Shown piece by piece: positions 1-64,000 of a stretch of DNA of 64,000 nt (the stretch's first letter is position 1; every line of letters begins with the position of its first letter). The position numbers were made by a program, and so were the translations under genes. Under the pieces are notes generated by a model, which searched no databases, was not told where the DNA came from, and saw nothing but the letters and a program-made list of their open reading frames with translations. Location: contig NZ_WVVV01000009.1 of the NCBI RefSeq assembly GCF_012911015.1, forward strand, positions 72,380 through 136,379. The letters are read 5' to 3'. The DNA is from Chelativorans sp. ZYF759. GTDB lineage: Bacteria; Pseudomonadota; Alphaproteobacteria; Rhizobiales; Rhizobiaceae.

Positions 1-91
1 GGGGGCGCCGGGGGCGCCCTCCGCTCCGCGACGCCTCAGCCTTCCCCTCTTCGATCCGCCGCGCCATCCCGGCCCGTCGCGCGCCCGCCAT

Positions 92-457
92 GTGCCCACA
101 CATTCCGCCCCGCGCATCTGCGTCCCGGGCGTCACGGAGCCGGCGCCGCTGCCGCCGCGGCCCTCGCCCGGCGATCGTGTCGGCGCCGAAGGCCTGACCC
201 GGCGCCTGGCGGCGCTCATTGCCGCGCTCGACGATCTGCCCGGGCAGGCCAGGCGGTATGTTCGGCTGAGCGCCCGGCGCCGTGCGGGGCCGGCGCCAAG
301 CCGCTTGCCGATCCGGCGGACCCGGCCGCCCGGCGGAAGGCTCGCCCGCTATGATCCCGCCGCCGCCCCTGTCGGCAACATCCGCGAGATCGACGAGATC
401 CTCGCCCATGCCCATGCGCTCGCCCTCCACGCGCTGGACAGGCCCGACACGTCCTGA
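92..457 (+). CDS. Conserved rhizobial hypothetical protein (5' end uncertain, possibly partial)
   Basis: The C-terminal half resembles an uncharacterised protein common in rhizobia: a helix with 'LTRRLAALIAALDDLPGQAR', a basic segment 'RRTRPPGGR', and a tail with 'EIDEILAHAHALALHAL' ending in 'PDTS'. The start given is a GTG. The frame stays open to the first base of the window, and known relatives (from memory) have a longer Pro/Arg-rich N-terminus, so the gene may begin upstream. No signal peptide, membrane segment or catalytic motif is visible. Function is unknown. Codon bias is strongly GC-rich like its neighbours. Confidence 0.5.
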   Translation: MPTHSAPRICVPGVTEPAPLPPRPSPGDRVGAEGLTRRLAALIAALDDLPGQARRYVRLSARRRAGPAPSRLPIRRTRPPGGRLARYDPAAAPVGNIREIDEILAHAHALALHALDRPDTS

Positions 458-566
458 GGCGCGGGCGAGGCCGCTTTCGGCGCGCCGGGCATCGGGGCAG
501 GCCGCCATGATCCGGCCTGCGACAATCCGTTCCGCCACCTCGTATTGCGTACATGCATAGATGCGC

Positions 567-586
567 ATATACGTTGATACGAATAT
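567..586. promoter_or_regulatory. Imperfect AT-rich palindrome upstream of the 601 gene
   Basis: ATATACGT and ACGAATAT flank a TGAT spacer, with 7 of 8 positions symmetric. It is the only AT-rich patch in this gap and lies 14 bp before the start codon, next to the ribosome binding site. It could be an operator for an ArsR/SmtB- or BigR-type repressor, but no regulator gene is adjacent, so this is tentative. Confidence 0.3.
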
Positions 587-600
587 TAATGGAGGATCCG

Positions 601-1818
601 ATGAGACTCGCTTCGCAGCCCAAGGGCGAACGCTATTCGCCGCTCTACTTCCTGTCCAGCCTCGGCGCCGGCGGTCTCGCCGTCTCCTTCTTCATGTATC
701 TGATGTGGATGACGCCGCGCCCCGGCCAGCCCATCCCAACTTTCGCCAGCCTGCTCGCCGCCTTCCAGGAGGGCGGCATGGCGATGCAGGCGATGATCGT
801 CGTCAGCCTTCTGGCCTTCCTCTATTTCGCCGTCACCCATGTGCGGCTCCTGGTCTGGAATCTGCGCCAGGCCGCGGCGTGGAAGCAGAGCGAGGCCTAT
901 GCGGCCTTTCGCCAGGGCAATGCCGAGAGCCAGTTGATGGTGGTGCCGCTGACGCTGGCCATGTCCGTCAATGTCGCCTTCATCGCGGGCGCGGTCTTCG
1001 TGCCCGGCCTGTGGGGCATCGCCGAATATCTCTTCCCCTTCGCCATTCTCGCCTTCGCGGCGATCGGCGTCCATGCGCTGCGCATCTTCACCGGCTTTCT
1101 CGGCCGCGTGCTGACGGAAGGCGGCTTTTCCTGCGCCAAGAACAATTCGCTGGGCCAGATGCTGTCGGTCTTCGCGCTCGCCATGGTCGGCGTCGGCTTT
1201 TCGGCTTCGGCCGCCATGAGCCAGAACCTCGTCACCTCGGCCATCGCCTTCATGGGTGCCGCATTCTTCGTCACGGCGGCGCTGGTCATGGGCGCCATCA
1301 TGCTGGTGCTCGGCTTCCGCGCCATGATGGAGAACAAGGCCGACAAGGAGACCGCGCCGACCCTGTGGATCGTCATTCCCTTCGTCACCGTGGCCGGCAT
1401 CGCGATCTACCGGCTCAACATGGCGCTGATGCATAATTTCGGCGTCGCATGGGCGCCGGGCTCGGTCTTTTCCTACCTCACCTTCCTGCTCGCCCTGCAG
1501 CTGGTCTTCGGCCTGATCGGCTATGCGGTGATGAAGCGCTTCGGCTATTTCGAGCACTACATCGCCGGCGAAGGCCGCTCGCCCGGGTCCTTCGCCCTGA
1601 TCTGCCCCGGCGTGGCGCTGTTCGTCTTCGCCAATTTCTTCATCAATCCGGGGCTGGTCGGCATCGGCCTGGTGGAGGCCTATTCGCCGGTCTATTTCGC
1701 GCTCTACCTGCCGCTGGTCGTGCTGCAGCTCAAGACCATCCAGGTCTACTGGAAGCTCAACGCCAAGCTGGTGGCCGAGGAGCCGAAAGTGCCGGCACGC
1801 ATGGTTCCCGCCGAATAG
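601..1818 (+). CDS. Polytopic inner-membrane protein, possibly TsoY-family
   Basis: This is a 405-aa protein with about ten hydrophobic segments and short loops, hence an integral membrane protein. From memory the sequence ('SPLYFLSSLGAGGLAVSFF' at the start, 'SPGSFALICPGVALFVFANF' near the C-terminus) resembles what is annotated as the TsoY family of (seleno)proteins, whose function is unknown. A single Cys in 'GGFSCAKNNS' (near residue 180) falls in a cytosolic-looking loop that may correspond to the Sec/Cys position of that family. ATG 601 is chosen over an upstream ATG at 553 because GGAGG lies at 591-595, five bases ahead. Tellurite or C4-dicarboxylate (TehA/SLAC1) carriers are an alternative. 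It stands alone, convergent with uvrB. Confidence 0.6.
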   Translation: MRLASQPKGERYSPLYFLSSLGAGGLAVSFFMYLMWMTPRPGQPIPTFASLLAAFQEGGMAMQAMIVVSLLAFLYFAVTHVRLLVWNLRQAAAWKQSEAYAAFRQGNAESQLMVVPLTLAMSVNVAFIAGAVFVPGLWGIAEYLFPFAILAFAAIGVHALRIFTGFLGRVLTEGGFSCAKNNSLGQMLSVFALAMVGVGFSASAAMSQNLVTSAIAFMGAAFFVTAALVMGAIMLVLGFRAMMENKADKETAPTLWIVIPFVTVAGIAIYRLNMALMHNFGVAWAPGSVFSYLTFLLALQLVFGLIGYAVMKRFGYFEHYIAGEGRSPGSFALICPGVALFVFANFFINPGLVGIGLVEAYSPVYFALYLPLVVLQLKTIQVYWKLNAKLVAEEPKVPARMVPAE

Positions 1819-1831
1819 GCGGGGAGATCGG

Positions 1832-1861
1832 GGCGCCGCGATGCTGAGGCATGGCGGCGCC
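1832..1861. terminator. Hairpin between convergent 601 gene and uvrB
   Basis: GGCGCCGC pairs with GCGGCGCC, with an inner ATGC-TGAG-GCAT stem-loop and one mismatch between the two stems. It is followed by TGCTCTTTTACC on the + strand. Its location in a 50-bp convergent gap suggests a bidirectional terminator. The T-tract is short and interrupted. Confidence 0.5.
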
Positions 1862-1868
1862 TGCTCTT

Positions 1869-4802
1869 TTACCGTCCGGGCCGTCCCGTCTTGCCGGGGC
1901 GGCGCTTCTTCTTGCGCTCGTCTGCCGGGTCCTCGTAGGAGCCGGCGCCGGCGCGGTGGCGCTTCACGATGGCCGGGTCCTCGGCCTGCGGTTTCGGCGG
2001 CACCGCCTTGCCGGTCGGCTTTTCGGTGCGCCCGACCGTCATCTCGTCCAGCGTGTTCTTGCGGAACAGCGTGTTGCCCGCCGGGGTGGCGTAATCGCCC
2101 GAGCGGCCCATGTCGTCGAGCTCCGGCTTGGCGAAGAGCGGGCCGCCCTGCGCGGCCTTCGGCTTCCCGCCGCGCCCCTTGGCCGCGTCGCGCCGGCTCT
2201 TCTGGGTGTTCTCCACGCCCACGTCGCGCGCCAGTGGGTCGTCGGCGATGGCGAGTTCCGTCTCCTGCAGCCGCTTGATCTCGTCGCGCAGCCTTGCCGC
2301 ACGCTCGAAGTCGAGATCGGCGGCGGCGTCGCGCATCTCCTTTTCCAGATGCTGGAGATGCGTCTTGAGATTGGCGCCCACCATCTCGCCCTTGCCGGTG
2401 ATGCCGGAGATGTCGGCGCGCACATGGTCGCGCTCGTAGACCGAATCCAGAATGTCGGAGATACGCGCCTTGACCGATTCCGGGGTGATGCCGTGGGCGG
2501 TGTTCCAGGCGACCTGCTTCTCGCGGCGGCGCGCGGTCTCGTCCATGGCGCGCTGCATCGATCCGGTGATCTTGTCGGCATAAAGGATCACCTTGCCGTC
2601 GACATTACGCGCCGCGCGGCCGATGGTTTGCACCAGCGATGTCTCCGAGCGCAGGAACCCTTCCTTGTCGGCGTCCAGGATCGCCACCAGCGCGCATTCG
2701 GGAATGTCGAGCCCCTCGCGCAGGAGGTTGATGCCGACCAGCACGTCGAAGGCGCCGAGCCTGAGATCGCGGATGATCTCGATGCGCTCCAGCGTGTCGA
2801 TGTCGGAATGCATGTAGCGCACGCGCACGCCCTGCTCATGCAGATATTCGGTCAGGTCCTCGGCCATGCGCTTGGTCAGGACGGTGCACAGTGTGCGGTA
2901 GCCCTTGGCCGCGGTCTCGCGGATCTCGCCCAGCACGTCGTCGACCTGCGCCTTGGCCGGGCGCACCTCGACCGGCGGGTCGATCAGGCCGGTCGGCCGG
3001 ATCACCTGTTCGGCGAACACGCCCCCCGCCTGCTCCATCTCCCAGTTGCCGGGGGTGGCCGAGACGGCGACCGAGAGCGGGCGCATGGCATCCCACTCCT
3101 CGAAGCGCAGCGGCCGGTTGTCCATGCAGGACGGCAGGCGGAAGCCGTATTCGGCCAGTGTCGCCTTGCGCCGGAAATCGCCGCGATACATGCCGCCGAT
3201 CTGCGGAATCGTGACGTGGCTCTCGTCGACGAAGACGATGGCGTTGTCGGGCACGTATTCGAACAGCGTCGGCGGCGGGTCGCCCGGACGGCGCCCGGTC
3301 AGATAGCGCGAATAGTTCTCGATGCCGGCGCAGGAGCCGGTCGCCTCCAGCATCTCGAGGTCGAAGCGCGTGCGCTGTTCCAGCCGCTGGGCTTCCAGCA
3401 GCCGGCCCGCCTTCTCCAGCTCGACCAGCCGGTGCTTCAGCTCTTCCTTGATCGACTTGGTGGCCTGGTTCAGCGTCGGCCGCGGCGTCACGTAGTGCGA
3501 GTTGGCGTAGATCTTGACGCTCTTCAGCTCGCCCGTCTTTTGGCCAGTCAGCGGGTCGAATTCGGTGATCTGCTCGATCTCGTCGCCGAACAGCGAGACG
3601 CGCCAGGCTGCGTCTTCCAAGTGGGCGGGGAAGATCTCGATCGTGTCGCCGCGCACGCGGAACGAGCCGCGCGCGAAGCCGGCATCGGCGCGCTTGTATT
3701 GCTGCGCCACGAGATCGGCCAGCAGCTGGCGCTGGTCGATGCGGTCGCCGACCTCCATCTGGAAGGTCATGGCGGTGTAGGTCTCGACCGAGCCGATACC
3801 GTAGATGCAGGACACCGAGGCGACGATGATGACGTCGTCGCGCTCCAGCAGCGAGCGCGTGGCCGAGTGGCGCATGCGGTCGATCTGCTCGTTGATCGAG
3901 GATTCCTTCTCGATATAGGTGTCCGAGCGCGGCACGTAGGCCTCGGGCTGGTAGTAGTCGTAATAGGAGACGAAATACTCCACCGCATTGTCGGGGAAGA
4001 AGTTCTTGAACTCCGAATAGAGCTGCGCGGCCAGCGTCTTGTTGGGCGCCAGGATGAGGGCCGGGCGCTGCGTCTCCTCGATCACCTTGGCCATGGTGAA
4101 GGTCTTGCCCGAGCCGGTGACGCCGAGCAGCACCTGGGTGCGCTCGTTCTCGTCGATGCCGGCGACGAGATCGGCGATGGCGCGCGGCTGGTCGCCGGCT
4201 GGCTGGTATTCGGTCTGCATCCTGAAGGGGATGCCCCCTTCCGATTTCTGCGGCCGTTCGGGCCGGTGCGGCACCCAGCCATCGCCCTTCAGATTGGGGT
4301 CGCCGCTTTCGATCAGCCGCGAGAGCGCCGCCACCGTGGCGGTGACGCCGGAATTGTCGAGGCCGGCCGCATCCTCCAGCGCGATGTCCATGCCGGCCAC
4401 CGGATTGAGGCCGGCCGCGGCGCGTTCTTTCGGCGAGGCCGCGCCGCCCATCGAGGTGCCGCGCGCGGTCTTGCTCGGCGCGGCGGATCGGGCGGGGATC
4501 TTCTTGGCGGGCTTGGCCTTTTCACCCCCTCCCGTCGCTGCGCGACGACCTCCCCCATCGGAGGGGGAGGTGGAGCGAGCCGCGCCGCGCTCACCCGACC
4601 CTCGATGGGGAGGGTCGGACCCAAGGTCCGGGGAGGGGTGCTCGGCCTCGGCGGCGATCTGGCGCGCCCAGTCGGAAACCGGGCCCGTCAGCGGCGCGCC
4701 TTCGAAATCGGCTTGCGGCGCTTCCCCGAAGCCGGAGGTTTCGGCGTCGGAAGCGTCGCGGCCGTTCTGCCGCGCGGGGGTCTTGCTCGATCGGGATGTC
4801 AT
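1869..4802 (-). CDS. uvrB: UvrABC excinuclease subunit B
   Basis: UvrB is the helicase-like damage-verification subunit of nucleotide excision repair. It is loaded on DNA by UvrA and recruits UvrC. The 977-aa product has a Walker A '[12 protein letters not shown]' near residue 227, the beta-hairpin region '[12 protein letters not shown]', helicase motifs ('[10 protein letters not shown]', 'QTIGRAARN') and a C-terminal UVR motif ('[14 protein letters not shown]'). It is about 300 aa longer than the E. coli protein. The extra length is an Ala/Pro-rich N-terminal extension of about 195 aa and a basic C-terminal tail ending in a Lys/Arg-rich stretch. ATG 4802 is preferred to a TTG at 4811. Residues about 55-95 are encoded by a palindromic repeat (see the repeat entry). 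It is transcribed alone. Confidence 0.96.
4519..4640. repeat. Rhizobial-type GC-rich palindromic repeat inserted in-frame in uvrB
   Basis: About 122 bp consist of nested inverted repeats: CCCTCCCG, GTCGCTGCGCGAC, CCTCCCCCATCGGAGGGGGAGG (22 bp, interrupted here by the CATC loop) and ACCCTCGATGGGGAGGGT, closing with GGTCCGGGGAGGGGTG. The composition and layout are those of palindromic units usually found between genes in Mesorhizobium-like genomes. Here the unit lies wholly inside uvrB and is read through as about 40 Gly/Ser/Pro/Arg-rich residues in the poorly conserved N-terminal extension. Only one copy is visible in this window. Confidence 0.7.
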
Positions 4803-4889
4803 CGCGGGCAATATGGAGAGGCTTCGCGGCGATTGGAAGGCCGGTCGGCGCGCGGCGATCGATTTGCCGACCCTCCTGACGGGGCGTTG

Positions 4890-5417
4890 TCAGGAGCGCG
4901 CGATGTCTTTGGGTCGGAGAAAATGCGTCAGCCGCGCCGCGGCCGGAGCCAGACCGTCCCATTCCCCCTGCCATTCGAACCGTGCCAGCGCGGCCGTGGG
5001 AAATTTTGCCCGCATCTGCCGCAGCGCGGAAGGATCGGACTGCACGCTCGCCAGCATCGTTGCGAACTCCTCCATCCCCGGATTGTGGCCCACCACGAGC
5101 AGTGTCCCGATCTGCCCCGGCGTCTCGCTCACGAGGGACAGCAGGTCGTCCGGGCCCGCCATGTAGAGCCGGTCCGGAAAGACGGCCTCGGGAAGGTCGG
5201 GCAGGCATGGCGCCGCCAGCGTCCAGGTGGCCCGGGTCCTTGCCGCCGGCGAGACGATGACAAGGTCAGGCAGCCAGCCCCGGCGCGCCATCTCTTCTCC
5301 CATCAGCGGCGCGGCCTTCAGTCCGCGCGGCGCGAGCGGCCGGTCGAAATCGGCAAGTCCGGCATCGTCCCAGCTGGATTTGGCGTGGCGCAGGAGGAGG
5401 AGCGTGCGCGTCGCCAT
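4890..5417 (-). CDS. SixA-like histidine phosphatase
   Basis: This is a 175-aa histidine phosphatase (phosphoglycerate-mutase fold) of the short SixA branch, which in E. coli removes phosphate from phospho-His domains. The catalytic 'LRHAKSSW' (Arg10-His11) is at the N-terminus. The second conserved patch 'VSPAARTRATW' and the late His in 'VVGHNPGMEEFA' complete the active site. No signal peptide is present, so it is cytosolic. It sits 87 bp upstream of uvrB on the same strand but with its own context. In alphaproteobacteria the physiological target is generally unknown. Confidence 0.88.
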   Translation of the reverse strand: MATRTLLLLRHAKSSWDDAGLADFDRPLAPRGLKAAPLMGEEMARRGWLPDLVIVSPAARTRATWTLAAPCLPDLPEAVFPDRLYMAGPDDLLSLVSETPGQIGTLLVVGHNPGMEEFATMLASVQSDPSALRQMRAKFPTAALARFEWQGEWDGLAPAAARLTHFLRPKDIARS

Positions 5418-5564
5418 TCAGCGGCGGGTCCGCGGCTGGGCCGGACATAATCCCGATGGGGCGTGGTGCCGAGACATCGGCGCAGGATGATCTTTCATGG
5501 CGCGTCCCGCAAGCCACCGCCTCGCCGTGCGTTGGCGCGCATTGCGCCTGCTTGTCGCAGGGGC

Positions 5565-6107
5565 ATGTCGCCGGTAGCCAGCCATCCGGCACCCGACTAT
5601 GGTCGCGACAACTTCACGCATGACGCGCTGGTTGCCCGATTGGAAAATCGCCTGAGACGCATCGCCCTCGCTGGCGCCTTCATGGCGATGGCCGCGCTTG
5701 TCTTCGCGATCCCGGTCCATCACGGCCACATGCTTCAGATGCAGTTGGCGCAGGTCGGGGGCGCGGCCGAAAAGCCCGCCAGCCCGACCGATGAGCCGCA
5801 CGCGCATCATCATGTTCGTCATGCGGCCGGCCACGACCACGGGGCGCATGTCCATCATCACGCCGCCGCCGATGATGCTCAGTCCGCTGGCGCGGATCAC
5901 GAGGCGGACCATTCCAGCCACGACATGCCGCGCTGTCCGGTCTGCAGCCTCGCCAAGGCGGCCACGGCCCTGGTGGCACCGGACCCCGTCATCCTGTCTG
6001 GCCGTGTCCGATACCAGGCACCCCTGCCGGTCGCCGATGCCGTCGAGCGACCGTCTTCGCAGCATTTCAGCCCAGTCCAGCCCCGCGCTCCGCCGATCGT
6101 GGCCTGA
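5565..6107 (+). CDS. His-rich membrane-anchored protein, DUF2946-like, probable metal binding
   Basis: The protein is about 180 aa with one hydrophobic segment ('LAGAFMAMAALVFAIP') followed by an exported-looking stretch with many His clusters (HAHHHVRH, HDHGAHVHHH, DHSSHD) and a 'CPVCSLAKA' motif. This His-rich, CxxC layout resembles DUF2946 proteins encoded with copper genes. I chose ATG 5565 because CAGGGG lies just before it; longer in-frame starts exist back to 5463. Its position directly before the ycnI-like and copCD genes suggests a periplasmic copper-buffering role (inference). The C-terminal quarter after the CxxC is low complexity. Confidence 0.62.
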   Translation: MSPVASHPAPDYGRDNFTHDALVARLENRLRRIALAGAFMAMAALVFAIPVHHGHMLQMQLAQVGGAAEKPASPTDEPHAHHHVRHAAGHDHGAHVHHHAAADDAQSAGADHEADHSSHDMPRCPVCSLAKAATALVAPDPVILSGRVRYQAPLPVADAVERPSSQHFSPVQPRAPPIVA

Positions 6108-6158
6108 GCAACGGCGCTTCGCGCGCCGCCAGACCACATCAATTTATCGGAGACTGTC

Positions 6159-6683
6159 ATGATCAGAACGATCACTTCGGCTGCGCTGTGCGCGGCCTTC
6201 CTCGGCCTGTCCGCAAATGCCCTGCACGCCCATGCCACGCTGGAGGTCCAGCAGGCGCCCGCCAATTCCTACTACAAGGTCGTCCTGCGCACGCCCCATG
6301 GCTGCAGCGGCTCTCCCACCATCGCGGTCCGGCTGCAGATTCCCGAAGGCGTCACTGGTGCCAAGCCGCAGCCCAAATGGGGCTGGGAAGTCGAAGCGGT
6401 GACGGAAGAGCTGGCCGAGCCGATCACCGACAGCCACGGCAACACCATCACGACCCGTGTGTCGGAAATCCACTGGACGGGCGGTCGTCTGCTCGACGCG
6501 CATTATGACGAGTTCGTCGTCCGTGTCCGGCTGCCGAACACACCTGGCGAGACGGTCTATTTCCCCGCCGTGCAGGAATGTGAGGAAGGCGCCGATCGCT
6601 GGATCGAGATCCCGGCCGAAGGCCAGAGCGCCCGCGACCTGGACTATCCCGCGCCCCGGGTGACGCTCACCGCACCCAATTGA
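6159..6683 (+). CDS. YcnI-family (DUF1775) periplasmic copper-binding protein
   Basis: This 174-aa secreted protein has a signal peptide (residues 1-24) whose predicted cleavage leaves 'HATLEV', so the mature chain begins with His. YcnI proteins bind Cu(II) through that N-terminal His plus a Glu and a nearby Trp. A 'KWGWEVE' segment and the conserved 'TPHGCSGSPT' and 'GGRLLDAHYDEF' blocks are present. Known family members act with YcnJ (CopC-CopD) in copper uptake or handling. Here the copCD fusion follows 54 bp downstream, separated by a hairpin. Confidence 0.9.
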   Translation: MIRTITSAALCAAFLGLSANALHAHATLEVQQAPANSYYKVVLRTPHGCSGSPTIAVRLQIPEGVTGAKPQPKWGWEVEAVTEELAEPITDSHGNTITTRVSEIHWTGGRLLDAHYDEFVVRVRLPNTPGETVYFPAVQECEEGADRWIEIPAEGQSARDLDYPAPRVTLTAPN

Positions 6684-6689
6684 CGGCGG

Positions 6690-6718
6690 ACGGAGCGGCG
6701 TTTCGTGCGCCGCTCCGT
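6690..6718. terminator. Strong hairpin between ycnI-like gene and copCD
   Basis: ACGGAGCGGCG pairs perfectly (11 bp) with CGCCGCTCCGT across a TTTCGTG loop and is followed by TTCACG. It lies after the ycnI-like stop and before the copCD ribosome binding site (GGAGGA at 6727). A weak terminator or mRNA-stabilising attenuator would make copCD expression lower than that of the binding protein. There is no long U-tract. Confidence 0.5.
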
Positions 6719-6737
6719 TTCACGCTGGAGGACCGAC

Positions 6738-8420
6738 ATGCGCTGCCCTCTCCGTGTCGCAAGCCTGCTGCTTTTCCTGGTGCTGGCGCTTGCGCCGCGC
6801 CTTGCCCTGGCGCATGCGGTGCTGCTCGAAACCGAGCCTTCCGCGGATAGCGTCCTTGATGTCGCGCCGGACCGGATCACCATCGGCTTCAACGAGGCCG
6901 TGCGGCCCGTGATCTTTCGCCTGCTCGACGCGTCGGGCCGAACGCTTGCCGACACGGATGCCGCCCGTGCCATCGACCAGCGGGTCGCGTTGCCCCTCGA
7001 CGGTGAACTGCCCGCAGGCGGGTACATCGTGACCTGGCGGGTCATTTCCGCCGACTCGCATCCGGTCGGCGGCTCCTTCCGCTTCGCTGTCGGTGCGTTT
7101 CCCGAAGCGTGGTCGGGCGAGGCTGTGCCCGCCGCCCAGCAGGAAGCGCGCGGCTGGGTCGTGGCCGCTGCCGGCTTCAGGGCAATCTATCTCGCTGCTT
7201 TGCTGGTGGCGGCCGGTGGCGCCTGGTTCGCTATCCTCGTGGCCCGCGACCAGCATGAAGTGACAGCCCATGCATCGCGGGTCGTCCGCGTCGCCGCCAT
7301 CACGGGCGGAATTGCGGGCCTGATCGGCATCTACCTTCAGGGCGGCTTGCTGCTGGCGGCGGCTCCCTCGGAGATGCTGAGCCCTTCGCTCTGGATCGCC
7401 AGCCTGGCGACGCCGATCGGCGGGGCGCTCTTGGCCAGCGCGGTCATGCTCTTCTTCCTGGCGGCGACATGCCGCCGCGCCGCGCCAGGTCAGGCGGCGG
7501 CGATCGTGGCGCTGCTGGCGATGCTGCCGCTCGGCATGGCGGGCCATGCGGCGACGTCGGAACCGCGCTTGCTGACCGCGCCCGCCGTCATGCTGCACGT
7601 CGTCGTGGCTGCCTTCTGGGTCGGATCGCTGCCGCCCCTGCTCTTTGCGGTTCGCCGGCTTCCAACCGGCACGGCAGCGCGCCTGCTGGAACGCTTTTCC
7701 GGCCGCGCGGTCGTCGCCGTCGTCCTGCTGGTCGCGGCGGGCACGGTCCTCGGCGTCCTTCAGATGCGCGGTCTGGCCGCGCTCTGGCAGACGAGTTACG
7801 GTCTCGTGTTGGCCGCCAAGCTGGCTCTCGTCGCCGGCCTGATGTCGATCGCCATCCAGAACAAGGCTGGCCTGACGCATCTGCTGGCGGCAGGCGACGC
7901 TTCGGCGGCCCGCCGGCTGATCCGCAATATCCGCCTCGAGATCGGGCTGGTCGGCATGGTCATGGTTCTCACCGCCCTGCTCGGCTTCAATACGCCGCCG
8001 CGCGGGCTGTCGGCGACCGTTCATGATGAGATGTCCGGTCATGGCCATGACCATGGGCACAGCCATGAGCACGGCCATTCTCAAGACCACGACCAGCCCT
8101 CCGTGATTGTCCGGGAACTGACGGTCCGCGGCACGACGGCGGTGATGCGGCTGTCGCCCGCGCGAGCGGGTCGCAACACGATGTCCGTTGCGCTGCGGGG
8201 CGCGGACGGCAATCCGATCGAGGCACTTGAGGTCGAGGCACGGATTTCCGCGGCCGAACTGGGCATCGAGGCTGCGACGCGCCAGCTCGCGCCCGGCGAC
8301 GATGACTACGCGCTGACGACGTCCGACATGGCGATCGGCGGCACGTGGCAGATCCGTATCGATGCGCTGGTGACGGATTTCGACAAGCCGATCTTCGGCT
8401 TCGAGGTGGAGATCGACTAG
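6738..8420 (+). CDS. CopC-CopD fusion, copper transport protein (YcnJ-like)
   Basis: This 560-aa fusion has three parts. A signal peptide is followed by a CopC cupredoxin-like domain (residues 26-120) whose mature N-terminus would be His26 ('HAVLLETEP') and which includes 'DSHPVGGSFRF'. A CopD membrane domain of about eight helices spans roughly 150-430. A soluble C-terminal beta-domain of about 115 aa completes it. Between CopD and the last domain lies a His-rich linker, HGHDHGHSHEHGH. YcnJ/CopCD proteins move copper across the inner membrane. ATG 6738 follows GGAGGA at 6727 and is preferred to the longer frame from 6705. It closes the copper gene set. Confidence 0.9.
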   Translation: MRCPLRVASLLLFLVLALAPRLALAHAVLLETEPSADSVLDVAPDRITIGFNEAVRPVIFRLLDASGRTLADTDAARAIDQRVALPLDGELPAGGYIVTWRVISADSHPVGGSFRFAVGAFPEAWSGEAVPAAQQEARGWVVAAAGFRAIYLAALLVAAGGAWFAILVARDQHEVTAHASRVVRVAAITGGIAGLIGIYLQGGLLLAAAPSEMLSPSLWIASLATPIGGALLASAVMLFFLAATCRRAAPGQAAAIVALLAMLPLGMAGHAATSEPRLLTAPAVMLHVVVAAFWVGSLPPLLFAVRRLPTGTAARLLERFSGRAVVAVVLLVAAGTVLGVLQMRGLAALWQTSYGLVLAAKLALVAGLMSIAIQNKAGLTHLLAAGDASAARRLIRNIRLEIGLVGMVMVLTALLGFNTPPRGLSATVHDEMSGHGHDHGHSHEHGHSQDHDQPSVIVRELTVRGTTAVMRLSPARAGRNTMSVALRGADGNPIEALEVEARISAAELGIEAATRQLAPGDDDYALTTSDMAIGGTWQIRIDALVTDFDKPIFGFEVEID

Positions 8421-8504
8421 CCGTGATGTCGGCGATTGTTGGCTGACCGGCAGGCCCGGCCTGGGCGAGGCTCTCCGGCGCGACCGGGCCACGGCCATAT
8501 TGAC

Positions 8505-8520
8505 TAATGTAATAACATTA
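8505..8520. promoter_or_regulatory. Probable Zur box
   Basis: TAATGT-AATA-ACATTA is an inverted repeat with perfect 6-bp arms and the TAATGT/ACATTA pattern typical of zinc-uptake-regulator sites. It lies 70 bp before the COG0523 GTPase start in an otherwise GC-rich gap. COG0523 genes in many bacteria are derepressed by Zur under zinc limitation. No zur gene is in the window, so the assignment rests on motif and context. Confidence 0.65.
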
Positions 8521-8590
8521 CGTATCTCGCTCTGAGATCGGGCGGTGGCCCTTCGGGATGCCGCACGACCTTTTTCCGAAAGCGAGGCTC

Positions 8591-9814
8591 ATGCTCGACC
8601 AGACCCAACCTTCGAAACGCCTCCCCGTCACCGTACTTTCGGGCTTTCTCGGCGCCGGAAAGACGACGCTTCTCAACCATGTGCTCAACAATCGCGAGGG
8701 CCGCCGCGTCGCCGTCATCGTGAACGACATGAGCGAAGTGAACATCGATGCCGCCCTGGTGCGCGAGGGCGGCGCCGATCTCTCGCGGACCGAGGAGCAG
8801 CTGGTCGAAATGACCAATGGCTGCATCTGCTGCACCCTGCGCGACGATCTCCTGGCGGAGGTCCGGCGGCTGTCGCAGGAAGGCCGGTTCGATTATCTGC
8901 TGATCGAGGGTACCGGCATCGCCGAACCCCTGCCGGTCGCCACGACCTTCGATTTCCGCGACGAGGCGGGGCAGAGCCTCTCCGACATTTCGCGGCTCGA
9001 CACGATGGTGACGGTGGTCGACGCGGCCAACCTGCTCAAGGATTACGCCTCGCACGATTTCCTGCGTGACCGCGGCGAGACAGCCGGGGAGGGCGATGAC
9101 CGGGCGCTTGTCGATCTTCTCGTCGAGCAGATCGAATTCGCCGATGTCATCGTGCTCAACAAGGTGACCGATGCCAAGGCGGGCGAACTCAAGCAGGCAC
9201 GAAGCATCGTGCGGGCGCTGAATGCCGATGCGCGCATCATCGAGACCGATTTCGGGCGCGTGCCCCTGGATCAGGTTCTCGACACGGGGCTTTTCGATTT
9301 CGAGAAGGCCGCCCAGCATCCGCTCTGGTACAAGGAGCTGAACGGCTTCGCCGATCATGTGCCCGAGACCGAGGAATATGGGATCCGCTCCTTCGTCTAC
9401 CGGGCACGGCGCCCCTTCGACCCGACGAAACTCCAGGCGTTCATCGATCGGTCCTGGCCGGGCGTGATCCGCGCGAAGGGCTTTTTCTGGCTGGCCACGC
9501 GACCGCACCACGTGGGCGAACTCAGCCAGGCCGGCGCGCTGGTGCGGACGGGCCGGCGCGGCCGCTGGTGGTCGTCGGTGCCGAAGCATCGCTGGCCCGA
9601 TCATCCCGACTTTCACGCCGTGATGGAGGCCTATATCGATCCGGTTTGGGGTGATCGTCGGCAGGAACTGGTCTTCATCGGCAACCAGCAGATGAACGAG
9701 GTTCGCATCCGTGCGGAACTCGACGCCTGTCTGGTGGAGGACGAGGAATTCCTGCCCGAGAACTGGCGCGGTCTTGATGATCCCTTCCCGGACTGGGAGC
9801 GGAACGCCGCATGA
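8591..9814 (+). CDS. COG0523 (CobW/ZigA-type) GTPase, zinc metallochaperone
   Basis: This is a 407-aa G3E-family P-loop GTPase. Walker A '[13 protein letters not shown]' lies near residue 17, the metal-binding CxCC 'NGCICC' at 78-81, the 'EGTGIAEP' switch region follows, and the guanine-specificity motif is 'LNKVTD'. A C-terminal CobW_C domain carries '[13 protein letters not shown]'. The family delivers zinc to client enzymes under zinc starvation. The upstream Zur-like palindrome supports the ZigA/ZagA branch rather than cobalamin CobW or urease UreG. ATG 8591 has GAGG just before it; an alternative ATG is at 8558. The stop overlaps the next small gene (ATGA). Confidence 0.9.
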
Positions 9815-10032
9815 AGTTCGACGATCTGAAATGGGCTGTCGGCACTTTCGTGTCGGCATTGCGCGACCCGAAGGCTGCCGCGCATATCGACTGCGAGTGC
9901 CATCCCAAGCTGGGCTACGCCGGCCCGCGCTCGGTGAAGACGCAAGGAATCGGCGCGCCGGAGTCGCGAGACGACGGCGCGCAGGACGATTCCGTCAGAT
10001 CCGACCGGTCAGAAGCAGGATCAGAACGATGA
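9811..10032 (+). CDS. Small protein with CxCH motif, coupled to COG0523 gene
   Basis: This 73-aa reading frame starts in an ATGA overlap with the GTPase stop, which argues for translational coupling. The first 45 residues look like real protein ('[20 protein letters not shown]') and hold 'IDCECHP', a possible Cys/His metal site. The last 25 residues are polar and low complexity and overlap the antisense DUF3309 gene by 38 bp. I recognise no family. A role as a zinc-responsive partner or substrate of the GTPase is inference. Confidence 0.5.
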
Positions 10033-10153
10033 TCAGGACCACACCGGCGATGCCGGAGGGACCGTATCCCCAGCCGCGCGAGTGGGGCCATGCCGGGATG
10101 GCTCCGATCAGAAGCAGGATGAGAATGATGAGAAGTATCGTGCCAACGCCCAT
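9995..10153 (-). CDS. DUF3309 small membrane protein
   Basis: This 52-aa protein has two hydrophobic helices, 'GTILLIILILLLIGAIP' and '[20 protein letters not shown]', joined by 'WPHSRGWGYGP'. That is the signature of DUF3309, a widespread proteobacterial envelope peptide of unknown function. The start at 10153 is supported by AGGAGA in the message just upstream, so the 65-aa version from 10192 is not used. Its 3' end overlaps the end of the small 9811 gene on the other strand. Confidence 0.85.
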   Translation of the reverse strand: MGVGTILLIILILLLIGAIPAWPHSRGWGYGPSGIAGVVLIIVLILLLTGRI

Positions 10154-10281
10154 TTGTGTCTCCTTCACGCAGGTGTGATTGCGGCTTCTCAATGCTCGGC
10201 ACGGGGAAAGGTTCCTCCGTCGACCTCATTGCCGCCTTCCTTGTGCCATGCTTCAGCCGGTATCCCGGCATGCATGGGCGG

Positions 10282-11505
10282 TCAGGAACGCATCGGGCGC
10301 GCTTCGGCCTGGCCATTGCGCAGGTCGGGCAGGAACACGGTCAGCAACCCCAGGAACGGCAGGTAGGAGGTCAGGCGGTAGACGTAATCGATGCCCTGTG
10401 CGTCGGCCAGCACGCCCAACGCCACCGCGCCAATTCCACCGAGCCCGAAGGCCAGGCCGAAGAATATGCCGGCCACCATGCCCACGCGTCCGGGGATCAG
10501 TTCCTGCGCGAAAACGATGATCGCGGGAAAGGCCGAGGAGAGCATCACCGCGATCAGAACCGAAAACGAAGCGGTCCAGAAGAGGTTCGCGAAGGGCAGC
10601 GCCAGCGCGAAGGGCAGCACGCCCAGGATCGAGATCCATATCACTGTCTTCGCGCCGAAACGGTCTCCTAACGGTCCTCCGATGACGACGCCCGCTGCAG
10701 CACCCCCCAGGAAGAGGAACAGCAGCAGCTGCGATTCCTGGATCGTCACCCCGAAACGCTCGATGACGAAGAAGGTGTAGTAGCTCGTGAAGGCGGCCAT
10801 ATAGATGTGCTTGGTGAAGACCAGCGTGATCAGCACCACGAGCGCCCAGACGATGCGCTTGCGCGAGAGAAGCAATTCTCGTGAGGGCTTGGGTCGGGTG
10901 GCGTTGCGCCGCAGATAGCGCATATACCAGTTGCCGATCTGCCAGAGCACGACCATGCCGAGAAGGGCCATCAGCGAAAACCAGCCCACGCTCTCCTGCC
11001 CTCGCGGCACCACGATGAAGGCCGCGAGCAACGGCCCGATGGCCGTGCCTGCATTGCCGCCGACCTGGAACACGGATTGGGCGAGGCCGAAACGCCCGCC
11101 CGACGCCATGCGGGCCACGCGCGAGGCTTCCGGATGGAAGATCGCCGAGCCCACCCCGATCAATGCCGCCCCCGCCAGAAGCATCTCGTATTGCGTGGCA
11201 AAGCCCAGCATCAGCAGGCCCAGCATGGTCGAGCCCATGCCGAAGGCCAGCGAATAGGGCAGGGGCCGCTTGTCGGCGTAGAGCCCCACGAGCGGCTGCA
11301 GGACCGAAGCGGTGACCTGGAAGGCCATGGTCAGAAGCCCGATCTGCCAGAAGGACAGGTGATAGTCGTCCTTCAGCATCGGATAGATAGCCGCGATCAG
11401 CGACTGCATCACATCGTTTAGCATGTGGCAGAAGCTGAGGGCGAAAAGCACGGTGAATGCCGTGTTCTCGGCGGCGAGGACGGGCTTGGCGGTGGTGTCG
11501 GTCAC
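10282..11505 (-). CDS. fsr: MFS exporter, fosmidomycin-resistance (Fsr) family
   Basis: This is a 407-aa, 12-helix major facilitator. The opening 'LFALSFCHMLNDVMQSLIAAIYPMLK', read here in two blocks around 'HMLNDVMQSL', and the 'GSAIFHPEASRVA' segment after helix 4 are typical of Fsr. Fsr exports fosmidomycin and possibly other small acids by proton antiport. It is transcribed divergently from an AraC regulator across a 92-bp gap, which suggests local control. The actual substrate in this organism is unknown. Confidence 0.85.
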   Translation of the reverse strand: MTDTTAKPVLAAENTAFTVLFALSFCHMLNDVMQSLIAAIYPMLKDDYHLSFWQIGLLTMAFQVTASVLQPLVGLYADKRPLPYSLAFGMGSTMLGLLMLGFATQYEMLLAGAALIGVGSAIFHPEASRVARMASGGRFGLAQSVFQVGGNAGTAIGPLLAAFIVVPRGQESVGWFSLMALLGMVVLWQIGNWYMRYLRRNATRPKPSRELLLSRKRIVWALVVLITLVFTKHIYMAAFTSYYTFFVIERFGVTIQESQLLLFLFLGGAAAGVVIGGPLGDRFGAKTVIWISILGVLPFALALPFANLFWTASFSVLIAVMLSSAFPAIIVFAQELIPGRVGMVAGIFFGLAFGLGGIGAVALGVLADAQGIDYVYRLTSYLPFLGLLTVFLPDLRNGQAEARPMRS

Positions 11506-11597
11506 GTGAAAACTCCGGTATCGAACGCGCTATAGGCGCATTGCCGGCGAATGACTTTCGTGATTTGGTCTAACAGTTTCGCAACTGGGCCACATTC

Positions 11598-12449
11598 ATG
11601 GCGGAATCGTTACACGTCGCCCCGCCATTTCTGGAAACTGAAGCGCTTGCCGGGCGCCTGGCGGCGATCGAGGATTCGCGTGAGCCCGCCGTGACGCTCG
11701 CCGGCGAATATCCCGACGGCCACAAGGTGACCGCGCACCGTCACGGGCGGGCGCAGTTGCTGCACGCGCTTGCGGGGGTCGTCACTGTCTCCACGCAGGC
11801 GGGCCGCTGGATGGTGCCGCCCGACCACGCCATGTGGATTCCCGCCGGCGTCGTGCACTCCGTCGAGATGCTGGGCGACGTGAGCATGCGGTCGGTCTAT
11901 GTGCGCGAGGACGCCAGCGCGCGATTGCCCACGGCGCTTCGGGTCATGGGCATGTCGGATCTGATGCGCAGCCTGCTGATCGAAGCCGTGGCGATGGGGC
12001 CGGTCGAGGCCGAAGACCGCCGCCGCACGCTGCTGCTCGAACTGCTTGTCGCCGAGATCGCGCATCTGCCGGAACGCCCGCTTGGCCTGCCAATGCCTTC
12101 GGACGCCCGGCTTGTCGCTCTCTGCCGCGGGTTCCTGGGCGCCCCGTCCGCCCGGGCAACCATCGATGACTGGGCCGAGCGTTCGGGAATGAGCCGGCGG
12201 ACCTTCACCCGTGCCTTCGCGCGCGAAACCGGGCTGGGGCTTTCCGCATGGCGCCAGCAGGCCTGCCTCTTCGCCGCCTTGCCGAGGCTGGCCGAGGGGG
12301 AGCCGATCACCACGGTCGCCCTCGACCTCGGTTATGAAAGCGTGCCGGCCTTCATCACCATGTTCAAGCGCATGCTGGGCATGGCGCCGCGCGCCTATCT
12401 GCGCGGCGCCCAACTGGCCGAGACGGCTACTCCTCGCCGCCCCGCATGA
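11598..12449 (+). CDS. AraC-family transcriptional regulator with cupin sensor
   Basis: This is a 283-aa regulator. Residues about 30-120 form a cupin-like sensor ('HRHGRAQLLHALAGVV', 'PPDHAMWIPAGVVHSV'). Residues about 180-270 carry the double helix-turn-helix ('SGMSRRTFTRAFARETG', 'ALDLGYESVPAFITMFKRML'). It belongs to the group often found divergent to MFS exporters, as here with the Fsr-type gene, which is the likely target. Its 3' end overlaps the convergent hydrolase by 23 bp. Confidence 0.9.
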   Translation: MAESLHVAPPFLETEALAGRLAAIEDSREPAVTLAGEYPDGHKVTAHRHGRAQLLHALAGVVTVSTQAGRWMVPPDHAMWIPAGVVHSVEMLGDVSMRSVYVREDASARLPTALRVMGMSDLMRSLLIEAVAMGPVEAEDRRRTLLLELLVAEIAHLPERPLGLPMPSDARLVALCRGFLGAPSARATIDDWAERSGMSRRTFTRAFARETGLGLSAWRQQACLFAALPRLAEGEPITTVALDLGYESVPAFITMFKRMLGMAPRAYLRGAQLAETATPRRPA

Positions 12450-13728
12450 AAGTCAGCCCGACCGCCGTGCCCGACGCGAAACCGCGCCAGTAGGTGTGCC
12501 CGTCTTCGGGCTCGCCATTGTCGTCGAGCGCCGCCACGCCGGCGGACCCATCCTCGATGAGGTCGAGATAGCCTGCCTTCTCTTCATCCTGCTTGAGATG
12601 AAGATCGAGGAAGGCCGTGGCGAAGTGCTGGGCGATGTTGTTCATGCGCACCGTATCCCAGACCGGGTCGGCATAATGGTCGAAGGGCGACCAGCCGAGC
12701 GTTTCGGAATGGGCATAGGATTCGGCCGGTGCCGGGATGGGCGCGGCCGCATTGTGGTTGGCGTTCTCGAAAGTCAGCAGGTAGCGCTCGACGCCTGCCG
12801 TCTCCTCGAAGATGCGGCGAATGCCGTTCTCGTAGCCCGAGACGTCGTCGATGCTGCCGGCCATCAGCATTATCGGCGCCCGCAGGCCCGACAGCCCGTC
12901 GGCGTCCCAGAAACCGGTGTTCATGCCCCACGGACCGATGGCGATGACCGCGCGAACCCGCTCGTCAAGCATTGCAGCGTGTTCGTCGGAACCGGCAATG
13001 TGGCGGCGCAGCGTGCCGTCGCGGGCGCCCCACTCATAGGCCGTGCTGGCCTCCGTGACGCCGCCGCCGGCCGCAACGATGGCACCGTAGCCGCCCATGG
13101 AATAACCGACGATGCCGGTGCGCTCCACATCGACGAGACCGGCGAGAATGCCGTCATCCTCGCCCGAAAGCCGGTCGATCTCGGCAAGCACGAACAGTTG
13201 GTCGAGGGGGCGATTGACGAGGGTGGAGCCGAAAGCCGTCTGGTCGGAATAGGTCGAATCACGATGGTCGATCGCCGCGACGACGTAGCCCTTGCTGGCG
13301 AGGTTCTCGGCCAGATGCGCCATCAGGAACCGGTTGCCGGGATAGCCGTGCGAGAGAATCACGAGCGGAAAATCCCCTTCGGCGGCAGGGTCCGCATCGC
13401 GCACGCCGCGCCCGCGGATCGTGGCCGTGGTCTCGCCGTCGCGAAGTTCGATGTCGTAGCTGCCTTCAGCCGCGGTTCCATCCGCGGCGGGATACCAGAC
13501 CTCCACCGTCAGTTCCCGATCGTAGCGGGGATGGTCCCCACCCTCGACGACATTGACGATGTCGACCTGGTCGCTGTTCACCAGGTCCAGCGTGACCACG
13601 CCCACGGCGTGCGGGCCGAAGGCGGCCAGCGCCGGTGCATCCGGACGCACGATGTCGATGCGATTTTCCGCCATGGCCGTCCCGCCTGTGAAAACGGCCA
13701 CGCAGATGGCCACCAGTGTCTTTTTCAT
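12427..13728 (-). CDS. Secreted alpha/beta hydrolase (dienelactone hydrolase/PAF-acetylhydrolase-like)
   Basis: This 433-aa protein has a 20-residue signal peptide ending 'GTAMA'. The hydrolase core shows the oxyanion segment 'LVILSHGYPGNRF' (near 123), the nucleophile elbow 'GYSMGGYG' with Ser210, and a late His in 'ENANHNAAAP'. The preceding beta domain with 'ELTVEVWYPA' is typical of the PAF-acetylhydrolase/DLH-like group. Substrate is unknown and an esterase is most likely. ATG 13728 follows AGGAAC in the message; longer starts to 13935 lack a signal peptide. It is divergent from chrA across a region holding a perfect palindrome. Confidence 0.8.
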   Translation of the reverse strand: MKKTLVAICVAVFTGGTAMAENRIDIVRPDAPALAAFGPHAVGVVTLDLVNSDQVDIVNVVEGGDHPRYDRELTVEVWYPAADGTAAEGSYDIELRDGETTATIRGRGVRDADPAAEGDFPLVILSHGYPGNRFLMAHLAENLASKGYVVAAIDHRDSTYSDQTAFGSTLVNRPLDQLFVLAEIDRLSGEDDGILAGLVDVERTGIVGYSMGGYGAIVAAGGGVTEASTAYEWGARDGTLRRHIAGSDEHAAMLDERVRAVIAIGPWGMNTGFWDADGLSGLRAPIMLMAGSIDDVSGYENGIRRIFEETAGVERYLLTFENANHNAAAPIPAPAESYAHSETLGWSPFDHYADPVWDTVRMNNIAQHFATAFLDLHLKQDEEKAGYLDLIEDGSAGVAALDDNGEPEDGHTYWRGFASGTAVGLTFMRGGEE

Positions 13729-13809
13729 GTCGTTCCTCATATGCAATCTCTGCCCAGCCTCGCCCGTCCGTGTGACAGGAAGACCACGCCTCTCCAACTT
13801 GGTGCGCTT

Positions 13810-13824
13810 GATGACATTGTCATC
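13810..13824. promoter_or_regulatory. Perfect 15-bp palindrome between hydrolase and chrA
   Basis: GATGACATTGTCATC has 7-bp perfect arms around one central base. It lies 43 bp before the chrA start and 81 bp before the hydrolase start in the 139-bp divergent promoter region. It looks like the operator of a dimeric repressor (GntR-, MarR- or similar type), but no such gene is adjacent. Confidence 0.5.
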
Positions 13825-13867
13825 CCCACCGCATCCCGATAGAGCGAACGGACAGCCCGGAGCCGCC

Positions 13868-15196
13868 ATGCAGACCGTTTCCCCCGAGCCCGCTGACACG
13901 CCGACCCTGGGAGAACTCTTCCGCGTCTTCGGCAAGATCGGGTTGCTGTCCTTTGGCGGGCCGGCGGGCCAGATCGCTCTGATGCACCGGGTCCTGGTGG
14001 ACGAGAAGAAGTGGCTCGACGAGCCCAGGTTCCTGCACGCATTGAACTATTGCATGATGCTGCCCGGGCCCGAGGCGATGCAGTTGGCCACCTATGCGGG
14101 CTGGCTCATGCATGGCGTCCGCGGCGGTCTCATCGCGGGTCTGCTCTTCGTGCTGCCGGGCGCGGCCGTGCTCATCGCGCTGTCGGCACTCTATCTGGCA
14201 ATGGGCCAGGTCACCATCGTCGAAGGCCTGCTGTTCGGCCTCAAGGCGGCCGTGCTGGCCGTCGTGCTGGAGGCACTGATCAAGGTGTCCAAACGCGCGT
14301 TGAAGAACAGCCTCATGGTGACGATCGCCGTCGTGGCCTTTGTCGGCATCGCCTTCCTGCAGATACCCTTTCCCGTCATCATCCTGTCGGCGGCCATCAT
14401 TGGCGCGGCCGTCTATTGGATGATGCCCCCGGACGGCAAACATGTGCCCGCTGCCGCCGCTCCCATGCCGCACAGGGGCGAGGCGAGCCTTGGTCGCTTC
14501 GTCTCGACGACGGCGCTGTGGCTCGCCATCTGGCTTGGACCGCTTCTGCTCCTGTTCGTCGCGCTCGGGGCGACGCATGTCTTCACGCTGCAGGCCGGCT
14601 TCTTTTCGGTCATGGCGGCGCTGACTTTCGGTGGTGCCTATGCGGTGCTCGCCTGGGTCGCCCAGCAGGCAGTCGAGGTCTATGGCTGGCTGCGCCCGGA
14701 CGAGATGCTGACCGGGCTCGGCCTGGCGGAAACCACGCCCGGACCCTTGATTCTGGTCCTGCTTTTTGTCGGCTTCCTCGGCGGCGCGCGCCTGTCGGGC
14801 CTCGAGCCCTTTGCCGGCGGCATTGGCGGCGCGCTGGTGGCGCTGTGGTTCACCTTCGTGCCGTGTTTTCTCTGGATCTTCGCCGGAGCGCCCTATGTCG
14901 AGAAACTGCGCGACGTGAAATGGCTTTCGGCGGCGTTGACGGCGGTCACGGCCGCGGTGGTCGGCGTCATCGCCAATCTGGCGTTCTGGTTCGGCCTGCA
15001 CGTGCTCTTTGCACGGCTCGATGCGGAAGCGGCCGGACCGCTCCGCGTATTGGTACCGGACCCGGCAAGCTTCGATCCGGCCGCCGCGGCAATCGCACTG
15101 GCGGCGGCAATTGCACTCTTGGTGCTGAAGCTCAACCTTTTCCTGGTGCTGGGCGGAGCGGCTCTTGCCGGCATGGGCTTCATGCTGCTGGTCTGA
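13868..15196 (+). CDS. chrA: Chromate transporter ChrA
   Basis: This is a 442-aa long-chain CHR protein with two homologous halves. The first has 'GLLSFGGPAGQIALMHR' and 'CMMLPGPEAMQLATY'. The second has 'TFGGAYAVLAWVAQQAVE' and 'GLAETTPGPLILVLLFVG'. The paired GGP/PGP motifs are diagnostic. CHR proteins export chromate, driven by the proton-motive force, and confer resistance. About ten to twelve membrane segments are visible. ATG 13868 with CGGAG upstream is chosen, whereas the frame is open back to 13553 through the divergent promoter. No chrB regulator is adjacent. Confidence 0.93.
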   Translation: MQTVSPEPADTPTLGELFRVFGKIGLLSFGGPAGQIALMHRVLVDEKKWLDEPRFLHALNYCMMLPGPEAMQLATYAGWLMHGVRGGLIAGLLFVLPGAAVLIALSALYLAMGQVTIVEGLLFGLKAAVLAVVLEALIKVSKRALKNSLMVTIAVVAFVGIAFLQIPFPVIILSAAIIGAAVYWMMPPDGKHVPAAAAPMPHRGEASLGRFVSTTALWLAIWLGPLLLLFVALGATHVFTLQAGFFSVMAALTFGGAYAVLAWVAQQAVEVYGWLRPDEMLTGLGLAETTPGPLILVLLFVGFLGGARLSGLEPFAGGIGGALVALWFTFVPCFLWIFAGAPYVEKLRDVKWLSAALTAVTAAVVGVIANLAFWFGLHVLFARLDAEAAGPLRVLVPDPASFDPAAAAIALAAAIALLVLKLNLFLVLGGAALAGMGFMLLV

Positions 15197-15212
15197 GCCG
15201 ATCGGCAAGCAC

Positions 15213-15239
15213 CGGCGGCGGCCCGTGGGCCTGCCGCCG
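15213..15239. terminator. Bidirectional hairpin between chrA and the L,D-transpeptidase
   Basis: CGGCGGCGGCC pairs with GGCC-T-GCCGCCG (one bulged T, loop CGTG) in the 61-bp gap between convergent genes. It is GC-rich with no T-tract, so it may act as a 3' stabiliser or a factor-assisted terminator. Confidence 0.45.
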
Positions 15240-15257
15240 CGAAGACGCTGGCGTGCC

Positions 15258-15875
15258 TCAGGCCTGCATGACGACGACGCGGGCGCCGGTGGGCACGCGT
15301 TCGTGCAGGTCGATCACGTCGTGATTGAGCATCCGGATGCAGCCGCTCGACATGGCATGGCCGATCGATTGCGGCTGGTTGGTGCCGTGGATGCGGAACA
15401 TGGTGTCGCGGCCGTCGCGGTAGAGATAGAGCGCACGCGCGCCCAGCGGGTTGTTGAGGCCGCCGGGGACACCGCCGGCATATTGCCGGTTGATCGGGTC
15501 GCGCGCCATCATGTTGTCGGTCGGGGTCCAGCGCGGCCATTCCGCCTTGCGGCCGACATAGGCATTGCCGCGCAGGGCCAGTCCGGCACGGCCGACGCCG
15601 ACTCCGTAGCGCATCGCCTTGCCATCGCCCATCACGTAGTAAAGGCGCTTATCCGGTGTATCGACGACGATCGTGCCCTTGGGGTGGCGCGTCTCGTAAT
15701 CCACGAGCTGGCGGCGCAGCTCCGGCTTGACCTCGTTGGGCGACAGGGCGCTCAACGGAAAAGGCTCTTCCCTGCGCGGACCATAGGCGGTCACGAAAGT
15801 GTCTGCCCCGCTCGTTGCGCAACCAGCCGCAAAGAGCGGCAATCCTATGATGAATCCCCTGCGTGTAATCGACAT
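15258..15875 (-). CDS. L,D-transpeptidase (YkuD) lipoprotein
   Basis: This is a 205-aa cell-wall enzyme that makes 3-3 peptidoglycan cross-links or attaches outer-membrane proteins. The YkuD active site reads 'HGTNQPQSIGHAMSSGCIRM' (His163, His173, Cys179). The N-terminus has a twin-arginine-like 'TRRGFI' and a lipobox 'LFAAGC' (Cys19), so it may be an exported lipoprotein. ATG 15875 is used because it alone gives the signal sequence; the frame is open to 16307. It is divergent from ccoN across 217 bp. Confidence 0.92.
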   Translation of the reverse strand: MSITRRGFIIGLPLFAAGCATSGADTFVTAYGPRREEPFPLSALSPNEVKPELRRQLVDYETRHPKGTIVVDTPDKRLYYVMGDGKAMRYGVGVGRAGLALRGNAYVGRKAEWPRWTPTDNMMARDPINRQYAGGVPGGLNNPLGARALYLYRDGRDTMFRIHGTNQPQSIGHAMSSGCIRMLNHDVIDLHERVPTGARVVVMQA

Positions 15876-16001
15876 ATCGCCCCCGAGTATAATCCCCTGA
15901 CCTACGGTCAAATCCCTACGCTTCTTATGGTTAACGAAACGTAATTGTCGAGCGCTTCGCGGTAACAGTTCCGCGACCGCCAGGGCCAACAGACGCGCGG
16001 T

Positions 16002-16015
16002 TTGACGTAAATCAA
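16002..16015. promoter_or_regulatory. FixK/FNR box upstream of ccoN
   Basis: TTGACGTAAATCAA fits the TTGA-N6-TCAA consensus and lies 77 bp before the ccoN start. That spacing suits an activator site near -40. It is the expected control element of a microoxic ccoNOQP operon. Confidence 0.88.
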
Positions 16016-16092
16016 GGGGCGCGCACGTGCGCTCTGTCAAATGCCCCATGGCCGCCCCTCGTTCGGGGTCCGAGGCAACTGGGGATTTAGTC

Positions 16093-17724
16093 ATGAAATA
16101 CACGGTGGAAATCGTCGGCGTGAGCCTGGCGGCATTCCTCGCGCTGGTAGGGGCGGCGCTGTCGCAGGATTCGCTGTTCCAGGCCCACATGTGGGTGCTC
16201 TTCTTCGCGCTGGCCGGCGGCGCCGTCCTGCTCTTGCGCCGGCACAGCTTTCTGCCCGCGCCCGCGACGCCGGCGCGCTCGAGCGTGCATGCCGAGGTCG
16301 AATACATGGACGGGCCGATCCGCTACGGCGTGATCGCGACCATGTTCTGGGCGGTCGTCGGGCTTGTGGTGGGCGTCCTTATCGCCGCGCAGCTGGCCTG
16401 GCCGCAGCTCAATCTCGAGCCTTGGTTCACCTTCGGACGGGTGCGTCCCGTCCACACCTCGGCAGTCGTTTTCGCCTTTGGCGGCAACGCGCTTCTGGCC
16501 ACCTCCTTCTGGGTCGTGCAGCGCACCTCGCACGCACGGCTCTGGGGCGGCAATCTCGCCTGGTTCGTATTCTGGGGGTACCAGCTTTTCATCCTGTTGG
16601 CCGCGTCCGGCTATGTCCTGGGCATCACCCAGAGCCGCGAATATGCCGAGCCCGAATGGTATGTCGACATTCTCCTGACGGTCGTCTGGGTCGCCTATCT
16701 CGCCGTCTTCCTGGGTACGATCCTGAGGCGCAAGGAGCCCCATATCTACGTGGCGAACTGGTTCTACCTCGCCTTCATCGTCACCGTGGCCATGCTGCAT
16801 GTCGTCAACAACATGTCGATGCCGGTCTCCTTCCTGGGTACCAAGAGCTATTCGGCCTTCTCCGGCGTGCAGGATGCGCTGACGCAGTGGTGGTATGGCC
16901 ACAACGCGGTCGGCTTTTTCCTCACCGCCGGCTTCCTCGGCATCATGTATTATTTCGTGCCCAAGCAGGCGAACCGGCCGATCTATTCCTACCGGCTCTC
17001 CATCATCCACTTCTGGGCGCTGATCTTCCTCTACATCTGGGCAGGACCCCATCACCTTCACTACACGGCGCTGCCGGACTGGGCGCAGACGCTGGGCATG
17101 GTGTTCTCCATCATGCTGTGGATGCCTTCCTGGGGCGGCATGATCAACGGCCTGATGACGCTGTCCGGCGCCTGGGACAAGCTCAGGACCGACCCGATCA
17201 TCCAGATGATGGTGATCGCCATCGCCTTCTACGGCATGGCCACCTTCGAGGGTCCCGTCATGTCGATCAAGGCGGTCAACTCCCTGTCGCACTACACGGA
17301 CTGGACCGTCGGCCACGTGCATTCCGGCGCGCTTGGCTGGGTTGGCCTGATCTCCTTCGCCGCGCTCTACTACATGGCCCCGCGGCTGTGGGGACGCGCC
17401 AAGCTCTACTCGACGCGGCTTGTCAGCATCCACGTGTGGACCGCCACGCTCGGGATCGTCATCTACGCGGCGTCGATGTGGGTGTCGGGCATCATGCAGG
17501 GCCTCATGTGGCGCGAATACGACGATCAGGGCTTCTTGGTCTACTCCTTCGCGGAGACGGTGGCGGCCATGTATCCCTACTATGTGATGCGCGCTTTTGG
17601 CGGTTTCCTCTACCTGATCGGCGCGCTGATCATGGCCTACAACCTCTACATGACAATACGCGGCCATGTGCGGGAGGAGGCGCCCGTCGGCGGCTCCCTG
17701 CCCGCGCTGAAGCCAGCCGAATAG
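16093..17724 (+). CDS. ccoN: cbb3-type cytochrome c oxidase subunit I
   Basis: This 543-aa catalytic subunit carries haem b and the haem b3-CuB site where O2 is reduced. It has about twelve or more helices. Haem/Cu-ligand regions are visible in '[18 protein letters not shown]', '[16 protein letters not shown]', '[16 protein letters not shown]' and '[17 protein letters not shown]'. ATG 16093 is used, as the frame opens at 16027 without a better ribosome binding site. It is the first gene of ccoNOQP and sits downstream of a FixK box. It is a high-affinity terminal oxidase for low oxygen. Confidence 0.97.
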
Positions 17725-17733
17725 GAGGCCGCA

Positions 17734-18462
17734 ATGGCTCTCATGGAAAAGCACAAGATCCTCGAGAAGAACGCCACGCTGCTCCTGGCCGGCTCCTTCC
17801 TCGTGGTCACCATCGGCGGCATCGTCGAGATCGCCCCGCTCTTCTATCTCGAAAACACGATCGAGAAGGTGGAGGGCATGCGGCCCTACACCCCGCTGGA
17901 GCTGGCGGGCCGCAACATCTACATCCGCGAAGGCTGCTATGCCTGCCACTCACAGATGATCCGCCCCTTCCGCGACGAGGTGGAACGTTACGGCCATTAC
18001 AGCCTGGCAGCCGAGTCGATGTACGACCACCCCTTCCAGTGGGGCTCCAAGCGGACCGGGCCCGACCTGGCGCGCGTCGGCGGACGCTATTCCAACGAAT
18101 GGCACGTTCAGCATCTGATCGATCCGCGCTCCGTGGTGCCGGAATCCAACATGCCGAGCTACGGCTTCCTGGCATCGACGCCGCTCCAGTTGGACGCGGC
18201 CGGCCATCTGCGGGCCAATCGCGCGGTCGGCGTGCCGTACGACGATGAGATGATCGAGAACGCGAGCCGCGATCTCTTGGCGCAGGCCAATCCGGACGCC
18301 GATCCGTCAGGCCTTGAGTCGCGCTATCCCAAAGTGCGCGTCGAGTCCTTCGACGGCGATCCGTCGCGGGTCACCGAAATGGACGCGCTCGTCGCCTATC
18401 TCCAGATGCTCGGCACGCTGGTCGATTTCTCCACCTACGACGAAAATGTCGGTTTCCGCTGA
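17734..18462 (+). CDS. ccoO: cbb3-type cytochrome c oxidase subunit II
   Basis: This 242-aa membrane-anchored monohaem cytochrome c has one N-terminal helix ('[22 protein letters not shown]') and a periplasmic domain with haem motif 'CYACH' and axial Met in 'ESNMPSYGF'. It passes electrons to CcoN. It lies nine bases after ccoN, with GGAGG in the gap. Confidence 0.97.
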
Positions 18463-18473
18463 GGAGCACCCTG

Positions 18474-18623
18474 ATGGACTACGAATCAATGCGCCATTTC
18501 GCCGATAGCTGGGCGCTGCTGGCCCTGTTCCTCTTCTTCATCGGCGTCGTCATCTTCGCCTTCAGGCCTGGCAGCAAGAAGCACGCCGACAGGGCCTCGC
18601 AGATCCCGTTCAAGGAAGACTGA
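18474..18623 (+). CDS. ccoQ: cbb3-type oxidase small subunit CcoQ
   Basis: This 49-aa protein has a single helix ('WALLALFLFFIGVVIFAF') followed by 'RPGSKKHADRAS', the usual CcoQ layout. It stabilises the oxidase complex. It is preceded by GAGGAG and sits two bases before ccoP. Confidence 0.93.
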   Translation: MDYESMRHFADSWALLALFLFFIGVVIFAFRPGSKKHADRASQIPFKED

Positions 18624-18625
18624 TC

Positions 18626-19498
18626 ATGAGCGACCAGGACAAGAGGGAGGTCGACGAGATCTCCGGCGTCGAGACGACCGGCCATGAATGGGATGGCATC
18701 AAGGAACTGAACAACCCGCTGCCGCGCTGGTGGCTGTGGACCTTCTACGCGACCATCGTGTGGTCGATCGGCTACACGATCGCCTACCCGGCCTGGCCGC
18801 TCGTCAATTCGGCCACGCAGGGCGTGCTGGGCTATTCCAGCCGTGCCGAGCTGCACCGCGAGGTGGAACAGGTTCAACTGAGCCGAAGCGACCAGACGGC
18901 CCAGCTCGCCTCGTTGGACCTCAACGAGGTTCTGGCCGACGACGCCTTGCGCAATTTCGCCATTGCCGGCGGCGCGGCCGCCTACCGGGTCAACTGCTCC
19001 CAGTGCCACGGGACCGGTGCCCAGGGCGCGGAGGGCTTTCCCAACCTCAATGACGACAACTGGATCTGGGGCGGTACGATCGAGGATCTTCACCACACCA
19101 TTGCCCACGGCGTGCGCGATCATGCCGACTTCGACACGCGCATCTCGGAGATGCCGGCCTTCGCGGGCGTCATGACCAGGCGGGAGATCGCCGAAACGGC
19201 GGCCTTCGTCGCGAGCCTGTCGCGCGAGCCGGAAAATCCCGATCTCGTCGAGGCCGGCGCGGAGCACTTTGAGGTCTACTGCGCGGCGTGCCATGGCTTC
19301 AACGGTGAAGGAGAACGACTCCTGGGCGCGCCAAGCCTCAACAATCCCATCTGGCTCTATGGCGGCAGCGAGGCGGAAATCGCCGCGCAGATCGCCCAGC
19401 CACGCCACGGCGTGATGCCGGGCTGGGCGGATCGGCTGGGAGATGTGACGGTGCGAAAGCTCGCCGTCTTCGTGCATTCGCTTGGCGGGGGCGAATAG
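18626..19498 (+). CDS. ccoP: cbb3-type oxidase dihaem cytochrome c subunit III
   Basis: This 290-aa protein begins with the family hallmark 'GVETTGHEWDGIKELNNPLP' and has one helix pair region ('WLWTFYATIVWSIGYTIAY'). Two c-type haem motifs follow, 'CSQCH' and 'CAACH', each with a later Met ligand ('SEMPAF', 'HGVMPGW'). It takes electrons from the soluble cytochrome pool. It is the last gene of ccoNOQP. Confidence 0.97.
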   Translation: MSDQDKREVDEISGVETTGHEWDGIKELNNPLPRWWLWTFYATIVWSIGYTIAYPAWPLVNSATQGVLGYSSRAELHREVEQVQLSRSDQTAQLASLDLNEVLADDALRNFAIAGGAAAYRVNCSQCHGTGAQGAEGFPNLNDDNWIWGGTIEDLHHTIAHGVRDHADFDTRISEMPAFAGVMTRREIAETAAFVASLSREPENPDLVEAGAEHFEVYCAACHGFNGEGERLLGAPSLNNPIWLYGGSEAEIAAQIAQPRHGVMPGWADRLGDVTVRKLAVFVHSLGGGE

Positions 19499-19587
19499 GC
19501 CGCACCGGGGGGCGCGGTCTCTCTACCCCACTTCAGCGAACGGCCCGGCGGCAACGTCGGGCCGAACCTGCTTTTAGCGCCCTCGAC

Positions 19588-19601
19588 TTGACCCGGATCA
19601 A
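19588..19601. promoter_or_regulatory. FixK/FNR box upstream of ccoG
   Basis: TTGACCCGGATCAA matches TTGA-N6-TCAA and lies 80 bp before the ccoG start, almost the same spacing as at ccoN. It gives ccoGHIS its own microoxic promoter. Confidence 0.88.
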
Positions 19602-19681
19602 GGTTCCCCGCCGCACGGAGCGCGACAAGTCGAAGGACAACAGCCCCCTTGGGAGGCGCCTGCTGCGCCCCGGAGAATGCC

Positions 19682-21241
19682 ATGCTGGACACCAGCGACG
19701 TCGAACGCCTCGACGCGGAAGCCGTCAACCGGGCCGCGACGCGCCAGCCCCTCTATGCGCCGCGCAAGAAGATATTCCCCAAGCGCGCTTCGGGCAGCTT
19801 CCGCAATTTCAAGTGGCTGGTCATGCTGATCACGCTCGGCATCTACTACCTCACGCCCTGGATCCGCTGGGACCGGGGGCCTCATGCGCCTGACCAGGCA
19901 GTGCTGGTCGACATCGCCAATCGCCGCTTCTACTTCTTCTTCGCCGAGATATGGCCGCAGGAGTTCTTCATCGTCGCGGGCCTTCTGGTCATGGCGGGCA
20001 TCGGCCTGTTCCTGGTGACCTCCACCGTTGGCCGCGCCTGGTGCGGCTACACCTGCCCGCAGACGGTCTGGGTGGATCTCTTCCTCGTCGTGGAACGCTG
20101 GATCGAAGGTGACCGCAACGCGCGCATGAAGCTCGATGCGGGTCCGTGGACGGGCAGCAAGATCGTCAAGCGCGTTGCCAAGCATGGAATCTGGGTCTTG
20201 ATCGCGGTGGCCACCGGCGGCGCGTGGATATTCTATTTCGCCGACGCGCCGACGCTCGCGATGGATTTCCTGACCGGGCAGGCGGCCACCGTCGCCTATA
20301 TCACCGTCGCCGTCCTGACCGCCACGACCTACACGTTCGGCGGCCTGATGCGCGAGCAGGTCTGCATCTACATGTGCCCGTGGCCGCGCATCCAGGCGGC
20401 GATGCTCGACGAGAACTCGCTGACGGTCACGTATAATGACTGGCGCGGCGAGCCCCGCACGCGCGGCGTGAAGAAGGCTGCTGCCGAGGGCCGCGCCATC
20501 GGCGACTGCGTGGATTGCAATGCCTGCGTGGCCGTTTGCCCGATGGGCATCGACATCCGCGACGGCCAGCAGCTGGAATGCATCACATGCGCGCTGTGCA
20601 TCGATGCCTGCGACGCCATCATGGACAAGACCGGCAAGGAGCGCGGGCTGATCGCCTATGCCACGCTCGCCGACTACAACCACAACATGGCGCTGGCGAC
20701 CGGCGGCGGTGCGGCCGCCATCGATCCCGCCCGCGTGCGCGGTTCGGACGGGCGCCTGCTCCCCGATGCGCGCGGTCTCGATCTCCGCCGGCTCATTCGT
20801 CCGCGCACATTCGCCTATCTGGCGATCTGGGGTCTGGTCGGCGTCGCGCTCCTCTTCGCGCTCGCCACACGCGACCTCCTGGAAATCAGCGTCCAGCACG
20901 ACCGCAATCCGCAATTCGTGCTCCTGTCCGATGGCTCGATCCGCAACGGCTACACGGTCAAGATCCTGAACAAGGTGGCCGAACCGCGCGCAGTGACGCT
21001 GTCACTGGAGGGGCTCGAAGGCGCGACCATGCTGCTCGGCGGCTTCGACATGCCGGAATCGCGCGAGGTGTTCGTGATGCTCGAGCCCGACCGGCTCAGA
21101 AACCTGCGCGTTTTCGTGCGCATGCCACCTGAACTGGTGACCGCCGGAACCAGCGCCTTCACCTTCCGTGTCGCGGAGCGGCAAGGCGCCGAGGCCGCCA
21201 GCTATTCCGCCATCTTCCACGCCCCGGAGTCCAACCGATGA
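19682..21241 (+). CDS. ccoG: cbb3 oxidase accessory protein CcoG (FixG), polyferredoxin
   Basis: This is a 519-aa membrane protein with about five helices. Its cluster motifs are 'WCGYTCPQTVW', 'CIYMCPWPR', and two ferredoxin motifs 'CVDCNACVAVCPMGID' and 'CITCALCIDACD'. A C-terminal Ig-like domain follows. CcoG reduces Cu(II) to Cu(I) for cbb3 oxidase assembly. ATG 19682 has GGAGA upstream, and the in-frame start at 19649 is less likely. Confidence 0.95.
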   Translation: MLDTSDVERLDAEAVNRAATRQPLYAPRKKIFPKRASGSFRNFKWLVMLITLGIYYLTPWIRWDRGPHAPDQAVLVDIANRRFYFFFAEIWPQEFFIVAGLLVMAGIGLFLVTSTVGRAWCGYTCPQTVWVDLFLVVERWIEGDRNARMKLDAGPWTGSKIVKRVAKHGIWVLIAVATGGAWIFYFADAPTLAMDFLTGQAATVAYITVAVLTATTYTFGGLMREQVCIYMCPWPRIQAAMLDENSLTVTYNDWRGEPRTRGVKKAAAEGRAIGDCVDCNACVAVCPMGIDIRDGQQLECITCALCIDACDAIMDKTGKERGLIAYATLADYNHNMALATGGGAAAIDPARVRGSDGRLLPDARGLDLRRLIRPRTFAYLAIWGLVGVALLFALATRDLLEISVQHDRNPQFVLLSDGSIRNGYTVKILNKVAEPRAVTLSLEGLEGATMLLGGFDMPESREVFVMLEPDRLRNLRVFVRMPPELVTAGTSAFTFRVAERQGAEAASYSAIFHAPESNR

Positions 21242-21738
21242 ACGACATGTCCGAGCGCCCGCGTGAATTCACCGGCAAGCATCTCTTCCTGATCCTGGTT
21301 GCCTTTTTCGGCGTCATCATCTCCGTGAACGTGACGATGGCAACGCTCGCCAACAGGAGCTGGACAGGGCTGGTGGTCCAGAACTCCTATGTCGAGAGCC
21401 AGAAGTTCAACGATCATTTCGACGCCGCCCGCGCGCGGGCCGCGCTCGGCTGGCGCAGCGAGATGAGCTATGCGAACGGTTCCTTCGCCTATCGGCTGAC
21501 CAATGGCGAAGGGCAGGGCGTGCGGCTCATGGACATCGTCGTCGAGTTTCGTCGACCGGTCCAGGAATCCAAGGATCGCCAGGCTACGCTCCAGGCGGAA
21601 GGCGGAGGGAGCTTCGTTGCCGACCTCCCGCTCGAGGACGGCCAGTGGATCGTCGACATAAGTGCCGTGACACATGGTTTGAGCGAGCCGTGGCGCGACA
21701 TGAAGCGCGTCTTCGTGCGCAACGGAAGCCTGCAATGA
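21238..21738 (+). CDS. ccoH: FixH/CcoH family protein
   Basis: This 166-aa protein has one N-terminal helix ('FLILVAFFGVIISVNVTMA') and a periplasmic beta domain with 'TGLVVQNSYVESQKFN'. It is needed for stable cbb3 assembly and copper delivery. Start and stop overlap the flanking ccoG and ccoI genes by four bases each, so the set is translationally coupled. Confidence 0.93.
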   Translation: MNDMSERPREFTGKHLFLILVAFFGVIISVNVTMATLANRSWTGLVVQNSYVESQKFNDHFDAARARAALGWRSEMSYANGSFAYRLTNGEGQGVRLMDIVVEFRRPVQESKDRQATLQAEGGGSFVADLPLEDGQWIVDISAVTHGLSEPWRDMKRVFVRNGSLQ

Positions 21739-24011
21739 GCTGCTGCGCGCCCGGCACGGAAGCTGCGCTGGAACTGGCGGGCGAGGCGCTGCCGTCGGAT
21801 GAGGAATTGCTCCTGGCCAGCCGGCCGCTGGGCAACGGGCTGAGACAGGTCGACCTGTCCGTCCCGGACGTCCATTGCGGCGCGTGCATTGCCACGATCG
21901 AGGGCGCGCTCAAGCACTTGGAAGGCATGGAAAGCGCCCGCGTCAACCTATCAACGAAGCGCGTGTCGGCCAGCTGGCGTGACGGCACGCCGCCGCCGCC
22001 GATCATGTCCACTCTGTCGCGTCTCGGCTACCGCGCGCATCTTTTCGACCCGGGTGCCGGCGACAAGGACGAGCAGCTTTCGGAACTGATCCGCGCGCTG
22101 GGCGTGGCGGGCTTTGCCGCCGCCAACATCATGCTGCTGTCCGTTTCCGTCTGGTCCGGCGCGGATGCGGCGACACGGGACTTCCTTCACATCGTGTCGG
22201 CGCTGATCGCGCTGCCCGCGCTCGTCTATTCGGGCCGCATCTTCTTTCGCTCCGCGCTCGGCGCGCTGCGCCACGGCCGCTCCAACATGGACGTGCCGAT
22301 TTCGATCGGTGTCATCACCGCCTATGTGATGAGCCTCTACGAGACGATGACCAGCGGCCCGCACGCCTATTTCGATGCGGCCGTCACGCTTCTCTTCTTC
22401 CTCCTGATCGGCCGCACGCTCGACCATGTGATGCGCGAGCGGGCGCGGGTGGCCGTCAAGGGCCTCGCCCGGCTTTCGGCGCGGGGCGCGACGATCGTCT
22501 CCCCCGATGGCTCCCGTGCCTATCTGCCCGTCGCAGAGATCGAACCCGGCATGACCATCCTGCTCGCAGCCGGCGAGCGGGTGCCGGTCGATGCGAAGGT
22601 CCTCAGGGGCCGTTCCGATCTCGATCGTTCGCTGGTGACCGGCGAGAGCCGGCCCGAGCCGGTGGAAGAGGGCGCCCGCCTCCAGGCCGGTACGCTCAAC
22701 CTCACGGGACCGCTGACGCTGGAGGCCGCCGCCCCGGCCAGGGACTCCTTCCTGGCCGAGATGATGCGCCTGATGGAGGCGGCCGAGGGGGGGCGTGCCC
22801 GCTATCGCCGCATCGCCGACCGCATGGCGCAGCTTTATGCGCCGGTCGTGCATCTGGTGGCCCTCATCACGCTGGTCGGCTGGGTCATGGTCACCGGCGA
22901 CTGGCATAGGTCCATCCTGATCGCCATTGCCGTCCTCATCATCACCTGCCCCTGCGCGCTCGGCCTGGCCGTGCCGATCGTGCAGGTGATCGCCGCCCGC
23001 CGGCTGTTCGAGCAGGGCATCATGGTCAAGGACGGCTCGGCCATGGAGCGGCTGGCAGAGGCCGACACCGTCGTCTTCGACAAGACCGGCACGCTGACAT
23101 TGGGCAGGCCGAGGCTCGTCAATGCGGACGAGGTTGCGCCAGCTGATCTGGCGCTGGCGGCGGCGCTCGCCGTCCATTCGCGCCACCCGCTGTCGCTGGC
23201 GCTGGCGGAAGCCGCCGGGAATGCCGCGACGCAGACCTTCGAGCACATCGCCGAACTGCCCGGGCTCGGTGTCGAGGCGAGGAACGGCGCCGAAATCGTG
23301 CGGCTCGGACGCGCCAACTGGGCGCTCCCCGGTGCAGCCGGAGATCCGGCGGGAGCCGGCACCGTCCTGTCGCGCAACGGAAAGCTTCTCGCTGCCTTCC
23401 ATTTCGAGGACAGGCCGCGGGAGGGCGCCGCGGCGGCGGTTGCGGCGCTGGCCAGGGCGGGCCTGCCGGCCGAGATCGTTTCGGGCGACCGCGAGGCGGA
23501 GGTTGCGGCCATGGCGCGGCAGTTGGGCATTGTGCGATTCGAGGCCGGCATGCTGCCCGGCGCGAAGACGGAACGGCTGAAGGCCCTGTCGGCTGCCGGT
23601 CACAAGCCGCTGATGGTTGGCGACGGGCTCAACGACGCGCCGGCGCTCGCAGCGGCCCACGTCTCGATGGCGCCCGCCAACGCGGCCGATATCGGCCGGC
23701 AGGCGGCCGACCTCGTCTTCCTCCGCGACAACCTCTCAGCCGTGCCTGCGGCGATCGACCTGTCGCGGCGCGCGGGCGTGCTGATCCGCCAGAACTTCGC
23801 CATCGCCACGGTCTACAATGTCGTCGCGGTGCCGATCGCCGTGCTCGGCTATGTGACGCCTCTGGTGGCGGCGATCGCGATGTCGGTGTCCTCGGTCATC
23901 GTGGTGCTCAACGCCATGCGGCTCAAGCCGGCTCGGGTCGATGCCGTTGAATCGCAGCCGCAGGCCACGCAGGCCGCCGCGCGCGGGCTGCGACTGGAGC
24001 CGGCCGAATGA
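21735..24011 (+). CDS. ccoI: Copper-translocating P-type ATPase CcoI (FixI)
   Basis: This 758-aa P1B ATPase has a Cys-rich start 'MSCCAPG', one HMA domain with 'VHCGACIATIE', eight helices with the 'TCPCALGLAVP' metal site, the phosphorylation loop 'VFDKTGTLT', and 'MVGDGLNDAPAL'. The CcoI branch exports Cu for insertion into CcoN rather than for detoxification. It lies within ccoGHIS. Confidence 0.96.
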   Translation: MSCCAPGTEAALELAGEALPSDEELLLASRPLGNGLRQVDLSVPDVHCGACIATIEGALKHLEGMESARVNLSTKRVSASWRDGTPPPPIMSTLSRLGYRAHLFDPGAGDKDEQLSELIRALGVAGFAAANIMLLSVSVWSGADAATRDFLHIVSALIALPALVYSGRIFFRSALGALRHGRSNMDVPISIGVITAYVMSLYETMTSGPHAYFDAAVTLLFFLLIGRTLDHVMRERARVAVKGLARLSARGATIVSPDGSRAYLPVAEIEPGMTILLAAGERVPVDAKVLRGRSDLDRSLVTGESRPEPVEEGARLQAGTLNLTGPLTLEAAAPARDSFLAEMMRLMEAAEGGRARYRRIADRMAQLYAPVVHLVALITLVGWVMVTGDWHRSILIAIAVLIITCPCALGLAVPIVQVIAARRLFEQGIMVKDGSAMERLAEADTVVFDKTGTLTLGRPRLVNADEVAPADLALAAALAVHSRHPLSLALAEAAGNAATQTFEHIAELPGLGVEARNGAEIVRLGRANWALPGAAGDPAGAGTVLSRNGKLLAAFHFEDRPREGAAAAVAALARAGLPAEIVSGDREAEVAAMARQLGIVRFEAGMLPGAKTERLKALSAAGHKPLMVGDGLNDAPALAAAHVSMAPANAADIGRQAADLVFLRDNLSAVPAAIDLSRRAGVLIRQNFAIATVYNVVAVPIAVLGYVTPLVAAIAMSVSSVIVVLNAMRLKPARVDAVESQPQATQAAARGLRLEPAE

Positions 24012-24157
24012 GCAATCTGATCTTCCTGATCCCGATCGCCCTGTTTCTCGGTGGGCTGGGGCTGGCTGCCTTCATCTGGTCGCTGTCGAGCGGCCAATAT
24101 GACGATCTCGACGGGGCGGCCGAGCGTATCCTCATCGACGAGGAAGACGAGGTCTGA
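24008..24157 (+). CDS. ccoS: cbb3-type oxidase assembly protein CcoS
   Basis: This 49-aa protein has one helix ('LIFLIPIALFLGGLGLAAF') followed by 'IWSLSSGQYDDLDGAAERIL', the conserved CcoS signature. It is required for redox-cofactor insertion in CcoN. It starts in an ATGA overlap with ccoI and closes the operon. Confidence 0.94.
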   Translation: MSNLIFLIPIALFLGGLGLAAFIWSLSSGQYDDLDGAAERILIDEEDEV

Positions 24158-24178
24158 TCGCCGATCGACCTTGTCCGC

Positions 24179-25531
24179 CTATGGCTCCGCAGGACTGGAA
24201 CCATCCGCGTCGCGGACCTTGCGCCCGCTCAGCACCATGCTCGCCACCAGATCGCCGGTGACATTGACCGCCGTGCGGCTCATGTCGAGGATGCGGTCGA
24301 CCCCCAGGATGATGACCATGCCGGCGGTCGGAATGCCGAAACCGGCCGCCACGCTCAACAGGATCGCGATGCTGACACCCGGCGTGCCCGGCGCGCCGAT
24401 CGATGAGGCCACCAGAGTCGCGGTGATGATGGCGATCTCGCCGAGCGACAATTCGATGCCGGCCATCTGGGCGAGGAACAGGATCGCCACCGACTGGTAA
24501 AGCGCGGTGCCGGCCATGTTCATGGTCGCGCCGAGCGGCACCACGAGATTGGCGGTGGCGTCAGGGACACCGAGACGCCGCGCGGTCTGGATGGTCATCG
24601 GCATGACGGCCGACGAGCTTGAGGTGGAGAAGGCCAGCAGCAGCGTGCCGCCCGCCGTCTTCAGAAAGCGCATCGGCGTCACTTTGGCGACCAGTGCCGC
24701 GATCGCAAGATAGATGACCAGCAGCAGGGCCAGCCCGAGAAAGACGGTGCCGACATAGGTCGACATGGCGGCGACCGTCTCCAGCCCGACCCGCATGACA
24801 AGCTGCGCCATGAGACCGAAGACCGCGATCGGGGCCAGGAACATGGCCCATTTGACGATGGTCATGGCAATGGCGAGCAGGGCGTCGAGGAGGGCGAGGA
24901 AGGGCGCCACCTTGTCGCGATTGACCTGGGTGGCGGCGATGCCGACCAGGACCGCGAGCACGACGACGGCGAGCAGGTCGCCCTGCACGATGGACGCCGT
25001 GGGGTTGGTGGGCAGGATGCCCGCGATGATGTCGGGCGCCTGGGCGCCGTCGAAAGGCGACTCGCCAGCCTCAGGAACCGCCGCACTGCCCGACATGGAC
25101 AGCCCATGGACCGATGCGCCGGGTTGCAGCCAGCGGGCGAGCGCGACGCCGATCCACGCGGCGGCGAAAGTCGTGGCAAGGATGAAGCCGGCCAGCCTCA
25201 AGCCGGTGGAGCGGAGCTCCGCGCCGGATTGAGCGCCGTTCAGCCCGCCCACGATGGAGGCGAAGATCAGCGGCACCAGAACCATCGCGATCAGGCCGAG
25301 GAAAATCTGCCCCGGCAGGGCCAGCCACGCCCCGAGCAGTTCGGCCGTCGCGGCATCCAGGATTCCGATATCGGGCGACAGGATGGTGCCGACGGCAAAT
25401 CCCAGCGCCATGCCGACCATCACCTGCGCCCATAGCCGGCTGCGAATCCACGCGTGCAGCTTGAAACGCTGCTGGTAGAGATGGATCGGTTGAGGGTCGT
25501 GCGCTTCGCTCGTGCCGCCGGGCGCCGCCAT
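24179..25531 (-). CDS. Dicarboxylate/amino acid:cation symporter (DAACS family)
   Basis: This 450-aa GltPh-fold transporter has eight helices and two re-entrant hairpins. HP1 carries 'FSTSSSSAVMPMT', and TM7 'LGATMNMAGTALYQSV' corresponds to the NMDGT cation site. HP2 carries 'ASSIGAPGTPGVSIAIL'. It imports dicarboxylates, Glu/Asp or similar with Na+ or H+. ATG 25531 has GGAGA in the message upstream; the frame opens at 25609. It is convergent with ccoS (21-bp gap) and has no FixK box. Confidence 0.9.
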   Translation of the reverse strand: MAAPGGTSEAHDPQPIHLYQQRFKLHAWIRSRLWAQVMVGMALGFAVGTILSPDIGILDAATAELLGAWLALPGQIFLGLIAMVLVPLIFASIVGGLNGAQSGAELRSTGLRLAGFILATTFAAAWIGVALARWLQPGASVHGLSMSGSAAVPEAGESPFDGAQAPDIIAGILPTNPTASIVQGDLLAVVVLAVLVGIAATQVNRDKVAPFLALLDALLAIAMTIVKWAMFLAPIAVFGLMAQLVMRVGLETVAAMSTYVGTVFLGLALLLVIYLAIAALVAKVTPMRFLKTAGGTLLLAFSTSSSSAVMPMTIQTARRLGVPDATANLVVPLGATMNMAGTALYQSVAILFLAQMAGIELSLGEIAIITATLVASSIGAPGTPGVSIAILLSVAAGFGIPTAGMVIILGVDRILDMSRTAVNVTGDLVASMVLSGRKVRDADGSSPAEP

Positions 25532-25690
25532 TGTCAGTCTCCGTATGTTCGCCGCTTGATAACGTCGAGGGATGCGGAGGGCAAACGCGGGCGCCTGGCC
25601 CCGCCTCAAATCGAGGAGGCAGGGCCCCGGTGGCTGTCGCCGGCAGCGCTGGCTGGCTCGTGCCCCGGAAAGTTGGGGTTGGATCGCGCC

Positions 25691-26065
25691 TTAGGGCTTC
25701 ACCACCGACACGATTCGGTAGGTGTGCGTGTCGCCCTCGTTCGTGAGCGAGACATATTCGCCGGGGACGAAACGCTCGTCGTTGAAGCGGAAGCCGAGTT
25801 CGTCGTCGGCATCGCCTTCTTCGTAATCGAAGTACCAGGCTCCGCCCGGCTTTCGGCGCAGCAGCCCGATCCGATCCGTCTCGCCGCCGCGGAAACGGCG
25901 CACGCGGCATGCGGCGGCATGGGATTTCCACTCGGCGGCGTCGAGACGCCCTTCGCTGTCGAGCGGGGCGAGAATGTCGTAGCCGTCATCGCGCTCGCCG
26001 CCCGGATGCCCTTTCTCCCGGGCGAGTTCCATGTGGATGTGGCGGATGCTTGGCGGCAGCTTCAT
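25691..26065 (-). CDS. Conserved small soluble protein, probable FixK target
   Basis: This 124-aa protein is of unknown function. It is acidic and soluble, with 'GYDILAPLDSEGRLDAAEWK', 'CRVRRFRGGETDRIG', 'WYFDYEEGDADDE' and a C-terminal 'HTYRIVSVV'. Similar proteins occur beside uspA and microoxic genes in other rhizobia (from memory). A strong GAGGAG precedes ATG 26065. A FixK box lies 55 bp upstream, so it is likely microoxically induced. No catalytic motif is recognised. Confidence 0.8.
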   Translation of the reverse strand: MKLPPSIRHIHMELAREKGHPGGERDDGYDILAPLDSEGRLDAAEWKSHAAACRVRRFRGGETDRIGLLRRKPGGAWYFDYEEGDADDELGFRFNDERFVPGEYVSLTNEGDTHTYRIVSVVKP

Positions 26066-26120
26066 GGGAAGATCTCCTCGTGTTCGATCTTCCAGTTGCA
26101 CGTATTGGCCGCCAAAGCCC

Positions 26121-26134
26121 TTGATCCCCGTCAA
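26121..26134. promoter_or_regulatory. FixK/FNR box overlapping the uspA stop codon
   Basis: TTGATCCCCGTCAA matches TTGA-N6-TCAA. It lies 55 bp before the small conserved gene at 25691-26065, and its last four bases include the stop codon of uspA (26131-26133). It provides an internal microoxic promoter at the 3' end of the upstream operon. Confidence 0.8.
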
Positions 26135-26994
26135 TCGGCGTCGGGTGGCGGCACCACGAGCACGTCGCTTGCGGTCGACCGCAGCACGCCCTGGGCGACG
26201 CTGCCGAGCACGAAGCGGGCGATGGTGGAGCGTGCCTGGGTTCCGATCACGATCAGGTCGGCCTTCATGTCGCGGGCGCAGTCGTCGATGGTGCCGGCGG
26301 TCGAGACCTCCGCCAGTTCGGCAAGGCGCGCGTCGGCCTCCAGTCCGATATCACCCAGATAGGCGGAGAGCCTGCTGGCCGCCTTGGAGCGCTCGCTCTC
26401 GACATAGGCGAGCACCTCCTTCGTCGACGCAGAGGCATGCAGCATGAGCTCCTGCCCGGGCGCGGCGAAGACATGGACGACGGACAGCCGCGCGTCGGCG
26501 AGTAGCCCCAGGTCACGGGCTGTGCGAATCGCGTTCGTGCAGCCCTGACTCATGTCGGTCGCAAACAGGATTCGGTGATGCGGGCCTGCGGGCGTGGACT
26601 TGGCCATCAGAACCGGTCTGAGGCTGCGGCGCAGGATGCGGTCCACTGTCGTGCCGAGAAAGATGTCGTGGAACGGGCGCTGCCGGTGAGCCCCCACCAC
26701 GAGAAGATCCGCATCAAAATCCTCGGCTGCCGTCGCCACCACTTCGTCCAGCGGGCCGGAGACCACCACCCCCTCGCAGGCGACACCGTCGAAGGTCGTC
26801 ACCGAATGAGCCAGTTCGCCAATCAGCGTTTCGGCTTCGCGGCGGGCGCTGTCGGCCAGGCGTTCGGGCTGCTCGTCGTCGATGCCATGAACGAGCACCA
26901 GCCGCGCTTCGTCATTCTTTGCCAGCAGCGTGGCGCGCCGCAGGGCGCGGTCCGAACGCTCGGAAAAATCGGTCGCGACGAGGATGGTCTTCAT
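26131..26994 (-). CDS. Tandem universal stress protein UspA
   Basis: This 287-aa protein has two Usp domains, 1-145 and 146-287. Each starts with a beta strand and acidic residue ('ILVATDFSERSD', 'ILFATDMSQGC'). The second ends with the ATP-binding type loop 'VIGTQARSTIARFVLGSVAQ'. Tandem Usp proteins are common members of FixK/FNR regulons and support survival without oxygen. ATG 26994 overlaps the stop of the upstream P-type ATPase by four bases, so the two are co-translated. Confidence 0.92.
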   Translation of the reverse strand: MKTILVATDFSERSDRALRRATLLAKNDEARLVLVHGIDDEQPERLADSARREAETLIGELAHSVTTFDGVACEGVVVSGPLDEVVATAAEDFDADLLVVGAHRQRPFHDIFLGTTVDRILRRSLRPVLMAKSTPAGPHHRILFATDMSQGCTNAIRTARDLGLLADARLSVVHVFAAPGQELMLHASASTKEVLAYVESERSKAASRLSAYLGDIGLEADARLAELAEVSTAGTIDDCARDMKADLIVIGTQARSTIARFVLGSVAQGVLRSTASDVLVVPPPDAD

Positions 26995-29711
26995 GTGTTC
27001 GGCTCCGCGATCTTTGTGTGGTCGACGGCAAGGTTGAACCGGCTGACGATCATTTTCTCCATTTCGAGGATGAGCAGAAGCACCAGGCCCGGCAGGGCAC
27101 ACTGTGCAAGCTGGACGAGCGACAGGGGCCGCGTCTCGAACAGGAGCTGCATGAAGGGCACATAGGTGAAGACAGCCTGCAACACGACAACGATCGCCAC
27201 CGCGATCAGCACGGGCTGGGTGCCCCTGACCCCTTCCCAGGTGATGGAGGCGGCGCGCAGGTAACGCACGGAGAAGAGATAGAAAACTTCCATCGCGACC
27301 AGCGTGTTGAGCGCCATGGTGCGGGCGGTCTCGATATCGTCGCCGAAGCTGCGCGCCAGCGCGAACTGGCCGAAGACGCCGATCGAAAACAGCACAGAGA
27401 CAAGCGCCACACGCCAAACCAGAAAGCGCGACAGGATCGGTGCCGTCCGATCGCGCGGCGGCTGGCGCATGATGTCGCGCTCGGGCGCTTCGAAGGCGAG
27501 CGACATGGCGAGCGCGACGGAACTAACCATGTTGACCCACAGGATCTGGGCGGGCGTGATGGGCAGCACGAGACCGAAGACGATTGCGATCATCAGGCTG
27601 AGCGACTCGCCGCCATTGACGGGCAGCAGGAAGGTGACGACCTTCTTGAGATTTGCGTAGACGGTGCGCCCCTGCCGCACGGCCTCGGCAATGGAGGCGA
27701 AATTGTCGTCCGCCAGGACCAGGTCGGAGGCCTCGCGCGTCGCCTCGCTGCCCTTGCGTCCCATCGCGATGCCGGCGTCGGCCCGTTTGAGCGAGGGCGC
27801 GTCGTTGACCCCGTCGCCGGTCATGGCGACGACATGGCCGTGGCTCTGCAGCGCTGTCACGAGCCGCAATTTGTGCTCGGGACTGGTACGGGCGAAGATG
27901 TCGGTGTCGAGAACGATTTTGGCCAGCGACGCCTCGTCCATCGCCTCGATGTCGGCCCCGGTCAGGACCTTCCCGGTACGTTTCAGCCCGATCTGTCGGC
28001 CGATTGCAGCGGCCGTGCCGGCGTGATCGCCGGTGATCATCTTGACCACGATTCCGGCGGCCTGGCAGTCGGCCACGGCCGTGATGGCCTCCGGCCGCGG
28101 TGGGTCGATCAGGCCGACGAAACCGACCAGCACCAGCCCCTCGGCGATGTCGTCATGATCGATCCCGGAGCCGGCATGCTCCTTCATCGCGAGCGCCAGG
28201 ACCCGCTGGCCGTCATTGGCAATGGATTCGGCGTTCTCGGTCCAGTAGCGGCGGTCGAGGGGACGTGGCCCTTCCCCGGACAATTCGCTGCCGCACATGT
28301 CCAGGATGCGTTCGGGCGCGCCCTTGACCAGCGCCACGGTCATGTCGCCGGCCGCACCATGCAGCGTGGCCATGTAGCGATATTCGGCATCGAAGGGAAT
28401 TGAATCGGCCGGCTCTTCCCGGTTCTCATGACCGACGCCGAGCTTTGCGGCCAGCGCCAGCAGGGCGCCCTCCATGGGGTCGCCTTCGACCCGCCAGCCG
28501 TGGCTGTCCTCGTGCAGCGCCGCCGTGTTGCACAGCGCCGCGATCCGAGCGAGGTCGGCTAGCGCGGGCGTGGCGTCGGGATCGACGGTTTCGCCCTCGC
28601 GGCTGATCTCGCCCGCGGGCGTGTATCCCGTGCCCGATACGTCGAAACGTCCTTCCGCCGTCAGAAGTGTCGTCACCATCATCTCGTTGCGGGTGAGCGT
28701 GCCGGTCTTGTCGGAACAGATGACCGAGACCGCCCCCAAGGTTTCGATGGTGGGCAGGCGGCGCACGATGGCATTGCGCCGGGCCATGGTCTGGACGCCG
28801 ATGGCGAGAGTGACGGTAAGCACGGCCGGCAGCCCTTCCGGGATGGCTGCGACCGTCAGGCCGACCACGACCATGAAGGTCTCGGCAAAATCCTGGTCGC
28901 GCAGCAGCGTTCCCCACAGCAGGATGAGCGCGGAGATCGCCAGGATGACGCCCGTCAGATAACGGGCGAAAACGCCCATCTGCTGGATGAGCGGCGTGGT
29001 CAGCTGCTCGACATTGGCAAGCAGGCCGGAAATGCGACCGATCTCGCTGTGCGGGCCGGTGCCCACGACTACGCCGGCTGCCGTGCCGCGCGTTACCATG
29101 GTTCCGGAATAGGCCATGGAACGCCGGTCGCCGAGCACCGCCTCCTTCTCTACCGGATCGACCTGCTTGCGCGTCGGCACCGATTCGCCGGTCAGGATGG
29201 CTTCCTCGATTGACAGGCTGGAAGCCGAGACAAGCCGCAGGTCGGCCGGCACCTTGTCGCCCGCCTCCAGCTGCACGATGTCGCCTCGCACGAGCTCGTC
29301 GGCGGCAATCTCGACTCTGCGCCCGTCGCGCAGCACCGAAGCACGCGGTGCCAGCATGCCGCGCAGCGCTTCCAGCGCTTCCTCGGCCTTGCCCTCCTGG
29401 AAGAAGCCGATCAGCGTATTGGCCGCCACCACGGCAAGAATGACGAATGTATCGATGAAATGGCCGAGCAGCGCCGTGATCGCGGCCGCTCCGATCAGCA
29501 CGAGAATGAGAAGATTGTTGAACTGGGACACCAGCCTCTGCAGCGCGGTTCGCCGCGGCGGCTCGGGGAGCCGGTTGGCTCCTTCCGCCTCCAGGCGACG
29601 GCGTGCCTCGGCCTGGCTCAGCCCCTTGCGGTCGGACCCGGTGAGCGCAAGCACGCTTTCGGCCGGTTCGGCCCAACTCGGCCGACCGGCGCTCTCCTTC
29701 ACGTCATTCAT
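26991..29711 (-). CDS. P-type cation ATPase (P2A, Ca2+-type)
   Basis: This 906-aa P2 ATPase has an N-terminal cation-ATPase domain, the 'LTGESVPTRK' A-domain loop, the M4 motif 'IPEGLPAVLTV', phosphorylation site 'CSDKTGTLTRNEM', 'MTGDGVNDAPSLKRAD' and a C-terminal four-helix domain. The PEGLPA motif points to Ca2+ or Mn2+ transport. Related ATPases sit beside uspA in FixK-controlled clusters. ATG 29711 is preferred to 29750 and follows AGGGA in the message. It is in an operon after the SDR, 16 bp downstream. Confidence 0.92.
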   Translation of the reverse strand: MNDVKESAGRPSWAEPAESVLALTGSDRKGLSQAEARRRLEAEGANRLPEPPRRTALQRLVSQFNNLLILVLIGAAAITALLGHFIDTFVILAVVAANTLIGFFQEGKAEEALEALRGMLAPRASVLRDGRRVEIAADELVRGDIVQLEAGDKVPADLRLVSASSLSIEEAILTGESVPTRKQVDPVEKEAVLGDRRSMAYSGTMVTRGTAAGVVVGTGPHSEIGRISGLLANVEQLTTPLIQQMGVFARYLTGVILAISALILLWGTLLRDQDFAETFMVVVGLTVAAIPEGLPAVLTVTLAIGVQTMARRNAIVRRLPTIETLGAVSVICSDKTGTLTRNEMMVTTLLTAEGRFDVSGTGYTPAGEISREGETVDPDATPALADLARIAALCNTAALHEDSHGWRVEGDPMEGALLALAAKLGVGHENREEPADSIPFDAEYRYMATLHGAAGDMTVALVKGAPERILDMCGSELSGEGPRPLDRRYWTENAESIANDGQRVLALAMKEHAGSGIDHDDIAEGLVLVGFVGLIDPPRPEAITAVADCQAAGIVVKMITGDHAGTAAAIGRQIGLKRTGKVLTGADIEAMDEASLAKIVLDTDIFARTSPEHKLRLVTALQSHGHVVAMTGDGVNDAPSLKRADAGIAMGRKGSEATREASDLVLADDNFASIAEAVRQGRTVYANLKKVVTFLLPVNGGESLSLMIAIVFGLVLPITPAQILWVNMVSSVALAMSLAFEAPERDIMRQPPRDRTAPILSRFLVWRVALVSVLFSIGVFGQFALARSFGDDIETARTMALNTLVAMEVFYLFSVRYLRAASITWEGVRGTQPVLIAVAIVVVLQAVFTYVPFMQLLFETRPLSLVQLAQCALPGLVLLLILEMEKMIVSRFNLAVDHTKIAEPNT

Positions 29712-29727
29712 CTGTCCCTGCTGACTG

Positions 29728-30483
29728 TCACTGCGCGGTGTAGGCACCATCGACGAGATGATAACTGCCGGTAATGAAGCTAGCGCGGTCGGAAAGCAGG
29801 AAGCAAGTCAGTGCCGACACTTCCTCCGCCGTACCGAGACGGCCGATGGGATGCATGCCGGCGAGTTGTCCGATCGTCTCTTCGTCCAGATTGGCCGACA
29901 GAAGCGGCGTATTGATGAAGGCGGGTCCGACGGAATTGATGCGGATGCCCTGGGCTGCATATTCCATCGCGGCGGCTTTGGTCAGGCCAACAACGCCGTG
30001 CTTGGCGGCCACATAGGCGCTCGCGTTCATGAAGCCAACGGACCCGAGGATCGAGGCCATGTTGACGATGGCGCCGCCGCCCTTTTCCAGCATGGCGGGT
30101 ATCTGGTAGCGCATGCCGTAGAAAACGCCGTTCAGATTGACGTCGATCACCTTGCGCCAGCCCTCCAGCGGATAGTCACCGGCTTTCTCGCTCGGACCGC
30201 CAATGCCGGCATTGTTGACGGCCAGATGCAACGCGCCGGTTTCCTTCACCGCGAAATCCACCAGCGCCCTGCTGGCATCGGCATCCGAAACGTCCGCTGC
30301 GAATGCCAGGGCCTTGCCGCCTTGCGTGGCGATCTCGTCGCAAACGGCCTGCGCCTTGTCCAGATCCAGGTCCGATACGATGACGGTGGCGCCTGCGGAA
30401 GCCAGTTCCCTGGCGATGGCGGCGCCGATGCCCGATGCCGCGCCCGTGACGATCGCGGTCTTGCCATCAAACTGTCTGTTCAT
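29728..30483 (-). CDS. Short-chain dehydrogenase/reductase
   Basis: This 251-aa classical SDR has the cofactor motif 'TGAASGIG', an Asp after strand 2 ('SDLDLDKAQ', NAD preference), 'NNAGIGG', and catalytic Ser, Tyr and Lys in 'ASILGS' and 'SAYVAAKHG'. The substrate is unknown. AGGAG precedes ATG 30483. It heads the SDR-ATPase-uspA operon behind a FixK box 63 bp upstream, suggesting a role in NADH disposal at low oxygen (inference). Confidence 0.9.
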   Translation of the reverse strand: MNRQFDGKTAIVTGAASGIGAAIARELASAGATVIVSDLDLDKAQAVCDEIATQGGKALAFAADVSDADASRALVDFAVKETGALHLAVNNAGIGGPSEKAGDYPLEGWRKVIDVNLNGVFYGMRYQIPAMLEKGGGAIVNMASILGSVGFMNASAYVAAKHGVVGLTKAAAMEYAAQGIRINSVGPAFINTPLLSANLDEETIGQLAGMHPIGRLGTAEEVSALTCFLLSDRASFITGSYHLVDGAYTAQ

Positions 30484-30546
30484 GTCGGGCTCCTGCCTTT
30501 GTCGCTGTTCGTTGCCCATCCATCGCATTTCAAGCAGCCGCGCGCC

Positions 30547-30560
30547 TTGACGCTGGTCAA
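30547..30560. promoter_or_regulatory. FixK/FNR box between SDR operon and fixL
   Basis: TTGACGCTGGTCAA matches TTGA-N6-TCAA. It lies 63 bp from the SDR start (minus strand) and 107 bp from the fixL start (plus strand). The spacing favours control of the SDR-ATPase-uspA operon; feedback on fixLJ is possible. Confidence 0.83.
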
Positions 30561-30667
30561 CCGAGCCCTCCCTCACACGCTCTTCGCCGATTGACAGGCG
30601 CGACCAAGGACCCCATTGCCTGTTTCGGCAGGACGCCACGAAGGAAGCGCAAGAGCGGAAGCGAAGC

Positions 30668-32158
30668 TTGGCCCATCTGATCGCAAACGACGAACGTCCG
30701 GGGCAGGGGGTGGCCGGCTATGCGCTGGCCGCGGCCGGCGCGCTGGTGGTGCTCGTCGTCTGGTTCCTGCTCGTGGATCATACTGGCAGCACCTGGGTTG
30801 CTCTCATGCTCGCCCTCGTTGCGCTCGGTGCAGGCTCACAAGGCGGCTGGGCGCCGGGCATGGCGGCGACGGCGCTTGTTCTCGCCGGGCTGGTGGGGGG
30901 CACCCTCATTGCGCCCGACAGCTATCCGATTGCCGCCTCGGAGCTTCTGGCGATAGCGGTGGCCGGGGTTCTGCTGACCCTTTGCGGGGCCCGGTATCAG
31001 AAAGCGGAACGCCGGTCGCGGCGCACGGCCGCCCAGCTCGTGGCGCGAGAGGCGCATCTTCGTTCGATTCTCGATACGGTACCGGACGCCACGGTCGTCA
31101 TCGATCGAAAGGGTGTGATCCAGACCTTCAACAAGGCCGCCGTGCGCCAGTTCGGCTATTCGGAGGAAGAGGTGTCGGGACGCAATGTCAGCCTCCTCAT
31201 GCCGCAGCCCTACCGGGGCGAGCACGACGCCTACATGAACCGCTACATGCAGACCGGAGAACGCCGCATCATCGGGATTGACCGCGTCGTCGTCGGACAG
31301 CGCAAGGACGGCTCGACCTTTCCCATGAAGCTTGCGGTGGGCGAGATGAAGAGCGGCGACCAGGTATTCTTCACCGGCTTCATCCGCGACCTGACGGAGC
31401 GCGCGGAATCGGAGGCACGACTGGAGGAGGTGCAGGGCGAACTCGCCAGGCTGGCGCGCATCAACGAGCTGGGCGAGATGGCCTCGACACTGGCCCATGA
31501 GCTCAACCAGCCGCTGTCGGCGATCGCCAATTACGTGCAAGGCTGCACGCGGCTTCTGAGGCGCTTCGACGACGACTTGGCCAACCGCATGCGCGAGGCG
31601 CTGGAAGAGACCGCCCGGCAGTCCCTGCGTGCCGGCCAGATCATCCGGCATCTGCGCGAGTTCGTCACAAGGGGAGAGACCGAAAAGCAGCCGGAAGATC
31701 TGAAACAGCTCGTCGAGGAGGCGGCCGCTTTGGCCCTGGTCGGTTCCCGGGAAGCGGGGATCCGCACAGTTTTCGAGTTCGGGGACGAGGCACGGACCGT
31801 GCTGGTGGATCGCGTCCAGATCCAGCAGGTCCTCATCAACCTGTTGCGCAACGCGATGGAGGCGATGCGCCATTCCGAGCGCCGCGAGCTGCGCGTGCGC
31901 ACATCGTCTGCGGCGGAGCAAGGGATGGTGCAGATCGAAGTCGCCGACACCGGCCCGGGGCTGACCGACGATGTCGCCCAGCAGCTCTTCAAGCCCTTTG
32001 TCACGACAAAACCCGGTGGCATGGGCGTCGGACTTTCTATATCCAAGCGCATCGTGGAGGCCCATGGCGGCACGATCGTGATGGATCGCAACGAACAGGG
32101 TGGAGCCACGTTCCGTTTCACCATGCCGGCCATCGACGAAGAGGCGAATCCGACATGA
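30668..32158 (+). CDS. fixL: Oxygen-sensing histidine kinase FixL
   Basis: This 496-aa sensor has about four N-terminal helices (residues 15-107), a haem PAS domain (about 130-245), then HisKA and HATPase domains. The haem ligand is His186 in '[10 protein letters not shown]' and the O2-gating Arg206 lies in '[10 protein letters not shown]'; the 20-residue spacing equals that of B. japonicum His200/Arg220. The phospho-acceptor is His277 in '[15 protein letters not shown]'; '[10 protein letters not shown]' and 'DTGPGL' bind ATP. The start is TTG at 30668 with CGGAAG upstream, as no ATG fits. It overlaps fixJ by four bases. Confidence 0.95.
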
Positions 32159-32766
32159 GCGCAGATGTGATCGTCCACATCGTCGACGACGAAGAGCCGG
32201 TGCGCAAATCGCTGGCCTTTCTCCTGACCATGTCCGACCATGCCGTGCGCGTTCATGAATCGGCGACCGCTTTCCTCGCCATCGCTTCCGGTCTCGATCG
32301 TGCCTGTCTCGTGACGGATCTGCGCATGCCCGACATGAGCGGCGTCGAACTGCTCAAGAAGCTGCGCGAGCAGGACGCCATGCTGCCGACCATCGTCATC
32401 ACCGGTCATGCCGACGTCCCGATGGCGGTCGAGGCGATGAAGGCAGGCGCGCTGGATTTCATCGAGAAGCCGTTCGAGGACGAAGTGCTGCTTGAGGCTA
32501 TCGCGCGTGCGATCGGAGAACTCGGCAAGCAGGAGAATGGCGGGCATGATTCAGGCGCCGTACGGGAGCGCATGACCCGCCTGTCCGAACGCGAGCAGCA
32601 GGTCATGACCGGCATCGTCGCGGGCCTGCCCAACAAGACGATCGCCTATGATCTCGACATCAGCCCCCGCACCGTCGAGGTCCATCGCGCCAACGTCATG
32701 GCCAAGATGCAGGCCCGCAATCTGCCCGAACTCGTGCGTATGGTCATGGCGGCGAAGACGGACTGA
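32155..32766 (+). CDS. fixJ: Response regulator FixJ
   Basis: This 203-aa regulator has a receiver domain (Asp11, Asp12, phospho-Asp55 in '[11 protein letters not shown]', Lys in 'IEKPFEDE') and a LuxR-type helix-turn-helix ('[20 protein letters not shown]', '[18 protein letters not shown]'). Phosphorylated by FixL at low O2, it should activate fixK. It is in an ATGA overlap with fixL. Confidence 0.96.
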
Positions 32767-32783
32767 ATGGCCTTTTTGTCCCT

Positions 32784-32797
32784 TTGATCGAACTCAA
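32784..32797. promoter_or_regulatory. FixK/FNR box after fixJ
   Basis: TTGATCGAACTCAA matches TTGA-N6-TCAA; the inner C of the right half departs from the ideal ATCAA. It lies 17 bp after fixJ and 77 bp before the TTG start of the receiver-like gene, the same spacing as at ccoN. Confidence 0.75.
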
Positions 32798-32874
32798 GGC
32801 GTGGTTCCCGCGCGCGGCGCATCTTTCACGTCATGGTGGACGTTGGTCGCCGCCGCTTCTTGTGGAGAGCCGAA

Positions 32875-33246
32875 TTGTCCGATGCCGGCCAGATCCTCGT
32901 GATTGCCCCAGACGACGCGGTGCGCCTTTCGCTCTGCTTCGTGCTCGAGGCCGAGGGGTTCAAGGTGAGGCTCGCCGCGCGTGCGCGGGATGCCGTGCGC
33001 GAATTGCGGCAGGCCGACTGCATCATCATCGACGACGCGGCCCTGTCCGAAGCGAGGGATTGCGGGCTGTCGATCGAATCGTCGCCCGTCATCGTCCTGG
33101 CGGAAAGGGTCGAGGAGACCTCCGCCGGTCCGGGACATGCGCTCGTGCAGAAACCCTTGCTGGGCAAGGCCCTCATCGACATCGTCGAAAGGGCCTTGGC
33201 GGTCCGTATCCCCATGCCGGCCCTGGCGCAGGGGGCGGCTACGTAG
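32875..33246 (+). CDS. Degenerate receiver-domain protein between fixJ and fixK
   Basis: This 123-aa stand-alone domain has a CheY-like fold: 'QILVIAPDDAVRLSLCFVLE', 'ADCIIIDDAALSEA', 'SPVIVLAERVEE', 'ALVQKPLLGKALIDIVERAL'. The Asp of strand 3 and the KP of strand 5 are kept. The acidic pair of strand 1 reads Ala-Pro and the conserved Thr/Ser of strand 4 reads Ala, so normal phosphorylation is doubtful. TTG 32875 has GGAG seven bases ahead; the ATG at 32833 lacks one. It sits behind a FixK box, so it could be a feedback modulator of FixL/FixJ, comparable in position to FixT (inference). No DNA-binding domain is present. Confidence 0.72.
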   Translation: MSDAGQILVIAPDDAVRLSLCFVLEAEGFKVRLAARARDAVRELRQADCIIIDDAALSEARDCGLSIESSPVIVLAERVEETSAGPGHALVQKPLLGKALIDIVERALAVRIPMPALAQGAAT

Positions 33247-33323
33247 AACTACTTAGGAGGTAACCGAATATCGGTGACCCGGCGGATCGGCGAAGGTCTC
33301 TCCACAACAGATGGAGACCCCCC

Positions 33324-33965
33324 ATGGCCAGCCACTTCGCTTTCGGATCACCTGCCACGCGAATCGACCTCGATGGCATGCTGTCGCAGCAGGCGGGGCG
33401 TGGTGCGCAGGTCACCCACTACAACGCGAATACCGAGATTTACGCCCCCGGCGACCGCGCCAATGCGCTCTATCAGATCGATTTCGGTGCTGTGCGCATC
33501 TACAGGCTCCTGTCCGACGGACGTCGCCAGATCAGCGCCTTCCACGTCGCCGGCGAAGTGTTCGGCTTCGAGGCGAGCGAGAAGCACGGCTTCTTCGCCG
33601 AGGCGATTGCGGCCTGCGGAATCCGCAGCTATCGCATGCCGCCGGAAGAGCGGGTGGCGCGCGAGCTTCTGCCCATCGCCCTTCAGGCGCTGGTGCGGGC
33701 GCAGGAACACATGCTCGTCATCGGCCGGCAGTCGGCCAGCGAGCGGGTCGCGGCCTTCCTTCTGGAGATGATGGAGCGCCAGGGCGGTCTGGACCACGTC
33801 GACCTGCCGATGTCCCGCACCGATATCGGCGACTATCTCGGCCTGACCATCGAGACCGTGTCGCGCGCCTTCTCCCGTTTCCGGGAGAGCGGCCATATCC
33901 ACCTGGTCAACACACGCACGGTCGAGATCCGCAAGCCGGACGCGCTGCGCGCCATGTGCGAGTAG
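33324..33965 (+). CDS. fixK: Crp/Fnr-family regulator FixK
   Basis: This 213-aa regulator has a cyclic-nucleotide-type beta roll (25-130) and a winged helix ('SRTDIGDYLGLTIETVSRAF'). The recognition helix Glu-Ser-Arg pattern reads E-x-x-SR, which binds TTGA-N6-TCAA. The N-terminus has no Cys cluster, so it is FixK, not an oxygen-sensing FnrN. GGAGA precedes ATG 33324. It is the likely activator of the six boxes in this window and is itself probably driven by FixJ-P. Confidence 0.93.
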   Translation: MASHFAFGSPATRIDLDGMLSQQAGRGAQVTHYNANTEIYAPGDRANALYQIDFGAVRIYRLLSDGRRQISAFHVAGEVFGFEASEKHGFFAEAIAACGIRSYRMPPEERVARELLPIALQALVRAQEHMLVIGRQSASERVAAFLLEMMERQGGLDHVDLPMSRTDIGDYLGLTIETVSRAFSRFRESGHIHLVNTRTVEIRKPDALRAMCE

Positions 33966-33975
33966 CACGCACCGT

Positions 33976-36663
33976 TCATTCCAGGCCGAGTTCGCAGGAG
34001 ACGAGCAACACGCCCGGCTCCTGCGGTTCGCGTTTCATGGTGAAGCCCAGGCGGCGACACATCTCCAGCATCTTGGTGTTCTCGTCGAGCACATGCCCCT
34101 CGATCCGCGCAATGCCGTCGGCGCGGGCATAGTCGAGCAGCTGCTCCATCAGGGCGCGGCCGATCCCGTGTCCTTGCAGATCGGTGCGCACCAGGAGGCC
34201 GAACTCGGCGGTCTCGTGGTTGGGATCGCACGAGATGCGCGCGATCCCGCCCAATTCGCCATTCTCGATGTCGAGGGCCACGAAGGCCATTTCGCGGTCG
34301 TAATCGAGCTGGGTCAGCCGAACCAGCATCTGGTGGGGAAAGTGCCTGCGCGGGGCCAGAAAGCGCAGCCTTATATCTTCCTGCGAGACCTTGGCCAGGA
34401 AGGCCGGAAAGAGTTCGACATCGGTTGGCTTGATCGGCTGGAGGCGCCAGTTGCGGTCGCCCAGCTGCTCGTCCCTGGACCATCCCGAAGGCCAGGGGCG
34501 GATGGCCATCGCGCGGTTCGGGCCGGCCTCGCCAACCCTCTCGGGATCGATCTCGATGCGCGCGTCGAGCGCGACGGCGCCGTCGGCATCGGCAATCAGG
34601 GGATTGATGTCGAGAGAGAGGATTGCGGGATAGTCGACGACCAGCTGCGAGACCGCGCTCAGCGCGTGAACGATCGCCCGACGGTCGGCGGGCTTGCGGT
34701 CGCGAAATCCGGCGAGCAGGCGGCCCACGCGGGTGGAATCGATCAGGTCGCCGGCCAGCACGTCGTCCAGCGGCGGCAGGGCGATCGCGGTGTCGTCGAT
34801 CACTTCGACCGCGACGCCGCCGGTGCCGAACAGGATCGCCGGCCCGAAGATCGGATCATGGCTCATGCCGATGATGAGTTCCTGCGCATGCGGGCGCACG
34901 ATCATCGGCTGCAGGGCGTAGCCGTCGATCCTTGCGTCGGGGCGCTCGTCCTTGACCCGCTGGGCGATCTTCTCGGCCGCCCGGCGCGCCGCCTCGGGCG
35001 TCTCGATGTTCAGCACCACGCCGCCTATATCGGATTTGTGGCTGATCTGGCGCGACACGAGCTTCAGCACGATCCGCTCGGTGCGTGACAGGAGATCGGC
35101 CGCCATCGCCTCGACCTTGTCGGGGGAGGGGGCGAAAAGGTCTTCCGGCACCTCGATCCCATAGGCCGCCAGCACGCCCTTCGCTTCCTTCTCGGTCAGG
35201 ATGCGGCGCCCCTCACGTGCTGCCTGGCGAAGAAGGTCGTCGATGACCTGCCGGTCGCCGGAGACGTCCTCGCTGAGGCTCGAGGGTACGCGCATCAGGG
35301 CACGCTGCGCGCGCGACCAATCGCTCAGATACGAGACCGCGATGGCGGCCTCGCCCGGCGTGGCGAAGCTCGCCAGGCCCGCATCCTGCAGGATCGAGCG
35401 GCCAGCGCGTGCGGTTTCCTCGCCGAGCCAGCAGGTGAGGGCGGGCTTGCCGTCGATCATTCCCCGGTCGGCAAGCTGGGCGATGCCTTCGGCCGCCGCC
35501 ACCGGCGAGGCCAGTGCGGTGGGACAGTTGAGGATCAGGATGCAGTCCACGTCGGGGTCGGCCGCCACGGCCCGGACAGCCGCCTCGTAGCGTTCCGGCG
35601 GCGCGTCGCCGATGATGTCGACGGGGTTCGCCTTCGACCAGGTCGCCGGGAGCGTTTTGTCGAGTCGTGCCAGCGTCGCCTCCGAAAGCTGGGCCAGCTC
35701 GCCGCCCTGGTCCATCAGCGTGTCCACGGCCAGCACACCGGCACCTCCGCCATTGGTGACGATACCGACACGCGATCGTTCCAGCGGGCGGAAGCGGGCC
35801 ACGGTCTCGGCGGCATCGAACAGGCTGCCCAGACCCTTCACCCGCAGGATACCGGCACGCCTCAATGCCGCCTCCACGACCCGGTCGGCGCCCGACAGCG
35901 CGCCGGTATGGGTGGCCGCGGCCTTGGCGGCGGCTTCGTGCCGGCCGGATTTGATGGCGATGACGGGCTTCAGCCGCGCCGCCGCCCGGGCAGCGGAGAT
36001 GAATTTGCGCGGGTTGGGGATGGATTCGAGATAGAGCAGGATTGCCTTGGTCGCGGCGTCGCCGGCCAGCATGTCCAGATAGTCGCCGACATCGACGTCG
36101 GCCTGGTCGCCCAGCGAGACGATGTGGGAGAAGCCGAGGCCCTCGTCCGCGGCCCAGTCGATGAGCGAAGTGGCGATGGCGCCGGATTGCGACAGCAGCG
36201 CCAGCCCGCCGGAGGCGGGTGCCATATGGGCGAAACTCGCGTTGAGCTTCATGGTCGGCACCAGCAGGCCCACCGTGTTCGGTCCGATGATGCGGAACGT
36301 GTGCGGCCGGGCGGCATCCAGCATCTTCTGGCGCAGGCCGTTTTCCGCGTTCAGGCCGGCGGTGATGACGACGGCGACGCGGGTTCCCTTCTCGGCCAGC
36401 TCCGTGATGAGGCCAGGCACGGTGCGCGGGGGCGTGGCGATGACCGCCAGATCGGGCGCCGCCGGCAGGTCGGCGACGCGGCGATAACACGCCATCCCCG
36501 CGATCTCGCGGTGCTTCGGATTGACGGCCCAGACATTTCCTTCGAATCCCGCCGCAAGGACGTTTGCCAGGACGATGCCCCCCACGGAGCCTGGGCGGGG
36601 AGAGGCGCCGATGATCGCGACGGAGGTCGGGCGCGCGGCGCCTTCGAGATTGCGGATCGTCAT
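33976..36663 (-). CDS. ADP-forming acyl-CoA synthetase fused to GNAT acetyltransferase (Pat/ACD type)
   Basis: This is an 895-aa three-part protein: a CoA-binding/ligase region (1-470, 'VAIIGASPRPGSVG', 'IIGPNTVGLL'), an ATP-grasp domain (about 475-700, 'EKEAKGVLAAYGIEVPE'), and a C-terminal GNAT domain (about 740-895, 'LVRTDLQGHGIGRALMEQLL'). Residue His252 in 'THTGALSG' corresponds to the phospho-His of active ADP-forming acetyl-CoA synthetases, which E. coli Pat/YfiQ lacks. It may therefore make acetate plus ATP from acetyl-CoA, acetylate proteins, or both. GGAGAG precedes ATG 36663, and a FixK box lies 54 bp upstream. Confidence 0.9.
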   Translation of the reverse strand: MTIRNLEGAARPTSVAIIGASPRPGSVGGIVLANVLAAGFEGNVWAVNPKHREIAGMACYRRVADLPAAPDLAVIATPPRTVPGLITELAEKGTRVAVVITAGLNAENGLRQKMLDAARPHTFRIIGPNTVGLLVPTMKLNASFAHMAPASGGLALLSQSGAIATSLIDWAADEGLGFSHIVSLGDQADVDVGDYLDMLAGDAATKAILLYLESIPNPRKFISAARAAARLKPVIAIKSGRHEAAAKAAATHTGALSGADRVVEAALRRAGILRVKGLGSLFDAAETVARFRPLERSRVGIVTNGGGAGVLAVDTLMDQGGELAQLSEATLARLDKTLPATWSKANPVDIIGDAPPERYEAAVRAVAADPDVDCILILNCPTALASPVAAAEGIAQLADRGMIDGKPALTCWLGEETARAGRSILQDAGLASFATPGEAAIAVSYLSDWSRAQRALMRVPSSLSEDVSGDRQVIDDLLRQAAREGRRILTEKEAKGVLAAYGIEVPEDLFAPSPDKVEAMAADLLSRTERIVLKLVSRQISHKSDIGGVVLNIETPEAARRAAEKIAQRVKDERPDARIDGYALQPMIVRPHAQELIIGMSHDPIFGPAILFGTGGVAVEVIDDTAIALPPLDDVLAGDLIDSTRVGRLLAGFRDRKPADRRAIVHALSAVSQLVVDYPAILSLDINPLIADADGAVALDARIEIDPERVGEAGPNRAMAIRPWPSGWSRDEQLGDRNWRLQPIKPTDVELFPAFLAKVSQEDIRLRFLAPRRHFPHQMLVRLTQLDYDREMAFVALDIENGELGGIARISCDPNHETAEFGLLVRTDLQGHGIGRALMEQLLDYARADGIARIEGHVLDENTKMLEMCRRLGFTMKREPQEPGVLLVSCELGLE

Positions 36664-36717
36664 GACGTCTCTCCGTCGGTTGCTGTCTGCTTATGGGCCG
36701 CCAGTTCAGACCGCCCG

Positions 36718-36731
36718 TTGATTGAGGTCAA
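36718..36731. promoter_or_regulatory. FixK/FNR box in a divergent promoter
   Basis: TTGATTGAGGTCAA matches TTGA-N6-TCAA. It lies 54 bp before the acyl-CoA synthetase-GNAT gene (minus strand) and 65 bp before the NAD(P)H dehydrogenase (plus strand). One site could activate both. Confidence 0.85.
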
Positions 36732-36796
36732 CGCATTACCGGGGAAACCTCGGTAGAAGCCGATAAGGTTCCACCTTCAGTGAAGGAAGCACGACC

Positions 36797-37378
36797 ATGC
36801 CGCGCAGGGTTCTCGTGATCAACGGCCATCCCGACGGCGATCCCGGCAGGCTTTGCGCGGGCCTGGCCGAGGCCTATGCGGCGGGGGCGCGGGAAGGTGG
36901 GCATGAGGTCGAGACGATCGCTATCGCCGGTCTCGACATCCCCTTTCTCCGGTCGCAGGTGGAATTCGAGAAAGGCGATATCCCCGCAAGCCTCTCCGCG
37001 GCCGGCGAAGCGGTGCGCCACGCCGACCATGTCGTGATCGTCTTTCCCCTCTGGCTCGGCACCATGCCGGCGCTTCTGAAGGCCTTCCTCGAGCAGGTGA
37101 TGCGGCCGGGCATCGCCTTCGAATACACCAAGTCGGGGCCGAAATCCCTTCTCGCCGGCGGCTCGGCCCGGCTGGTCGTCACCATGGGCATGCCGGCCTT
37201 TCTCTACCGTCTCTATTTCCTCTCGCACGGCGTCGCCGGATTGAGGCGCAGCATCCTGCGTTTCGTGGGCTTCAGCCCGGTGCGCACGACGCTCTTCGGG
37301 CTGGTGACAGCGGCCAAGGAGGACAAGCGGCAAAAGTGGCTGGCGCAGATGCGCGACCTGGGTCGGCGGGCCAGCTGA
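36797..37378 (+). CDS. Flavodoxin-fold NAD(P)H dehydrogenase (quinone)
   Basis: This 193-aa protein of the MdaB/NQO1-like group starts with 'RRVLVINGHPDGDPGRLCAG', the FMN/FAD-binding loop, and has 'VVIVFPLWLGTMPALLKAF' as the conserved substrate-side segment. It reduces quinones or similar acceptors by two electrons. It shares a divergent FixK-box promoter with the synthetase gene, so it is probably induced at low oxygen. Confidence 0.85.
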   Translation: MPRRVLVINGHPDGDPGRLCAGLAEAYAAGAREGGHEVETIAIAGLDIPFLRSQVEFEKGDIPASLSAAGEAVRHADHVVIVFPLWLGTMPALLKAFLEQVMRPGIAFEYTKSGPKSLLAGGSARLVVTMGMPAFLYRLYFLSHGVAGLRRSILRFVGFSPVRTTLFGLVTAAKEDKRQKWLAQMRDLGRRAS

Positions 37379-37387
37379 GTTATCGCC

Positions 37388-38641
37388 TCACACGGCAGAG
37401 GCGCCGGGAGCCGGGGCGGGGCGCCCGGACAGCCGTTGGAGATGGACGATCACCGCGAAACCCAGCACCCCGAGAAAACTGACCGCAAGCAGGGTTGCCA
37501 GTGACAGCGGCACCGAGAACCGGGCCATCATCAGCGCCAGGACAAAAGGCGCGAAGGCCGAGGTGAACTGGCGGGCAGCACTCATCCAGCCCACGCGGCG
37601 GCCGTAGCCCTCACGCCCGAAGACCTCCAGCGGCAAGGTGCCCCCGACGATCGAGACCAGCCCGGAGCCGAGCCCGAAGAGGACGACGAAGAAGGCGATG
37701 ACGGCCACGTTCGGCGCGCCGACCAGCAGCAGCGTGATGCCGGCGGCCAGAAGGCCGGTCGCGATGACGGCGAGCACGGTCTGCGGCAACCTCCCGCCGA
37801 AGACCATGTTGATGAGGCGGCTGGCCACTTGCGACGGGCCGAACAGCGTCGCCACGAGCACGCCGGCCGTGCCCAGCCCGAGTGCGGTCAGCAACGGCAC
37901 CATGTGCAGAAGCACCGCCGACAGCACAAACCCGGCTGCGGCGAACCCGCCCATCATCAACAGGAAGGCGGACGTCCGGCGCCTCGGATCGACGGGCCGC
38001 TCGTCCGAAGCCGGGGCTTTCTCGGCGGGCGCCGCCACGGCGACAGCGCGGCGGTGAAGACGCATCAGCCAGAAATGGACGGGAAGGCAGATGAACAGGT
38101 TGAGCGCTGCAAAGACGACATAGACCTCGCGCCAGGAAAGCTCGGCGTAGAGCGCCGTCGTCAGCGGCCAGAAGGCGGTCGAGGCAAAACCGGCAATCAG
38201 CGTCAGGTGGGTGATGCTTCGCGAGGCACCGCTGTCGCCCAGCTGGACGATTGCCACGAAAGCAGTGGCGTAGAGCACGAAGCACGCCGCCAGTTCCATC
38301 ATCACGAGTGCTGCGACGAAAGCAGCAGCGTTGGGGGAAAGTGCCGCAGCGACGAGGGCGAGGGCCGCGGCAGCCGACCCGAGGCACATCACGCGTCCCG
38401 CCCCGTAGCGGTCGGCGAGGCGGCCGGCGGTGGGCGCCAGCAGGCTCCCCACGAACAGGGCCACCGAGAGCGCGCCGAAGATCCAGTGTTCGGGCAGGTC
38501 GAAATCCGTCGCCATGCCTGGCGCGAGAATGGCGAAGCTGTAATAGAGCGTGCCATAGCCGATGATCTGGGTCAGGCCCAGCGCCCATATCGCGGAGGCA
38601 GGGGCCCGGGTCTCGGTCACGTGGTCGCTTCCCGCCAGCAT
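37388..38641 (-). CDS. MFS transporter linked to arsR-arsH
   Basis: This is a 417-aa, 12-helix major facilitator: 'LTQIIGYGTLYYSFAIL' in helix 1, 'GRLADRYGAGRVM' in loop 2-3, and 'FGLGSGLVSIVGGTLPLEVF' late. ATG 38641 has GGGAG in the message; upstream starts to 38755 run into arsR. It lies 19 bp after arsR on the same strand with arsH upstream, so it probably exports an arsenic species, perhaps like ArsK. That is inferred from context and no metal ligand set is evident. Confidence 0.78.
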   Translation of the reverse strand: MLAGSDHVTETRAPASAIWALGLTQIIGYGTLYYSFAILAPGMATDFDLPEHWIFGALSVALFVGSLLAPTAGRLADRYGAGRVMCLGSAAAALALVAAALSPNAAAFVAALVMMELAACFVLYATAFVAIVQLGDSGASRSITHLTLIAGFASTAFWPLTTALYAELSWREVYVVFAALNLFICLPVHFWLMRLHRRAVAVAAPAEKAPASDERPVDPRRRTSAFLLMMGGFAAAGFVLSAVLLHMVPLLTALGLGTAGVLVATLFGPSQVASRLINMVFGGRLPQTVLAVIATGLLAAGITLLLVGAPNVAVIAFFVVLFGLGSGLVSIVGGTLPLEVFGREGYGRRVGWMSAARQFTSAFAPFVLALMMARFSVPLSLATLLAVSFLGVLGFAVIVHLQRLSGRPAPAPGASAV

Positions 38642-38660
38642 GTTCGGCTCCCGCATCCCC

Positions 38661-38996
38661 CTAGCGTGGCGGCGACATTGTCGGCAGGTCGGGAGCGCTT
38701 CCCTCCACACAGCACTCGGCGGCCAGGAAACCCAACAGCCCCGCCATGGCGGCATAGTTGGTGCGGCAGATCAGGGTGGTCGCCTGCCGCTCCTGGGTCA
38801 TCAGCCCCGTGTCGAGCAGCCGCTTGCAGTGGTGGGAGAGCGTCGAGGCAGGAATTGCCATGCGCTCCTGGACCGCGCCCACCGGAAGCCCCTCGGCTCC
38901 CGCGCGCACCAGGATCCGGTAGATCTTCAGCCGCGTCGGGTTGCCGAGGGCTTCCAGCTGCGCTGCCGCCTGTTCCAGCGTCATGGGTAAATCCAT
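38661..38996 (-). CDS. arsR: ArsR-family repressor
   Basis: This is a 111-aa winged-helix repressor. The DNA-binding helix is 'IPASTLSHHCKRLLDTGL'. Adjacent Cys95-Cys96 in 'LAAECCVEG' match the C-terminal As(III) site of the Acidithiobacillus-type ArsR, though a third Cys after them is absent (Cys77 and Cys57 are elsewhere). ATG 38996 is chosen because GGAGGT lies directly before it, inside the longer frame from 39008. It lies between arsH and the MFS gene. Confidence 0.9.
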   Translation of the reverse strand: MDLPMTLEQAAAQLEALGNPTRLKIYRILVRAGAEGLPVGAVQERMAIPASTLSHHCKRLLDTGLMTQERQATTLICRTNYAAMAGLLGFLAAECCVEGSAPDLPTMSPPR

Positions 38997-39050
38997 GGAG
39001 ACCTCCATTGCTGCGGGCCGATCGGCGAGGGAGAACGACGTCGCCGATAC

Positions 39051-39782
39051 TCATATCGACCGCAGGTTGACGCGCCGCGAGACCTCTTCGGCCGTCTCCA
39101 CCCGCTCGGAATAGCGGTCGGTGAGGTAGGCCGTGCGGTCGCGCAGAAGCAGGGTGAACTTCACCAGCTCTTCCATCACGTCGACGATGCGGTTGTAGTA
39201 GGGTGACGGTTTCATGCGCCCCTCGCCATCGAATTCGGCGAAGGCCTTGGCTACCGATGACTGGTTGGGAATGGTCACCATGCGCATCCAGCGGCCGAGC
39301 ACGCGCAGCTGGTTGACGGCGTTGAAGCTCTGCGACCCGCCGCAGACCTGCATGACGGCGAGCGTCCGGCCCTGGGTGGGCCGCACGCCGCCCATGGAAA
39401 GGGGGAGCCAGTCGATCTGCGCTTTCATGATGCCGGTCATCGATCCATGGCGCTCGGGCGAGCACCAGACCTGACCTTCCGACCAGAGCGAGAGATCGCG
39501 CAGCTCGGCGACCTTGGGATGATCGGCGGGCACGGAATCGGGCAGCGGCAGGCCGGCAGGATCGAAGATGCGCACCTCCGCGCCGAGACGGCGCAGGATG
39601 CGGGCGGCCTCCTCCGTGGCCAGCCGCGAATAGGAGCGCTCCCTCAGCGAGCCATAGAGCATCAGGATGCGTGGTTTGTGATCGGCGCGTGGCGGGGCCA
39701 GCAACGCGGCCATGTCGATCGGGTGTAGGGAACCCTCGCGGATGTTCGGGAGAGCGTCGTCGACGCCGTTTGATCCTGGCAT
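39051..39782 (-). CDS. arsH: Organoarsenical oxidase ArsH
   Basis: This is a 243-aa NADPH-dependent FMN reductase of the ArsH type. The FMN loop is '[15 protein letters not shown]'; '[18 protein letters not shown]' and '[20 protein letters not shown]' are family hallmarks. ArsH oxidises trivalent methylated and aromatic arsenicals to less toxic pentavalent forms. It is the first gene of the arsH-arsR-MFS set, read leftwards from the gap at 39783-39981. Confidence 0.95.
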
Positions 39783-39800
39783 GTATCGTCTTTCGGCATT

Positions 39801-39828
39801 ATTTCGATAAATCCGGAAATAGCGGATT
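39801..39828. promoter_or_regulatory. Candidate ArsR operator upstream of arsH
   Basis: Two overlapping inverted repeats lie here: ATTTC-N10-GAAAT (39801-39820) and AATCCG-N7-CGGATT (39810-39828). They sit 19-46 bp before the arsH start in an unusually AT-rich stretch. This fits a repressor site over the promoter, but the exact ArsR footprint cannot be told. Confidence 0.45.
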
Positions 39829-39981
39829 AAGTCTGCCTTGCCGTCGAGTCAATCCATTAATTCCAATCTTCTCGAAATTGACTGAGATGCGTGGCCGGTC
39901 GCGACGGTGGCGTCCGGACGGCGACGACCTATATTCGGTTCATCAAAGAGGAGCGGCCCGACCGCCGCGGACAGAACGCTC

Positions 39982-41466
39982 ATGAACCAGCACCAACCGC
40001 CGATCCGTTTCGACAATTCATACGCGGCGCTGCCCGAGCGCTTCTACGAGAGGCGGGATCCGCTTCCGGTCGCAAGACCGTCGCTCATCCGGCTGAACCG
40101 CGAGCTGGCCGAGGATCTCGGCATCGACGCCGGCTGGCTGGCAAGTCCGGAGGGCCTCGACATGCTGGCCGGCAACCGGCTGCCCGACAATGCCGATCCC
40201 ATCGCCCAGGCCTATGCCGGCCACCAGTTCGGCAATTTCGTGCCGCAGCTTGGCGACGGGCGCGCGCTGCTGATTGGCGAGGTGGTGGACGGAAGCGGCC
40301 GCCGTCGCGACATCCAGCTCAAGGGTTCCGGACGCACCGCCTTCTCGCGCGGCGGCGACGGGCGCTCGGCGCTCGGGCCGGTGCTGCGCGAATATGTGGT
40401 GAGCGAGGCGATGGCCCGCATGGGCGTCGCCACCACGCGGGCTCTGGCCGCGGTGACTTCGGGCGAACAGGTGCTGCGCGAAACGGTTCTGCCGGGCGGC
40501 GTGCTGACGCGGGTGGCCTCCAGCCATGTGCGCGTCGGCACCTTCCAGTATTTCGCGGTGCGTGGCGACACCGAAGCGCTAAGGCTTCTGGCCGACCATG
40601 TGATCGCCCGTCACTATCCGCAGCTGCAGGGCGTCGAGTCGCCCTACGTCGCGCTGCTGGCGGCAGTGGTGGAGGCGCAGGCCCGGCTGGTGGCGAGCTG
40701 GATGCATCTGGGTTTCATCCACGGCGTGATGAACACCGACAATTTCTCGATCGCGGGCGAGACCATAGATTACGGCCCCTGCGCTTTCATGGACGAATTC
40801 CACCCCTCGACCGTCTTTTCCTCGATCGATCATGCCGGACGTTATGCCTATGGCAACCAGCCGCATATCGCGCACTGGAACCTGACCCGTTTCGCCGAGA
40901 CGTTGCTGCCGCTGTTCGGGGCCGATGAGGATGCAGCGGTCGCCCGGGCGCAGGAGAGGCTGGAAGCGTTTCCCGAACTCTTCAACCAGGCTCTGCAGGC
41001 CGGCCTTCGCCGCAAGCTTGGATTTACCGATGCGCGCGAGGAAGATGCCGAGCTTTTCCGCGACCTCTTCCAGCTGATGGCTGACGCCAAGGCCGATTTC
41101 ACCCTGACCTTTCGCGGACTTGCGGAAGATGCAGCGGCAGAGGACATGGGGACGGCACGGGCGCTGTTTGCCGACGCGGCCGGCTTCGATGGATGGGTGG
41201 GACGGTGGCGCGAGCGGCTCCGCCACGAGCATGCCGAGCCCGAGGCCCGGCGCGCCTCCATGCTATCGGCCAACCCGAAATACATCCCGCGCAATCACCT
41301 CGTCGAGGCGACCATCCAGGCCGCCGTCGAACGCGACGATTTCGGCCCGTTCCACGAATTGTGCGAAATCACCTCGCGGCCCTATGACGAACAACCCGGT
41401 CGCGAGATCTATGCGCTGCCGCCGCAGCCGGAGGAGCGGGTGCTGCAGACCTTCTGCGGCACCTGA
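39982..41466 (+). CDS. selO: SelO (YdiU) protein adenylyltransferase
   Basis: This 494-aa pseudokinase-fold enzyme transfers AMP to protein Ser/Thr/Tyr. Visible are 'LKGSGRTAFSRGGDGRSAL' (nucleotide loop), 'LREYVVSEAMARMGVATTR', 'GFIHGVMNTDNFSIAGETID' (catalytic/metal Asn-Asp) and the DFG-like 'IDYGPCAFMDEF'. The C-terminus ends 'TFCGT', with the redox-switch Cys that is Sec in eukaryotes. ATG 39982 is used, since upstream codons to 39891 look non-coding. It is divergent from arsH. Confidence 0.95.
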   Translation: MNQHQPPIRFDNSYAALPERFYERRDPLPVARPSLIRLNRELAEDLGIDAGWLASPEGLDMLAGNRLPDNADPIAQAYAGHQFGNFVPQLGDGRALLIGEVVDGSGRRRDIQLKGSGRTAFSRGGDGRSALGPVLREYVVSEAMARMGVATTRALAAVTSGEQVLRETVLPGGVLTRVASSHVRVGTFQYFAVRGDTEALRLLADHVIARHYPQLQGVESPYVALLAAVVEAQARLVASWMHLGFIHGVMNTDNFSIAGETIDYGPCAFMDEFHPSTVFSSIDHAGRYAYGNQPHIAHWNLTRFAETLLPLFGADEDAAVARAQERLEAFPELFNQALQAGLRRKLGFTDAREEDAELFRDLFQLMADAKADFTLTFRGLAEDAAAEDMGTARALFADAAGFDGWVGRWRERLRHEHAEPEARRASMLSANPKYIPRNHLVEATIQAAVERDDFGPFHELCEITSRPYDEQPGREIYALPPQPEERVLQTFCGT

Positions 41467-41469
41467 AGC

Positions 41470-43065
41470 TCAGCCGCCGGCAATCGTGCGCATGAGTGCA
41501 TCGACATCGTCCGGCGTCTCGTTGCCGGCCCACGCGACGAACTGGTCCGGGCGGACCAGAACGAATGTCGCTCCGTAGCGTGCGCGCGTGCCATCACGGT
41601 CATCCTCGACAATCGCAAGTGGCAGACCGGCAGTCTCGGCTGCGTCGCGAAAGCGCGCGGTCGCGGCAGGCTCGGCACCGAACGCCAGTAGCGTGAACCC
41701 CGTCCCCAGCGCCTCGAAGACATTGCGGCCATCCGACAGCGGCTGCGGTGCCAGATGATGGCCGGGGCGTGCCTCGAACGCATGGCCGCCCTTTGCCCCG
41801 CTCTCCTGCCCGGGCGGGCCCAGGATGATCGGCGAGCCGGCATAATTGGGTGCAAACGCATTGACTTCGCCAGTCGCGCCGGTCCCGCGCTTCTTCCACT
41901 CGGCCTCGAATGCTTCCCGGTCGGTCTCCGGGTCGAAACGGGCGAGAAAATCGCGGTCGCTCTCGATCGCCTTCTCGATGAAATCGCGTGCCGTTGAGGC
42001 GAAGACCGGCCGGCGCTCGACGCTGTAGCTGTCGAGCAGCTTCGGCCCCGCCCAGCCCCTCAGCGCGGCCGCCAGCTTCCAGCCCAGGTTGCGGGCATCC
42101 TCGAAGCCGGTGTTGATCCCGTAGCCGCCATAGGGCGGATGGCTGTGGGCGGCGTCGCCGGCAATGAAGACGCGGCCGTTCGAATAGCTGTCGGCGATGG
42201 CGACGCGAAGGTCCCAGAAGCCGATATGCTGGAACTCGACCTCGAATTCCGCGCCGGTCGCCTTGTGCAGATAGCCGGCGAAATCGAAATTGTCCTTCGT
42301 GGTGTCGTGCGGAACGGGCGCGTGGAAGAAGAAGCTGTTGCCCAGATCGACCCGGCCGAGGAACTGCCAGTAGCCCTCCAGGTCGGGGTGCAGCACGTTG
42401 TAGAACTGCTTGCCGGGAAAGACGCTCAGGAGATCGTGGAGCTCCGGTGAGCGGAAGACGAGAAGCACCATCTTCTTGTCGTGTTCGGACTTCGTCTCGG
42501 TGATGCCGGCCTTGTCGCGCACGACCGAGCGGCTGCCGTCACAGCCCACCGCATAGGCGGCGCGGATCTCGATAGGCTCGCCGCCCTCGCGCCGAACAGC
42601 CTTGACGGTGACGCCCTCGTGGTCCTGGGTGATCGCCTCGCCCGACCAGCCGTAAAGCACCTCGACGGCCGGGATGTCGGCGACACGCGCGCGCAGCACC
42701 TCTTCGGTCGCGTATTGGGGCAGGCGTTCGTTGTCGGTGAAATAGAAGGGCCGCACGAGTTCGCGCTGGAGCCAGTCGTAATGATGGCCCGACAGCAACG
42801 TGCCATAGGCGGTGATGCCGCCAATGCCGTATTCCGGCGGAATGGTCCGCGCGGCCCGCAGCTCCTTCTCGGCGCCCCAGAAATGGAAATGTTCCATGGT
42901 CCGCTGGGTCAGGTTCTGGCCCTTGGGCACGGGCTGGGGCGTCGGATATTGTTCGATCACGATGGTCGAGATGCCGCGCTGGCCGAGCTCGATGGCGAGT
43001 CCCATGCCTACGGGCCCGCCACCCACGATGACGACCTCAGTTTCCTTCACATTGTTCTCCGACAT
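41470..43065 (-). CDS. FAD-dependent aromatic monooxygenase (class A)
   Basis: This 531-aa flavoprotein of the PHBH/phenol-hydroxylase group has the dinucleotide fold 'VVIVGGGPVGMGLAIELG', the DG motif 'VGCDGSRSVVRDKAG', the GD motif 'VFIAGDAAHSHPPYGGYGIN' and a thioredoxin-like C-terminal region. Such enzymes hydroxylate aromatic rings with NAD(P)H and O2. GAGG precedes ATG 43065, nine bases after the aldehyde dehydrogenase. It is the last gene of the amidohydrolase-ALDH-monooxygenase set. The substrate is not determinable from sequence. Confidence 0.85.
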   Translation of the reverse strand: MSENNVKETEVVIVGGGPVGMGLAIELGQRGISTIVIEQYPTPQPVPKGQNLTQRTMEHFHFWGAEKELRAARTIPPEYGIGGITAYGTLLSGHHYDWLQRELVRPFYFTDNERLPQYATEEVLRARVADIPAVEVLYGWSGEAITQDHEGVTVKAVRREGGEPIEIRAAYAVGCDGSRSVVRDKAGITETKSEHDKKMVLLVFRSPELHDLLSVFPGKQFYNVLHPDLEGYWQFLGRVDLGNSFFFHAPVPHDTTKDNFDFAGYLHKATGAEFEVEFQHIGFWDLRVAIADSYSNGRVFIAGDAAHSHPPYGGYGINTGFEDARNLGWKLAAALRGWAGPKLLDSYSVERRPVFASTARDFIEKAIESDRDFLARFDPETDREAFEAEWKKRGTGATGEVNAFAPNYAGSPIILGPPGQESGAKGGHAFEARPGHHLAPQPLSDGRNVFEALGTGFTLLAFGAEPAATARFRDAAETAGLPLAIVEDDRDGTRARYGATFVLVRPDQFVAWAGNETPDDVDALMRTIAGG

Positions 43066-43074
43066 GTTCGGGCC

Positions 43075-44526
43075 TCAGATACGGCCCGCTTCTAGATAGA
43101 CGTGCTTGGTCTCGAGGAAATCGTCGAGACCTTCGGGGCCGTGCAGACGGCCGAGACCGGATTGGCCGAAGCCGCCCGTCTCGCCTTCCGCGAAGAGCCT
43201 TCCGTGGCAGTTGAGCCATATTGTGCCGGAGCGGATGGCCCGGCTTGTCCGGGTGGCGCGTGCCAGATCGCGGGTGAAGACGCTGGCCGCCAGCCCGTAG
43301 CGCGAGGCGTTTGCCTTGTGCACGGCCTCGGCCTCGTCGCCGAAGGTCTCGATCGAGACGATCGGCCCGAACAGCTCCTCCTGGACGAGCGGGGAGGCGA
43401 GGTCGTCGATCCTGAAGAGGGTCGGGGTGATGAAGGCGCCATTGGCGAGATCGCCGCCGGGAACCTGGCCCCTGAGGACGAGTTCGCCCTCGTCGCCCGC
43501 CTGCTCGATCAGCTCGGCCTGGCGCTTGCGGCTCGGCATGTCGATCAGCGAGCCCATCTGGCTTGCAGGGTCGCTGCCGGGGCCGACGCGAACCGCCTCG
43601 AAGGCAGCCTTCATGCGGGCGGTGAAATCGTCGGCGATCTTCTCGTGGACGAGGAAACGCGTGGCCGCCACGCAGATCTGGCCCGCCATGACCAGCGCGC
43701 CGCGGGTGAGCTCGCGTGCTGCGACGTCGAGATCGGCATCGTCGTAGATGACGGCCGGCGCCTTGCCGCCGAGTTCCAGCGACAGCCGCTTCAAGGTCGG
43801 GGCGGCCGCCGCCATGATCAGCTTGCCGGTCGCGCTGGACCCCGTGAAGGAGATGACGTCGATATCATTCGACGCGACCATGGCCTGGCCGACCTCGATG
43901 CCGTTCTCGTTGACCGAGTGAACGACGCCTTTGGGCAGTGACGGGCATTCGTGGATGCACTGCATCACGCGCCGGTGGATCAGCGGCGTCTGCGGTGCCG
44001 GCTTGATGACCGTCGTGCAGCCTGCGGCAAGGGCCGGTGCAAGCGAGCGCAAGAGCAGCGTCACCGGCGCGTTCCAGGGCACGATGATGGCCGCCACGCC
44101 GGCCGGTTCCCGGTTCATCATGGAGAAGTTGCCGGGCGCCGTCTCGATCGTCCGGCCGAGCACGGTGCGGGCGAGACCCGCATAGTAGCGGGTCTCCGAG
44201 ATCGCGCCCATGGTCTCGCCCATGGCTTCGGCCCGCAGCTTGCCGTTTTCCGCCACGATGAGGTCGACGATCTCGTCTTTCGCCTCCTCCATGCGATCGG
44301 CGATCTCGAAGAGAACGGCGGCGCGCAGGCGGGGCGAGGCGGCCCAGCTGCCCTCTTCGAATGTCGTTCGGGCGAGCCTTGCGGCCTGGTCGGCCAGCGC
44401 GCGGCTGCCGGGACTGTAGCTGCCCAGAACCGCCCCGGTGGCCGGGTTGGTGCTCTGGGCAACGTTGTCCGTCGAAATCCATTCGCCGCCGACATAGTTG
44501 TCGGCGCGGGGAAGCTGGGCTTCCAT
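43075..44526 (-). CDS. Aldehyde dehydrogenase (NAD-dependent)
   Basis: This 483-aa ALDH superfamily member has nucleophile Cys285 in 'AGQICVAATR', general base Glu251 in 'LELGGKAP', and Asn in 'VPWNAPV'. It oxidises an aldehyde to the acid. It lies ten bases after the amidohydrolase gene and before the monooxygenase on the same strand, so it is co-transcribed. Aromatic or hydroxymuconic semialdehyde substrates are plausible. Confidence 0.92.
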   Translation of the reverse strand: MEAQLPRADNYVGGEWISTDNVAQSTNPATGAVLGSYSPGSRALADQAARLARTTFEEGSWAASPRLRAAVLFEIADRMEEAKDEIVDLIVAENGKLRAEAMGETMGAISETRYYAGLARTVLGRTIETAPGNFSMMNREPAGVAAIIVPWNAPVTLLLRSLAPALAAGCTTVIKPAPQTPLIHRRVMQCIHECPSLPKGVVHSVNENGIEVGQAMVASNDIDVISFTGSSATGKLIMAAAAPTLKRLSLELGGKAPAVIYDDADLDVAARELTRGALVMAGQICVAATRFLVHEKIADDFTARMKAAFEAVRVGPGSDPASQMGSLIDMPSRKRQAELIEQAGDEGELVLRGQVPGGDLANGAFITPTLFRIDDLASPLVQEELFGPIVSIETFGDEAEAVHKANASRYGLAASVFTRDLARATRTSRAIRSGTIWLNCHGRLFAEGETGGFGQSGLGRLHGPEGLDDFLETKHVYLEAGRI

Positions 44527-44536
44527 GGCGTCCTCC

Positions 44537-45553
44537 CTACTGCTTCAGGCCGAGAAGCTTGATGGCATTGTCCTGGTAGAGCTTGCGACGCAGTTCGTCC
44601 GACACGTGGAGCGAGTCGAGGATCTTGAGCGTCTCGCGAATGTACATCGGGCCGCCTTCGGGATCGAAGGGCGCGTCGGAAGCGAACATGACGCGGTCTT
44701 CGCCGAAAAATTCGATGGCGTGCTCGATCGCCTTGCGCGAACCGAAGGAAGCCGTGTCGGTGTAGAATTCCTTGAAGTATTCAAGGTGCGGGCGCTTGAG
44801 CGACTTGCGTACTGCTGCCAGGTCGCGGTCGGTCGTGCGCTTGCCCATCTGGTCCCAGCCGGGTCCGACGCGGCCCTCGAAGAAGGGCACCATGCCGCCG
44901 GCGTGGTGGGTGACCACCTTGAGGCCGGGGAACTTGTCGAAGAAGCGCGAGAAGACCATGCGGGCCATCGCTGCCGAGGTCTCGTAGGGCCAGCCGAAGG
45001 TCCACCAGATCTCGTATTCCGAACGCTTCTCGTTGAGGTAGTCGGGGAAGTTCTCCGCGCGGGCGGGGTGCAGCCAAACGGCCTTGCCGGACTTCGCCAT
45101 GTAGTCGAAAAAGGGCTCGTATTCCGGCAGATCGACGGGGTTGCCGGCGATGTTGGTGAAGATCTGCATGCCCACGGCGCCCAGATCTTCGATCGCGCGG
45201 CGCGATTCCTCGACCACGGCGTCGGGATTGTTCATCGGTGCGGTGCCGATAAAGGCGGGGAAGCGCTCGGGATATTTCTGGCACAGTTCGGCCATGGCAT
45301 CGGAGCCCACCTGCGAGAGTTCCAGCGCCTTTTCCGGGCCGGCGAGTTTCTCGAGCGGAGGAGAGGCCAGCGACAGCACCTGCTGGTAGTCCTCGCCGAA
45401 CATGTCCATGACTTCGAACCGTCGATCCAACTCGGTCATCATGGGCACGGCGCCGGACCGCATGGTGATGTCGGTCATCGTACCGATATGGTCGATCAGC
45501 CGGTCGAAAAACGGCTTCGGCCAGATGTGATTGAAAATGTCGATCTTTTTCAT
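44537..45553 (-). CDS. Amidohydrolase-2 family (ACMSD/resorcylate decarboxylase-like)
   Basis: This 338-aa TIM-barrel protein belongs to the group of non-oxidative decarboxylases and hydrolases. 'VWLHPARAENFP', 'VVTHHAGGMVPFFEGR' and 'MFASDAPFDPEGGP' give the His, His and Asp ligands. The usual N-terminal HxH reads 'DIFNHIWP', so the first His is Phe. GAGGGAG precedes ATG 45553. It is the first gene of a three-gene operon with the ALDH and monooxygenase, with an operator-like palindrome 61 bp upstream. Confidence 0.86.
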   Translation of the reverse strand: MKKIDIFNHIWPKPFFDRLIDHIGTMTDITMRSGAVPMMTELDRRFEVMDMFGEDYQQVLSLASPPLEKLAGPEKALELSQVGSDAMAELCQKYPERFPAFIGTAPMNNPDAVVEESRRAIEDLGAVGMQIFTNIAGNPVDLPEYEPFFDYMAKSGKAVWLHPARAENFPDYLNEKRSEYEIWWTFGWPYETSAAMARMVFSRFFDKFPGLKVVTHHAGGMVPFFEGRVGPGWDQMGKRTTDRDLAAVRKSLKRPHLEYFKEFYTDTASFGSRKAIEHAIEFFGEDRVMFASDAPFDPEGGPMYIRETLKILDSLHVSDELRRKLYQDNAIKLLGLKQ

Positions 45554-45614
45554 TGGGCACTCCCTCACTAGTGTCCCAAAGCATGATCACCGACACGCAA
45601 GTTGTCAACGATAT

Positions 45615-45629
45615 TCTCACAAAGTGAGA
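45615..45629. promoter_or_regulatory. Palindrome upstream of the amidohydrolase operon, candidate IclR operator
   Basis: TCTCAC-AAA-GTGAGA is a perfect 6-bp inverted repeat with a 3-bp centre, located between the iclR stop and the amidohydrolase start. A related half-degenerate copy is at 49399-49415. The neighbouring IclR protein is the obvious candidate binder. Confidence 0.6.
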
Positions 45630-45645
45630 TTGCTTGCTATAGCCG

Positions 45646-46443
45646 TCAGTCCTCTCGGACCCGCTGCCGTTCCGCCGGAGCCCGCCGGTCCGCCGACAGT
45701 TCCGCGCTGAGACTGGCTGCGGCTTCGCGCACGCAGGTTCCGATCTCCTCGACAACCTTCGTATCGACCAGTTCGGCGGCGATGGTCACGCACAGGCTGG
45801 CGATCGGGCTTTGGCCGGCATCGAAGACGGGGGCCGCGACACCGACAACGCCCGGTGTGACCTCACCCTTGGCGACGGCATAGCCGGCCTTGCGCACTCT
45901 CTTGAGGTTGTCGTGAATCTCCTCCACCGTCGCGCCGAGACCGACGGAACGCAGATCTTCGAGTGAGGCTTCGATACGCGGCAGGATATGGCGGCGTGGC
46001 AGGAAGGCGATGATCGAGCGGGCGATCGCGCCACGGCCCATGGGCATCGGCCGACCTCGTGGATAGCTCGATAGCGGATCCTTGGCCGACGTGCGCGAAT
46101 CCACGCACAGGATGCGGTTTCCGTACCAGCGCACGAGAAGCGTGGTGCACGAAAACCGCCGGGTCAGCTCGGCCAGGTGCCGCTCGCCCTTCAGGATCAA
46201 CGGATCGGACTGGCGCAGGAGATAGTCCATCTCGACCACCTTCGGCCCGAGTGTGAACCCTGCATTCGGCATGGAGGAGAGAAGCCCCGCCTCCTTGAGT
46301 GTCTTGAGGTAGCGATAGAGGGTAGGGCGGCTATAGCCCAATTCTTCCATCAACTGCTCGGGCGTCCACTCCAGCCGGTCCTCGGTAAACACCTCAAGAA
46401 CGGCAAGAACGCGCTCAAGACTGTTTCCTTTTTTGTCTGTCAA
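45646..46443 (-). CDS. IclR-family transcriptional regulator
   Basis: This 265-aa regulator has an N-terminal winged helix (about 8-60, 'WTPEQLMEELGYSRPTLYRY') and a C-terminal effector domain ('RPMPMGRGAIARSIIAFLP', 'KGEVTPGVVGVAAPVFDAG'). The start is TTG at 46443, whose TGA overlaps the stop of the TRAP permease gene, so the regulator is coupled to uptake. A later TTG is possible. The likely targets are the amidohydrolase operon and the TAXI/ThDP promoter region. Confidence 0.9.
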   Translation of the reverse strand: MTDKKGNSLERVLAVLEVFTEDRLEWTPEQLMEELGYSRPTLYRYLKTLKEAGLLSSMPNAGFTLGPKVVEMDYLLRQSDPLILKGERHLAELTRRFSCTTLLVRWYGNRILCVDSRTSAKDPLSSYPRGRPMPMGRGAIARSIIAFLPRRHILPRIEASLEDLRSVGLGATVEEIHDNLKRVRKAGYAVAKGEVTPGVVGVAAPVFDAGQSPIASLCVTIAAELVDTKVVEEIGTCVREAAASLSAELSADRRAPAERQRVRED

Positions 46444-48383
46444 TCGCCCGCGCTTTCGCTCTCTTTCATCTTCATCGAGCGCCGGAAATCCAGAATCATC
46501 AGAATTACGCCGCCGACTACACCTGCGATATCACTGTAGACGGCGCCGGGGAAGGCCCCCGCCGGGACAAGGGCCATCAGTCCGAAAAGGATGAAGAGGC
46601 CGCGCATGGCGGGCGTCAGCCTGGAAGTGAAGTAGCCGGCAAGCGCCGCCGAAATCAGCCAGACACCGACGGTCGCCGTGACGATCGCCAGGCCAACCTC
46701 CATCGGCGCGCCGATCATGAGCAGCGTCGGCGAGAAGACGAAGAGGACCGGGATGACATAGGCTGACCAGCCGAAGCGCATGGCGGCAAAGCCGGTTGCC
46801 ATGGCGGGGGCGCGGGCGATCGAGGCGGCCGCGAAGGCCGCCATCGCAATGGGCGGCGTAATCATCGACATCATGCCGAAATAGAGCACGTAGAGATGCG
46901 CCGCGATGGGTTCGATCCCGACCTCGATCAGCGCCGGCGCGACCAGGGCCGCCAGCAGCACATAGACGCCCAGCGTCGGTAGACCCATGCCCAGCACGAT
47001 GCAGACCAGCGCCGACAGGGCCAGCAGCAGGATCATGTTGCCGCCGCCGATCTGGACCAGCGCATAGGTGAGGTTGAAGCTCAGCCCGGTGACGTTGAGG
47101 ACGCCGATGACAAGGCCGGCGCCCGCCGAGATGAGAATGATCTCGACGACGACGTGGCCCGTCCCGGCGACGGAACCGAGGAGCGTGCGGATGTTCGGCC
47201 GAACCCCGCGATAGCCGAAGATCAGCGACGTGACCACGACGGAGACCGCCGCCAGGAGGGCGGCGCGCTCCGGCTGCCAGCGCAGCCAGAAGAGCGCCCA
47301 GATCAGAAGCACGAAGGCGAGCAGGAAGTGCATGCCCTGAAGCACGGGTTTGCGCGGCGGCATCTCGGATTTCGGCACGCCGGAAATGCCCAGCTTTGCC
47401 GCCTCGAGATCGGCCTGGATGAAGAGCGCGACATAGTACAGGACAGCAGGCACCAGAGCGGCCAGCACGACCGAGGAATAGGGGATGGCCAGGAACTCCG
47501 CCATCAGGAAGGCGGCCGCGCCCATGACGGGCGGCATCAGCTGTCCGCCCGTCGAGGCCACCGCCTCGATGGCGGCCGCCTTGTGGGCGGGATAGCCGTT
47601 GCGCTTGATCATCGGGATGGTGATGACGCCGGTGCCCGCGACATTGGCGACGGCTGAGCCGGAGATCGAGCCGAACAGGCCCGAGGCCAGGACGGCGATC
47701 TTCATGGCGCCGCCGCGAAACCTTCCCATGCCGAGGAGAGCGGCATCGGTGAAGAAGGCGGAGCCGCCGGTGGCCGCCAGCAGTCCCCCGAACAGGATGA
47801 AGGCGATGATGACGACGGCCGCGACGTTCAGCGGCAGGCCGAGGATGCCGTTGGAATCGACGGCCATGTAGCCGGCCAGCAGCTGCCAGTTCTGGGCCCG
47901 GCCCTGGAGCCTTCCCGGCACCATGTCGCCGAACAGCGCATAGGCGAGGAAGACGAGGATGATGATGACCAGTGCCCAGCCTGTCGCGCGGCGCAGCGCT
48001 TCCAGGAGCAGCAGGATAACCACGACACCGGGTATCCATGCCGCCGGCGCGCGCATGAAGATGACATTGACGATCTGGGGATAGCGGAAGGTGATCCAGG
48101 CGAGCGCGGCGAAGCTTATCGCGGCGGCCAGCAGATCGTACCAGGGGACGTGTGTTCGCGCGCCGCCCCGTCGCGCGGGCAGTGACAGGAAGGCCAGCGG
48201 CAGTGCCAGCATCAGCACTGCCGCCAGGAATTGCTGCGGATAGAACGAATAGCCGAGCTGGCGCGGGAGGCCGAGGGCCCACGCGATCGCCACCAATGTA
48301 ATGAGGGCGGCGAGCACGTCGGCTGCAATGCCCCAGGTGGGACGGGCGGCCGTGGCCGACCCGACGGGATTTGGATCGGCCAT
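46440..48383 (-). CDS. TRAP transporter fused permease (DctQM), TAXI type
   Basis: This 647-aa membrane protein is the fused small and large TRAP permease, with about 4 plus 12 or more helices. The large part has 'GLFGSISGSAVANVAGTGVI', 'ASTGGQLMPPVMGAAAFLMAEF' and 'GMGLPTLGVYVLLAALVAP'. It imports organic acids with Na+ using the TAXI binding protein encoded 10 bp upstream. Confidence 0.94.
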   Translation of the reverse strand: MADPNPVGSATAARPTWGIAADVLAALITLVAIAWALGLPRQLGYSFYPQQFLAAVLMLALPLAFLSLPARRGGARTHVPWYDLLAAAISFAALAWITFRYPQIVNVIFMRAPAAWIPGVVVILLLLEALRRATGWALVIIILVFLAYALFGDMVPGRLQGRAQNWQLLAGYMAVDSNGILGLPLNVAAVVIIAFILFGGLLAATGGSAFFTDAALLGMGRFRGGAMKIAVLASGLFGSISGSAVANVAGTGVITIPMIKRNGYPAHKAAAIEAVASTGGQLMPPVMGAAAFLMAEFLAIPYSSVVLAALVPAVLYYVALFIQADLEAAKLGISGVPKSEMPPRKPVLQGMHFLLAFVLLIWALFWLRWQPERAALLAAVSVVVTSLIFGYRGVRPNIRTLLGSVAGTGHVVVEIILISAGAGLVIGVLNVTGLSFNLTYALVQIGGGNMILLLALSALVCIVLGMGLPTLGVYVLLAALVAPALIEVGIEPIAAHLYVLYFGMMSMITPPIAMAAFAAASIARAPAMATGFAAMRFGWSAYVIPVLFVFSPTLLMIGAPMEVGLAIVTATVGVWLISAALAGYFTSRLTPAMRGLFILFGLMALVPAGAFPGAVYSDIAGVVGGVILMILDFRRSMKMKESESAGD

Positions 48384-48393
48384 CGTTTAACCC

Positions 48394-49347
48394 TTATTCG
48401 CTCAGGAGACCCGCTTCTTCGTAGAAGCGCAAGGCGCCGGGGTGGAACTCGGCAATGCCGATGTCGCCCGCCATCTGGTCAGGCTGGAAGGCGCCGAAGG
48501 GCGGGAAGCCCGCGACCAGTGCTTCCTTGCCCTCATACATGGCCTTGGTCAGCTGATAGACCGTCTCGTCGTCGACGCCGGCATGGGTGAAGACGATCTG
48601 CGGATAGGCAAAGAAGTGCGTATTTTCATCGACGCCCGGCATGGCACCGGCTGCGATTTCACCGAAATAGGCCGTCGGCCAGAATTCGCGCATCCGCTCC
48701 AGGTTCTCATCGGTCGGCTCGACGCCGAGCGCGCGAAGTCCGCCTACTGCGGCATCGGCCTCGCGGACCTTGCCGGCACCGTGTGCGAAGTAGAAGCCGG
48801 CGGTCTGGCCCTCGATGAAGGCGTCGGCGCCAGCCACCACGCTGGCCACGTTGACGGCCTGCATGTCGGCGCGGCTCATGCCGACCGTGGCGTAGATCGC
48901 GTCGAGCTGCGGGAGAATGGTCTGCTGGGCGGTGTAACCGTCGACCATGGGCTGGCCGCGCAGATCCTCCAGGGTGTGGATGTCGGAATCGGCCCGCACG
49001 AATACGGCGCCGACCAGCGGCATGATGCGGCCGACGATGCGCAGATCCGCATAGGGCTGGCCTTCGAACCATTCCTGGCCCTCGATGGCGTAGTTGACCT
49101 CCTGGAGGTTGGCGACGCCGAATTCGATGCCACCCTGGCCGACGAAGGGGATGTACTGGTTCGGGCTTGTGGCCGGCTGGATCGTGGCGTTGATGCCCGC
49201 CTGATTGGCGACATTGGCGACCGCGGTGCCGATGTTGTGAAAGATCGAACCCGGGTTCGAGGTGGCGATGCCGACGGTCTGGGCGGCGGCCGTGCCGCTG
49301 ACGGCGAGGCCGGCGGCAAGCGCCGCCGCGGCTACAAGATGCTTCAT
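48394..49347 (-). CDS. TAXI-family TRAP solute-binding protein
   Basis: This 317-aa periplasmic receptor has a signal peptide ending 'GTAAAQ' and the TAXI start 'VGIATSNPGSIFHNIGTAVA'. A central 'GQPMVDGYTAQQTILPQLDA' and 'AGADAFIEGQTAGFYFAHG' follow. It captures the substrate for the fused permease. GGAGG precedes ATG 49347. It is first in the SBP-permease-iclR transcript, divergent from the ThDP enzyme. Confidence 0.92.
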   Translation of the reverse strand: MKHLVAAAALAAGLAVSGTAAAQTVGIATSNPGSIFHNIGTAVANVANQAGINATIQPATSPNQYIPFVGQGGIEFGVANLQEVNYAIEGQEWFEGQPYADLRIVGRIMPLVGAVFVRADSDIHTLEDLRGQPMVDGYTAQQTILPQLDAIYATVGMSRADMQAVNVASVVAGADAFIEGQTAGFYFAHGAGKVREADAAVGGLRALGVEPTDENLERMREFWPTAYFGEIAAGAMPGVDENTHFFAYPQIVFTHAGVDDETVYQLTKAMYEGKEALVAGFPPFGAFQPDQMAGDIGIAEFHPGALRFYEEAGLLSE

Positions 49348-49398
49348 GATTTCCTCCACTCGGTTGGCAGTGCGTGCCCGAAGGGTCGGGCGCAAAAA

Positions 49399-49415
49399 TC
49401 CCTTAAAATGAGATT
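49399..49415. promoter_or_regulatory. Candidate IclR operator in the TAXI/ThDP divergent region
   Basis: TCCCTTAAAATGAGATT matches 12 of 17 positions of the site at 45615 extended by TT (TCTCACAAAGTGAGATT), with the right half nearly identical. It lies 51 bp upstream of the TAXI receptor gene and 114 bp before the ThDP gene. Confidence 0.45.
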
Positions 49416-49529
49416 TTGGACCATATTGCACTTGCCTTCACCCTTTTTACAAGGCCAAACTTGGTTCAGTCGCTTTGCCATGGCCACCCCCGGGCAAGGT
49501 CGCAGGAATTGAAGGGCAGGAGAACAGGA

Positions 49530-51254
49530 ATGTCGGAAAGCACGAAAACGGCGGGAACCGCCCTTGGCGCGGCTCAAACGGGCGCCGAGAACCTGCTTCT
49601 CGGCCTCAAGGCGAGCGGCATAGACTACATCTTCGCCAATGCCGGTACAGACTTCCCGCCCATCATCGAGGCCTTTGCGACGCTGGATGCTGACAGCGTG
49701 CCGATGGCGGTGACCGTGCCGCATGAAACAGCCGGCGTGGCGATGGCGCATGGCTACTATCTGGTCACGGGCCAGGCGCAGGCGGCCATGGTGCATGTCA
49801 ATGTCGGGCTGGCCAATTCGATCATGGGCGTCATCAACGCCGCCAGCGACAACGTGCCGGTCTTGATGATGTCGGGTCGCACGCCGCTTACCGAGGGCAG
49901 CCGGCTTGGCGGGCGCGTGACCCCCATCCAGTATGGCCAGGAGATGTACGACCAGTCCTCGCTCGTCGCCAACGCCGTGAAGTTCCACTACGAGATGCGC
50001 TATCCCGAGCAGGGCGACATGCTGGCCATGCGCGCCGCCACCCTGGCCATGAGCGAGCCGCGCGGGCCGGTCTATCTCAGCCTGCCGCGCGAGCCGCTGA
50101 TGGAGGCGCTGCCCGAGAAGGCGCGCCCGACACCGCGCCAGGCGCCGGCAACCCCGGCCGCGGCCGACCCCGCTTCCATCGAGCAGGCTGCAAAGTGGCT
50201 CGCCTCGGCGCGTTCGCCCCTGGTGCTCTGCCAGCGTGGCGACACGGCTGGCCAGCTCAGCGCCGCGCTGGTGGAACTGGCCGACGCCCATGCCATTCCG
50301 GTTGTCGAGCCCTTCATGATCCGCAACGTCATGCCCTCGGCGCATCCGATGTTCCTCGGACACGACCCCAAGGCTGCGCTCGCGGAAGCCGACGTGGTGC
50401 TGGTGGTCGACAGCGCGGTACCGTGGATAGAAGCCCTGCATCGGCCCGGCGACGAGACACGGGTGATCCAGCTCGGCCCCGACCCGCTTTTCCAGCGCAT
50501 GCCGATCCGCAGCTATCGCAGCGACCTGGCGATCACCGCCGATGCCGCCGGCGGCGTGATGGCGATCTCCCAGGCAATGGGCAAGCCCGGCCCGGGCGTC
50601 GAGCCGCGCCGCAAAGCCGTGGCCGAGCGCGCGCAGGCGCGGCGACGCACGATGGCGGAACTTGCGCTCGAAGGCAGGTCCAGCCCGATGAGCGCGGAAT
50701 GGATGAGCCGCTGCATATCGGACGTCATGGATGAACGGGCGGTGGTCTTCGGCGAACTGGGGATCGTGCCGGGCGCGATGACCGTATCGCGGCCCAATCA
50801 GATATTCTGCAACCCGCATTCGGGCGGTCTCGGCTGGGGCATGCCGGCCGCGCTCGGGGCCCAACTCGCCGACCGCGACCGGCTGACGATATGCTGCATC
50901 GGCGACGGCTCGTATATGTTCGCCAATCCGGTCGCCTGCCACCAGATCGCCGAGGCGCTGGAACTGCCCATCCTCACCATCGTGAAGAATAACGGCATGT
51001 GGAACGCGGTTCGCCGCTCGGTGGTCAGCGCCTATCCGGGCGGGGCGGCGGCAAAAGCCAACCGCATGCCCCTTACCTCGCTCGAGCCCGCACCCGACTA
51101 CACGCAGATCGCCGCGGCGAGCCGTGCCCATGTCGAGCGCGTCGAACATGGCGAGGACCTGCCCGCCGCGCTGGAGAGAGCGGTTGGCGTGATCCGCAAC
51201 GAACGGCGCCAGGCGTTTCTCGAGCTGCGCATCGCGATTTCCGACAAGCACTGA
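49530..51254 (+). CDS. ThDP-dependent enzyme (acetolactate synthase/benzoylformate decarboxylase-like)
   Basis: This is a 574-aa thiamine-diphosphate enzyme. The N-terminal Pyr domain has Glu in 'VPHETAGVAMAHGYY'; the C-terminal PP domain has 'CIGDGSYMFANP' and ends its motif at 'TIVKNNGMWN'. A central FAD/DHAP-like domain lacks obvious FAD-specific features. It could decarboxylate a 2-oxo acid or ligate two units. AGGAGAACAGG precedes ATG 49530. It is divergent from the first TAXI-TRAP operon and convergent with the LacI gene. Confidence 0.85.
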   Translation: MSESTKTAGTALGAAQTGAENLLLGLKASGIDYIFANAGTDFPPIIEAFATLDADSVPMAVTVPHETAGVAMAHGYYLVTGQAQAAMVHVNVGLANSIMGVINAASDNVPVLMMSGRTPLTEGSRLGGRVTPIQYGQEMYDQSSLVANAVKFHYEMRYPEQGDMLAMRAATLAMSEPRGPVYLSLPREPLMEALPEKARPTPRQAPATPAAADPASIEQAAKWLASARSPLVLCQRGDTAGQLSAALVELADAHAIPVVEPFMIRNVMPSAHPMFLGHDPKAALAEADVVLVVDSAVPWIEALHRPGDETRVIQLGPDPLFQRMPIRSYRSDLAITADAAGGVMAISQAMGKPGPGVEPRRKAVAERAQARRRTMAELALEGRSSPMSAEWMSRCISDVMDERAVVFGELGIVPGAMTVSRPNQIFCNPHSGGLGWGMPAALGAQLADRDRLTICCIGDGSYMFANPVACHQIAEALELPILTIVKNNGMWNAVRRSVVSAYPGGAAAKANRMPLTSLEPAPDYTQIAAASRAHVERVEHGEDLPAALERAVGVIRNERRQAFLELRIAISDKH

Positions 51255-51279
51255 GGCGGGGATCCGCGCGCGCCGGGGG

Positions 51280-52308
51280 TCAGAGCCGGCGCGTCGATTC
51301 CCGCACGATCAGTTCGGGCATCAGCACGATGCTCTGGACGGGTGTGTCGGCATCCTCGATCTGGCAGAGCAGCAGTCTGGCGGCCTCGCGCCCCATGGTG
51401 CGGTGGCGGATGCGGACGGTGGTCAGCGGCGGGGCGATCATGTCGACCAGCGGCATGTCGTTATGGCCCACGATCGAGATGTCGCCGGGGCAGTTCAGGC
51501 CGCGTTCGCGCAACGCCTCATAGGCGCCCATGGCCAGGAGGTCGTTGGCGGCCACGATGGCGGTCGCCTTCGGCGCCTTGTCCAGAAGCGCGAGGCAGGC
51601 GAGCCGGCCTTCTTCGCGCGAGAAGGCGCCTGCAATGGTGGTGGCGGCGGGCAAGAGCCCGTGGGCCGAAAGGCTCTTTTCCAACCCGCGGCGGCGCAGG
51701 AAGCCGGTCGAGAGGTGTGGCGGGCCGGCGATGTGAGCGATCTCCCGGTGACCGAGATCGATCAGGTGTTCGACCGCCAGGCGCATGCCTTCGCTGTCGT
51801 CCGACACGACGGAGCCGACGCGGTTGCCGCTCTCCGCACGGTTGACGAGCACGGTGGGGACGCCGGATTCGAGTGTTCGCTCGACCAGCGGGTCGCTGCG
51901 GCTGGCGGTGGCGAGAATGAGCCCGTCGACCCGGCGCGCGAGCAGTTCGTTGAAGAGGCGCAACTGGTGCTCGCCCGCGGTTCCCACATCGGCGATCACG
52001 ACCGAATAATCGGCTTCGCCGAGCGCTTCGGTCACGCCGCCCAGTATCGGCGAAAAGACCGAGTTTGTCAGGTCGGGCAAAAGGACGCCGACCAGTCGTG
52101 AACGCTGCGTGCGCAGGCTGGCCGCCAGGCTGTTGCGGCGATAGCCGAGACTTGTCGCGGCAGCGGTCACCCGCTCCACGACCTCCGTGCCCAGCATGTG
52201 CCGCTTGCTTGGATCAAGGGCCCGGGAGGCGGTCGACGAGTGAACGCCGGCAGCCTTTGCGACCTGTTTCAGCGTGACGTCGCGCTTGGTGCGCTCCCGT
52301 CCGGCCAT
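51280..52308 (-). CDS. LacI-family transcriptional regulator
   Basis: This 342-aa regulator has an N-terminal HTH 'VTLKQVAKAAGVHSSTASRA', hinge helix 'NSLAASLRTQRSRLVGVL', and a periplasmic-binding-like sensor with 'TAIVAANDLLAMGAYEAL'. GGAGG precedes ATG 52308; the frame runs on to 53475 but that is the dioxygenase on the other strand. It is divergent from the dioxygenase operon, with two LacI-type palindromes between them. Confidence 0.93.
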   Translation of the reverse strand: MAGRERTKRDVTLKQVAKAAGVHSSTASRALDPSKRHMLGTEVVERVTAAATSLGYRRNSLAASLRTQRSRLVGVLLPDLTNSVFSPILGGVTEALGEADYSVVIADVGTAGEHQLRLFNELLARRVDGLILATASRSDPLVERTLESGVPTVLVNRAESGNRVGSVVSDDSEGMRLAVEHLIDLGHREIAHIAGPPHLSTGFLRRRGLEKSLSAHGLLPAATTIAGAFSREEGRLACLALLDKAPKATAIVAANDLLAMGAYEALRERGLNCPGDISIVGHNDMPLVDMIAPPLTTVRIRHRTMGREAARLLLCQIEDADTPVQSIVLMPELIVRESTRRL

Positions 52309-52395
52309 TCTCGCTCCTCCCGCATCCAGATGGCCGACAGCCCCGAGCGCGGTCAATCGGATTTCCCGTTCCACTGACCTTGAAGCTTGACCTAG

Positions 52396-52441
52396 TGCAA
52401 TCGATTGTCTAAGAAAAGAGCTAATTATGCAATCGAATGCA
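52396..52441. promoter_or_regulatory. Two LacI-type operators between lacI-family gene and dioxygenase operon
   Basis: TGCAATCGATTGTC (52396-52409) and TGCAATCGAATGCA (52428-52441) are near-palindromes with the central CG typical of LacI-family sites. Their centres are 32 bp apart, about three helical turns. The second ends 17 bp before the dioxygenase start, so binding should repress initiation there. Confidence 0.75.
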
Positions 52442-52458
52442 CAAGCCGGGAAGGCAGA

Positions 52459-53349
52459 ATGATAATAAAACGGGAGGAGGACGTCACCGCAGCGGTGGTG
52501 TCGGCGATGGCCGACACGCCGGATGCACGGCTGCGTGGAATCACCGAAGCACTGGTGAGGCATCTTCACGCCTTTGCCGCCGAGGTGCGTCTCACGGAGG
52601 ACGAATGGGAGATGGGCCTCGATGCCCTGATCCGTTCCGGCAAGGCGTGTACCGACACCCACAACGAGATGATCCTCATGTCCGACGTGCTCGGCCTGTC
52701 GACGCTCGTCTGCCTGATGAACAACGGTGCCGGTGGCCCGACGGAAACGGCTGCCGCGCTGCTCGGTCCCTTCTGGCGCATGCATTCGCCGCGGATGGAG
52801 AATGGCGGATCGATCCTGCGTTCGCAGACCCCGGGTCCGGCGCTTTTTATGCGCGGTCAGGTCGTGGACACCGACGGCAATCCGATCCCCGGCGTCGATG
52901 TCGACATCTGGCAGGCGTCGCCGGTGGGCATGTACGAGAACCAGGATCCCGGTCAGGCCGACATGAATCTGCGCGGCAAGTTCACGACCGATGCCGAGGG
53001 CCGCTTCTGGCTGAGGTCGGTCAAGCCGGCAGGTTATCCGGTGCCGACCGACGGTCCGGCCGGCGATCTCCTGAAGGCGCAGAAGCGCCACCCCTATCGC
53101 CCCGCCCATATCCATGCGCTCCTCTTCAAGGAAGGGTTCAAGACGCTCGTCACCCAGGTCTTTGTCGACGATGACGAGAATCTGGAAACCGACGTCGTCT
53201 TCGGCGTGACCGAGGCGCTCGTGGGCGATTTCCGCAAACATGACGATGCGCCGCCCGAGCCCGAGGCGGGAACGCCCTGGTATTCGCTGGAGCACCGCTT
53301 CGTCATGATGAAGGGCGAGGCCAAGCTGCCCGTCCCCCCGATTAAATGA
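52459..53349 (+). CDS. Intradiol ring-cleavage dioxygenase (hydroxyquinol/catechol 1,2-type)
   Basis: This 296-aa non-haem Fe(III) enzyme opens a catechol-type ring between the hydroxyls. Fe ligands Tyr159 ('VGMYENQD'), Tyr193 ('AGYPVPTDGP'), His217 and His219 ('YRPAHIHALL') are all present with the spacing of hydroxyquinol 1,2-dioxygenases. An N-terminal helical dimerisation domain covers 1-100. AAGGCAGA precedes ATG 52459. It is first in a LacI-controlled operon with an SDR, BKACE, oxidoreductase and cupin. Confidence 0.92.
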   Translation: MIIKREEDVTAAVVSAMADTPDARLRGITEALVRHLHAFAAEVRLTEDEWEMGLDALIRSGKACTDTHNEMILMSDVLGLSTLVCLMNNGAGGPTETAAALLGPFWRMHSPRMENGGSILRSQTPGPALFMRGQVVDTDGNPIPGVDVDIWQASPVGMYENQDPGQADMNLRGKFTTDAEGRFWLRSVKPAGYPVPTDGPAGDLLKAQKRHPYRPAHIHALLFKEGFKTLVTQVFVDDDENLETDVVFGVTEALVGDFRKHDDAPPEPEAGTPWYSLEHRFVMMKGEAKLPVPPIK

Positions 53350-53356
53350 GAACCGG

Positions 53357-54112
53357 ATGACCGACGCCCAGCAACTTCTCGACGGCAAGGTAGCCCTCAT
53401 CAGCGGCGCCTCTCGGGGCATCGGCGCGGCGACGGCCCAGATCCTGGCGCACGCAGGCGCACGCATCATCGGCACCTATCACAGCGACCGCGAGGCCGCC
53501 GAGGCCGTCTTGGCGGCGCTGCCGGGCGAGGGGCATGCCGCACGCCAGTTGAAGATCGAGGATTCGGGCGCGATTGCCGCGCTCGCCGGGGATGTCGCGC
53601 GTGGCGGGGGCCGCTGCGACATCCTCGTCAACAATGCCGGCTTCACCCGCGCCATCCCCCATGGCGACCTGGACGCGCTCGATGACGATTTCATCGACGC
53701 CATGTTCAAAGCCAACTGGCGTGGCCATTTCGCCATGGTGCGTGCCCTGCGCCCTCTGCTGGCGGCAAGCGGCAAGGGCTTGATCGTCAATGTGTCCTCG
53801 ATCGCCGGCATGAACGGTGCGGGCTCCAACATTGCCTACTGCGCGGTCAAGGCGGCGATGGACAGCATGACCAAGTCGCTGGCACGCGCGCTGGCGCCCG
53901 ACATTCGCGTGATGGGCGTGGCGCCCGGCGTGGTCGAAACCGACTTCGTGCCCGGCCGTGACGTTGCTGCGATGGAAAAGCTCGCCGCCGCGATCCCGCT
54001 CAAGCGCGTGGCCCAAGCCGGGGACGTGGCGCGCGCCATTCTCGCCTGCGCGACGCATCTCGACTATTCCACCGGCTCGACGCTGATCGTCGATGGCGGG
54101 CGGGCGCTCTGA
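53357..54112 (+). CDS. Short-chain dehydrogenase/reductase in the dioxygenase operon
   Basis: This 251-aa SDR has 'SGASRGIGAATAQI' for cofactor, 'NNAGFTR', Ser in 'VSSIAGMNG', and Tyr/Lys in 'NIAYCAVKAAMDS'. It begins seven bases after the dioxygenase stop. It might reduce a ring-fission product or dehydrogenate a diol; neither is provable here. Confidence 0.9.
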   Translation: MTDAQQLLDGKVALISGASRGIGAATAQILAHAGARIIGTYHSDREAAEAVLAALPGEGHAARQLKIEDSGAIAALAGDVARGGGRCDILVNNAGFTRAIPHGDLDALDDDFIDAMFKANWRGHFAMVRALRPLLAASGKGLIVNVSSIAGMNGAGSNIAYCAVKAAMDSMTKSLARALAPDIRVMGVAPGVVETDFVPGRDVAAMEKLAAAIPLKRVAQAGDVARAILACATHLDYSTGSTLIVDGGRAL

Positions 54113-54123
54113 GGATGATGGCG

Positions 54124-55041
54124 ATGCAAGCCAAGATCATCATCACCTGCGCCGTCACCGGAAACCTGACCACGCGCGAGCAGCATCCCGGTCTGCCCTG
54201 CAGCCCGAAGGAGATCGCCGATTCCGCGCTTGAGGCGGCCCAAGCGGGCGCGTCCATCGCCCATATCCATGTACGTGATCCCGAGACCGGCAAGCCGTCG
54301 ATGGAACTGGACCATTACCGCGAGGTGATGGAACGCATCCGCGAGAAGAACGAGGATCTGATCCTCAACCTGACGACGGGCCCCGGCGGCCGCTTCGTGC
54401 CTTCGCCGGACAACCCCCGGGTCGCGGGACCCGGGACGACCTTGCTGCCACCCGAAGAGCGCGTCGCGCATCTGACGCCGCTCAGGCCCGACATCTGCAC
54501 GCTCGACCTCAACACCATGAACTCGGGCAAGGAAGTGGTGATCAACACGCCGCCCAATGTCCGGCGCATGATCAAGGTCATCAACGAGGCCGGCATCAAG
54601 CCGGAGATCGAGCTGTTCGACACCGGCGACATCGCGTTCTGCCACGACCTCGTCAAGGAAGGCAGCCTCGACGCGCCGATCATGTGTTCGCTGGTGATGG
54701 GCGTGAAATACGGTTTCCAGCCATCTCCAGAAACGGTCATCTACGCGCGCAACCTGTTGCCGTCCGGTTCGGTCTTCACCGGCTTCGGCGTGGGACGCCA
54801 TTCCTTTCCGATGGCCGCGCAGAGCGTGCTGGCGGGCGGGCATGTGCGCGTCGGGCTGGAAGACGCCGTCTATATCGACCGTGGCGTCCTGGCACCGTCC
54901 AATGCCGCGCTCGTCGAGAAGGCGCGGCGCATGATCGAGGATCTGGGCACGTCCGTCGCCACGACCGAAGACGCGCGCCGGCTCATCGGCCTGCCGGGAC
55001 GGGCGAGGGATCTCAATGAAATTGCATCAAGGACGATCTGA
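54124..55041 (+). CDS. Beta-keto acid cleavage enzyme (BKACE, DUF849)
   Basis: This 305-aa Zn2+-dependent TIM-barrel enzyme has 'IIITCAVTGN' at the start, the metal-binding 'SIAHIHVRDPETG', the catalytic Glu region 'KPEIELFDTGD', and 'GVGRHSFPMAAQS'. BKACEs react a beta-keto acid with acetyl-CoA to give acetoacetate and a new acyl-CoA. Of three close ATGs (54115, 54118, 54124), 54124 has the best spacing to GAGG at 54111. Its place after an intradiol dioxygenase suggests beta-ketoadipate or a similar acid as substrate (inference). Confidence 0.9.
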   Translation: MQAKIIITCAVTGNLTTREQHPGLPCSPKEIADSALEAAQAGASIAHIHVRDPETGKPSMELDHYREVMERIREKNEDLILNLTTGPGGRFVPSPDNPRVAGPGTTLLPPEERVAHLTPLRPDICTLDLNTMNSGKEVVINTPPNVRRMIKVINEAGIKPEIELFDTGDIAFCHDLVKEGSLDAPIMCSLVMGVKYGFQPSPETVIYARNLLPSGSVFTGFGVGRHSFPMAAQSVLAGGHVRVGLEDAVYIDRGVLAPSNAALVEKARRMIEDLGTSVATTEDARRLIGLPGRARDLNEIASRTI

Positions 55042-55054
55042 GTTGGAGCAGGAC

Positions 55055-56086
55055 ATGGAGCGCGCCGCGCAGACTTTGAACACCGCCCCGTCGCGAACGG
55101 CGGATGCCCTGCGCATCGCAGCTCCGGTCAAGGAGGTGGGTGAACTGCAGCTTGGGCCGCAATCGCTTCCCATCCCCGAGCCCGGCCCGGACGAGGTCCT
55201 GGTCGAAATCCATGCCGCCGCCATCAACCCCTCCGATGTGAAGGCCGCGCTTGGCATGATGCCCCAGGCTGTCTGGCCTCGCACGCCGGGCCGCGATTTC
55301 GCCGGCGTCGTGGTGGCGGGACCGTCCGCGCTGGTCGGCACCGAAGTCTGGGGGTCGAGCGGCGTGCTCGGCATTCGCCGCGACGGATCGCACGCGACGC
55401 ATATGGTGATGGAGGCCGATGCCGTGCGGGCCAAGCCCGCCGCACTTTCCATGGTCGAGGCCGGTTCCATCGGCGTTCCCTTCGTCACGGCCTGGGAAGG
55501 CTTCCTGCGTTCGGGCATGCCGGCAGCCGGCGAGACCGTGCTGATCCTCGGCATCAACGGCAAGGTCGGGCAGGCCGCCACGCAGATTGCCACCATGCTG
55601 AGGGCGAAAGTGATCGGCGCCGTCCGTCGCGACGAGCCTTATGCCGGCCATGCGAGCGGCCCGGTCGAGGTGGTCGACGTCTCGAGCACGGACCTGGCCG
55701 AGCGGGTGCGCGAAATGACCGATGGTCGCGGCGCCGACATCGTCTTCAACACGGTCGGGTCGCCCTACTACACGGCCGGTGCGGCGGCGCTCGGCAAGGG
55801 CGGGAGAATGATCCTGATCGCCACGATCGACCGCGCCGTGCCCTTCGACATCTTCGCCTTCTATCGCGGCCGCCACACCTATTTCGGCATCGATACGCTG
55901 GCACTTTCCACGGCGGAGACCTGCGACCGGCTGGACGGCATGCGCGAAGGTTTCGACAGCGGGGCGCTGAAGCCCTACGAGATCGCCCCCACGCTGTCGC
56001 TTTCAGATGCGGCCAGGGCCTATGCGGATGTGCTGGGCGCCACGCGCGACCGGCTCGTCTTCGAACCTCGGGGCGCGGGCCGATGA
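55055..56086 (+). CDS. Zinc-less quinone oxidoreductase-type MDR dehydrogenase
   Basis: This 343-aa medium-chain dehydrogenase/reductase has the GroES-like half 'GPDEVLVEIHAAAINPSDVK' and 'PRTPGRDFAGVVVAG', and an NADPH-binding 'VLILGINGKVGQAATQIA'. Structural and catalytic zinc Cys sets are absent, as in quinone oxidoreductases. ATG 55055 has GGAGCAGG ahead; ATG 55016 would overlap the BKACE gene by 26 bp. It could reduce an enone intermediate such as maleylacetate, though sequence alone does not show this. Confidence 0.85.
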   Translation: MERAAQTLNTAPSRTADALRIAAPVKEVGELQLGPQSLPIPEPGPDEVLVEIHAAAINPSDVKAALGMMPQAVWPRTPGRDFAGVVVAGPSALVGTEVWGSSGVLGIRRDGSHATHMVMEADAVRAKPAALSMVEAGSIGVPFVTAWEGFLRSGMPAAGETVLILGINGKVGQAATQIATMLRAKVIGAVRRDEPYAGHASGPVEVVDVSSTDLAERVREMTDGRGADIVFNTVGSPYYTAGAAALGKGGRMILIATIDRAVPFDIFAFYRGRHTYFGIDTLALSTAETCDRLDGMREGFDSGALKPYEIAPTLSLSDAARAYADVLGATRDRLVFEPRGAGR

Positions 56087-56466
56087 AGGTGACCCGGCTG
56101 GCCGAGGCGCCGGCCTATTTCCCGCCCAATCACGAGGACATGCGCTGTCTGCGCCTCCAGGGGCACGAGGCGGGTCAAACCGATTTGCTCTGGCTGGGCA
56201 TGTCACATATCCTGCCGGGCGGAGGAACGACGCTGGGTGGATCACCGGAGGAGAAATTCTACGTCGTGCTGGAGGGAGAACTGACGATCCGCACGGAGGA
56301 AGGCGAGGAGACGCTCGGAAAATGGGATTCGTGCCGTCTCGCGCCACATGAAAAACGGGCACTTGAGAACAGAACCAACACGCCCGTGACCGTCCTGCTC
56401 GCCATGCCGCTGCCTGCGGACCAGCGGGCAGCCAAGACCGCGGAGGAGGAAACTCCGCGGAACTGA
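56083..56466 (+). CDS. Cupin-domain protein
   Basis: This 127-aa single-domain cupin has 'GMSHILPGGGTTLGGSPEEK' with 'FYVVLEGELTIRTEEGEE' as motif 1 region and 'LGKWDSCRLAPHEKRALENR' as motif 2. The usual motif-1 HxH is not visible, so metal binding may be weak. It overlaps the MDR gene by four bases (ATGA) and is co-translated. It may be an isomerase, decarboxylase or binding protein of the pathway. Confidence 0.85.
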   Translation: MKVTRLAEAPAYFPPNHEDMRCLRLQGHEAGQTDLLWLGMSHILPGGGTTLGGSPEEKFYVVLEGELTIRTEEGEETLGKWDSCRLAPHEKRALENRTNTPVTVLLAMPLPADQRAAKTAEEETPRN

Positions 56467-56494
56467 CCACAAAAACCCAAGGGAGGAGTTTTAC

Positions 56495-57529
56495 ATGAGG
56501 TCACATCACAAAGCACTGCATCTGCTCGCCGCCACCGCGGTGGTGGGCGCCTTCACGCTTGCCACGGTCCTGCCGGCCGACGCCCAGCGTCAGTCGATCC
56601 GCTGGGCGACGTCCAACACGGGCTCGTATGGCTACATGGTGGGCAGCGCCATGGCACAGGTGCTCGAGCGGGCGCTCGGCGACGAGGTCGTCGTCACCGT
56701 CCAGCCCTATCCTTCGACCACCGCCGCGATGAAGGCGACAATGGAAGGCGATGCGGAGGTCGGCTACACCGCCGATGTCGGCATGCGTCAGATCTACGAC
56801 CAGGACGGCGCGTTCGAGGGCTACGAAGCTCCCAACGGGCGGCTCGTGCACACCTGGTACGCCTATCCCATGGAAAGCTTCATGGCGGCGCCCGTGGCGA
56901 CCGCCGACAACTATTCCTGCTGGGGCGACTTCTCGGGCGAGCCGGTCTTCTTCACGCCTGCCGGCTTCATGAACTGGCTCAATTTCCGCCGCATCTACGA
57001 TGCGCTCGGCTACGAGTTCAACCATGTCGAGATCGATCCCTCGACACAGGCCGACGCGCTCGATGGCGGCAGCATCACCGGTGCCGTGGCCTACACGACC
57101 GCCGGCCGTTCGCTCGCCTCCTACTGGCGTGAGACCGAACTGCGCACCGATGTGCGGGTGATCAATCCCTGTGAGGACGAGATCGAGGCTCTGCGCGCGG
57201 CCGGCCTGGCGCCGATGGAAGTCGATCCGACCAACGCCTTCTCGAAGGATGTCGGCGTCGAGACGGTCTATGGCGTACCGATCCTGTTCGCCTACAACCT
57301 GCGCCCCGACATGGATGCGGATCTGGCCTACCGCATGCTGGTGGCCTTCTACGAGGCACGTGACGAACTTGCCGAGTCCGATCCGGGCTTCGTGCCGATG
57401 GCGAACGACTTCGTCGGCATGCAGGTCGCCGGCATCAACGCCAATCCCGACATCCCGGTCCATCAGGGCCTCGCGCGCTTCCTCGAAGAGCACGACGCCT
57501 GGGACGACAGCTGGACGATCGCCGAATAA
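56495..57529 (+). CDS. TAXI-family TRAP solute-binding protein (second system)
   Basis: This 344-aa periplasmic receptor has a signal peptide ending 'PADAQ' and the TAXI start 'IRWATSNTGSYGYMVGSAMA'. A Cys pair (one each in 'NYSCWGDF' and 'INPCEDE') could form a disulphide. It is preceded by GGGAGGAG and lies 28 bp after the cupin, so it belongs to the LacI-controlled operon. It shares only modest similarity with the first TAXI protein. Confidence 0.92.
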   Translation: MRSHHKALHLLAATAVVGAFTLATVLPADAQRQSIRWATSNTGSYGYMVGSAMAQVLERALGDEVVVTVQPYPSTTAAMKATMEGDAEVGYTADVGMRQIYDQDGAFEGYEAPNGRLVHTWYAYPMESFMAAPVATADNYSCWGDFSGEPVFFTPAGFMNWLNFRRIYDALGYEFNHVEIDPSTQADALDGGSITGAVAYTTAGRSLASYWRETELRTDVRVINPCEDEIEALRAAGLAPMEVDPTNAFSKDVGVETVYGVPILFAYNLRPDMDADLAYRMLVAFYEARDELAESDPGFVPMANDFVGMQVAGINANPDIPVHQGLARFLEEHDAWDDSWTIAE

Positions 57530-57539
57530 CAGGCCGTCC

Positions 57540-57567
57540 GGGAGACGCGGCCTTTGCCGCGTCTCCC
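57540..57567. terminator. Perfect 12-bp hairpin between TAXI receptor and permease genes
   Basis: GGGAGACGCGGC pairs with GCCGCGTCTCCC over a CTTT loop. There is no U-tract. Hairpins at this position often protect the upstream receptor mRNA, giving more binding protein than permease. Confidence 0.6.
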
Positions 57568-57637
57568 CTGCGACATCGCACACCGTGTCAGAAGAACACG
57601 TGGCTTCGCCGAACAATCTGGGGAACGGGACAACGCC

Positions 57638-59602
57638 ATGAACGGGCAGCTTTCAGCCTACGCGAACTTGCGCAATCTGACCCTTCTGGTCTCGCTCGTC
57701 ATGTTCGGCTGGCTGGTCTATTATTTCTACACGGGTTCCGGTGGGCCGCGCTATCTGGCCACCCACATCGTCCCGATCGCGCTCGCCGTCCACATCCTGT
57801 TCCGTTACCAGGAGGGCCCGCTCTACGAGCGTCTGCCGACAATCGTCAACCATCTGGCGGTGGCGGTTTATCTCGGCATATGCGCCTACGCCTTCTACTA
57901 TTTCTACCAGAATTACGAGCAGATCGCGATCTGGCGGCAGGGCTCCTACACCCGGCACGATTTCATCGTCGGGCTGCTGGTCTTTCTTCTCGTGATGGAG
58001 CTTTCACGGCTCGCGCACCGCATCCTGTTCTGGGTCAACGTGGTGCTGATCATCTACACGATCTGGGGCTATCTCAGCCCGATCGATTTCTTCTGGCATC
58101 CCGGCACCACCTTCTACCGGGTGGTCACCTCCTCGACCATGGAACTGGCGACCGGCGTCTACGGGCTCTACGCGCAGCTGGCGCTGACGCTGATTGCCGC
58201 CTTCCTGCTTCTGGCGGCGACTGCCGCCGGCTTCGATGCGCAGAATGCGCTCGTCAACGTCATGCGCCGGCTTGCCGGCAAGTCGCGCCACACCATCCCG
58301 CAGACGGCGGTGCTCGCCTCCGTGTCGGTCGGCATGGTGTCGGGCTCCGGCGCGGCCAACACCGCCGTCACCGGCTCGTTCACGATCCCGCTGATGAAAC
58401 GTTATGGCGTGCCGCCTGTCTTTGCGGGCGCGGTCGAAACCTCGGCCTCGATGGGCGGGCTCATCATGCCGCCCCTGATGGGCGTGGCCGGCTTCCTGAT
58501 GGCGGAGTTCCTGGGCGTGCCCTATTGGGACGTGGTGGTGCGCGGATTTGCCGTCGCCTTCGTCTATTTCTGCTCGCTGATCCTGGCGGTTTATCTGCTG
58601 AGCGTGCGGCTTCTGCCCAACGATCCGATCGTCTCGCCGACGGTGCCGCTCTATCATTATGTGAAAACGACCATCTTCTTCTCGGCGATCCTCTTCCTCG
58701 TCCTGCTGATGGGCCAGTTCGGGTTCGGTGCGCTCCGGGCCGCTCTCTGGACGACCATGTTCATGTTCGTCCTGCTGCTGGTGGCCTTTCTCTACTTCAA
58801 ACACGTGCTGAAGGCGGAAGAACTTGAGAGGGAGACGCTGCTTGGCAATCTGCGCCGCGTGGTCGAGACCCACGCCGAAATGACTTCCTACATCGTGCTG
58901 CTGATGGCCACGCTCGGAATCATGATCGGGCTGTTCACGGTCACCGGCTTCATCCTGCGCATGGGCGCGATGCTCCTGCAACTCGGCGAGTGGCACCTGA
59001 TCGCCACGATCATCGCCGCCTGGATCTTCGGCTGGCTGGCGGGTGCGGGTCTGCCGCCGACGGCGACCTACATCATCGTGGCCATCATCATCGTGCCGCC
59101 GCTGCGCCAGCTGGGTGTCGACCCCTGGGTGGCGCATTTCTTCGCCTTCCTCCTGGCCATCTGGGGCGAGCTGTCGCCGCCCACCTCGCTCACGGCGGCG
59201 GTCGCCTCGCGCATCGCCAACGCCTCCTTCATGAAGACCATGTGGGAAGCGCTGAAAATCTGCCTGCCGATCACCTTCATGTCGTTCGCCATCTTCGTGC
59301 GTGAGGACATGGTGGTGAATCCGGGCTGGGCGCAGATCCACGACACGGCCCTGGTGGCGATCGGTACCTGCGGGGTGACATTCGCCACATTCGGCCGCTT
59401 CGTGTCGGGCAGGCCGCTCGACAGTGCGATGCGTGTGGGCCTGGCGCTGCTCGCCTTCGTCGTGATCTTCCATCCCGACGACACGCTGGCGGTATTCGCC
59501 GCGCTGCTTCTGCTGCCGCTGATCGTCTTCGGCGTGTTCCGCCACATCAAGGTGGCCAGCCGGCCGGCCGAACGGGAGGCGGAGCTGGCGGCCATCAGCT
59601 GA
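57638..59602 (+). CDS. TRAP transporter fused permease, TAXI type (second system)
   Basis: This 654-aa fused DctQM permease has many helices. Hallmarks are 'SVSVGMVSGSGAANTAVTGS', 'SASMGGLIMPPLMGVAGFLM' and 'GAGLPPTATYIIVAIIIVPP'. ATG 57638 follows the hairpin region; the frame opens at 57554. It imports the substrate bound by the receptor encoded upstream and ends the 52.5-59.6 kb operon. Confidence 0.94.
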   Translation: MNGQLSAYANLRNLTLLVSLVMFGWLVYYFYTGSGGPRYLATHIVPIALAVHILFRYQEGPLYERLPTIVNHLAVAVYLGICAYAFYYFYQNYEQIAIWRQGSYTRHDFIVGLLVFLLVMELSRLAHRILFWVNVVLIIYTIWGYLSPIDFFWHPGTTFYRVVTSSTMELATGVYGLYAQLALTLIAAFLLLAATAAGFDAQNALVNVMRRLAGKSRHTIPQTAVLASVSVGMVSGSGAANTAVTGSFTIPLMKRYGVPPVFAGAVETSASMGGLIMPPLMGVAGFLMAEFLGVPYWDVVVRGFAVAFVYFCSLILAVYLLSVRLLPNDPIVSPTVPLYHYVKTTIFFSAILFLVLLMGQFGFGALRAALWTTMFMFVLLLVAFLYFKHVLKAEELERETLLGNLRRVVETHAEMTSYIVLLMATLGIMIGLFTVTGFILRMGAMLLQLGEWHLIATIIAAWIFGWLAGAGLPPTATYIIVAIIIVPPLRQLGVDPWVAHFFAFLLAIWGELSPPTSLTAAVASRIANASFMKTMWEALKICLPITFMSFAIFVREDMVVNPGWAQIHDTALVAIGTCGVTFATFGRFVSGRPLDSAMRVGLALLAFVVIFHPDDTLAVFAALLLLPLIVFGVFRHIKVASRPAEREAELAAIS

Positions 59603-59641
59603 GGCGTTCAGACCCCCCGATATCCCGCGACCGCGGCGATG

Positions 59642-60727
59642 TCAGATGCGGTGGCCGTCGGTGTCGAACAGGAAGCAGTCGGATGGGTCGATGCTCATGT
59701 CGACCTGTTCACCGCTCTCCACATTTGCGGAGCGCTTGAGTTCCGCGATCAGTGTCGCGTCGTCTCCGGGCGCGGTGTAGAGATACGACACCGAGCCCAG
59801 ATGTTCGATGGCGGTGCAGGGCAGGGTCACGCGGTACGGGCCGTCGGCGTTCTCGGAAAAGCTCTCCGGCCGGATGCCGAGCGTCGCCGTGCGCGGCAGT
59901 GCTTCGGGCATGGCGCGAGGGCGCACGGGCAGCGCCGGCAGACCAAGCTGCGGCACGTCGAGCACCAGCGCATCGCCATCGCGGCCCTTCACTGCCGCCT
60001 CCACGAAGTTCATGCGCGGCGAGCCGATGAAGCCCGCGACGAAGCGATTGTCGGGGTCCGAATAGAGCGTCAGCGGACTGCCGATCTGCTCGATCAGGCC
60101 GGCCCGCAGCACCACGATCTTGTCGGCCAGCGTCATCGCCTCGACCTGGTCGTGGGTGACGTAGATCATCGTCGCGCGCAGATCCTTGTGCAGCTTGGCG
60201 ATCTCCAGCCGCATCTTGACGCGCAGTTCGGCATCGAGGTTGGACAGCGGTTCGTCGAACAGGAAAACCTTGGGGTCGCGGACGATGGCGCGGCCGATGG
60301 CGACGCGCTGGCGCTGGCCGCCGGAGAGCTGGCGCGGCTTGCGGTCGAGATAGTCGGTGAGGTGGAGCGTGGCGGCGGTCTGCCGAACCTTTTCCTCGCG
60401 CTCCGCCTTTGCCATGCCGGCCATTTCGAGGCCGAAGCCCATGTTTTCGGCCACGCTCATATGCGGGTAGAGCGCGTAGGTCTGAAACACCATCGCAATG
60501 CCGCGTTTCGCAGGATCGGTATCTGTCACGTCCCGGCCGTCGATGCTGATCGTGCCCGAACTCGTCTTCTCCAGCCCCGCGATCATGCGCAGCAGCGTGG
60601 ACTTGCCGCAGCCGGAGGGGCCGACGAAGACAACGAACTCGCCACTTTCCGCCGTCAGCGATGCGCCGCGAATGACCTCCGTCGCGCCGAACTTCTTGTG
60701 CAGGTCTGTCAGGACCAGTTCTGCCAT
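59642..60727 (-). CDS. Sugar ABC transporter ATP-binding protein (UgpC/MalK type)
   Basis: This 361-aa ATPase has Walker A 'GPSGCGKSTLLRMIAG', signature 'LSGGQRQRVAIGRA', Walker B 'VFLFDEPLSNLDAELR', and a C-terminal OB-fold (TOBE) regulatory region from about 240. It powers the CUT1 importer encoded by the three upstream genes. It is last in the operon, 11 bp after the second permease. Confidence 0.95.
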   Translation of the reverse strand: MAELVLTDLHKKFGATEVIRGASLTAESGEFVVFVGPSGCGKSTLLRMIAGLEKTSSGTISIDGRDVTDTDPAKRGIAMVFQTYALYPHMSVAENMGFGLEMAGMAKAEREEKVRQTAATLHLTDYLDRKPRQLSGGQRQRVAIGRAIVRDPKVFLFDEPLSNLDAELRVKMRLEIAKLHKDLRATMIYVTHDQVEAMTLADKIVVLRAGLIEQIGSPLTLYSDPDNRFVAGFIGSPRMNFVEAAVKGRDGDALVLDVPQLGLPALPVRPRAMPEALPRTATLGIRPESFSENADGPYRVTLPCTAIEHLGSVSYLYTAPGDDATLIAELKRSANVESGEQVDMSIDPSDCFLFDTDGHRI

Positions 60728-60738
60728 GGGGTTGTTCC

Positions 60739-61566
60739 TTACTTGACCGCGCCTTCGGTGAGGCCGCTGACGAAGCCGCGCCCGATCAGGGCGAAGATGG
60801 CGATGACGGGCACGATCGCCACGGTCGCACCCGCCAGAAGCAGGCCCCAGTCGATCTGGTACTGGCCGATGATGCCGGAAAAGCCGACCGGAAGCGTGCG
60901 CCTGGCGTCGGACAGGATGAGCACCGAGGCGAACACATATTCGGTCCAGGCCGTGACGAAGGCATAGATGCCGACGGAGGCGATGCCGGGCGCGATCAGC
61001 GGTATCATCACGCGCCGCAGGATGGTCAGGGTCGGCGCGCCGTCCATGACGGCGGCTTCTTCGATCTCTTTCGGCACGCCGGCCAGGAAGGAGCGGAGCA
61101 TCCAGATCGAGAAGGGCAGCGCGAAGGCCACGTTGACGGCGACCAGCGCGGGAAGCCTGTCGATCAGGCCAACCTTGGCGAACAGGCCGAAAAGCGGGAT
61201 CAGCACCACGATCGACGGAAAGGCGTAGGCCAGGAGAATTGTCCGGTAGAGCACGCCGCGTGCCGGAAATTCCAGGCGGAAAAAGGCGTAGGCGGCCGGT
61301 ATGGCGAGAACCAGCGTGAGCAGGGTCGAGCTACCCGCCACCAGCAGGCTGTTGACCAGATAGACCGGATAATCCGAGGCCTCAAAAAGCTTCTGATAAT
61401 GCTGGAGCGTGAAGCTCTGCGGGAACATCGTCGGCGTGCGCGCAATGATCTCCTGCGGCACCTTGATCGAGCCCGACACGACCCACCAGAAAGGCAGCCC
61501 GATCAGCACGATGAAGAAGGCAAGGCAGGCCACGAGCGCGACGTTGAGCGGCAGCGAGCGGTTCAT
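60739..61566 (-). CDS. Carbohydrate ABC transporter permease (MalG type)
   Basis: This 275-aa protein has six helices and the EAA loop 'EIEEAAVMDGAPTLTILRRV', typical of CUT1 second permeases. It pairs with the upstream MalF-type permease, with which it overlaps by four bases. Confidence 0.94.
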   Translation of the reverse strand: MNRSLPLNVALVACLAFFIVLIGLPFWWVVSGSIKVPQEIIARTPTMFPQSFTLQHYQKLFEASDYPVYLVNSLLVAGSSTLLTLVLAIPAAYAFFRLEFPARGVLYRTILLAYAFPSIVVLIPLFGLFAKVGLIDRLPALVAVNVAFALPFSIWMLRSFLAGVPKEIEEAAVMDGAPTLTILRRVMIPLIAPGIASVGIYAFVTAWTEYVFASVLILSDARRTLPVGFSGIIGQYQIDWGLLLAGATVAIVPVIAIFALIGRGFVSGLTEGAVK

Positions 61567-62438
61567 CGTTCGGCTCCGTCACGGTCCAGCGCGCGTGTCG
61601 CGATCACCGCGAAGGCCATCAGCAGCAGCGTGGCGAGCACCGATATGGTGGCTGCTTCCGACAGGCGGTAGCTCTTGAACGCGGTCTCGTAGATCAGCAC
61701 CGGCAAGGTGCGCGATCCGCCTGCCGGGCCCCCGCTGGTGAGCAGCCAGATGATGTCGAACACGTTGAAGGAAAGCATCGTGCCGATGACAGCCAGCACC
61801 ACGAGTGTGGGGGCGAGCAGCGGCCAGGTGATCCGGCGGAAACGCTGCCAGGCATTGGCGCCGTCGATGCGCGCCGCCTCGTGCAGATCGTCAGGGATAC
61901 GTGTCAGGCCGGCGAGGATCATCAGCGCGATGAAGGGGAACCAGCGCCAGGAATTGACGAACACCAGCGTTGCCATCGCGGTCCACGGCGTGGCGAAGAA
62001 GCCGATCGGCCGATCCACCAGTCCGCTCTGGATCAGGAGCGGGTTGATCATGCCGCCGGACGTGGAAAACAGCCATCGCCAGATGACCACGACGACGACG
62101 GTCGGCACGATCCACGCGAGAATGATCCATGTGCGCGCGACCCGCACGCCCGGAAATTTCTCGTTGAGAATGAGCGCTGCGACCAGGGCCAGGGCGGTCT
62201 GCAATACGGCATTGGCAACCACCCACACGATGCTCAGCCCCGCGGCGTTCCAGAAGGCGGAGCCACCGAGAATGTGCCGGTAATTGTCGAAGCCGACAAA
62301 CGTGCCGGGCGATCCGATGACCCGCACGTCCTGCAGCGAGAGCTGCACCGCCTGGACCAGCGGCCACCCGAGGGTAGCCGCCAGCACGAGCATCGCCGGA
62401 GCGACGAGAGCGAAGGCAAGCGCTTTCGACTGTTGCAT
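61563..62438 (-). CDS. Carbohydrate ABC transporter permease (MalF type)
   Basis: This 291-aa protein has six helices and the EAA loop 'DLHEAARIDGANAWQRFRRI'. It is the first permease of the CUT1 system and follows the binding-protein gene by 18 bp. Confidence 0.94.
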   Translation of the reverse strand: MQQSKALAFALVAPAMLVLAATLGWPLVQAVQLSLQDVRVIGSPGTFVGFDNYRHILGGSAFWNAAGLSIVWVVANAVLQTALALVAALILNEKFPGVRVARTWIILAWIVPTVVVVVIWRWLFSTSGGMINPLLIQSGLVDRPIGFFATPWTAMATLVFVNSWRWFPFIALMILAGLTRIPDDLHEAARIDGANAWQRFRRITWPLLAPTLVVLAVIGTMLSFNVFDIIWLLTSGGPAGGSRTLPVLIYETAFKSYRLSEAATISVLATLLLMAFAVIATRALDRDGAER

Positions 62439-62456
62439 CCGGCGATACCTTTTCGT

Positions 62457-63734
62457 TTAGCGCGCCGCTTCTTCCATGCGCGCCTGTCCGGCGGCAACGG
62501 CGTCGGCCGGTGACTGGCCCGACACGGCCACTGCCTGCAGCGTCTCGGCGATGATGTTCTGTGCCGAAATCGCTGCGATCGAGGGGAAGGTGCGGCCGCT
62601 GGTGAAGCCGAACAGCCTGCCGTTCTGGCCGTTGTCGATGATGGTTTCGATCTGCTCGCGGTATTTCTCCACCATCGGGTCGGACCAGAAGGTCTCGGCT
62701 GTTGCGCCATCGGCTGTCACCGGCATGAACAGGCCCGGCTCCATGTTGAGGAAGCGCCCGTAATTCTCCGGCTCGAGCAGGAAGGAGACGAACTTCTTGG
62801 AGGCCTCCATCTTCTCGTCGTCGGTCGACAGCAGCATCACCGCGTTCGCATAGGCGATGGTGTTGTGTTCCTCGCCATCCCGGGAGGGGATCGGCGCGAC
62901 GCCGAGGTCGGCGGCGTCGCCTTCGGCCTGCGTGTCGTAGGTCGCGATGACGGAGAACTGCATGACCATTGCGCAGCTGCGGGACGAGAAGCATGCCTCG
63001 GCTTCGCCCCAGGTCCACGAGGTTGAATCGGCGGGCGAGAACTGAAGCATGTCGTTGTAGAACTCGAACGATGCGACCGTCTCGGGATTGTCGAAGCGCA
63101 GCGTGCCGTCCTCGTTGTAGATTTCGGTCGCGCCGCCATTGGTCATCACGGAATAGACCGTCTGGTCGGTATAGAGCTGCCTGTTGGCGGGAAGGCCCAT
63201 GCCCGACACGCCGTCAACCGACAGCGTCTCGGCGGCGTCCCGCCACTCTTCCCATGTCGAAGGGACCTCGATACCGGCTTCTTCGAGCACGCTTTTGCGG
63301 TACCACAGGTTCATCGTCATGTTGTAGAGCGGAACCGCCCACACGCCGCCATCGTAGGAATAGGCCTCGACGGTGGAATCGACGAAATCGTGCTTGGCGT
63401 CGAGTTCCTCCACGAACTCCTCGACCGAGGTCAGCGCGCCGATGTCCTTCAGGATCGGCGTGAAGTCGGGGATGGCAAACAGCATGTCCGGGCCCTGGCC
63501 GGCCGCGAGTGCTGCCGGTGTCTTGGCATAGACCTCGCCCCAGTTCTGCGGCTCCTGCGTCACGACGATGCCGGGATTGGCGGCGTTGAAGGCGTCGATC
63601 AGTTCCTGGACGCGCGCAACGCGGTGCGGCGGCTGTTCCATATGCCACAACGTGATCTCGACCGCGTCCTGCGCGAAGGCCGCGGCAGGCATCAGCATCG
63701 TCGTCGCCAGTGCAAGCTTCAAAATCGTTTTCAT
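62457..63734 (-). CDS. CUT1 sugar-binding protein (family 1 extracellular solute-binding)
   Basis: This 425-aa periplasmic receptor has a signal peptide ending 'AAAFAQ', followed by 'VEITLWHMEQPPHRVARVQE' as the usual first strand and helix. ATG 63734 is chosen for the signal peptide; an upstream start at 63761 is possible. The ligand is probably a sugar or polyol, judging by family and the SIS-domain gene next door. Confidence 0.93.
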   Translation of the reverse strand: MKTILKLALATTMLMPAAAFAQDAVEITLWHMEQPPHRVARVQELIDAFNAANPGIVVTQEPQNWGEVYAKTPAALAAGQGPDMLFAIPDFTPILKDIGALTSVEEFVEELDAKHDFVDSTVEAYSYDGGVWAVPLYNMTMNLWYRKSVLEEAGIEVPSTWEEWRDAAETLSVDGVSGMGLPANRQLYTDQTVYSVMTNGGATEIYNEDGTLRFDNPETVASFEFYNDMLQFSPADSTSWTWGEAEACFSSRSCAMVMQFSVIATYDTQAEGDAADLGVAPIPSRDGEEHNTIAYANAVMLLSTDDEKMEASKKFVSFLLEPENYGRFLNMEPGLFMPVTADGATAETFWSDPMVEKYREQIETIIDNGQNGRLFGFTSGRTFPSIAAISAQNIIAETLQAVAVSGQSPADAVAAGQARMEEAAR

Positions 63735-63780
63735 CTCGTGTTCCCTTTCCTCACTCCGCAAAGAGCCCCGTTTTCAGTGC

Positions 63781-64000
63781 CTAAAGGTGCGGGTTCCGGG
63801 GCCGGTACCGCGCAATCAGTCGCTCGTTGTTTTCCTTGGCGCCCGGCATGTTGGCGCTGAGATAGATCGGCGCTTCGCCCTCCTTCGAAAGCCGCGCGGC
63901 GGCGCCCGCCAGGATCGCGTTGATGACCGCCACGCCCAGCGCGGTGGAGACCGGACCGACCTTGAGTTCATTGTCGGGAACGGCGATCACGGCATCGCCG
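63781..64000 (-). CDS. SIS-domain sugar isomerase-like protein, C-terminal part only
   Basis: The last 73 or so residues of a protein that continues beyond the window are visible. '[20 protein letters not shown]' and the tail '[20 protein letters not shown]' resemble the C-terminus of UPF0309/SIS-domain phosphosugar proteins. It is upstream of, and co-directional with, the sugar ABC genes, 46 bp before the binding protein, so it probably processes the imported sugar phosphate. Confidence 0.7.

Follow-up and report, generated by a model that had tools for sequence, protein, structure and literature searches.

A very probable fixT gene between fixJ and fixK of Chelativorans sp. ZYF759

The gene located between fixJ and fixK in the analyzed stretch of Chelativorans sp. 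ZYF759 DNA (64,000 nucleotides, here named the window) is very probably fixT, which encodes a known small protein that brakes the kinase FixL in a feedback loop. This identification is based on homology, gene order, the presence and conservation of both kinds of DNA site, the predicted fold, the missing acidic pair and the presence of a cysteine equivalent to C64 of Caulobacter crescentus FixT. Dependence on FixK, binding to FixL and inhibition of FixL would be carried over from the FixT proteins of S. meliloti and C. crescentus.

Gene order, reading frame and regulatory sites

The fixT frame (32875..33246, forward strand) encodes 123 aa from a TTG start codon to a TAG stop codon (33244-33246), and is preceded by fixL and fixJ and followed by fixK, all on the same strand. 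The fixL gene (30668..32158), specifying a PAS-domain oxygen sensor kinase, matches the NCBIfam model sens_FixL_Rhizob with an E-value of 1.7e-158 and 528 bits, under the cut-off of 850; the response regulator gene fixJ (32155..32766) matches the NCBIfam FixJ model above its cut-off (E 1.3e-92); and fixK (33324..33965), encoding a CRP/FNR-type regulator, matches the Caulobacter FixK model with an E-value of 2.2e-54 and 184 bits, under the cut-off of 300, so that fixJ alone among the three passes the NCBIfam threshold. The order fixL-fixJ-fixT-fixK is shared with S. meliloti, the pSymA record CP140953 of which is annotated as fixL-fixJ-fixT-HTH regulator-...-ccoN. One fixT was found in the present genome (91 contigs), as compared to fixT1 and fixT2 in S. 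meliloti (PMC5596199). The window is a fix region, which at 16027-24008 also encodes a subunit I of the COX1 family (the presumed fixN product), FixO, FixP, FixG and FixH, as judged by Pfam, together with a P-type ATPase containing a metal-binding domain. The genome also contains an AsnO-type gene (TIGR03104, 996 bits against a cut-off of 570, which is passed by none of 14 control genomes), and this was counted in favor of FixT identity because asnO is required for the activity of S. meliloti FixT (PMC7078487).

The open frame between fixJ and fixK that the earlier note had described as receiver-like, and its TTG start codon with a good ribosome binding site, are both borne out by the sequence. 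The site, GGAG, was read at 32864..32867 on the forward strand, 7 nt 5' of the TTG at 32875. An upstream ATG at 32833 would extend the product by 14 residues to 137 aa, yet the TTG is the likelier start, given that the annotated S. meliloti fixT likewise starts at TTG. Moreover, FixK boxes in the class II position, as for FNR-type regulators, are centered approximately 41.5 nt 5' of the transcript start. For a box at 32784 this rule places the transcript start near 32832, which would leave the ATG without a leader and again favors the TTG. The G+C fractions at codon positions 1, 2 and 3 (0.71, 0.46 and 0.85) resemble those of fixL, fixJ and fixK. When 61 genomes were searched, matches to fixT were obtained in 12 (E<=0.001, the genome of origin counted), the best non-self match having an E-value of 5e-12 and internal stops being absent; four of these matches (L002-L005) adjoin a FixJ and the remainder are receivers in other settings.

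The FixK box claimed 77 bp upstream of the gene is indeed present: TTGATCGAACTCAA, at 32784..32797 on the forward strand, ends 77 nt before the TTG, differs at one position from TTGAYN4RTCAA and agrees with the FixK2 consensus, quoted as TTGA/C-N6-T/GCAA (PMC9104804). The corresponding box of S. meliloti fixT, TTGATCTCGCGCAA, ends 75 nt 5' of its TTG. The FixK-type core TTGA-N6-TCAA was matched at 7 or more of its 8 bases 5' of fixT in all 36 loci compared, and 85-115 nt before strand 1 in 32 of them; in 200 shuffles of the set of upstream regions, preserving base composition only, 0.71 loci were matched on average and 4 at the most. Many of these sites have the form TTGA-N6-GCAA, in agreement with the FixK2 consensus. 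This set, and the set of 38 loci used below, contain near-identical and thus non-independent loci (several from S. meliloti; genome G030 and its relatives); L096, L097, L002 and L003 were omitted from both as repeats, and L046 and L047, where FixJ was not found, are outside the set of 36. Exact matches to TTGAYN4RTCAA occur at five places in the window (16002, 19588, 26121, 30547 and 36718), in the vicinity of fixN, fixG, the gene of a universal stress protein, fixL and a gene with a flavodoxin-fold product; genome-wide the motif occurs at 25 places (3 for the reversed-pattern control), five of which are thus inside these 64 kb.

The sequence CTACGTAGAACTACTTAG (33239..33256, forward strand), a putative FixJ box belonging to the promoter of fixK, overlaps the fixT stop codon and is one base off GTAMGTAG. 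The hexamer TACGTA occurs near the fixT stop codon in 25 of the 38 loci, as compared to at most 9 for the commonest 6-mer in the composition-preserving shuffles; it often includes the stop codon itself and is followed by TTTCCC and ACCGAATTT elements. Considering that these sites resemble the published FixJ sites, GTAMGTAG and GTAGTTTCCC (PMC4999443), the 3' end of fixT and the promoter of fixK appear to overlap. Such an overlap would also account for several FixT proteins ending in Ala-Thr, and the same bases seem to be under both coding and promoter constraint. In the window (33239-33272) and among the 38 loci, the putative FixJ box precedes a conserved ACCGAATTT-like element.

Family membership and predicted fold

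The best NCBIfam match of the window protein is the Caulobacter FixT model NF051882 (39.9 bits), followed by the FixJ model (4.5e-6). The score is under the NF051882 cut-off of 150 bits; however, annotated S. meliloti FixT obtains 28.8 bits, likewise under the cut-off and lower than the window protein, so that a missed cut-off is no argument against membership, and the value of 150 bits was treated as an annotation threshold rather than as a defining feature. The cut-off is passed in none of 297 genomes of the order. In the Caulobacter-type family, located by means of the Caulobacter CckA model, 11 of the 199 genomes pass it, and the genomes with Caulobacter-type FixT were chosen from this family for their FixT passing NF051882. 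At E<=0.01, 27 of 28 aligned sequences, the window protein among them, match NF051882, and one of the 28 matches Pfam Response_reg, the receiver match of the window protein itself having an E-value of 0.049.

Searching the genome with S. meliloti FixT returned the window gene first (6.4e-7), the next match being at 0.04. The identity to S. meliloti FixT is 28% over 106 aa, and that to the Caulobacter-type FixT L102, which passes the NF051882 cut-off, is 37% over 100 aa. No significant BLASTP match was obtained between the window protein and the FixJ of its own genome (E 0.17). A tblastn search of plasmids gave no match at E<=0.01; at E<=10 it returned 58 records, 39 of which are Sinorhizobium, with E-values of 0.04-2 for the Sinorhizobium entries among the 30 matches listed.

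For phylogenetic analysis, FixT-like sequences were collected with a profile of the 28 sequences (E<=1e-4), which also catches some ordinary receivers (e.g. L006-L012). Removal of FixT-like sequences shorter than 90 residues, FixJ receivers shorter than 110 residues and exact duplicates reduced 126 FixT-like hits to 109 sequences (query included) and 104 FixJ hits to 90, and the resulting 199 sequences (120 columns) were used to construct a FastTree phylogeny. Here, the window protein is placed in a 42-member clade free of FixJ and including annotated S. meliloti FixT (support 0.981), its nearest neighbors being joined with low support (0.19-0.38); two of the 90 FixJ receivers are placed within the FixT-like group.

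An AlphaFold2 model (17 sequences; pLDDT 77.7, pTM 0.74) predicts a receiver fold, in which the helix 4 region, between strands 4 and 5, is modeled as a three-residue helix only. The best structural match of this model has a Z score of 16.2 and an rmsd of 1.9 over 107 residues, the 50 VIA matches listed (Z 14.9-16.2) are nearly all receivers, and Foldseek retrieved full-length FixJ of B. japonicum (E 5e-6). The window protein is thus predicted to have the single-domain receiver fold of FixT.

The earlier note had raised the possibility of a feedback inhibitor of FixL or FixJ that is receiver-derived and independent of FixT. A FixK-controlled inhibitory role toward FixL is retained, by analogy with the studied proteins. 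The independence is not, as the gene occupies the same place as S. meliloti fixT, and its product clusters with S. meliloti FixT and is the best match of the latter in the genome. Derivation from a receiver provides no distinction either, since the FixT proteins of S. meliloti and C. crescentus are themselves described as single-domain response regulators (PMC7078487). Within the FixT family, the window protein is well preserved but unremarkable.

Pocket, cysteines and mode of action

As had been claimed from the sequence, the window FixT retains the strand-3 aspartate (D53) and the Lys-Pro of strand 5 (K93-P94), and has lost both the acidic pair, replaced by A11-P12, and the strand-4 Thr/Ser, replaced by A76. 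It thereby departs from the canonical CheY-type single-domain response regulator, which has the acidic pair, Asp, Thr/Ser and Lys. Caulobacter-type L102, in contrast, keeps the strand-4 Thr. The residues F22, G28, C49, D53, K93, P94 and G97 (numbering of the 123-aa protein) are invariant in the 28 aligned sequences, an alignment that counts from residue 2, so that D53 and K93 are D52 and K92 there. In a second set of 17 sequences the conserved Cys and Lys are nearly invariant, the exception being L130 from a Devosia MAG, which has neither the C64-equivalent Cys nor the Lys. Such a degenerate pocket is a trait of FixT, since the S. meliloti and C. crescentus proteins are reported to be without these acidic residues and to remain unphosphorylated (PMC9430884). 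S. meliloti FixT shares with the window protein its receiver-like character, the lost acidic pair and the retained Cys-x3-Asp and Lys-Pro.

The invariance of D53 and K93, together with the whole pocket kept by some fixJ-linked single receivers, could be accommodated by a phosphate sink, in which D53 of the protein would accept the phosphate of FixL and signal would be diverted from FixJ; this is very unlikely in view of the loss of the acidic pair and Thr/Ser in the window protein, the absence of an intact acidic pair from all 42 members of its clade, and the unphosphorylated state reported for the two studied FixT proteins.

According to the preferred reading of the gene as fixT, FixL would phosphorylate FixJ at low oxygen, and phosphorylated FixJ would activate fixK through the FixJ box that overlaps the fixT terminus. 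FixK would in turn activate fixT from the box at 32784, and FixT, a receiver with a degraded pocket, would target the FixL kinase and stop its autophosphorylation, thereby damping the cascade. FixL as the target is suggested by analogy: in both studied cases FixT acts on FixL autophosphorylation and not on phosphotransfer to FixJ, and for C. crescentus FixT neither dephosphorylation nor transfer to FixJ was affected (PMC7078487). Activation of fixT1 by FixK1 is reported to reduce the transcription of fixK1 itself (PMC5596199). Osp of Rhodobacter sphaeroides, a single-domain receiver, is described as working by the same kind of mechanism, in which an unphosphorylated receiver-like protein closes a feedback loop by inhibiting a histidine kinase (PMC9430884), yet its kinase is CckA and the activator CtrA. 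A receiver-like protein acting instead on FixJ or FixK, for instance as a partner of the FixJ receiver, would suit the position of the gene between fixJ and fixK and the FixJ model as NCBIfam runner-up; set against the autophosphorylation results for both studied proteins, this target is even less likely than the phosphate sink.

C49 of the window FixT aligns with C64 of C. crescentus FixT, the Caulobacter-type sequence being CVIIDD and that of the window CIIIDD. The Caulobacter-type motif C-x2-C-x2-C-x4-C terminates at the Cys of CVIIDD and has the spacing of C53, C56, C59 and C64, the Cys motif of C. crescentus FixT (PMC7078487); C64 therefore corresponds to C49. C64 is described as broadly conserved and critical to FixL inhibition (PMC7078487). 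As a signature of FixT this Cys is weakened, being present in 94 of the 109 FixT-like sequences and also in 69 of the 90 FixJ receivers. When tested for the four-Cys motif, the window FixT was found to keep the last Cys only, and a Caulobacter-type Fe-S cluster is consequently not expected. An oxygen or redox sensor of the C. crescentus kind, carrying an Fe-S cluster and cleared by Lon upon cluster oxidation, might be considered from the homology and the common C64 position. It is made highly improbable, below both of the preceding alternatives, by the other three missing cysteines and by the statement in PMC7078487 that the motif is absent outside Caulobacter, and an Fe-S-binding FixT was rejected as the identity of the window protein.

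Separately, a FixT-like frame between fixJ and fixK in a genome of the window's family (G762; L085:994-1356, minus strand) has C-x3-C-x3-C-x5-C around strand 3, and is a candidate for an independent Fe-S FixT. A C-x4-C pair with the C59/C64 spacing, ending at the conserved Cys, also occurs outside the Caulobacter-type loci (L045, L095-L097, L014, L020, L022, L024 and L030), S. meliloti being among the carriers.

The least probable reading, a functionless decaying fixJ duplicate as the marginal Pfam receiver signal might suggest, conflicts with the open frame, the invariant residues, and the gene order and FixK box conserved across many genomes.

Distribution and relation to phosphorylatable receivers

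When 297 genomes of the family were searched for FixJ, 80 had a match at E<=1e-50, and the 30 best-scoring fixJ loci of these, a selection biased toward near relatives, were inspected. A FixT-like ORF is present 3' of fixJ in 28 of these best 30 (own locus included), L073 and L076 having no such frame, and a fixK match follows the FixT-like frame in 26 of the 30; none was found within locus L067 or L075. A set of 16 loci includes Nitratireductor, Chelativorans, Mesorhizobium, Paramesorhizobium and one Devosia MAG. The distance from the fixJ stop to FixT strand 1 is 1280 nt in L067 and 615 nt in L086, as compared to 100-234 nt in the other loci measured. In Agrobacterium pusense pR76, a FixT-like frame is present between fixJ and fixK (L048:4007-4342); it is missing from the gene table shown, which is incomplete, and has no FixT model match at E<=0.001.

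Of the 109 FixT-like sequences, 40 retain the complete set of four pocket residues; half of these 40 (20) have a FixJ in the same locus and may, judging from their residues, be phosphorylatable relatives of FixT; the other 20 are probably unrelated receivers. The fixJ-linked, pocket-intact sequences are L005, L013, L015, L016, L018, L019, L023, L025, L029, L035, L051, L052, L054, L057, L098-L101, L115 and L120. Fitch parsimony gives seven changes of the acidic pair, the deep branches of the tree used being weakly supported. A tentative possibility, which we consider rather unlikely, is that FixT is one end of a continuum, in which fixJ-adjacent phosphorylatable single receivers repeatedly lost the acidic pair to become pure antikinases, the clade of the window protein being fully converted. 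Were this so, the conversion of a phosphate acceptor into a kinase inhibitor could be recapitulated by experiment.

The present work adds little on the gene itself, the explanation of which was already known. It indicates that FixT, known so far from work on S. meliloti and Caulobacter, is retained with its regulatory sites (scored on the sets of 36 and 38 loci) across many relatives, Nitratireductor and Chelativorans among them, in which domain models, both the Pfam receiver model and the FixT model at its cut-off, mostly overlook it.
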